IMG/VR virus record: IMGVR_UViG_3300024255_000120 | Span: 1-27,863 of that record | Origin: a virus | Strand: one strand, 5' to 3' | DNA: 27,863 nucleotides | Part shown: positions 1-27,863 of the stretch, in pieces | Layout: every line of letters starts with the position of its first letter | Numbering within the stretch: the first letter of the stretch is position 1 | Notes under the pieces: model-generated | Database searches by the model: none | Told to the model about the DNA's origin: nothing | What the model saw: only the letters and a program-made list of their open reading frames with translations | Position numbers and translations under genes: made by a program

Positions 1-92
1 GTCAATTCTTCTTTGAAAGAGAAGAATATCGAACTAATCCAATCTGATTCTAAATAATATCACTTATTATTAGGCAAAAGACCCAATAAACA
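1..92 (+). other. 3' end of an upstream gene plus short intergenic region
   Basis: Two + frames are open from the window edge. Frame 1 ends in SDSK then TAA at 55-57, and frame 3 ends in YRTNPI then TGA at 45-47. Either could be the C-terminus of a gene starting outside the window, and the sequence does not decide between them. The rest is AT-rich promoter/leader DNA for the gene at 93. Confidence 0.3.
65..70 (+). promoter_or_regulatory. -10 box upstream of the 52-aa gene
   Basis: TATTAT (5/6 match to TATAAT) lies 22 nt before the ATG at 93. The predicted start near 77 would give a 16-nt A/C-rich leader without a Shine-Dalgarno sequence. No convincing -35 is visible. It is called mainly because the same spacing recurs at other genes in the cluster. 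Confidence 0.4.
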
Positions 93-251
93 ATGAAAAA
101 CAATCGTAAGTTCAATCCAGAAACAATCAACCGCCAAGAAGCGTTTGAAAATGATTACGAAGACTTCGGATACGATGTTAAGAATGCAAAACGTTTAAAG
201 AGTAAGAACAAACGTAATGCCAAGTTCAGAAACTACGATGAATTTGATTGA
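93..251 (+). CDS. Small charged protein of unknown function (52 aa)
   Basis: An ATG-to-TGA frame encodes 52 residues, very rich in Lys, Arg, Asn, Asp and Glu, with a basic central stretch (KRLKSKNKRNAKFRN) and an acidic tail (YDEFD). It has no membrane segment, signal peptide or recognisable domain. It is preceded by a -10-like box and an A/C-rich leader without a ribosome binding site, like its neighbours. The composition suggests a soluble, possibly disordered protein that could contact nucleic acid, but that is inference. It is probably an early phage gene. The frame is short, so its reality rests on the promoter context and protein-like composition. Confidence 0.6.
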   Translation: MKNNRKFNPETINRQEAFENDYEDFGYDVKNAKRLKSKNKRNAKFRNYDEFD

Positions 252-265
252 ATGTCAATAGGTAA

Positions 266-287
266 TGGACACTAGTTGAACTGTCCA
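266..287 (+). terminator. Weak hairpin after the 52-aa gene
   Basis: TGGACA (266-271) can pair with TGTCCA (282-287) across a 10-nt loop, 14 nt past the stop at 251. There is no T tract, so termination is uncertain. Confidence 0.25.
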
Positions 288-294
288 CTATTGC

Positions 295-322
295 TTGCAT
301 TTTAAACTGTATCGTGTATTGT
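295..322 (+). promoter_or_regulatory. Sigma70-like promoter for the 57-aa gene
   Basis: TATTGT (317-322) lies 23 nt before the ATG at 346, giving a predicted 17-nt leader starting near 329. A weak -35 (TTGCAT, 295-300) sits 16 nt upstream. The promoter argues against translation starting at the upstream in-frame TTG at 295. Confidence 0.45.
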
Positions 323-345
323 ACAGACAGTTCAAACAAAATCCA

Positions 346-519
346 ATGAGAGTTATCACTACTCCAACACAACGTTCGGGTTACATAGTGACCAAACATC
401 GCACACAGGATGTTGATCAACGTACATTGGTTGATAACTATGGAGCAGCAATGATTGTTGCCCATAACATAAGTGAAATCGAGGGTTGCCGTGTGACGGT
501 TGACAAGGTGGCACGGTAG
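346..519 (+). CDS. Small hypothetical protein (57 aa)
   Basis: From ATG 346 to TAG 519 the frame encodes 57 residues beginning MRVITTPTQRSGY and ending VTVDKVAR. A longer reading from TTG 295 is open, but it would translate the predicted -10 box at 317-322, so the ATG is preferred. There are no transmembrane segments or recognised motifs. The pattern of hydrophobic strands (YIVTKH, AAMIVAHNI, CRVTVDKV) suggests a small alpha/beta or beta fold. It belongs to a line of small early genes, each with its own promoter. Function is unknown. Confidence 0.65.
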   Translation: MRVITTPTQRSGYIVTKHRTQDVDQRTLVDNYGAAMIVAHNISEIEGCRVTVDKVAR

Positions 520-522
520 GGG

Positions 523-550
523 TTGATTTCTCCTCTCGTTCCTGTATTGT
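523..550 (+). promoter_or_regulatory. Sigma70-like promoter for the 108-aa gene
   Basis: TTGATT (523-528), a 16-nt spacer and TATTGT (545-550) lie 29 nt before the ATG at 580. An alternative -10, TATTAA (550-555), would give a leader of about 18 nt. The leader is A/C-rich and has no Shine-Dalgarno sequence. Confidence 0.5.
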
Positions 551-579
551 ATTAACAAGTCAAACAACCGACACCAAAC

Positions 580-906
580 ATGCGTAAGATCGAATCCCAG
601 ATGAACGCCGCCATCCAAGGCAACGCCAACTGGAGCAAGGCAAACACAACTGTTACCACTCAAGATGGTGTGTCTGAAGTGCGTTTGCATGGTAACTTGA
701 TTGCAAAGGTGGGTGATGATTTTGTTACCGTCTTCGATGGCGGTTGGCAGTCCACTACCACAAAGTCTCGTTTGAATGCTATCATCAACGAGTTCTGCAA
801 TGCATTCACCGATGGCATCTTTCAGAAGGATTTTCAGTGGTTCGTTCGTGACAACAAAGTCGTGAATGATTTCGTCAACGGTTACACATTCAGCGAGTTC
901 GCATGA
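580..906 (+). CDS. Conserved phage protein with DGGWQSTTTKSRLN motif (108 aa)
   Basis: This is a complete 108-aa frame starting MRKIESQMNAAI. The central block VTVFDGGWQSTTTKSRLNA (about residues 48-66) and the following FQKDFQWFV resemble, from memory, small proteins of unknown function found in many marine cyanophages. The block VRLHGNLIAKVG just before it looks like a beta-hairpin. There is no signal peptide or membrane helix, so it should be cytoplasmic. It is flanked by its own promoter and by an excellent intrinsic terminator (910-933), making it a monocistronic early unit. No biochemical role can be assigned. Confidence 0.85.
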   Translation: MRKIESQMNAAIQGNANWSKANTTVTTQDGVSEVRLHGNLIAKVGDDFVTVFDGGWQSTTTKSRLNAIINEFCNAFTDGIFQKDFQWFVRDNKVVNDFVNGYTFSEFA

Positions 907-909
907 GTG

Positions 910-933
910 AGAGGGGTTATGCCCCTCTTTTTT
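910..933 (+). terminator. Rho-independent terminator
   Basis: AGAGGGG (910-916) pairs perfectly with CCCCTCT (922-928) across a 5-nt loop, followed by a run of six T (928-933). It lies 3 nt after the stop of the 108-aa gene. Confidence 0.9.
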
Positions 934-938
934 ATTGT
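933..938 (+). promoter_or_regulatory. -10 box overlapping the terminator T tract
   Basis: TATTGT lies 17 nt before the ATG at 956 and begins at the last T of the preceding terminator. The -35 position would fall in the terminator stem and does not match well. It is called from the recurring use of TATTGT at this distance class. Confidence 0.35.
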
Positions 939-955
939 CTCCACTAACTAACATC

Positions 956-1210
956 ATGGCAAATCAGTTCTATTCACTCAAAGCACTCAAAGCAAGGGTT
1001 GAAAATCTTATTGAACAACAGGGGGAAGATGCACCTTGTGCTGGTTGGATTTACACTAGCGAAGATGTTGTGAAGTATGATGATGATGGTGATGAAGTAA
1101 GACAATCCAAAGAAGTTTGTGAGGATGTGTTAGTCAACCTGCAAGACTACGATTTCATCTATCAAGCAATTGTGGATGCTATTGATACAGAACTCGGTGA
1201 GTGTGTATAA
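956..1210 (+). CDS. Acidic hypothetical protein (84 aa)
   Basis: ATG 956 is chosen over the upstream in-frame TTG at 935, which falls inside the probable promoter. The product starts MANQFYSLKALKARVENLI and is strongly acidic, with a DDDGDE cluster near residue 40. Two helical stretches (residues 6-20 and about 58-82) flank a short strand region. There are no recognised domains. An acidic small early phage protein could be a DNA mimic or host-enzyme inhibitor, but nothing in the sequence shows this. Its TAA overlaps the next ATG (TAATG), so the two genes are probably translationally coupled. Confidence 0.75.
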   Translation: MANQFYSLKALKARVENLIEQQGEDAPCAGWIYTSEDVVKYDDDGDEVRQSKEVCEDVLVNLQDYDFIYQAIVDAIDTELGECV

Positions 1211-1383
1211 TGAACAATCAACTTGACATGTTAATGAGCAGAGAACAGTTGATGGAAGACATTGATGGTATCGTTGAAGAGTTTCACCTGAAATGGATGC
1301 CTTATAACATAGATCATGATACTAGAGATGATTTAACTCGTATCCTATGTGATGCTGTCTGTAAGAACTTCCCCACTAAATGA
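1210..1383 (+). CDS. Small acidic hypothetical protein (57 aa)
   Basis: ATG 1210 overlaps the stop of the preceding gene in a TAATG junction, typical of translational coupling, so it is preferred over GTG 1201. The 57-residue product begins MNNQLDMLMSREQLMEDI and is acidic and predicted mainly helical, with no membrane segment or known motif. It has no promoter of its own at a sensible distance, so it likely shares the transcript of the 84-aa gene and perhaps acts with it. Function is unknown. Confidence 0.7.
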   Translation: MNNQLDMLMSREQLMEDIDGIVEEFHLKWMPYNIDHDTRDDLTRILCDAVCKNFPTK

Positions 1384-1430
1384 TACCCAGGTCAGCCGCG
1401 AGTGGACGATCGACCTAGTGGCACAAGGTT

Positions 1431-1459
1431 TTGGCACTGCCTCTCACAACCCCTATAAT
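1431..1459 (+). promoter_or_regulatory. Strong sigma70 promoter predicted to give a leaderless mRNA
   Basis: TTGGCA (1431-1436), an exact 17-nt spacer and a perfect TATAAT (1454-1459). Only AAGGAC separates the -10 box from the ATG at 1466. With the usual -10 to +1 geometry, transcription would start at the A of the start codon. The AAGGA could be read as a Shine-Dalgarno, but it ends 1 nt before the ATG, which is too close to work normally. Confidence 0.8.
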
Positions 1460-1470
1460 AAGGACATGAA
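1443..1470 (+). repeat. 28-bp promoter/start repeat, copy 1
   Basis: The 28 bases spanning the upstream CTCACA.CCCC, the TATAAT box, AAGGAC and ATGAA are identical at 27 of 28 positions to 1689-1716. The repeat ends just inside the coding regions, whose protein sequences are unrelated. Confidence 0.9.
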
Positions 1471-1663
1471 CAAAACAACTTACGAGATCACCTGCCCTGC
1501 CCTTGGGGAGACCGAGACCACGACCGATCTGGATCGTGCCATGGACCTTTGTTTCTCAATGCACGATGAGTCAGATTCTTATGCATACATCCGTGATTCA
1601 TTCGGTGATATCGTAGGCGAGTATGGTGACATTATGCAAGCGGTTTCAGACCACTTGGTTTAG
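1466..1663 (+). CDS. Small acidic hypothetical protein (65 aa)
   Basis: ATG 1466 lies 6 nt after a perfect TATAAT. A longer frame is open from GTG 1349, but it overlaps the previous gene and would translate the promoter. The product begins MNKTTYEITCPALGE and contains TTTDLDRAMDLCF (helix) followed by SYAYIRDSFGDIVGEYGD, a strand-turn pattern rich in Asp, Glu and Tyr. There is no membrane segment or known motif. It is probably cytoplasmic and expressed early from its own leaderless transcript. A perfect hairpin follows the stop. Function is unknown. Confidence 0.75.
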   Translation: MNKTTYEITCPALGETETTTDLDRAMDLCFSMHDESDSYAYIRDSFGDIVGEYGDIMQAVSDHLV

Positions 1664-1671
1664 TGTCACAT

Positions 1672-1690
1672 AGGGGCAGGCAATGCCCCT
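1672..1690 (+). terminator. Perfect hairpin without T tract
   Basis: AGGGGCA (1672-1678) pairs with TGCCCCT (1684-1690) across loop GGCAA. It follows the 65-aa gene by 8 nt and overlaps the -35 region of the next promoter. The missing T tract makes it a weak terminator; it may instead block ribosomes or protect RNA 3' ends. Confidence 0.5.
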
Positions 1691-1716
1691 CACATCCCCT
1701 ATAATAAGGACATGAA
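1689..1716 (+). repeat. 28-bp promoter/start repeat, copy 2
   Basis: Matches 1443-1470 at 27 of 28 positions (one A/T change). It includes the -10 box, the 6-nt gap and the first codons of the 60-aa gene. Confidence 0.9.
1700..1705 (+). promoter_or_regulatory. Perfect -10 box giving a predicted leaderless mRNA
   Basis: TATAAT is followed by AAGGAC and then the ATG at 1712, the same arrangement as at 1454-1468. The -35 position (CAGGCA, 1677-1682) is poor and lies inside the hairpin at 1672-1690, so this copy may be weaker. Confidence 0.65.
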
Positions 1717-1894
1717 AAACATTCAACGCCACGGCATCTTCATCACGACTCAAGACCCCTCCCCTAGGATGCAGTCTGTGATGGAGAAGATCCAACGCCA
1801 GCATCAGGCAGAGCACGAGTACAGGCAGGCAGTGAGAGCAGGTCGCATCGAGCAGGTCCAATCCACTAACTGGAACATCAGCGACAGACATTAG
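1712..1894 (+). CDS. Small basic helical hypothetical protein (60 aa)
   Basis: The ATG lies 6 nt after TATAAT. The product begins MKNIQRHGIFITTQDPSP, and from about residue 18 is a long amphipathic Gln/Arg/Glu-rich helix (RMQSVMEKIQRQHQAEHEYRQ...) ending in NWNISDRH. Net charge is positive and His is frequent. A single long helix after a short strand suggests an oligomerising or RNA/protein-binding peptide, but no family is recognised. Codon use is GC-richer than in the structural genes. It is probably an early gene with its own leaderless message. Confidence 0.75.
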   Translation: MKNIQRHGIFITTQDPSPRMQSVMEKIQRQHQAEHEYRQAVRAGRIEQVQSTNWNISDRH

Positions 1895-1895
1895 A

Positions 1896-1914
1896 CCCTG
1901 ACCCTGTAGACTAA
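1896..1914 (+). repeat. 19-bp promoter repeat, copy 1
   Basis: CCCTGACCCTGTAGACTAA is identical to 2157-2175. It carries the -10-like box TAGACT used by the following gene. Confidence 0.9.
1907..1912 (+). promoter_or_regulatory. -10 box TAGACT giving a predicted leaderless mRNA
   Basis: TAGACT is preceded by TG and followed by AACAGC and then the ATG at 1919, the same 6-nt gap as in the two TATAAT promoters upstream. No good -35 is visible. The identical spacing in a different sequence supports function. Confidence 0.5.
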
Positions 1915-1918
1915 CAGC

Positions 1919-2152
1919 ATGAGAAACGAAACCATGATCCAAACCAAATGCATCGCCGTCATCGGTGGCACTGATTACGAGGGAGAGTCCTTTGATTCTC
2001 TTCGTCTCTTTGATTGCCAATCAACTGCCGACCTCTACAAGGCAAAGCTCCAGCAGAGGTTTGATTACGTCCTAGTTGAGGTTCGGGAGGTTTCACAGTA
2101 CAGCGCCATGATGGGAGGGACAATCGAGGCACTGGCACAGTTCGCCGCCTAA
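1919..2152 (+). CDS. Small hypothetical protein (77 aa)
   Basis: ATG 1919 is 6 nt after a TAGACT box. Internal ATG 1934 (MIQTKC) is a possible alternative start giving 72 aa. The product contains IQTKCIAVIGGTDYEGESF, then LRLFDCQSTADLYKAKLQQ and YVLVEVREV, suggesting strand, helix, strand and a compact alpha/beta fold. The C-terminus is small and Ala-rich (EALAQFAA). No catalytic motif is recognised. It lies between two copies of a 19-bp promoter repeat and has GC-rich codon use. It is probably an early cytoplasmic protein of unknown function. Confidence 0.75.
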   Translation: MRNETMIQTKCIAVIGGTDYEGESFDSLRLFDCQSTADLYKAKLQQRFDYVLVEVREVSQYSAMMGGTIEALAQFAA

Positions 2153-2156
2153 TCCC

Positions 2157-2175
2157 CCCTGACCCTGTAGACTAA
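2157..2175 (+). repeat. 19-bp promoter repeat, copy 2
   Basis: Identical to 1896-1914. The -10-like TAGACT falls at the same place in the repeat, but here the ATG is 23 nt away rather than 6. Confidence 0.9.
2168..2173 (+). promoter_or_regulatory. -10 box TAGACT for the 84-aa gene at 2197
   Basis: It lies 23 nt before the ATG at 2197, giving a 17-nt leader made almost wholly of A and C, with no Shine-Dalgarno sequence. The -35 match is weak. Confidence 0.5.
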
Positions 2176-2196
2176 ACTCAAGAAACAAAACAAACA

Positions 2197-2451
2197 ATGG
2201 ATCAACCAACTTACGCCGTTCAACCTGCAGCATGGGGAAACTTCGATGGATACGGTTGTGACTATGCCGTCAGCATCTCCCATGCTTACAAGATCGCAGG
2301 CATCTGGCGTTCAATGAATGAGCGCCATGGACAGGGAGAAGACATGATGATTTTCAAGATCTATCCCGGCGGCAACCCTATCGCTTGGGTTCGGGTCTAT
2401 GCAGACGAATCCGTTGTCGCTGTGACGGATGAGGCACTGGCACTGCTTTGA
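2197..2451 (+). CDS. Small hypothetical protein (84 aa)
   Basis: A complete 84-aa frame beginning MDQPTYAVQPAAWGNFDGYG. The middle (YAVSISHAYKIAGIWRSMNERH) looks helical. The C-terminal half alternates hydrophobic residues (MMIFKIYPGG, AWVRVYADESVVAV), as in a beta-hairpin or sheet, and it ends with a short helix (TDEALALL). No known family is recognised, and no membrane or export signal is present. Start choice is supported by the -10 box 23 nt upstream and the A/C-rich leader. It is probably an early gene; function is unknown. Confidence 0.75.
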   Translation: MDQPTYAVQPAAWGNFDGYGCDYAVSISHAYKIAGIWRSMNERHGQGEDMMIFKIYPGGNPIAWVRVYADESVVAVTDEALALL

Positions 2452-2479
2452 TAGGCAACGCCACCAGATCGACTAGACT
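2452..2479 (+). promoter_or_regulatory. Sigma70-like promoter for the 73-aa gene
   Basis: TAGGCA (2452-2457, 4/6 match to TTGACA), a 16-nt spacer and TAGACT (2474-2479), ending 25 nt before the ATG at 2505. The predicted leader is A/C-rich without a Shine-Dalgarno sequence. Confidence 0.5.
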
Positions 2480-2504
2480 TTAAAAGAACAAACGAACAAA
2501 CATC

Positions 2505-2726
2505 ATGAACGGTTGGGCAAATCACGCAACATGGAACGTCGCTCTTTGGATCGGCAACGATGAGATGATCTACCGTCACGCCAAAGAAAACCAGAATCTA
2601 GGGTATCGCAAGTGGGCAAAGCGTTACATCGATGAGTTCGGTGAGTACATCACGGGTGACGGCATCTCCTGGTTATCCGATGACGTAGACACCGACGAGA
2701 TGGATGCAATGCTGGCAGAACTGTAA
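2505..2726 (+). CDS. Phage protein of the NG-W-x-N-x-x-TWNVALWI type (73 aa)
   Basis: The 73-aa product opens with NGWANHATWNVALWIGND, a signature seen in a widespread small phage protein group of unknown function (usually ETWNVALWL). A helical middle follows (IYRHAKENQNLGYRKWAKRYIDEF), with an acidic end (DDVDTDEMDAMLAEL). There are no membrane segments or catalytic residues. Its stop codon is part of a hairpin (2725-2739), and the next promoter begins right after. It is probably an early host-interaction or regulatory protein, but that is inference from position only. Confidence 0.8.
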   Translation: MNGWANHATWNVALWIGNDEMIYRHAKENQNLGYRKWAKRYIDEFGEYITGDGISWLSDDVDTDEMDAMLAEL

Positions 2727-2739
2727 GGGGTCGCCCCTT
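2725..2739 (+). terminator. Hairpin overlapping the stop codon
   Basis: AAGGGG (2725-2730) pairs with CCCCTT (2734-2739) across loop TCG. The first two bases belong to the TAA stop of the 73-aa gene. No T tract follows. Confidence 0.45.
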
Positions 2740-2742
2740 CTA

Positions 2743-2751
2743 TGCTACAAT
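2743..2751 (+). promoter_or_regulatory. Extended -10 promoter
   Basis: TGCTACAAT is a TGn extended -10 element with hexamer TACAAT (2746-2751). It lies 23 nt before the ATG at 2775 and predicts a 17-nt A/C-rich leader. There is no -35 match, as expected for some extended -10 promoters. The in-frame ATG at 2742 overlaps this box and is not used. Confidence 0.6.
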
Positions 2752-2774
2752 ACACAAGAACACGACACGACACC

Positions 2775-3344
2775 ATGAACGCCACCGCTTTTAATCTTGA
2801 CAACGCCGTTCGGATCTATGATGAGAGGATCGCCCCTCTTCATCAGCAGTATCTCTCCGAAGACAATGCAGGCGGCAAGATGAGGGCATCGATGGGCGAC
2901 CTCTACGAGGACGTGGCACAGGCGGTGATCTATGCAGTCGATCCCTCCATCGTATGCAAGCACAACGATTATATAATGATCGAGAGCAAGGGAGGCAACC
3001 ACTACAAGAGGACACAGGTGGACATCCATGCATATAAGGACGGAGAACTGATCTTCATTGTGGAGGGCAAGACCTATCTTGATTCATCTATGCTGGATCG
3101 TGCCTGCTCCGAGTTTGATAAGATCCGCCGTGTCTACCCTGGCATTCCTGCTGCTGTCTTCACAGGACAGGACGCCACAGATCCAGACTCTGCTGCCTGG
3201 TTTGCTGATGAGACAGATCACGCCGTCTTTGTCGTCAATCAAACCAAGCAACGCAGGAGCACAGCGCCAATCTTTGAGACTGCCGACCCGCTCGACATGA
3301 TGGCACTGCAGGCATTCGCCCGATGGGTTGACGCTGCCATCTGA
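2775..3344 (+). CDS. Putative PD-(D/E)XK nuclease-like protein (189 aa)
   Basis: ATG 2775 is chosen because the in-frame ATG at 2742 lies inside the promoter. Residues 41-50 (GDLYEDVAQA) form a helix with a conserved-looking Glu45. Then come QVDIHAYKDGELIFIVEGK (81-99), with Asp83 and Glu97-x-Lys99 on adjacent predicted strands, and a helix (SSMLDRACSEFDKIRRV). This order (helix Glu, Asp, ExK, helix) is the core of the PD-(D/E)XK nuclease fold found in restriction and repair nucleases. A later strand IPAAVFTG fits the fold. The family is not recognised, so substrate is unknown; roles in degrading host DNA or competing with other phages are guesses. It is the largest protein of the early cluster and the last before the late region. 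Confidence 0.75.
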   Translation: MNATAFNLDNAVRIYDERIAPLHQQYLSEDNAGGKMRASMGDLYEDVAQAVIYAVDPSIVCKHNDYIMIESKGGNHYKRTQVDIHAYKDGELIFIVEGKTYLDSSMLDRACSEFDKIRRVYPGIPAAVFTGQDATDPDSAAWFADETDHAVFVVNQTKQRRSTAPIFETADPLDMMALQAFARWVDAAI

Positions 3345-3358
3345 CAGTATACCACACC

Positions 3359-3382
3359 GGGGGCGGACTGTATTATGCCCCC
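3359..3382 (+). terminator. G/C hairpin after the nuclease-like gene
   Basis: GGGGGC (3359-3364) pairs with GCCCCC (3377-3382) across a 12-nt loop, 15 nt past the stop. No T tract is present, so terminator strength is uncertain. Confidence 0.4.
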
Positions 3383-3454
3383 CATCGCCCCCTAGGCGTC
3401 GCGCCGTACCAAAAAAGTACCTTCTTCCTAACCTACAAAGTGTTACCCAAACGA

Positions 3455-3462
3455 GATAAATA
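3455..3462 (+). promoter_or_regulatory. Late-promoter-like box
   Basis: GATAAATA matches the T4 late consensus TATAAATA at 7 of 8 positions. It lies about 60 nt before the first gene of the structural region (3519). T4-type late promoters have no -35 and are read by a phage sigma (gp55) with the sliding clamp. Function here is inferred. Confidence 0.45.
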
Positions 3463-3468
3463 TTCCAA

Positions 3469-3487
3469 GGAAATCGAAAAAATTTCC
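3469..3487 (+). other. Hairpin in the predicted late leader
   Basis: GGAAAT (3469-3474) pairs with ATTTCC (3482-3487) across an A-rich 7-nt loop. It lies at the very 5' end of the transcript expected from the late box at 3455 and could stabilise it. Confidence 0.3.
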
Positions 3488-3518
3488 GCCAGAAAAAATA
3501 GGTCAAAATAGTCGAGTT

Positions 3519-3698
3519 ATGAAAGATTACGATAACTATCTGAATAAGCAAGCAGAAGTCCTTACCGAGTTCGATGATTTCTGCGAGCAGTTTGAGCAGC
3601 GAGCTGCCGAGAACTTTAAGAACCCAAAGAAAGAGGATGCAAGATTTGAATTACTCAAAGAAATCACAGAACCCAGAGAACAACAATCTGACAGTTGA
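3519..3698 (+). CDS. Small acidic helical protein (59 aa)
   Basis: A 59-aa frame beginning MKDYDNYLNKQAEVLTEFDDF. It is rich in Glu, Lys and Gln, with a long predicted helix, and ends EPREQQSDS. Its 3' end overlaps the next gene (ATG 3637) by 62 nt in a different frame. No family is recognised. It follows a late-promoter-like box and heads a run of coupled genes leading to the PAAR spike protein, so it may be a small structural or assembly factor. The alternative in-frame reading of the downstream gene from ATG 3574 would overlap this gene further and is considered less likely. Confidence 0.6.
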   Translation: MKDYDNYLNKQAEVLTEFDDFCEQFEQRAAENFKNPKKEDARFELLKEITEPREQQSDS

Positions 3699-3864
3699 AC
3701 AAGTGCTTGAGTATGCATTAGAGGAGATCAAGGTGCTAAAGCAAGAGGTTGAGCGTCTAAAATCTCCTCAATTAATGTATAAGCGTCCAGGATCCGAGAA
3801 GCATGAGAAAATCACAGAATTCTTTGATGATGTAGAGATACGCTTACAGAAGTTAGAGAAGTAA
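3637..3864 (+). CDS. Coiled-coil protein (75 aa)
   Basis: ATG 3637 is preferred; the frame is open up to ATG 3574. Residues about 19-42 (LTVEQVLEYALEEIKVLKQEVERL) show regular heptad spacing of Leu/Val/Ile, a clear coiled coil. A second helical segment ends the protein (ITEFFDDVEIRLQKLEK). It begins inside the 59-aa gene and its TAA overlaps the ATG of the 297-aa gene (TAATG), so expression is probably coupled to both neighbours. Oligomerisation is likely. A role as a small baseplate or chaperone component is inferred from the context only. Confidence 0.65.
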   Translation: MQDLNYSKKSQNPENNNLTVEQVLEYALEEIKVLKQEVERLKSPQLMYKRPGSEKHEKITEFFDDVEIRLQKLEK

Positions 3865-4757
3865 TGGCAATACTATTACCAGGTCCAGGATTTATCTTTG
3901 GCAGTGGTGGTTGGCAAATATTACCACCACCGGGGATAAGTGTTGTTGGAGCACCCCGAGAAAGCATAGATCTCAATATATACGAAAACATCAATCCTGT
4001 GCCGATTACTGCACAAAGTAGTGTGGTATGTCCTGGAGGCACTCCTTTTTCTCTCACCCAACCATCACCAGAGTTAATCACAGGCATCAGTATTGCCCCT
4101 GGAAGCAGTGCTGGGCGTACTGGGGTAGGTGTAACCGTATTAATGTCTCGGGGCGGTGTAGGGAACGTTCCAGAGATGGCTATGCCAATCTATAATGAGA
4201 CTTATGTAAAGTACTTTGATATTACATCAGCACCGGTATTTACGTTAGTATTACCTGTACCGTTAACTGGGTATGTTACCGAGAAGTACTTTTGGGATGG
4301 AGATGCAGGATTTTCTGAATTATATAAAGGTAAAGAAACTCCATTGGCACGAGATAATATCCGAGGTGCTTCATTAAAGGGTGGTGTGGGTATTTCAAAG
4401 GCACCAGGGTTTCCTAGAGATAAAGCAATTAGTGTAGCGAAGAATATACCGGGGAGCGGAACTCTGCCCATCAGTCTGAATGAGGTGGGTCCGGGTGCTG
4501 CTGCTGTAACTGTAGGATCTACTGCGACAGAGCAAGCATCAGTGAATAGTAGTTATATGTGGTCAATGAAACCTTCTATGATTATAATGGAACGACTATT
4601 CTTTACGATTACTGTAACGAGTACATGTCCACCATATACTTGGGTATTTCCGGCATACATGGATGTAGTCAATAACTGGACGGCACATGGTAAACGTATA
4701 CAATATAGAATAAATAGACAAAAGACTGCATTACCAGGAGAGGAGGCAAAGTTCTAA
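3864..4757 (+). CDS. Structural protein upstream of the PAAR protein (297 aa)
   Basis: A 297-aa protein rich in Gly, Pro, Val and Ser. It has a striking Pro/Gly N-terminus (MAILLPGPGFIFGSGGWQILPPPG) and little sign of long helices, fitting an extended beta-structured virion protein. Late in the sequence an aromatic and positively charged segment (YTWVFPAYMDVVNNW...RIQYRINRQKT) forms the C-terminus. It is joined to both neighbours by TAATG overlaps; a purine-rich AGGAGG at 4741-4746 near its end can serve the next gene. Position next to the PAAR tip suggests a central spike or baseplate hub-associated part. It is not recognisable as T4 gp5, and no lysozyme motif is visible. Confidence 0.75.
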   Translation: MAILLPGPGFIFGSGGWQILPPPGISVVGAPRESIDLNIYENINPVPITAQSSVVCPGGTPFSLTQPSPELITGISIAPGSSAGRTGVGVTVLMSRGGVGNVPEMAMPIYNETYVKYFDITSAPVFTLVLPVPLTGYVTEKYFWDGDAGFSELYKGKETPLARDNIRGASLKGGVGISKAPGFPRDKAISVAKNIPGSGTLPISLNEVGPGAAAVTVGSTATEQASVNSSYMWSMKPSMIIMERLFFTITVTSTCPPYTWVFPAYMDVVNNWTAHGKRIQYRINRQKTALPGEEAKF

Positions 4758-5074
4758 TGTCAATAGCAGGATCCGGGATAAGTCGCCTAGGTGATTTCGA
4801 GAGTGGACATGGGTGTTGGTTCCCAGTACCCATTGTAAGTAGTGTAGGTACAGTATTAGTTAATAAGTTACCTGCGGCAAGTGTTGGTGATGTAACTTCA
4901 GCACATGTATGTCCAAAGAAATCTCCTCATATTGATCAGATTTCAAAAGGATCTCTAAAAATATTTGTGAATAAAAGATCAGTAGCACGTATCGGGGATC
5001 TTCTAAAAAGTCTTGGTCCTGGTGGTGTTGCTGTTATGGCATCAGGTTCTCATTCGGTATTGGCAGGTGGTTGA
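4757..5074 (+). CDS. PAAR-repeat spike-tip protein (105 aa)
   Basis: At 105 aa it is close in size to T4 gp5.4 (97 aa). PAAR features are clear: LPAASVGD (38-45) and RSVARIGD (74-81) are two PAAR repeats, and the end is Gly-rich (SGSHSVLAGG). His18, Cys20, His50, Cys52 and His58 are candidates for the zinc site that holds the conical tip together. PAAR proteins bind the beta-helical central spike and sharpen it for membrane piercing. Initiation is supported by AGGAGG at 4741-4746 and by the TAATG overlap with the upstream gene. A strong promoter for the next gene (5060-5088) overlaps its last codons. Confidence 0.85.
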   Translation: MSIAGSGISRLGDFESGHGCWFPVPIVSSVGTVLVNKLPAASVGDVTSAHVCPKKSPHIDQISKGSLKIFVNKRSVARIGDLLKSLGPGGVAVMASGSHSVLAGG

Positions 5075-5088
5075 TTTTGTGGTATAAT
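5060..5088 (+). promoter_or_regulatory. Strong sigma70 promoter with extended -10
   Basis: TTGGCA (5060-5065), a 17-nt spacer, and TATAAT (5083-5088) preceded by TGG, an extended -10. The -35 and spacing are identical to the promoter at 1431-1459. It predicts a start near 5095 and a 17-nt leader. The -35 lies inside the end of the PAAR gene. Confidence 0.8.
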
Positions 5089-5111
5089 AACTATAGTTCA
5101 CACTAAAACTC

Positions 5112-5258
5112 ATGGCAAATCGTCCAAGACTAGCTAGTAACGACACAATCGAATCACAACCCAAGAGAACCAGACAGGGTATGGGTAAGCACACGAAGTA
5201 TACTCCGACTTCACGTAACAAAGCAAAGAAGCGTTATCGGGGTCAAGGTCGGGGTTGA
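5112..5258 (+). CDS. Small, highly basic protein (48 aa)
   Basis: A 48-aa frame, MANRPRLASNDTIESQPKRT through to RYRGQGRG, with 14 Lys/Arg and only two acidic residues. Such composition suggests binding to nucleic acid or to an acidic protein surface; no fold or family is recognised. It has its own strong promoter and an intrinsic terminator 7 nt after its stop, so it is a self-contained unit set among late structural genes. It lacks an upstream Shine-Dalgarno sequence, like the early cluster genes, so it may be an early or middle gene. Confidence 0.7.
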   Translation: MANRPRLASNDTIESQPKRTRQGMGKHTKYTPTSRNKAKKRYRGQGRG

Positions 5259-5264
5259 TTTACT

Positions 5265-5286
5265 GGGGGTAATACCCCCTTTTTTT
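5265..5286 (+). terminator. Rho-independent terminator
   Basis: GGGGGT (5265-5270) pairs with ACCCCC (5274-5279) across AAT, followed by seven T (5280-5286). It ends the 48-aa gene unit. Confidence 0.9.
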
Positions 5287-5293
5287 AATAAAT

Positions 5294-5313
5294 TATAATA
5301 TAAACTACAGGAG
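5294..5313 (+). promoter_or_regulatory. -10 box and Shine-Dalgarno for the 42-aa gene
   Basis: TATAAT (5294-5299) overlaps a late-like TATAAACT (5299-5306). A clear ribosome site, AGGAG (5309-5313), lies 6 nt before the ATG at 5320. This is one of few good Shine-Dalgarno sequences in the window. Confidence 0.5.
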
Positions 5314-5319
5314 AATACA

Positions 5320-5448
5320 ATGGGTAACTCACCAACAGATAAAAGTAAAGATTTTATCAAAAGAGGTATGACATTAATCACTCAAGTTGAATCTGATAAA
5401 TTTTTAAAGAAGGTCAAAGAAGAGAAGCAGGAAAAGCCTACTAAATAA
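5320..5448 (+). CDS. Small charged protein (42 aa)
   Basis: A 42-aa frame, MGNSPTDKSKDFIKRGMTL then ITQVESDKFLKKVKEEKQEKPTK. It is Lys/Glu-rich with one probable amphipathic helix and no membrane segment. A well-placed AGGAG at 6-nt spacing makes translation likely. It sits just after a terminator and 18 nt before the GTG of gp25, so it may lead the baseplate transcript. No family is recognised. It could be an assembly factor or a leader peptide-like gene, but nothing shows this. Confidence 0.65.
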   Translation: MGNSPTDKSKDFIKRGMTLITQVESDKFLKKVKEEKQEKPTK

Positions 5449-5466
5449 AAATAAAAGTGTCCTGTT

Positions 5467-5862
5467 GTGCCAGATCTCGCTCCTTTTAAGGATTTAAAGG
5501 TTAATTTTAAACCACATCCGATTACTGGTGATTTGCAAGTATCCAAAGAGGATGCTGCCATTAAGCAGTCAATTGTTAACTTATTGATGACTGTTCCTGG
5601 TGAGCGTCCTTTTCAACCACAATTAGGATCTAGTTTATCAGAGTTGTTGTTTGAACCATTAGATTTTGGTGTAGCAGCACTTATCAAGAATGAGATCAAC
5701 GACACTATTCGTAATTATGAACCAAGAGTGAAGGTGGTTGGGTTGACAGTAGAACCCAACTTTAGTGATAATGCATTTGATGTGCATTTTGAATTTGAGA
5801 TTCGTGGTCGCGAAGACGTTACACCACTACAAATTAACTTCCTTCTGCAGAGAACTCAATAA
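5467..5862 (+). CDS. 25: Baseplate wedge subunit gp25
   Basis: At 131 aa it nearly equals T4 gp25 (132 aa). It carries the GPW/gp25 family landmarks: VPGERPFQPQLGSSL (43-57) and the EPR motif at 85-87 (NYEPRVKV), followed by paired strands ending in INFLLQ. In T4, gp25 sits with gp6 and gp53 in the core of each wedge and helps start sheath polymerisation; the same fold appears in type VI secretion TssE. The start is GTG at 5467, the only suitable start near the family's N-terminus. No good Shine-Dalgarno sequence is present. Its TAA overlaps the gp6 ATG (TAATG). Confidence 0.93.
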   Translation: MPDLAPFKDLKVNFKPHPITGDLQVSKEDAAIKQSIVNLLMTVPGERPFQPQLGSSLSELLFEPLDFGVAALIKNEINDTIRNYEPRVKVVGLTVEPNFSDNAFDVHFEFEIRGREDVTPLQINFLLQRTQ

Positions 5863-7658
5863 TGAAGTACGTTCAGGTTAGTAATTTAGATTTTACCGAT
5901 ATTAAAACAGAACTCAAAGATTACTTGAGGTCGAGGACAGATTTTACTGACTTTGATTTTGAAGGTTCTGTTTGGTCAAACCTATTAGATGTATTAGCAT
6001 ATAATACATATTACACTGCATTCAACACCAACATGGTGACGAATGAATTATTTCTTGAGTCTGCGACTTTAAGAGACAATGTTATTACACTGGCGAAGCA
6101 ATTAGGATATAAACCAAAGTCTGTTGTTGCTCCAGAAGCAAGTATTAATTTTAAAGTAACATTTCCTGGTACGGCACCTTCTACTATTATTCTCAAGAAG
6201 GGTACAGGATTCGTTACTACATTTGACGATCAATTGTATCGATATGTTGCAATTGATGATATTAAGGTGCCTGTGGAAAACAGAGAGGCATTCTTTAATA
6301 ATGTATCATTATTTGAAGGTAATTTAATTACTAACCAATTTGTAGTTGATACTTCATTATCAAAACAAAAATTTGTTCTATCAAATTCAAATACCGATAC
6401 GAGCACTATTAGAGTGAGAGTATTTGAATCTCCATCGTCATCATCATTTGTATATTATAATCAAATCGATACTATTATCGATATTACGTCTACAAATAAT
6501 ATCTTCTATGTTGATGAATCATTAGATGAGCAGTATCAGTTATTCTTTGGCGACAATGTTATTGGTAAGGCATTAGATAATGATCAGGTAGTTGATGTAT
6601 CATACTTAATTACGAATGGAGAAGCAACTAATGGTGCTTCACAGTTTACATTCGCCGGAACTTTACTTGATGAGAGTGATCAAGTATACCCTGTAGTGGT
6701 ATCTAATGTAGTAACTGTTTCTAATGCTTCTGGCGGAGCGGCTATTGAAACAATCGATAAGATCAAGTTTAATGCTCCAAAGCAGTATGCAACACAAAAT
6801 AGAGCGGTAACTGCTAAAGATTATGCAGCGATTGTAAGAAAGATCTACCCAGCAGTCTCTGATATCATTGTATATGGTGGAGAAGAAGAAAGATATCCTG
6901 AATATGGTACGGTAAAGATTATCATAAAACCAAATAGTGGTTCTTCTTTATCAACATTCACCAAACAGCAAATTATTGAAGGTCTTAAAGATTATTCTGT
7001 TGCATCTGTTACACCAAACATTTTAGATGCATCGGTTCTTTATATCGAGATCAATAGTTCGATATATTACAATACTAGAGAGACCACACAATTCCCGGAA
7101 GAAATTAAATCTAAAGTTATTAGTGCAGTAGATAATTACACTGATCTATCACAAACTGAACAATTCAATGGTAAGTTTAGATTTAGTAAGTATGTTGGAG
7201 TGATTGACGAATCTGATATGTCTATCAACTCAAATACTACAAGTATTATGATGCGTAAGGATTTTTATCCTTCGTTAAATTCTACTTATTTTTATGAGTT
7301 ATGTTTCCAAAATGCATTTAGAAAATCATGTGATGGACCTGTATTGCAAAGCACTGGATTTAAAGTCAGTGAATATCCCAATTACACTGTCTACTTTGAA
7401 GATAGGGAGGGAAAAATTGCCCTATATAGAATAGATCCTGCAACTGGTGAAAAAGTTGTGTTGAATGATTCTTTAGGAACCGTTGATTATGCAACAGGTG
7501 AAATTATGTTATATGATTTAACCATCATTCTCGGTAGTTTCTTCGACAACAGAATTCAAGTCAGGGTAGAACCTGCCAGTAACGATATTGTCGCAGAAAG
7601 AAGTCTATATTTAGATGTAGACATTTCTAATAGTAAGTTCACGGTATATCCAGAGTAA
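5862..7658 (+). CDS. 6: Baseplate wedge subunit gp6
   Basis: 598 aa against 660 in T4 gp6. The N-terminal region (FTDIKTELKDYLRSRTDFTDFDFEGSVW, then LDVLAYNTYYTAFNTNMV) is typical of cyanophage gp6. The middle block from about residue 306 (YATQNRAVTAKDYAAIVRKIYPAV) is the baseplate J/gp6-like core seen across contractile tails. gp6 dimers form the ring that links six wedges and change shape on contraction. The C-terminus is beta-rich (YTVYFEDREGKIALYRI...). It is coupled to gp25 by a TAATG overlap, and the gp7-like gene starts only 4 nt after its stop. Confidence 0.92.
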   Translation: MKYVQVSNLDFTDIKTELKDYLRSRTDFTDFDFEGSVWSNLLDVLAYNTYYTAFNTNMVTNELFLESATLRDNVITLAKQLGYKPKSVVAPEASINFKVTFPGTAPSTIILKKGTGFVTTFDDQLYRYVAIDDIKVPVENREAFFNNVSLFEGNLITNQFVVDTSLSKQKFVLSNSNTDTSTIRVRVFESPSSSSFVYYNQIDTIIDITSTNNIFYVDESLDEQYQLFFGDNVIGKALDNDQVVDVSYLITNGEATNGASQFTFAGTLLDESDQVYPVVVSNVVTVSNASGGAAIETIDKIKFNAPKQYATQNRAVTAKDYAAIVRKIYPAVSDIIVYGGEEERYPEYGTVKIIIKPNSGSSLSTFTKQQIIEGLKDYSVASVTPNILDASVLYIEINSSIYYNTRETTQFPEEIKSKVISAVDNYTDLSQTEQFNGKFRFSKYVGVIDESDMSINSNTTSIMMRKDFYPSLNSTYFYELCFQNAFRKSCDGPVLQSTGFKVSEYPNYTVYFEDREGKIALYRIDPATGEKVVLNDSLGTVDYATGEIMLYDLTIILGSFFDNRIQVRVEPASNDIVAERSLYLDVDISNSKFTVYPE

Positions 7659-7662
7659 CTAG

Positions 7663-10600
7663 ATGAATACACAGATCTCTTCACTCATCGAAGATCAACT
7701 TCCAGGGTTTATTGTATCAGAATATGAGAACTTTCAGAAAGTTCTTGAATCTTACTATGAAAATTTAGAGTCTACTGGAAATCCTTTAGATATTATTACA
7801 AATTTAACATCATACTATGATATTGATTTTTATGAGAAAAAGTTGTTGCAAGAGAGAACAACTCTTTCATCATCTTTAAATTCTACCGATACTACCATTA
7901 TTGTTGCGGATGCATCTTCATTCCCGTTAAAAAATGGTTATGTCAAAATTGATAACGAAATTTGTTTTTATAAAGAGAGAACATCAACAGAGTTGTTAGA
8001 AGTTTCCCGAGGAGTGAGTGGTACTACTCAACTCGGTGATTTGTATTCTAAATCAAAATTCGTTTCTTCAGATTCGACTACTCATGATAATGGCAGTAAT
8101 GTTGACAATTTAAGTCACCTGTTTTTATATGCTATTGTAAAGTCATTTGAAATTCAATATTTAGAATCTTTTCCAGAAGAATACATCAAAAAAGATGTAG
8201 ATAAGCGAATCCTTATCAAGAATATTTCTAATTTTTATAAAGTAAAAGGAACTGATAAATCTATTAGATTTCTTTTTAATACTATCATATCGGATAATGA
8301 CACCCCAACCACATATAACCCAAAAGATCAAACATTAAAGGCTTCAGTTTCTGATTGGGACTCTTCCTATGTAATTCAATGTAGGATTCTTTCAGGAAAT
8401 CCGGAATGGTTGATAGGACAAACTGTAGTGCAACAGTCTGATAATAATTCTAATGTGAATTATGCATCTGCTGTAATCGAAAATTTCTATACAGTAGATT
8501 CTAATAATGGAGATCAGTTATTTAATCTTATTGTCAATCCCCAATCAATCAATTCAGAATTTGTAATTCCTCAAAGAACGGTTCTTAATAGAATTATTGT
8601 GCCTGGGCAAACTACCGGTGATACTATTACTGTCGATTCTACATTTGGATGGGATGATAGTAATGGCGTCATTGTTATTAATGATGAGGTAATTTCATAT
8701 GAAGGTAAGAATGCACGACAATTTATAATCAAAAACCGAGGAACAATTAATAGAACTCATAATGTAGGAGATGAAGTTACTAATTACTCCACATTAAAAT
8801 CTGTTACCCCTAATGGTATTGTTTCTTTATTAGCATACGGAACTCTCAATACTTTACTTATTGACGATGCTCATCCATATGCATCAGTTAATGATCGTAT
8901 TCAAGTTTCAAATCCAGGGTTTGAATCTGCAAATCCACTTTTATTCAGTGATTCTGATAAGAACTATCGTTGGAAGGTTAATGTTACCGGAGACTCTCCA
9001 TCAGTTCCCCTAAACCCCAGTATAGGACAGGCTTTAGCGAAGGTACTTGCAGGAATCGGTTCAATTTATGAAGATAATGATTTATACTATTTTGCTACTT
9101 CTTCATACCCATCTACAAGAATTTTACCATCAGGGGTTACTGAAACTCTTTCAGATCCACAACTTCTTAAAATTATTCCAAAAGCGACAACTACTACATC
9201 AGAAATTTACAAAACTTCTCGAAGAGATATTGGTCTTTTTGTTGATGGTTCAATTGCATTTGGATTTAAAAACGAAGATTTAATTCAATATGGTCCTATC
9301 ACAGAATTTGTGGTTACTCGTAGAGGATCTGGGTATCAAAAACCTCCATTTATCTTAATTAATGGAGTATCTCATAAAGCAGATGCTATTTTAACTGGTG
9401 ATACTGTTTCTGATATTATCAGTACCGATAGTACTAATTACACATCTGCTCCTACAGTTGAGATTGTTAGTGGTAGAGATGCTGTTTTAGAACCTATCGT
9501 AACATCAGGAGAAATTACTAGTATTCGTATTGTAAATCCTGGAGAATATTATTCAGCATCCCCAGCAATTCTTATTAGTGATTTTTCTGGTAAAGGTAGA
9601 TTTGCTGAATATCATGCTGTTGTTTCTCCACAAGGCCAGATTACTAGTTTGGAAAAACTTTCTGGCGGTAAATTCTACACTCAAGAAAATGTAGTTGTTA
9701 CAGTAATTCCAGATGGATTTTCAAATTCTGCAGCTGCTAAAGCAAATATTCGCGAATGGGTAAAAAACAGACATTTTAACACTGTTGTTGATGACAATGG
9801 TGGTTTAGTTGTACCTGGATATAATAGAGATAAAAATTACTATGGTGTAATTTCTAATCCAAAAAGATTAAGATTACGATTAAATGATAACGTTGCTACT
9901 ACTACATTAGTAGAAACTACTGCAGCAAAGACTCACTCTCCTATTTTAGGTTATGCATATGATGGAAATCCTATCTATGGACCTTATGGTTATGAAAATC
10001 CATTAAATCCATCTTCCGATATCGCTAAAATGGAAAGTGGATATTCTATTAAATCATCTAGAGTAGGTGGTCCGATAGATGCCCCTTATGAAATGGGAAC
10101 ATTTGTGGATGACTATGAATGGTCACCAACAGTTGATACTGGAAAAACACGATTAGATGTTAACAACGGAAGATTTTGTGTAACACCAGAATTTCCTAGA
10201 GGAGTATATGCATATTTTCTAACAATTGATGCTACTGGCGTTCCGGTCTTTCCATACATCATTGGTGAAAATTATTACTCATTACCAGTAAAATCAAACT
10301 ATCAGTCTGATGTTACTCAAAATGCTATTCCAAAAGAAGCAAAGAGATTATTCATTACAGGAACCGAACAGAATGGTAAGTCAGAAATTGCAATCATTGA
10401 TTCTATTTCTAGAGGTTCTGTTTCCGGAGTTACTGTAGAAGATTCTCAACCAAATTTTTCGGTTGGTTCAAGAGTTTATGTAAATAATTCTGGTACTGGC
10501 GGCACTGGTGCTACAGGAAGAGTTTCTGCTACTTTTGGAAAACCAGTTACATCATTAGAATCAAGAGAGACTAAAGCATCAGTATTGATGTCAGCACAAC

Positions 10601-13600
10601 CATTCTACTCATTTTCTGGCGACACTATCACACAACCATCAACCGGTGCTACAGGAGAGTTGCTTCGAGATACCGTTGAAGAGACTACATTTGTATTGCG
10701 AGCAATTAATAATGCATTTGAATCTGGATCACCAATCGAATCTAGTTCGACAGTCTTGAATATACTATTGAATAGGAGTAGTACATATACAAAAGATGTC
10801 ACATTAGATTTAGTTCTTCTTGATGACCCATCTAACATAATTGCTAGTTCTTCAGTATTATCATCTACAATTGACCAAAATTCTGTAAGAGTAAAAGTAA
10901 TCAGTGGTAATTTTTCTGATTATCTGAATTATGACGAAGGAAAAACTATTTTAAAGAGTGGTGATTTAGCAAACACTGCCGGTTCAGGAATTGTTGCTAT
11001 TACTAACTTGAGTCAAGGAGTAGACATTACTTCAGTAAATGAATCTATTGCTATTGCAGAAACTGTAGGAGTACATGATTTTGCCGAAGGAGATGATGTC
11101 GATATTCAAATTGACCCTGATGAATCTGTCACCGAAACATTATACTATGTTGCAAAGAAAGATTATCAAGAAGTTGATCTTACTCCACAATCATTCCGAG
11201 GAAAAGTAAATGATACTGGGGTTGGGGATTCTACCATGGTTGGTCTTGGTAGAGACTATGCTGGTGGAGTTTATAACAATGTGGAGCTCATTTTCAGTAA
11301 TTTCACAAATGTTAGAGAAACTGTAGGATCTGCTGGAGATAGTGATAATGCGAGAGCAACAGTAACCGTAAATTCTACTAATTTTGATAATAGTGGTCAA
11401 ATTGAATCTATTGTAGTTACTGATGGTGGTTCTGGATACACTAGTGATGATATATTAACTATTAATCCATCTAGTATTTTAAAAGCAGATCCTACAATTT
11501 TTGATACTGATATTGATCCGACAATGGTTCAGTTGAATGCAGATAACATTGCATTATATGATGTTGGGTTCTTCCAAGTAGATAGTGCGGATAAAGCTGC
11601 AGTAATAGCATTCGTAGGTGCTGTAAATGATATTTTTATTGATAGCAATGGCGTTGAACATATCTACCTTGGAGAAGATACGGATAACGATTGGTTTGAA
11701 TATCGCACAACTGTTCCCGGAGAGTTAATCGATACTTCTGTTACTATTGATAGTGTAGTAGTTACTGCAAGCGGAACTACTTCTGGTCCTGGAGCACCTT
11801 TACCACAATTTAGATTTAATGTTGGCGGTGTAACAAATCCTGGATATGATATGCGAGTTGGGTCTACATTTACTGTAAACCCAATACCTGGTCATGTTAT
11901 TTGGATTGTTTCTGATTATTCAACTACGATTAGACAAGAAGATGGTGTTGCATTAGAGATAGCAACATATACTGCTGCAACAGGAGTAACTAATAATGGA
12001 TCTTCTAACGAGGCAGAAACTATTACGTTTGCTCCTCAAGCACCAGGCACATATTATTACGTTTGTATATCTCACCCAGAAATGGTCGGAGAACTTACTG
12101 TATACCCAGCACCAAGTACTGCTATTCCTCTAGTATCTGTCAATGCTGTTGGATTAGGATTACAGAGAACCGAAATTGTTTTAGATAAAACATTTTCTCT
12201 TTCCGAGAATGACTTGCTATCAGTAGGTAGTGAGATTGTTAGAGTAACGTCTGTAGATTCCAACACTAGACAAGTATCATTAGAAAGGGGTGTTGGTGGG
12301 ACTACTGCTGTAAATCATCTTCCTAATTCTACAGTAACTTCATATCAACCAAAATATAGATTTACTCCAGGAACCCAAATTATTGGTAATACTGTTAATG
12401 ATCCATATGTTGTTTCTTATAACGAAACTACACATAGATTAGTAGTTAATTATGGATTTGATGCTACTAACCCAAATAAAATAACAGTAGTTTCATCATT
12501 CCCAGATCAGAGTGTTCCTACAAAAATTGTATCAGTATCTAATGTTGATCCTTTAGATGATAGACTATTATTTTCTTTAGACAATACTGATTTCTTAACA
12601 AATCCTATTGTAGATATTCAAAAATATTACTTTTACAAATTTGACACTAGTCATCCTTCGATGTTGGGTTCGTATTTAGATATTTCTACTAGTTCAAATT
12701 ATAATGTATTCACCGAAGAAAAAGAAGTTGGGTTGGCAGAACCAGGAAATGCTGGATCATTTGTTAGGATCAGATTAGGATATGGCGCAAATATTGGAGA
12801 TATTAAAAGAAAAAATGTTAACTACACCACATATTACTACTTCCTTACTAATTCTTCCACAAATACTAATAGTTCTTTCTTAAGAGTTAAGGAAGATCCT
12901 CTTGCTGGTCGTAAAAGAGTTGTCTTTACAACTGATACCAAGTTTGTTTATAGTTTGGATGATGTACCTCAATATGATGGATCTGGAAATATTCAGTATA
13001 AAGGTAGATCTGTAGGCAAAATTGCTTCTATTGTATTAGATAATCTTGGAGAAAACTATAAATCTCTGCCTTCTGTAGAAGGTGTTGTTCCTGCGGCAGG
13101 ATATAAGGCTGATGTAAAAGCGGTTCGTGATGCATCATCCAATTCTATTACTAAAATAGATATTGATTTTGCGGGACAAAATTATTCTAAACCCAAAGCA
13201 TATGTTTCCGGCGACGGAACTGGATTAGAGTTAGCAGTCAAAATTGATAATGGTATTGTTACTGCAGTAGAAATTTTAAATCCTGGTAAGGATTATTATT
13301 CCACACCAAAAATTGATATTATTGAGACTGATAATAAACTATTCTTCGAGTCTAATGATATTGGAATTCCTCAAAGCATCCGATTTATTAATAATGGTAC
13401 TTTCTATTTCAAAGATGATTCTATTCAATCTTACTACGAAACCCCGCAAGTACTGACTTTATCTAATTTTGAATTAAATGCATTTGGTGATGGGGAGAGT
13501 ATTGAGCAAAAAATAAATGGAGTTGTATTTGCTTCTGGTAAAGTTGCATCCAATGGATGGAATAAAGGATCTAATATTTTACGTTTAGTTAATATCAGTG

Positions 13601-16600
13601 GAGTATTCCGAGAGGGGTATCCTATTAATGGAAGATCAAAAGGAAAAACAGCAAATGTAATTTCTGTTACTAAAACTTCCTTCACTCCAGTAATTAATAC
13701 CAGAACAAGGACTATTGGTAAATTTAGTTCTGATAGAGGAAAATTAAGTTCGGTAAATCAAAGAATTACTGATTCTAATTTTTATCAAGATTATTCATAT
13801 GTTGTTAGAAGTAAAACTCCTATCAATAATTGGAGAAATGTAGTAAAGGATAATACACATCCAGCCGGATTTAAAATGTTTGGAGAGGTTTATATCGAAT
13901 CCTCGGCCGACATCAAAATGAAAGGCGAGCAGTCATCTTCAGAAAAACTAACTAATTATTTAATTCTACCAACAACAGCAGTTTCTTCTTATACATCAAG
14001 AAGAACTATTACTACAGGAATAATTAAAGTTGAAGATTCTACCATTGTTAGAGGTGCTGGATCGGCATCTGTAGATTCTTTTGATGAGACTTTAACTAGA
14101 GTTAGGGAAATTATATTGTCTCCAGAATTTGATGGAAAATATGATGACTCTACCGGTCTCAAAATCGGAAACAGAACATTTACATTAAAAGATAAAAATT
14201 CAGGAACTGCATTTACTCCTAAAAATAATCAATCTATCATGATTACTATTGATGGTGTGGCACAAAATCCTGGCAGATCATATAAAATTAATGGAAATCA
14301 AATTACATTCTACGAACCACCTATTGGTAAGAGACAACAACTTGTAGATGGTAATATAGTTGATGTTCCTGCACAAAGTTATTATATTAGAGGTTTCCAG
14401 TTTAGAGAAGATGTAGATAATAATAAGTATCTGAAAAAATTAAAAGATATTACTAATAACTTTGATGGTAGAACAAGAATCTTTGATTTGTTCTATGAAG
14501 ATAATTCAGTTGTAAAATCTGATAAGAATGAAAATTTCTTGATCTATCTAAATGCTGTTCTACAACAAGGTTCTTACGAAATCAGAAGATTCAATAGTTC
14601 AGCAAAAACTGATCAAATTGTATTCTCTAAAGCACCAAAAAATTATAAAGACCTTTATGAAGGTGTTCCTGATCAATTACAAAATGAAGAATACTTCTTT
14701 GGATATAGCGTAGGGTCATACGAAAGACTAGGAATTAATAATAAATTAATACCTTTTAATGGAGCATCATATCCATATCCAATTTTGGATACTTATGGGA
14801 GAGTTAAAAACTTTGATACCCCATTGTATGCATATGTTTTTGTAGACGGTGTTCTACAGAGAGATTCTCTTTCATACAGAATTAATGGTTCTTCTATTAC
14901 ATTTGAAAATTCTTTAGGATTTGCTAAACAACCAGATGGTTCATATACCACTGCTACAGTTGATATTTTATATTTCTATGGAAAAGATTATAATTCTACA
15001 GTGACACTATTTGATTTTGAAAATGATTCCTACTTCAACAGAACAACTGTTACTTTTTCTGGATTAGGAACCAAGGATCAAGTTGATTCATGGTTTAAGC
15101 AGAACACCTCATACAAAACTACCGTTTATCAAATTGTTGGTGGAAATCAAAGAGTTTGGGGAGAACTTATTGATTTTGGTCTTTCTAATGGCAATGATTG
15201 GGAAATGTTTATCAGATCACAAAATGTAGATTTGATTGCTGATGAACCTGTATATTTCTCTAGACGCACTGTTGCTGGAACTACTGATACTATTAGTGTT
15301 TCATTTGATTCATTTAGTATTTCATATTTACTATCAGAACAAAATGAAAGACTTTTGAATAGAGTTGAAAGTAACTATTCTCCTTTTATAACAACTACTG
15401 ATTTAATTGATAGTTACGAATATACAGGGATTGTTATCAAAGAGCATCCAAATTTAAGAGTGGGAGATTTTATACAAATTGATGGCGAATCTGAAAAACG
15501 TGAAGTTTTTAGTGTACCACTATTCGCAAAAACTAAAGAGTATCGTCCCGGCGAGCAAGTTTCTAATAATTATTTTAGTAAAATTAGTGTCGGATCTTAT
15601 AACAAAGATAAAAAAGGAGAAGGGTTAAGTGTTACTGCAAATGTAGCAGATGGTGTCGTAGTAAGTCTTGATTGGAACAAAAGAGACTTACAGCAGTATT
15701 TTGATAATAATATTTTAATTAACCCTACTGCATATCAATACAACTCTCCACCTGTCTTAAACTTTGTTCCATCTACTCCTGCTGGTGGTGGAGCAAGAGC
15801 GGAAGTTCTTGTTTATGGTGGACAAGTTATTGATATTGTTTTAGTTGATGGTGGATCTGGGTATGCTATTGCTCCTAGAGTACTTATTTCTAGAGGATAT
15901 AATGTTGTTAGAGAAAACAACTATCCAGAGTCATCTTTTGATCTTAAATTAAAAGCTCAAGATGGTATCTATGGTGTTGTCAAGATGCAAAGCATCTTCA
16001 GTGAAGTCTATCTATGGGATAGAAATTTGATGGAATCTCTAACAGCAGTAGTTTCTCTATCTCCTGTTGATGCAACAGAGATTTTGACATGTTTTGTTAC
16101 TCCAGATCCATTAGTAGTAACTTTCAATACCACTCAATTTGAAAATACATCTACTGTAGAGACAACTATCCAAAGCAATAACTTGTCTTGGAATGAAACT
16201 ACTGTTGAAGTTGATTATGAAATAATCAAAGATCTTTCTTATAGTACCTATCTAAACCCAGTTACAAAATACCATCAATCTGGTGTTTTGGATCTTAATA
16301 ATAATTCGATGGGTGATACTGAATACTTGTATAGTCATTATCTACCTGGACAATCAGTAAGAGATTTTATTGAGTCTCTATATATTGATGTTGGTTATGC
16401 AAATGTTTCTGGAATTACATTAGAGCAGTTAGATACAACTTTCAGTGAATTTAAATCTATTGATGCTGCTAATGATACCTGGATGGAAAATTATGCTATT
16501 ACTGATAGCAATATTTCAACTACTGGTAGAGTATTGAACTTTGCGATTCCATCTATCCAAGAACTTGGTTCATATCTAGATGCTGATTTATTAATTGGAA

Positions 16601-16803
16601 ATACTTTACAAATTGATATCCCAGATACTACTAATTTCCCTCCATCAGGAAAATTAATTATAGGAAAAGAAATTATTTCTTATACTTCTAAAGTTAGTAC
16701 TGATAGATTATCTGGTATAACTAGAGCACTTAATGGAACAACCGAAGTTGACCATCCCGCTGGTTCTATTTTGAGAACCATTGGTATTGAAACAACTACT
16801 TAA
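7663..16803 (+). CDS. 7: Giant gp7-like baseplate wedge protein with YHYH-like and cupredoxin-like inserts (3046 aa)
   Basis: About three times T4 gp7 (1032 aa). The N-terminus (FIVSEYENFQKVLESYY) and residues 160-255 (IKNISNFYKVKGTDKSIRFL, later GQTV) resemble the C-terminal part of T4 gp7 (KGIEASYKFLFK, LVGQTIY). Residues 2044-2070 (SYVVRSKTPINNWR, then HPAGF) resemble its later SYYVMKIKSNLPSSRW/HPVGF block. Between them lie beta-rich modules: a four-copy repeat of about 60 aa across the protein (67-128, 311-376, 1497-1561, 2974-3039), GSGY repeats (550-686, 1247-1271, 1787-1888, 2720-2745), a YHYH-like domain (757-877) and a cupredoxin-like domain (1379-1482). In T4, gp7 clamps the wedge core together; here the extra mass probably projects from the wedge. 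No frameshift is seen. The gp7 identity is from remembered motifs, so moderately sure. Confidence 0.75.
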   Translation: MNTQISSLIEDQLPGFIVSEYENFQKVLESYYENLESTGNPLDIITNLTSYYDIDFYEKKLLQERTTLSSSLNSTDTTIIVADASSFPLKNGYVKIDNEICFYKERTSTELLEVSRGVSGTTQLGDLYSKSKFVSSDSTTHDNGSNVDNLSHLFLYAIVKSFEIQYLESFPEEYIKKDVDKRILIKNISNFYKVKGTDKSIRFLFNTIISDNDTPTTYNPKDQTLKASVSDWDSSYVIQCRILSGNPEWLIGQTVVQQSDNNSNVNYASAVIENFYTVDSNNGDQLFNLIVNPQSINSEFVIPQRTVLNRIIVPGQTTGDTITVDSTFGWDDSNGVIVINDEVISYEGKNARQFIIKNRGTINRTHNVGDEVTNYSTLKSVTPNGIVSLLAYGTLNTLLIDDAHPYASVNDRIQVSNPGFESANPLLFSDSDKNYRWKVNVTGDSPSVPLNPSIGQALAKVLAGIGSIYEDNDLYYFATSSYPSTRILPSGVTETLSDPQLLKIIPKATTTTSEIYKTSRRDIGLFVDGSIAFGFKNEDLIQYGPITEFVVTRRGSGYQKPPFILINGVSHKADAILTGDTVSDIISTDSTNYTSAPTVEIVSGRDAVLEPIVTSGEITSIRIVNPGEYYSASPAILISDFSGKGRFAEYHAVVSPQGQITSLEKLSGGKFYTQENVVVTVIPDGFSNSAAAKANIREWVKNRHFNTVVDDNGGLVVPGYNRDKNYYGVISNPKRLRLRLNDNVATTTLVETTAAKTHSPILGYAYDGNPIYGPYGYENPLNPSSDIAKMESGYSIKSSRVGGPIDAPYEMGTFVDDYEWSPTVDTGKTRLDVNNGRFCVTPEFPRGVYAYFLTIDATGVPVFPYIIGENYYSLPVKSNYQSDVTQNAIPKEAKRLFITGTEQNGKSEIAIIDSISRGSVSGVTVEDSQPNFSVGSRVYVNNSGTGGTGATGRVSATFGKPVTSLESRETKASVLMSAQPFYSFSGDTITQPSTGATGELLRDTVEETTFVLRAINNAFESGSPIESSSTVLNILLNRSSTYTKDVTLDLVLLDDPSNIIASSSVLSSTIDQNSVRVKVISGNFSDYLNYDEGKTILKSGDLANTAGSGIVAITNLSQGVDITSVNESIAIAETVGVHDFAEGDDVDIQIDPDESVTETLYYVAKKDYQEVDLTPQSFRGKVNDTGVGDSTMVGLGRDYAGGVYNNVELIFSNFTNVRETVGSAGDSDNARATVTVNSTNFDNSGQIESIVVTDGGSGYTSDDILTINPSSILKADPTIFDTDIDPTMVQLNADNIALYDVGFFQVDSADKAAVIAFVGAVNDIFIDSNGVEHIYLGEDTDNDWFEYRTTVPGELIDTSVTIDSVVVTASGTTSGPGAPLPQFRFNVGGVTNPGYDMRVGSTFTVNPIPGHVIWIVSDYSTTIRQEDGVALEIATYTAATGVTNNGSSNEAETITFAPQAPGTYYYVCISHPEMVGELTVYPAPSTAIPLVSVNAVGLGLQRTEIVLDKTFSLSENDLLSVGSEIVRVTSVDSNTRQVSLERGVGGTTAVNHLPNSTVTSYQPKYRFTPGTQIIGNTVNDPYVVSYNETTHRLVVNYGFDATNPNKITVVSSFPDQSVPTKIVSVSNVDPLDDRLLFSLDNTDFLTNPIVDIQKYYFYKFDTSHPSMLGSYLDISTSSNYNVFTEEKEVGLAEPGNAGSFVRIRLGYGANIGDIKRKNVNYTTYYYFLTNSSTNTNSSFLRVKEDPLAGRKRVVFTTDTKFVYSLDDVPQYDGSGNIQYKGRSVGKIASIVLDNLGENYKSLPSVEGVVPAAGYKADVKAVRDASSNSITKIDIDFAGQNYSKPKAYVSGDGTGLELAVKIDNGIVTAVEILNPGKDYYSTPKIDIIETDNKLFFESNDIGIPQSIRFINNGTFYFKDDSIQSYYETPQVLTLSNFELNAFGDGESIEQKINGVVFASGKVASNGWNKGSNILRLVNISGVFREGYPINGRSKGKTANVISVTKTSFTPVINTRTRTIGKFSSDRGKLSSVNQRITDSNFYQDYSYVVRSKTPINNWRNVVKDNTHPAGFKMFGEVYIESSADIKMKGEQSSSEKLTNYLILPTTAVSSYTSRRTITTGIIKVEDSTIVRGAGSASVDSFDETLTRVREIILSPEFDGKYDDSTGLKIGNRTFTLKDKNSGTAFTPKNNQSIMITIDGVAQNPGRSYKINGNQITFYEPPIGKRQQLVDGNIVDVPAQSYYIRGFQFREDVDNNKYLKKLKDITNNFDGRTRIFDLFYEDNSVVKSDKNENFLIYLNAVLQQGSYEIRRFNSSAKTDQIVFSKAPKNYKDLYEGVPDQLQNEEYFFGYSVGSYERLGINNKLIPFNGASYPYPILDTYGRVKNFDTPLYAYVFVDGVLQRDSLSYRINGSSITFENSLGFAKQPDGSYTTATVDILYFYGKDYNSTVTLFDFENDSYFNRTTVTFSGLGTKDQVDSWFKQNTSYKTTVYQIVGGNQRVWGELIDFGLSNGNDWEMFIRSQNVDLIADEPVYFSRRTVAGTTDTISVSFDSFSISYLLSEQNERLLNRVESNYSPFITTTDLIDSYEYTGIVIKEHPNLRVGDFIQIDGESEKREVFSVPLFAKTKEYRPGEQVSNNYFSKISVGSYNKDKKGEGLSVTANVADGVVVSLDWNKRDLQQYFDNNILINPTAYQYNSPPVLNFVPSTPAGGGARAEVLVYGGQVIDIVLVDGGSGYAIAPRVLISRGYNVVRENNYPESSFDLKLKAQDGIYGVVKMQSIFSEVYLWDRNLMESLTAVVSLSPVDATEILTCFVTPDPLVVTFNTTQFENTSTVETTIQSNNLSWNETTVEVDYEIIKDLSYSTYLNPVTKYHQSGVLDLNNNSMGDTEYLYSHYLPGQSVRDFIESLYIDVGYANVSGITLEQLDTTFSEFKSIDAANDTWMENYAITDSNISTTGRVLNFAIPSIQELGSYLDADLLIGNTLQIDIPDTTNFPPSGKLIIGKEIISYTSKVSTDRLSGITRALNGTTEVDHPAGSILRTIGIETTT
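9931..10293 (+). other. YHYH-like domain in the gp7-like protein (aa 757-877)
   Basis: HSPILGYAYDGNPIYGPYG (758-776) and NNGRFCVTPEFPRGVYAYFL (834-853), followed by FPYIIG, are hallmarks of the YHYH domain family found in marine phage and bacterial proteins. The eponymous Tyr-His-Tyr-His itself is not seen upstream. Function of the family is unknown. Confidence 0.7.
11797..12108 (+). other. Cupredoxin-like domain in the gp7-like protein (aa 1379-1482)
   Basis: Strand-rich segment with PIPGHVIW (His1411) and a C-terminal loop TYYYVCISHPEMVGEL giving Cys1468, His1471 and Met1474. The C-x2-H-x2-M spacing and following Gly match the type-1 copper loop of amicyanin. All four ligand positions are present, so copper binding is possible. 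Confidence 0.65.
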
Positions 16804-16807
16804 TTAA

Positions 16808-16824
16808 ACTGCTGGTTAAGCAGT
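16808..16824 (+). terminator. Hairpin between the gp7-like gene and gp8
   Basis: ACTGCT (16808-16813) pairs with AGCAGT (16819-16824) across GGTTA. No T tract follows, and the last base is shared with the late promoter box. Confidence 0.4.
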
Positions 16825-16837
16825 ATAAATATAAATA
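16824..16837 (+). promoter_or_regulatory. Two overlapping T4-type late promoters
   Basis: TATAAATATAAATA contains two perfect copies of the T4 late -10 consensus TATAAATA (16824-16831 and 16830-16837), 6 bp apart. They lie 31 nt before the gp8 ATG and would drive gp8 and downstream genes from a start near 16843-16850. Confidence 0.8.
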
Positions 16838-16868
16838 ACACAGAAATCAACCCGTAACCTTACTCTCA

Positions 16869-18746
16869 ATGGCTGCTATTATCTCGGAAAAGTTCAGAAT
16901 TTTTAATGCAAAGCAGTTCCTAGAATCCCTGTCAGAAGGTTCTAGTGACACTGGCAGTGAAAGGAGTCGAATGTACTTCTTTGTTGGTAGACCCCAGGCA
17001 TGGGAGTCTTATCTAGAAATTTATTCAGTAGACGGAGCAGACTCGTTTGCTGTTGGCGATGGAGTCTATGTTGGTGCGTCTTGGGCAGGAGCTACATTCA
17101 AAGCAACTGTAACTAAAGTTCTTGACAATTCTCTTCTTCTTGCAAGCATCGGTCCTTTAGTTACTGACGCTCCTGCTCTTGGTTCGACGTTAACGGGTTA
17201 TAATCAGACAACCAATGCAAACAAATCAGTAACAGCAACAACTGGAGTATACAGATTCTCCACCGAGAATATTCCTCCAGTTCCTCTTGATAACCAGACA
17301 GAAAAATTTGGTATCTATCACGATATTATTGCTGCTAAAAGAATCACAAGTTCTTATGCAAGACACGTTGTAAGACGTTATAACTGGGATGTTATTAACA
17401 ATCCCAAGTTTGATATGTGGAAACCTGATTATTTCGCAACACCTGCTGGTGGTGGTCAGGTTGGTAAAACGGCATCACTAGGTGCAACCTCCATTGGTAA
17501 TGCCAAATTCTACATTATGAATCAATCTTATGAAGTATTCAAGTGCCTCTATAATGGAGAATCGGTAGCAAACCCATCTGGTGTTAATATTCAGCACGAA
17601 CCCAGAACAAATCCCCAACCTGGTTTAGGTTCTTACTCGAACGGCATTTTCACTGCTCCTGACAATTCTTATGTCTGGAAGTACATGTACACCATCCCAA
17701 CCGATGATGTATTGGCATTCTTGTCTACTGATTTTATGCCAATCAATGCTGCTGGAGAAGCATCTAGAGTAGCAACCGAAGCAGCTGCAACTAATGGTGC
17801 TTTGGATATTGCTTTAATCAGCAACCCAGGCACCCTCACTGCTCCTGTATCTGGTACATTCTTTGCTCCGGTAGTAGGAGATGGTGTAGGTGGTGTAGCG
17901 GAAGTTACAGTCGGTGGAGGAGTAGTTACTGCTGCTAAAGTAATCGCACCAGGATCTGGGTATACTTATGCATCTATTCCTTTCGTTACCGGTGTTCCTT
18001 TAGGTACTGCCGGAAGTACAGAAGCAATTGGATTATTCTCCGATAGCGCACTGACAGTTTCAGAAACAGTAACAGCAACTGATACTCCTGCATTAGATCC
18101 TGTATTGCCCCCACAAGGTGGACATGGTTCTGACTTTGAGATGGAACTTAACTCCAAAAGAGTTATGACAAATATTCGTCTCACTTTCATCGAGAATGCT
18201 GGCGACTTCCCTGTAGATAATGATTTCCGCCGTATCGGTATTATCAAAGATCCTTACGAGTTTGGATCTACTACATTTGCGACTGCAGATACTTTAAATG
18301 GATTAAAAGCGGTTAAAGTTACTGGAGCAACAGGAAACTTTATTGCTGACGAGACTATCAGTCAAACTGTAGGTGGCGGCACTGCTAATGGTACTGTAGT
18401 TTCTTGGACTCTCGATGCTGGAAGTCCTGCACCTACTCCAGCAACCCCTGGAAGTGGCGTTCTTAAGTATATCCAAACACCTACCTTACATAAAGATTCC
18501 GGTGTTGTGAGAGCGTTTGAATCGGATGCTGCTAATACCATTGATGGTGCTGGTTCTGGTTCAGCAGGTACTGTTGAAGTTGCTCTTGTAGATGGAACTC
18601 AATTAGTTGGTTCTATTTTTGTAGATGGTTTGGCAAATCCAGAAATTGAAAATAACTCTGGAGATCTCATATACATAGAGAACAGAAGACTAATTACCAG
18701 AGCGGCTGATCAAATTGAGGATATCAAGTTAGTCATCGAGTTCTGA
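16869..18746 (+). CDS. 8: Baseplate wedge subunit gp8 with inserted modules (625 aa)
   Basis: About twice T4 gp8 (334 aa). Conserved blocks include EKFRIFNAKQFLESLS (7-22) with YFFVGRPQAWE (36-46), the region WKPDY to SYEVFKCLYNG (184-230) with DNSYVWKYMYTIP (265-277), NIRLTFIENAGDFP to RRIGIIKDPYEFG (about 435-460), and the C-terminal GDLIYIENRRLITRAADQIEDI, close to T4 GEMIYMENRPPIIMAMDQTEEI. Three stretches absent from T4 gp8 lie at about 50-135, 300-415 and 466-588. They contain GSGY and SGA-type repeats also found in the gp7-like and DUF4815 proteins. In T4, gp8 dimers join gp10, gp7 and gp6 in the wedge. A double late promoter precedes the gene; no Shine-Dalgarno sequence is evident. 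Confidence 0.9.
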   Translation: MAAIISEKFRIFNAKQFLESLSEGSSDTGSERSRMYFFVGRPQAWESYLEIYSVDGADSFAVGDGVYVGASWAGATFKATVTKVLDNSLLLASIGPLVTDAPALGSTLTGYNQTTNANKSVTATTGVYRFSTENIPPVPLDNQTEKFGIYHDIIAAKRITSSYARHVVRRYNWDVINNPKFDMWKPDYFATPAGGGQVGKTASLGATSIGNAKFYIMNQSYEVFKCLYNGESVANPSGVNIQHEPRTNPQPGLGSYSNGIFTAPDNSYVWKYMYTIPTDDVLAFLSTDFMPINAAGEASRVATEAAATNGALDIALISNPGTLTAPVSGTFFAPVVGDGVGGVAEVTVGGGVVTAAKVIAPGSGYTYASIPFVTGVPLGTAGSTEAIGLFSDSALTVSETVTATDTPALDPVLPPQGGHGSDFEMELNSKRVMTNIRLTFIENAGDFPVDNDFRRIGIIKDPYEFGSTTFATADTLNGLKAVKVTGATGNFIADETISQTVGGGTANGTVVSWTLDAGSPAPTPATPGSGVLKYIQTPTLHKDSGVVRAFESDAANTIDGAGSGSAGTVEVALVDGTQLVGSIFVDGLANPEIENNSGDLIYIENRRLITRAADQIEDIKLVIEF

Positions 18747-18785
18747 TTTATTAATTAAATTCCAACCAGACGGTAGTATATTACA

Positions 18786-21700
18786 ATGCCACAGAAGACT
18801 AATCTTAATTCTATTCCCTATTTTGACGACTACGATTCGGGGAAAGACTTCTATAAGGTATTATTCAGACCTTCTTACCCTATTCAGGGTAGGGAGTTGA
18901 ATAGTATTCAATCGATTCTACAGAATCAGATTGAAAATTATGGCAAACATCAGTTTAAGCAGGGAGATCTGGTTATTCCTGGTGAGGTTGGTCTGAATAC
19001 AAAATTAGATTTTGTAAAACTATCATCAGTTTCCGAAGTTGCTATCAGTATTGATGGCGAGATTGTGTATCAGAAGTATGATATTTCTGATTTAGTTGGA
19101 CAGAAAATTTCTGGATTATCTTCTGGAGTGTCTGCTTTAGTTCTTGCTATAACTAAAGCGACAAACAATAGTAATGACACAATTTATGTTAAGTATCTTA
19201 CAGCAGGTGATGGCGGAGACGAAGAAACATTCCGTCAAGGCGAAACTCTGGAAATTGTCGATGGCGTTAATAGCCCTCTGCTTGTTGTTGGTACTGATGG
19301 CAGTGTTCTACCTACAAGTATTTCTGTAACTAATCCAGACACAGGAGAGGTGACGTTTGTTACTAGTCCTGCCATGGGATATGGTTCTGCTGTTAAAGTA
19401 GAAGAAGGTATCTACTTTGTCAATGGATTTTTTGTTCGCAATGATGCTGGTCTTATTCTTGTTTCTGGATATACCCAAACACCATCAATAAAAGTTGGTT
19501 TTAATGTATCAGAGTCTGTAGTAACACCAGAAAAAGATTCTAGTTTATATGATAATGCTGCGGGATCTTCTAATTTTGCATCCCCAGGAGCACATAGATT
19601 ACAAATTCAATTAGAACTTGTAAAATACGAGTATAACCAAACTCCCGATAAGAATTTTATTCAACTGCTTTCCATCAAAAATGGTGTTATAGAGCGTCAG
19701 GTAAGAAAAGTTGATTATAGTCTGATAGAAGAGACTTTAGCAAGAAGAACATACGATGAGTCTGGTGATTATATTGTTGATAATTTTGATGCTGAAATCC
19801 GAGAGTATTATCAGCAGGATGGCAATTTAGGAATTTATTCATTAGGTGTTGATGGAAATGTTAATGGTTTAACACCATCAGAAGCATCAGAAAAACTAAC
19901 AGTTTCTGTTGGTCCTGGAAAAGCATATGTCCGTGGATATGAAATTGTTAATAAGGAAACAAAATATTTAGAATTAGATAAAGCAAGAGATACATTAGTT
20001 AGAGATAACATTAGTATTAAAACCAATAGTCTTGCTAGTTTTAATATTACTAATGTTTATAACAGTGTACCACTTAATGCAGAAGGTTCTGAACTTACTG
20101 CATATCCAACAATTTTCCTGAATTCAGTATATAATGATGGAACTATTGGAGCAAATAATTTAGAATCTTCTACTAATTATCTACAGACTTTAGAAAGAAG
20201 AGGTAAGTCTTTTGGTAAAGATGATGCAATCAAAACAATTTACTTGTTTTCAGATTTAGATCTTGGTCTGATTGACGAATCGAGTATTGAACCTAATACT
20301 CCTTCAGATCGTGCAGACCTTAAGAACATTTATTTTGTTAACACAAGAACATCTACCAATGCTGTATCTACAGTAAAGAGTGTAGAGACTATTTCATATG
20401 CAAAAGTAACAAGACCAGAAGTAGGTGATGTTAATGCTCAATTCTTACAACTAACTGTTGCTGGAAGAAAAGATTATTTAGAAACTATTTTTATTGAGTA
20501 TGATGATAATGTAAGTACGAGAAGACGACTTCTTTACAAAACAGAATCCGATGCCCAACAAGAAATTAATGAGATTGGATATATTGTTGACTATGATCAG
20601 ACTATCACTCCGTTAGTTGGCGTAGCAAAACCAAAAGATTTTACTCTTTTAAAAAATGCAACGGGATTCAATCCTGATACAGATGTAGTTATTTCTAAAG
20701 GAAGGTTGTCTTCAGGAGAATCTACTTATAATGGTATCTTCAATCTCGCATATTTCAACCCAGTATTTTTTACTAGGTTATTAGTTGACTCTTTAATTAC
20801 ATCAGACTTTAGTCCTGGTAAATATATTGTTGGTTCTGAAAGTGGTGCTTACGGAGTAATTGAAGGTAATAGTAATGGATTCCTATCTTCGGGCAGAAGT
20901 TTATATGTAAAAACTTTGTATGGTAATTTTAAATCTGGAGAAACAATTACCAACGAAGAAGGTGGTATTTTAAGAATTGCTAAAGAAAATACTATTTCTC
21001 ACTTTGTCGTATCACGTCAAGGAACCGGATATTCAAATACTGCAAAAATTTCCATCGATGGAGTTCAATATGAACCATCAGAAGTCTTTGTTGGTTCATA
21101 TCAGTCATCAGATATTTCTGTGGGTGTTAGTGGCGGAACTCTATACAAAGTAGAGATTGTAAATAGAGATGCAGTTTCTTTGGATTACGTATCTCCCCCG
21201 GTAATTGAATTTACCGGATCTTATACTATTGAAGCACAAGTTTTGCCAGTGCTGTTTAAAAACACAGTTCTTAATTTTTCTGCTAATAACGTTAAATCAT
21301 TATATTCTGTTTATGGTTCAGGCAATGTATTTACTGCAGATATAGAAACAGTTGATCCTACTTATGCAACATCTACACCAGTAACACAATTTACTTTCTC
21401 TGGAACCAAAGGTTATAAATTCCTAGAATGCACTGGATTTGGCGTAAGTGCTGGAGCATTTCTAGTTCAAGGAGATGCCATCCAATTCAGTGATTCTACA
21501 GGGACCATTCATAAATTTATTGTTGATTATGCAACAGACGGTCAAGGCACTACTAAATCAAGAATTTATTTAAACGGAGCTCTTCCAGAAAGCGTAAGTG
21601 CATCTTCAGTAGTAAGATTACGTCCTACTATTAATAATTCTGCTATTTCTTCATTAGTATTTCCTACCGGAAGTAAGGAAGTAAGTAGTTTAATTAGTAC

Positions 21701-24700
21701 TACAGAAGATACTAAAATTGAATATTACACAAGAAGAGATTTTGTAGCTACTGGATCTAGTAGTGGTGGTACTATTACATTTGCTGCACAGTTAGATTTT
21801 GGTACTCAAAGATTTGTTGAGTTCAATGAAAAAGATTTTGTTGTTACCGTTTTAGATAAAGGCGATTCTGATAAAGTAGAAACTGGCGATGTCGTTTTCT
21901 TGAGACCAGAGTATGTAAATATTTTAAATACTACTGATCAAACTTCTGGATTATCATCTGGTAGTATTACTATTGGATTCCCGAGTAATTATTTCGGATC
22001 AAATGTTTCTAACTTCCCCAAATTAAAATTAACTGCTACAATTCAAATTTCAAAAGGTAGACCAAAGTTAAAAACATCTATTCCAGATAGAAGAATTGTT
22101 ATCAGAACATCTGGTGATAGAGTTATTCCTTTAAGAGGAATTAACTACGATGATGAGAGTACCGAGTCATTCAGTTATTCCGATGTTTATGCTATTAAGT
22201 ATATCTACGAAGGTTCTGCATCTTCGCCGCCAACAGTTGATGTAAATGGTAATTTAGTTGTTGGTACAGATATCACAAACCACTTTACTTTTGACGATGG
22301 TCAAAGAGAAACATTCTATGATATTTCTAGAATTGTATTGAAGCCTGGATTCTCTACTCCTTCAGGTCAACTAGTTGTTGCCTTTGACTACTTCCAACAT
22401 TCTCAAGGAGATTTTTGTACCGTTGATTCTTATATACATGAAGCTGGTGTACCCGCAGATAAAATTCCTTCATTCAATAGTACTGTATACGGTATTGTAA
22501 ATCTTAAAAATGTTATTGACTTTAGACCTAAAGTTGATTCCAATACAATTATTACTGGTTTCCAAGATACTTCATTACTATCACAAGCAGATTATATCAG
22601 TTTTATTGGTGATGGTGGTTCTGTTTCAAGTACTCCTTCATCTAGCAGACTGCTTCCATACACGATGAAGTTTAGTGAGTCTCAATATCTGGATAGAATT
22701 GATGGTATATTCTTGAACAAAAAAGGAGAGTTTTTAATTAAAACTGGAAACTCTTCACTGAACCCATCAAAACCAGAAATTATTGAAGATGGTATTCCTC
22801 TGTATTATGTTTATATTCCTGCGTTTACCAAGTCAAGTAAAGATGTAAGGATTATTCCTGTCGATAATCGTAGATATACGATGAAGGACATTGGTAAACT
22901 GGAGAAGCGTATTGAGCGTCTTGAGTATTACACCACGTTGAGCATTCTTGAGCAGCAAGCACTAAACATGCAAGTAAAAGATGTTTTGGGTATTGACAAA
23001 ACAAAGAGTGGTTTTGTGGTTGACAATTTTGAAACTCATCAAGTTGGTAATGTCAAGTCTTTAGATTACTTGTGTGCTATTGATCCACAGCAATCTGTTT
23101 TACGTCCACAATCTAAAGAAGATAATTTCACTCTTGTAGAAATTAATAGTCGCGAAGATCAAAGATCATTGTCAGGATATAAAAATTCTAACGACGTAAT
23201 TACATTGCCATACAGTAATGTTTCTTATGCTTCTAATCAATTTGCAACTAAAACTATTAATCCAAACCCATTTGTTATTTTACAATACGTAGGTGACGCT
23301 GCATTAATTCCTAATATCGATCAATGGTATAACACAACGGTTGCTCCATTAGTAACTGAAAACAATACTAACCTGTTTTCTATTTTCCTCGGCAAGTCAG
23401 ATGTTAGATCGGCATTTGCCAGCATTTATAATTCTTTTATTATTAATTGGGTTGGTGTTAACAAGACTTTCTATAATATTAACAGTTTTGGTGAGAGCAA
23501 TAGCGATATTTCTAAATCAACAGTAAACTCTGCTAGTGTTTCGAGTTCTTCTAATGTAAGTCCTCAAAACAATGAAATTGCTAAAGGGGTAGGTTATAAA
23601 ACAATTAATGGGACTAATGTTGCTAACTCGTTGAGATTTTTCGCAAGGTCAATCCCGGTCAAGTTTGTTCTTAAGAGATTAAAACCCAAGACACAATTGT
23701 ATGTCTTCATGGATAAAAAATCTATTGGGCGTTGGGTCAATCCAGACTCCAGATTTACTGGGATTGCAGGAAACTCGTCAACCACATTTAATAGTTCTTT
23801 AACTACTGATGAATATGGCAATGCAAGTGGAATTATTTTAATACCTGCAGGTCTTGCTCCAAAAATGAATACATCATGGACAGGTGATGTCAACACCATG
23901 CAGTATGATACTACAACAGAAGAACTATACTTCTCTACCGGTGCCAAGAACATTAGATTTACAACTAGTTCAACTGATAGTGATAAAGATTCTGTAGATA
24001 GTTACGCAGAAGTTAAGTTCTATGCAACCGGTATTCTCCCGGAGAATCCTGCTTCTATTATCTCAACTGCCCCCGCCATTTTCAAGGCAAATGAAGGCGT
24101 TCAGACAATTGATAGTAACACTGAAAACAAAGCTAGACCGAATCCTCTTGCCCAAACTTTCCGAGTTGAGAACTTTGATGGTGGTATGTTTGCTACTGCA
24201 GTAGATCTGTTTTTCTCCAAGAAAAGTTCTACTATTCCTTTAAGAGTCTATCTGACTAATATTGAGAGTGAGAAACCAAGTAAGTATATTCTGCCTGGTT
24301 CACAAGTTACTTTATATCCTGATACCTTACTCAAGGTATTCTCTTCTGGTAATATTACCATCAATATTGGAGAGTATGTTACTGGTTCAAGGTCTCTTGC
24401 TTCTGGTCCTATCGCGAAAGTATTAGATAAGAATAATTTTGAGGTGGTAGCATCAAGTAATGGAGAAATTGATATTACAAATGAGCAAGTATACACTTTT
24501 GTATTAAGTAACCATAATGGTAGTTCATTCTTTGCTAATGAAGATATAGTTCTTACTTCAGTTACTCAATTCAATAATTCTAATAATGCTACTATTGGAT
24601 TAAAGATCGCAAAAGACTCTGGCAAAGTTAGTGCCCTTAATGTTACTACTTTAGGTTCCGGATACGAAGGTGCTACTATCACCGTAGAAAGTCCTCAACT

Positions 24701-26930
24701 TCCTGGCGGAAGTACCTCTACAGGTTCTGTAAAAGTTTCTAACGGTCAGATTTACTATGCAGCAGTTGCTTTAGGTGGCAGAGGATATACAGAACCACCT
24801 TCTATTGTGGTTAGAGGTTCTGGAAACGGTGCTACAGGCGCTATCATCGAGTCTAAACTTATTATAGATGAACCTGCAGTAAGAATGGGTATTGCTTCTG
24901 ATACAGGAGATTCTGTTAGATCTACAACGCCTACCAGATTCAATTTTGATTACCCGGTATACTTGCAGAATAATACCGAATACGCAATCAATATTGAGTG
25001 TGATGATACCGAATATGAAATCTGGGCTTCACGATTAGGAGAGACTGATATTTCTTCTGGTTTAGTTGTGAATGCTCAACCTCTACTTGGATCTGTATTC
25101 AAGTCACAAAACACTGATAACTGGAGTGAAGATTTATTTGAAGACATTAAGTTCAGTATTCATAGAGCAGAATTTGATATCTCTAGGGTTGCAGAATTAA
25201 ATATTACTAACGCTGATATCGGATTCGAGAAATTAGAATCAGATGCATTTGAAACTTATGCATTAGCTAATAGTACAGCAACATCTGCATTGTTTAAAAA
25301 CAACAGCAATATTGTTAAGGTTTATCATAGAGATCATGGATTTGAAGGTTTGGGTAATTCCAAAGTATTCTTCCGTGGTGTAGATGACTTTGCTGGGTAT
25401 AACGAAATTGATATTGAATCATCCTTATATACTGTTGCTAATTCTGGTATTGATACTTATACTATTGTTGGTCCTTCCAGGGCAGCTGCTACTGGATTAG
25501 GTGGAGGAAATAGTATTCTTGCATCTTATAATAGAAAGTACGAGAAACTTTATGCACAAATTCCATATTTACAGTTATCAAACACAAAGATTGATAGTTT
25601 TGTTAGGACTACAAATGTAATTCCAGTAGATTCTTCTACATCAACTTATGCCTCATACGATGTTACTCCTATGGAGACTACTTTCTTGAATGAGGAGCAA
25701 TATTTCTTAAATCAGAAAATGATTGCTTCGAGTATTAATGAAGTTGTAAATGATACTGGCAATTCTTTACAATATAAAATTAATCTTTCTTCAGAATCTT
25801 CTCATCTTTCTCCTGTTATTGATTTACGCGCTGCATCGGTAAAAACTATATCTAACCGTGTAGACAATGCCACAGGTTCTGAAGATAGATTTGGTAAAAA
25901 GTATCAAGTTGTTAAAGTATATCCAATATACAAGTTTGAAGTTGCTGGTAACAACGATGGCGTTGGTGGTGATGATATTGCAGTATCTCTCGGACAAAAT
26001 GTTACTGGACAAACATCAGGAGCAGAATCTGAAGTCTTGAGGATTATTAATAATGATGTTTATGTTAAAATTAAAAATTCCCTGCAGTTTACAGTAGGAG
26101 AAGAGTTATTCTTTAGTACCCAATCTGCTAGCGGCGGAGATTATGAAACATTTACTGTTACTGTTGCTAATACCGGTGTTTTTGAACAAGTACCTACTTT
26201 TGTTGTTGGAGCAACTGTAAATTCTATCAACCCATCCATTAGAAGCGAAAAATATGAAAATAAAATTAGTGGTAAGGTAATTTCTTGGGACTCTAAAACT
26301 AAAATTTTAACTCTAGAAAATGATAAGCAACCCATTAATAATAACTTCACAAATAAAATTACTTTGGGTAGTGATTATGCAAGGCAAAGTCAGACATCAG
26401 ATCAAGTTACTGATATTTTCAGGGTAGGTGATTTACTTGACTTTGATGGATCATCTTTTGAAACCACTAAATTTGCAGAAGTTAGTGACATGTCATTTAG
26501 TCAAGGCGTTGACTACGTTGCAGAAAATGGTTCTGTCAATACTTCTGGTGCTTCAAAATATGTCACTAAAGAAATCTTTATTAATAATCCAGCATCTTCT
26601 ATTAATGTTTACTTAACATTAAATGTCCAAGATGTAGAAAATGTTAAAGTATTCTATAAGATCAAACCTGCAGCGTCACAGCAAAACTTTGATGATATTA
26701 ACTGGGAATATTTTAATGGTACTGGAGATTCTGACCAATCCAATGATATTGCTACGTCAGAAAATAGTATCTCCGGTCAATTTGAGAAGCAATCTTCTTA
26801 TCAAGAATTGAGATACAGTGAAGAGGACTTAACAGAATTCTCTTCCTTTGCTATTAAGATTGTTATGAAGACGGATGACCCTGCATATATTCCCAAGATT
26901 CAGGATCTACGAGCAGTAGCTTCATTCTGA
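18786..26930 (+). CDS. Giant DUF4815-like virion structural protein (2714 aa)
   Basis: The N-terminus (TNLNSIPYFDDYDSGKDFYKVLFRP, then QGRELNSIQSILQNQIE) matches the start of DUF4815 phage structural proteins as I recall them. Later landmarks are a coiled coil at about 1365-1398 (MKDIGKLEKRIERLEYY), then KSGFVVDNF, and PLAQTFRVENFDGGMFATAVDLFF from about 1787. Near 2060 is LQNNTEYAINIECDD, and the protein ends with a beta-rich segment and DDPAYIPKIQDLRAVASF. GSGY-type repeats occur at 737-760, 783-825 and 1948-2025. Its position after gp8 is where T4 has gp9/gp10, so it may be the fibre-linking or peripheral wedge protein, but no similarity to gp9 or gp10 is seen. There are no membrane segments. 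The upstream 39 nt is AT-rich with no clear late box. Confidence 0.8.
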   Translation: MPQKTNLNSIPYFDDYDSGKDFYKVLFRPSYPIQGRELNSIQSILQNQIENYGKHQFKQGDLVIPGEVGLNTKLDFVKLSSVSEVAISIDGEIVYQKYDISDLVGQKISGLSSGVSALVLAITKATNNSNDTIYVKYLTAGDGGDEETFRQGETLEIVDGVNSPLLVVGTDGSVLPTSISVTNPDTGEVTFVTSPAMGYGSAVKVEEGIYFVNGFFVRNDAGLILVSGYTQTPSIKVGFNVSESVVTPEKDSSLYDNAAGSSNFASPGAHRLQIQLELVKYEYNQTPDKNFIQLLSIKNGVIERQVRKVDYSLIEETLARRTYDESGDYIVDNFDAEIREYYQQDGNLGIYSLGVDGNVNGLTPSEASEKLTVSVGPGKAYVRGYEIVNKETKYLELDKARDTLVRDNISIKTNSLASFNITNVYNSVPLNAEGSELTAYPTIFLNSVYNDGTIGANNLESSTNYLQTLERRGKSFGKDDAIKTIYLFSDLDLGLIDESSIEPNTPSDRADLKNIYFVNTRTSTNAVSTVKSVETISYAKVTRPEVGDVNAQFLQLTVAGRKDYLETIFIEYDDNVSTRRRLLYKTESDAQQEINEIGYIVDYDQTITPLVGVAKPKDFTLLKNATGFNPDTDVVISKGRLSSGESTYNGIFNLAYFNPVFFTRLLVDSLITSDFSPGKYIVGSESGAYGVIEGNSNGFLSSGRSLYVKTLYGNFKSGETITNEEGGILRIAKENTISHFVVSRQGTGYSNTAKISIDGVQYEPSEVFVGSYQSSDISVGVSGGTLYKVEIVNRDAVSLDYVSPPVIEFTGSYTIEAQVLPVLFKNTVLNFSANNVKSLYSVYGSGNVFTADIETVDPTYATSTPVTQFTFSGTKGYKFLECTGFGVSAGAFLVQGDAIQFSDSTGTIHKFIVDYATDGQGTTKSRIYLNGALPESVSASSVVRLRPTINNSAISSLVFPTGSKEVSSLISTTEDTKIEYYTRRDFVATGSSSGGTITFAAQLDFGTQRFVEFNEKDFVVTVLDKGDSDKVETGDVVFLRPEYVNILNTTDQTSGLSSGSITIGFPSNYFGSNVSNFPKLKLTATIQISKGRPKLKTSIPDRRIVIRTSGDRVIPLRGINYDDESTESFSYSDVYAIKYIYEGSASSPPTVDVNGNLVVGTDITNHFTFDDGQRETFYDISRIVLKPGFSTPSGQLVVAFDYFQHSQGDFCTVDSYIHEAGVPADKIPSFNSTVYGIVNLKNVIDFRPKVDSNTIITGFQDTSLLSQADYISFIGDGGSVSSTPSSSRLLPYTMKFSESQYLDRIDGIFLNKKGEFLIKTGNSSLNPSKPEIIEDGIPLYYVYIPAFTKSSKDVRIIPVDNRRYTMKDIGKLEKRIERLEYYTTLSILEQQALNMQVKDVLGIDKTKSGFVVDNFETHQVGNVKSLDYLCAIDPQQSVLRPQSKEDNFTLVEINSREDQRSLSGYKNSNDVITLPYSNVSYASNQFATKTINPNPFVILQYVGDAALIPNIDQWYNTTVAPLVTENNTNLFSIFLGKSDVRSAFASIYNSFIINWVGVNKTFYNINSFGESNSDISKSTVNSASVSSSSNVSPQNNEIAKGVGYKTINGTNVANSLRFFARSIPVKFVLKRLKPKTQLYVFMDKKSIGRWVNPDSRFTGIAGNSSTTFNSSLTTDEYGNASGIILIPAGLAPKMNTSWTGDVNTMQYDTTTEELYFSTGAKNIRFTTSSTDSDKDSVDSYAEVKFYATGILPENPASIISTAPAIFKANEGVQTIDSNTENKARPNPLAQTFRVENFDGGMFATAVDLFFSKKSSTIPLRVYLTNIESEKPSKYILPGSQVTLYPDTLLKVFSSGNITINIGEYVTGSRSLASGPIAKVLDKNNFEVVASSNGEIDITNEQVYTFVLSNHNGSSFFANEDIVLTSVTQFNNSNNATIGLKIAKDSGKVSALNVTTLGSGYEGATITVESPQLPGGSTSTGSVKVSNGQIYYAAVALGGRGYTEPPSIVVRGSGNGATGAIIESKLIIDEPAVRMGIASDTGDSVRSTTPTRFNFDYPVYLQNNTEYAINIECDDTEYEIWASRLGETDISSGLVVNAQPLLGSVFKSQNTDNWSEDLFEDIKFSIHRAEFDISRVAELNITNADIGFEKLESDAFETYALANSTATSALFKNNSNIVKVYHRDHGFEGLGNSKVFFRGVDDFAGYNEIDIESSLYTVANSGIDTYTIVGPSRAAATGLGGGNSILASYNRKYEKLYAQIPYLQLSNTKIDSFVRTTNVIPVDSSTSTYASYDVTPMETTFLNEEQYFLNQKMIASSINEVVNDTGNSLQYKINLSSESSHLSPVIDLRAASVKTISNRVDNATGSEDRFGKKYQVVKVYPIYKFEVAGNNDGVGGDDIAVSLGQNVTGQTSGAESEVLRIINNDVYVKIKNSLQFTVGEELFFSTQSASGGDYETFTVTVANTGVFEQVPTFVVGATVNSINPSIRSEKYENKISGKVISWDSKTKILTLENDKQPINNNFTNKITLGSDYARQSQTSDQVTDIFRVGDLLDFDGSSFETTKFAEVSDMSFSQGVDYVAENGSVNTSGASKYVTKEIFINNPASSINVYLTLNVQDVENVKVFYKIKPAASQQNFDDINWEYFNGTGDSDQSNDIATSENSISGQFEKQSSYQELRYSEEDLTEFSSFAIKIVMKTDDPAYIPKIQDLRAVASF

Positions 26931-26931
26931 T

Positions 26932-27126
26932 ATGCAACGTTATATCAAAGTTGAAGGTCAAGATGGATTTGTCAGAGATGTAACTACAGGGGCAATTGTT
27001 TCAACTGCCCCTAAAAATACACGTAAATCTTTTTCCAATGAATTTAAAAATGTAGTCTCGGAACTAAATACTTTGAAGGAAGAAATGTCCGAAATCAAGT
27101 CCCTCCTTAAGCAGCTAATCAAATGA
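26932..27126 (+). CDS. Small coiled-coil protein (64 aa)
   Basis: 64 aa starting 1 nt after the stop of the 2714-aa gene and overlapping the next ATG (ATGA). The N-terminal half (MQRYIKVEGQDGFVRDVTTGAIVST) is a short beta segment. The C-terminal half (FKNVVSELNTLKEEMSEIKSLLKQLI) is a clean heptad coiled coil, probably trimeric or dimeric. Tight coupling to virion genes on both sides suggests a structural part or fibre-attachment/assembly peptide. No specific family is assigned. Confidence 0.8.
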   Translation: MQRYIKVEGQDGFVRDVTTGAIVSTAPKNTRKSFSNEFKNVVSELNTLKEEMSEIKSLLKQLIK

Positions 27127-27863
27127 CATTAAGAAACGTACCAAAGAGTTTTACGCTAGAAGAGCAGCGTCAAGAGGTTAATGAAATAGCAGTAGATTTG
27201 GATACCGCTGTTGATGGCGTACAGACATTTGGTGGGGATAAAACATTTACTGCCGATGTAACATTTAGTGGCACTGTTAGTATTGATACTGCTGGAACGA
27301 TTTTCAATGAGCAATCCGACCTTGTTGTATCCGCAGTTGAGGATTTAGAACTTCGTGCTCAAAATAGTGGAAAAAACGTTTATATTGCGGCAAATGATGA
27401 TGTAATTATGAGCTCCTCCTTTGGATCTGTTCTAACAAAATCTCAACTGGGATCTAAATTAATTGATAGTGATGCGGTTGCTGGCGACGTTTCTCTGTCA
27501 TTTGTAACAACTTCAGGACCTAATGGATCACAAGAAAGACTTGTAACCACTAATGCTGGAGTATCAGTTTTAGGAGACCTTGAAGTTGGTAATGAAATAC
27601 ATTCTTCAGATGGTGCATTATATTTAAAAACTGCGGATCAGATAACCCCTGGTCAGATGGTTACTGAAGCGATCTTTGGTGGATCAATGTATGTACCATA
27701 CGGTTTCAGTACATATCCTATTACTGAATTTCCTAGTGGTAATATCGACGAGACATCCACTAATGCTGGATTTAGTGTAAGCAGCGGTGGACAGATTTAT
27801 ATTGCTAACATTAGCGCACAGGCTCTTTGGAAGGGTAGACAAGTAGGAACTGCTGGACTCACA
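27123..27863 (+). CDS. 5' part of a fibre-like structural protein (at least 247 aa)
   Basis: The frame is open from ATG 27123 to the window end; the stop lies outside. The N-terminus MTLRNVPKSFTLEEQRQEVNEIAVDL resembles the start of several cyanophage fibre-like proteins, probably an adaptor that attaches to the baseplate. After it come short repeated strands (FGGDKTFTADVTFSGTVSI, DLVVSAVEDLELRAQ, KNVYIAANDDVIM, VSVLGDLEVGNEIHSSDGALYLKTADQ), a pattern typical of trimeric beta-helical tail fibres. It overlaps the stop of the 64-aa gene by 4 nt (ATGA), so it is translationally coupled. A receptor-contacting tip, if any, would lie beyond the window. Confidence 0.8.
   Translation, partial: MTLRNVPKSFTLEEQRQEVNEIAVDLDTAVDGVQTFGGDKTFTADVTFSGTVSIDTAGTIFNEQSDLVVSAVEDLELRAQNSGKNVYIAANDDVIMSSSFGSVLTKSQLGSKLIDSDAVAGDVSLSFVTTSGPNGSQERLVTTNAGVSVLGDLEVGNEIHSSDGALYLKTADQITPGQMVTEAIFGGSMYVPYGFSTYPITEFPSGNIDETSTNAGFSVSSGGQIYIANISAQALWKGRQVGTAGLT

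Follow-up and report, generated by a model that had tools for sequence, protein, structure and literature searches.

Conserved spacing of promoter hexamers and start codons predicts leaderless small genes in a T4-like cyanophage

Genes and promoters of the cassette

The window, that is, the whole analysed stretch of 27,863 nucleotides from the virus record IMGVR_UViG_3300024255_000120, comes from a T4-like cyanophage (Kyanoviridae). Over the first 8 kb it matches Synechococcus Kyanoviridae, and the best match is S-CAM3 (78% covered, 72.6% identity). Genes 1, 2, and 3 lie within a cassette of small head-to-tail ORFs on one strand, upstream of gp25 and gp6 (Table 1). For all three the only matches are PHROGs of unknown function; the Pfam search with these genes matched no family. 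Among the orthologues of genes 1 and 2 the substitutions pile up at third codon positions, and therefore these small proteins are real.

Table 1. Promoter elements, genes, and short leaders in the cassette (window positions; aa, amino acids)
Feature	Position	Strand	Description
Promoter 1, -35-like TTGGCA	1431-1436	+	17-nt spacer to -10 box
Promoter 1, -10 box TATAAT	1454-1459	+	unchanged in 10 distinct upstream regions of leaderless orthologues
Promoter 1, discriminator AAGGAC	1460-1465	+	6 nt; read from sequence
Gene 1	1466-1663	+	65 aa; PHROG 25733; predicted leaderless, predicted +1 at 1466
Hairpin GGGGCA-GGCAA-TGCCCC	1673-1689	+	gap between gene 1 and promoter 2, over the -35 position of promoter 2; no T-run; read from sequence
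Promoter 2, -35 CAGGCA	1677-1682	+	weak (3/6); by reading
Promoter 2, -10 box TATAAT	1700-1705	+	read from sequence
Promoter 2, discriminator AAGGAC	1706-1711	+	6 nt; read from sequence
Gene 2	1712-1894	+	60 aa; PHROG 14769; predicted leaderless, predicted +1 at 1712
Promoter 3, possible -35 CAGACA	1885-1890	+	4/6, 16-nt spacer; in last codons of gene 2; by reading
Promoter 3, -10 box TAGACT	1907-1912	+	read from sequence
Promoter 3, discriminator AACAGC	1913-1918	+	read from sequence
Gene 3 from ATG1	1919-2152	+	77 aa; ATG1 at predicted +1
Gene 3 from ATG2	1934-2152	+	72 aa; alternative start with 15-nt leader
Gene 4, promoter and leader	2168-2196	+	TAGACT; +1 about 2180; 17-nt A-rich leader before ATG 2197
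Gene 5, promoter and leader	2474-2504	+	TAGACT; leader about 19 nt before ATG 2505
Gene 6, promoter and leader	2746-2774	+	TACAAT; leader about 17 nt before ATG 2775

Direct reading confirmed the arrangements described in a sequence-only reading of this DNA, namely TATAAT/AAGGAC/ATG in front of genes 1 and 2, TAGACT/AACAGC/ATG in front of gene 3, and TTGGCA at a 17-nt spacing from the first -10 box. A good -35 element at the sigma70 spacing of 16-18 nt is seen for promoter 1 only, those of promoters 2 and 3 being weak. In contrast to these genes, genes 4, 5, and 6 have predicted leaders behind hexamers of the same kind. The ORF at 2505-2726 was identified as DUF7249 (PF23907) and that at 580-906 as Kyanoviridae Gp96 (PF23790), both small proteins with short-leader promoters.

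Inverted repeats like the hairpin before promoter 2 also stand in front of this promoter in S-CAM1 and in some other relatives. The gene 2 family has a conserved C-terminal NWNISDRH (WNISDRD in S-CAM3), encoded at 1868-1894 of the window, and the possible -35 element of promoter 3 lies in these last codons.

Around the orthologues of genes 1 and 2 (loci L391-L398) the public annotation has overlooked or mis-started these genes. The CDS is absent from the region in S-H9-1, ACG-2014j, and S-MbCM7, the annotated start of S-RIM44 gp187 is 75 nt too late, and in S-RSM4 and S-H9-2 annotated calls on the opposite strand cover part of the region.

Spacing of hexamer and start codon in related phages

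Does the equal spacing between hexamer and ATG reflect selection, as the sequence-only reading had argued? The block CCTATAATAAGGAC is present in exactly two copies in the window, against 0.26 matches expected at up to two mismatches. The two copies are identical and may represent one duplicated promoter block, so the window alone is no proof of selection. The copies are not independent of each other, and the support for selection came from the relatives.

In the orthologues of genes 1 and 2 the hexamer, six nucleotides, and the ATG are retained while the six bases between change completely. Gene 1 orthologues keep the hexamer TATAAT and have the discriminators AAGGAC, GTCATC, GTCAGC, GGTTGC, AAGTGC, GTCTGT, GTCTAC, and GTCAGT before the ATG. 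Among gene 2 orthologues the hexamer is TATAAT, TATACT, TACAAT, or CATACT, and the discriminator AAGGAC, AAAGAC, AACAGC, AGGGAC, AGCCAC, AAGCAC, AGGCAC, GGTCAC, TGACTC, or AAGAGC. Column information in the leaderless upstream regions is highest from -12 to -7 (with -11, -9, and -7 invariant), low from -4 to -2, and high for C at -1. As far as sequence comparison goes, this shows that the spacing has been kept by selection for genes 1 and 2.

Translation of these two genes very probably begins at the ATG behind the box, given their coding conservation and the lack of a near alternative: gene 1 has no other in-frame ATG, GTG, or TTG within 24 codons, and the first alternative in-frame start of gene 2 is codon 20. 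The predicted leaderless geometry of genes 1 and 2 is thus strongly supported. In locus L500, an exception among their orthologues, the hexamer is poorly placed, and L486, L495-498, L536, and L550 form a leadered minority. Leaderless and leadered forms can be swapped inside one orthologue group, as in S-CAM1 (L002) versus S-CAM3 (L001), and also in L486. In the former case the S-CAM3 gene has a 15-nt leader (L001:3539), whereas its S-CAM1 orthologue has the leaderless block and three extra N-terminal codons (L002:3866).

The position of starts relative to the predicted +1 was then counted in 11 complete or nearly complete cyanophage genome records, with the same filter at every offset. This filter (C at -1 and A/C-rich sequence) was picked after the first examples had been seen and was applied equally to all offsets; it gave 20 starts at offset 0 and a second mode at offsets 14-26, and none of the other offsets between -6 and +13 had more than four. 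T4 and Ma-LMM01 had zero starts at offset 0 in the filtered scan. With a restricted hexamer set and no filter the excess was modest (56 at offset 0 versus a mean of 32, sd 8). Genome-wide histograms for any TANNNT with automatic ORF starts were too noisy, and no signal was visible in them. A hexamer scan over the fetched loci was discarded as biased by the way in which these loci had been found.

In cassette-bearing loci 26 starts fall at offset 0 versus 0-5 at each offset from -7 to +14, followed by 17, 17, and 13 at offsets 15-17. Clear +1 cases number from one to four per genome in 8 of the 11 genomes and are clustered in the cassette upstream of gp25; S-PM2, Syn9, and P-SSM2 had no +1 gene in the filtered scan. 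Small genes of the predicted leaderless type are thus common among these genomes, not universal.

Promoter copies, reading frame, and competing explanations

Promoter blocks were also searched without a start codon in the query. Behind the same block stands either an ATG exactly at the predicted +1 or one of ATC, ATA, and AAG with an A/C-rich leader of mostly 15-22 nt, for example ATGAAC versus ATCAAAC...ATG. The +3 base in the leadered A/C-rich copies is C in 124, A in 69, and T in 7. Where an ATG at +1 is followed by a second ATG in the A/C-rich copies, the two are in the same frame in 52 of 52 and out of frame in none. The second ATG has an offset of 15 to 27, always a multiple of three. 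These copies are spread over about 10 families whose independence is approximate, as they were obtained by single-linkage clustering. If the ATG at +1 were unused its frame relative to the later start would be random, and the 52 of 52 in frame run against this.

Gene 3 has a second in-frame ATG at 1934, 15 nt downstream of ATG1 (AUG at +1 and +16). It may be a leadered gene, with a 15-nt leader (ATGAGAAACGAAACC) and translation from ATG2, the ATG at +1 being incidental or a minor second start; we give this reading slightly less than an even chance. ATG2 is the start in the leadered gene 3 orthologues L566 and L581, the PHROG 17343 match begins only at residue 6 of gene 3, and 15 nt is among the most frequent leader lengths in the leadered class. 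Against this, ATG1 is held at exactly 6 nt from the hexamer in nearly all orthologues, ATG2 always follows it at a distance of 15 nt, and the complete absence of out-of-frame ATGs at +1 in the A/C-rich class would be unexpected were ATG1 unused. Judged from the sequence, gene 3 is ambiguous between a leaderless start at ATG1 and a start five codons further in at ATG2. The sequence-only reading had treated all three genes as leaderless and proposed an alignment of related cyanophages as a check. Its interpretation stands for genes 1 and 2, where the 6-nt spacing is held in divergent orthologues with no near alternative start; for gene 3 a start at ATG2, where the leadered orthologues begin, is about as likely.

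The hexamers might not be operative promoters at all, with the genes carried on, and translated from, longer upstream transcripts and the -10-like boxes incidental. The head-to-tail order on one strand and the weak -35 matches of genes 2 and 3 would agree with this. However, the distance from hexamer to ATG is fixed while the flanks diverge, no workable Shine-Dalgarno sequence was seen in the leaderless orthologues, and the same boxes precede leadered genes at a different but narrow spacing, so that we hold this explanation to be improbable.

Still a little less probable is that the repeated geometry reflects shared descent of one copied promoter block, with the start position set without selection. 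Such copying is suggested by CCCCTATAATAAGGACAT, nearly identical before unrelated genes and present in two copies in the window, but TATAAT, TATACT, TACAAT, CATACT, TAGACT, and TATTGT with many discriminators all occur at the 6-nt spacing, and the reading frame is preserved. AAGGAC as a Shine-Dalgarno sequence was ruled out: it lies 1 nt from the ATG, gives way to unrelated bases in the orthologues, and is kept where no ATG follows.

Known leaderless genes and the proposed mechanism

Leaderless genes are already a known kind. The mRNA of phage lambda cI, a case also named in PMC9938897, is leaderless, its message beginning at the AUG. The genes described here would resemble cI as phage genes with a message predicted to start at AUG; in contrast to cI, a lysogeny regulator of a temperate phage, they encode many unrelated small proteins of T4-like cyanophages.

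A published sign of bacterial TA-led leaderless genes is a TANNNT box lying about 12 bp ahead of the start codon (Zheng et al. 2011, PMC3160421); according to the same survey, neither SD-led nor leaderless genes are in use in many cyanobacterial genomes. Our genes are alike in having a Pribnow-like TANNNT box about 12 bp before the start codon and, by reading, no Shine-Dalgarno sequence at a workable distance. Unlike the TA-led genes of that survey, they lie in a lytic phage cassette and alternate there with genes that have the same type of promoter and a short leader.

Leaderless translation has been documented in a cyanobacterium for CvkR of Anabaena, where cas12k also has a leaderless mRNA (PMC9938897); 51 leaderless mRNAs have been reported in Synechocystis, as cited in that paper. 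For Prochlorococcus, leaderless mRNAs are regarded as likely (PMC5607370). The phage genes share with the former cases a start codon that is the transcription start, as predicted here, and ribosomes of the host's phylum. The cyanobacterial cases were established by mapped 5' ends and CvkR expression tests, while the phage genes are predicted by comparison. We found no report of leaderless genes in cyanophages in titles and abstracts of the open-access literature searched.

Genes 1 and 2 are very probably leaderless genes with sigma70-type promoters of their own, the base at +3 setting the mode of initiation and gene 3 carrying both options. This proposal is built on the observed sequence, the conservation of spacing, the bimodal start position, the frame constraint, and the coding conservation. 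For genes 1 and 2 transcription would start at the A of a conserved CAT, in which the C is the final base of the discriminator and the AT belongs to the start codon. A sigma70-type RNA polymerase, which we infer to be that of the host, would begin at this A and produce messages with a 5'-AUG, and ribosomes of the cyanobacterial host would read them as leaderless. Early expression, initiation by 70S ribosomes, and a part in host takeover, as suggested in the sequence-only reading, are conjecture. With G at +3 the AUG would stand at the 5' end; with another base a 15-22 nt A/C-rich leader without a Shine-Dalgarno sequence would follow. The same promoter type would serve both kinds of genes, and the gene 3 message would contain the AUG at +1 plus the in-frame AUG at +16.

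A wider idea, which we consider rather unlikely, is that Kyanoviridae maintain promoter cassettes whose +3 base switches a gene between leaderless and short-leader forms, the leaderless form being advantageous to these small genes at a certain point in the takeover of the host, such as a shortage of initiation factors or 30S subunits. Leaderless starts may account for small genes that are often missed or mis-started in public annotation. Genes of both kinds, leaderless and short-leader, behind one type of promoter would provide a natural paired set in marine phages, which is testable and bears on the question of why leaderless translation persists.
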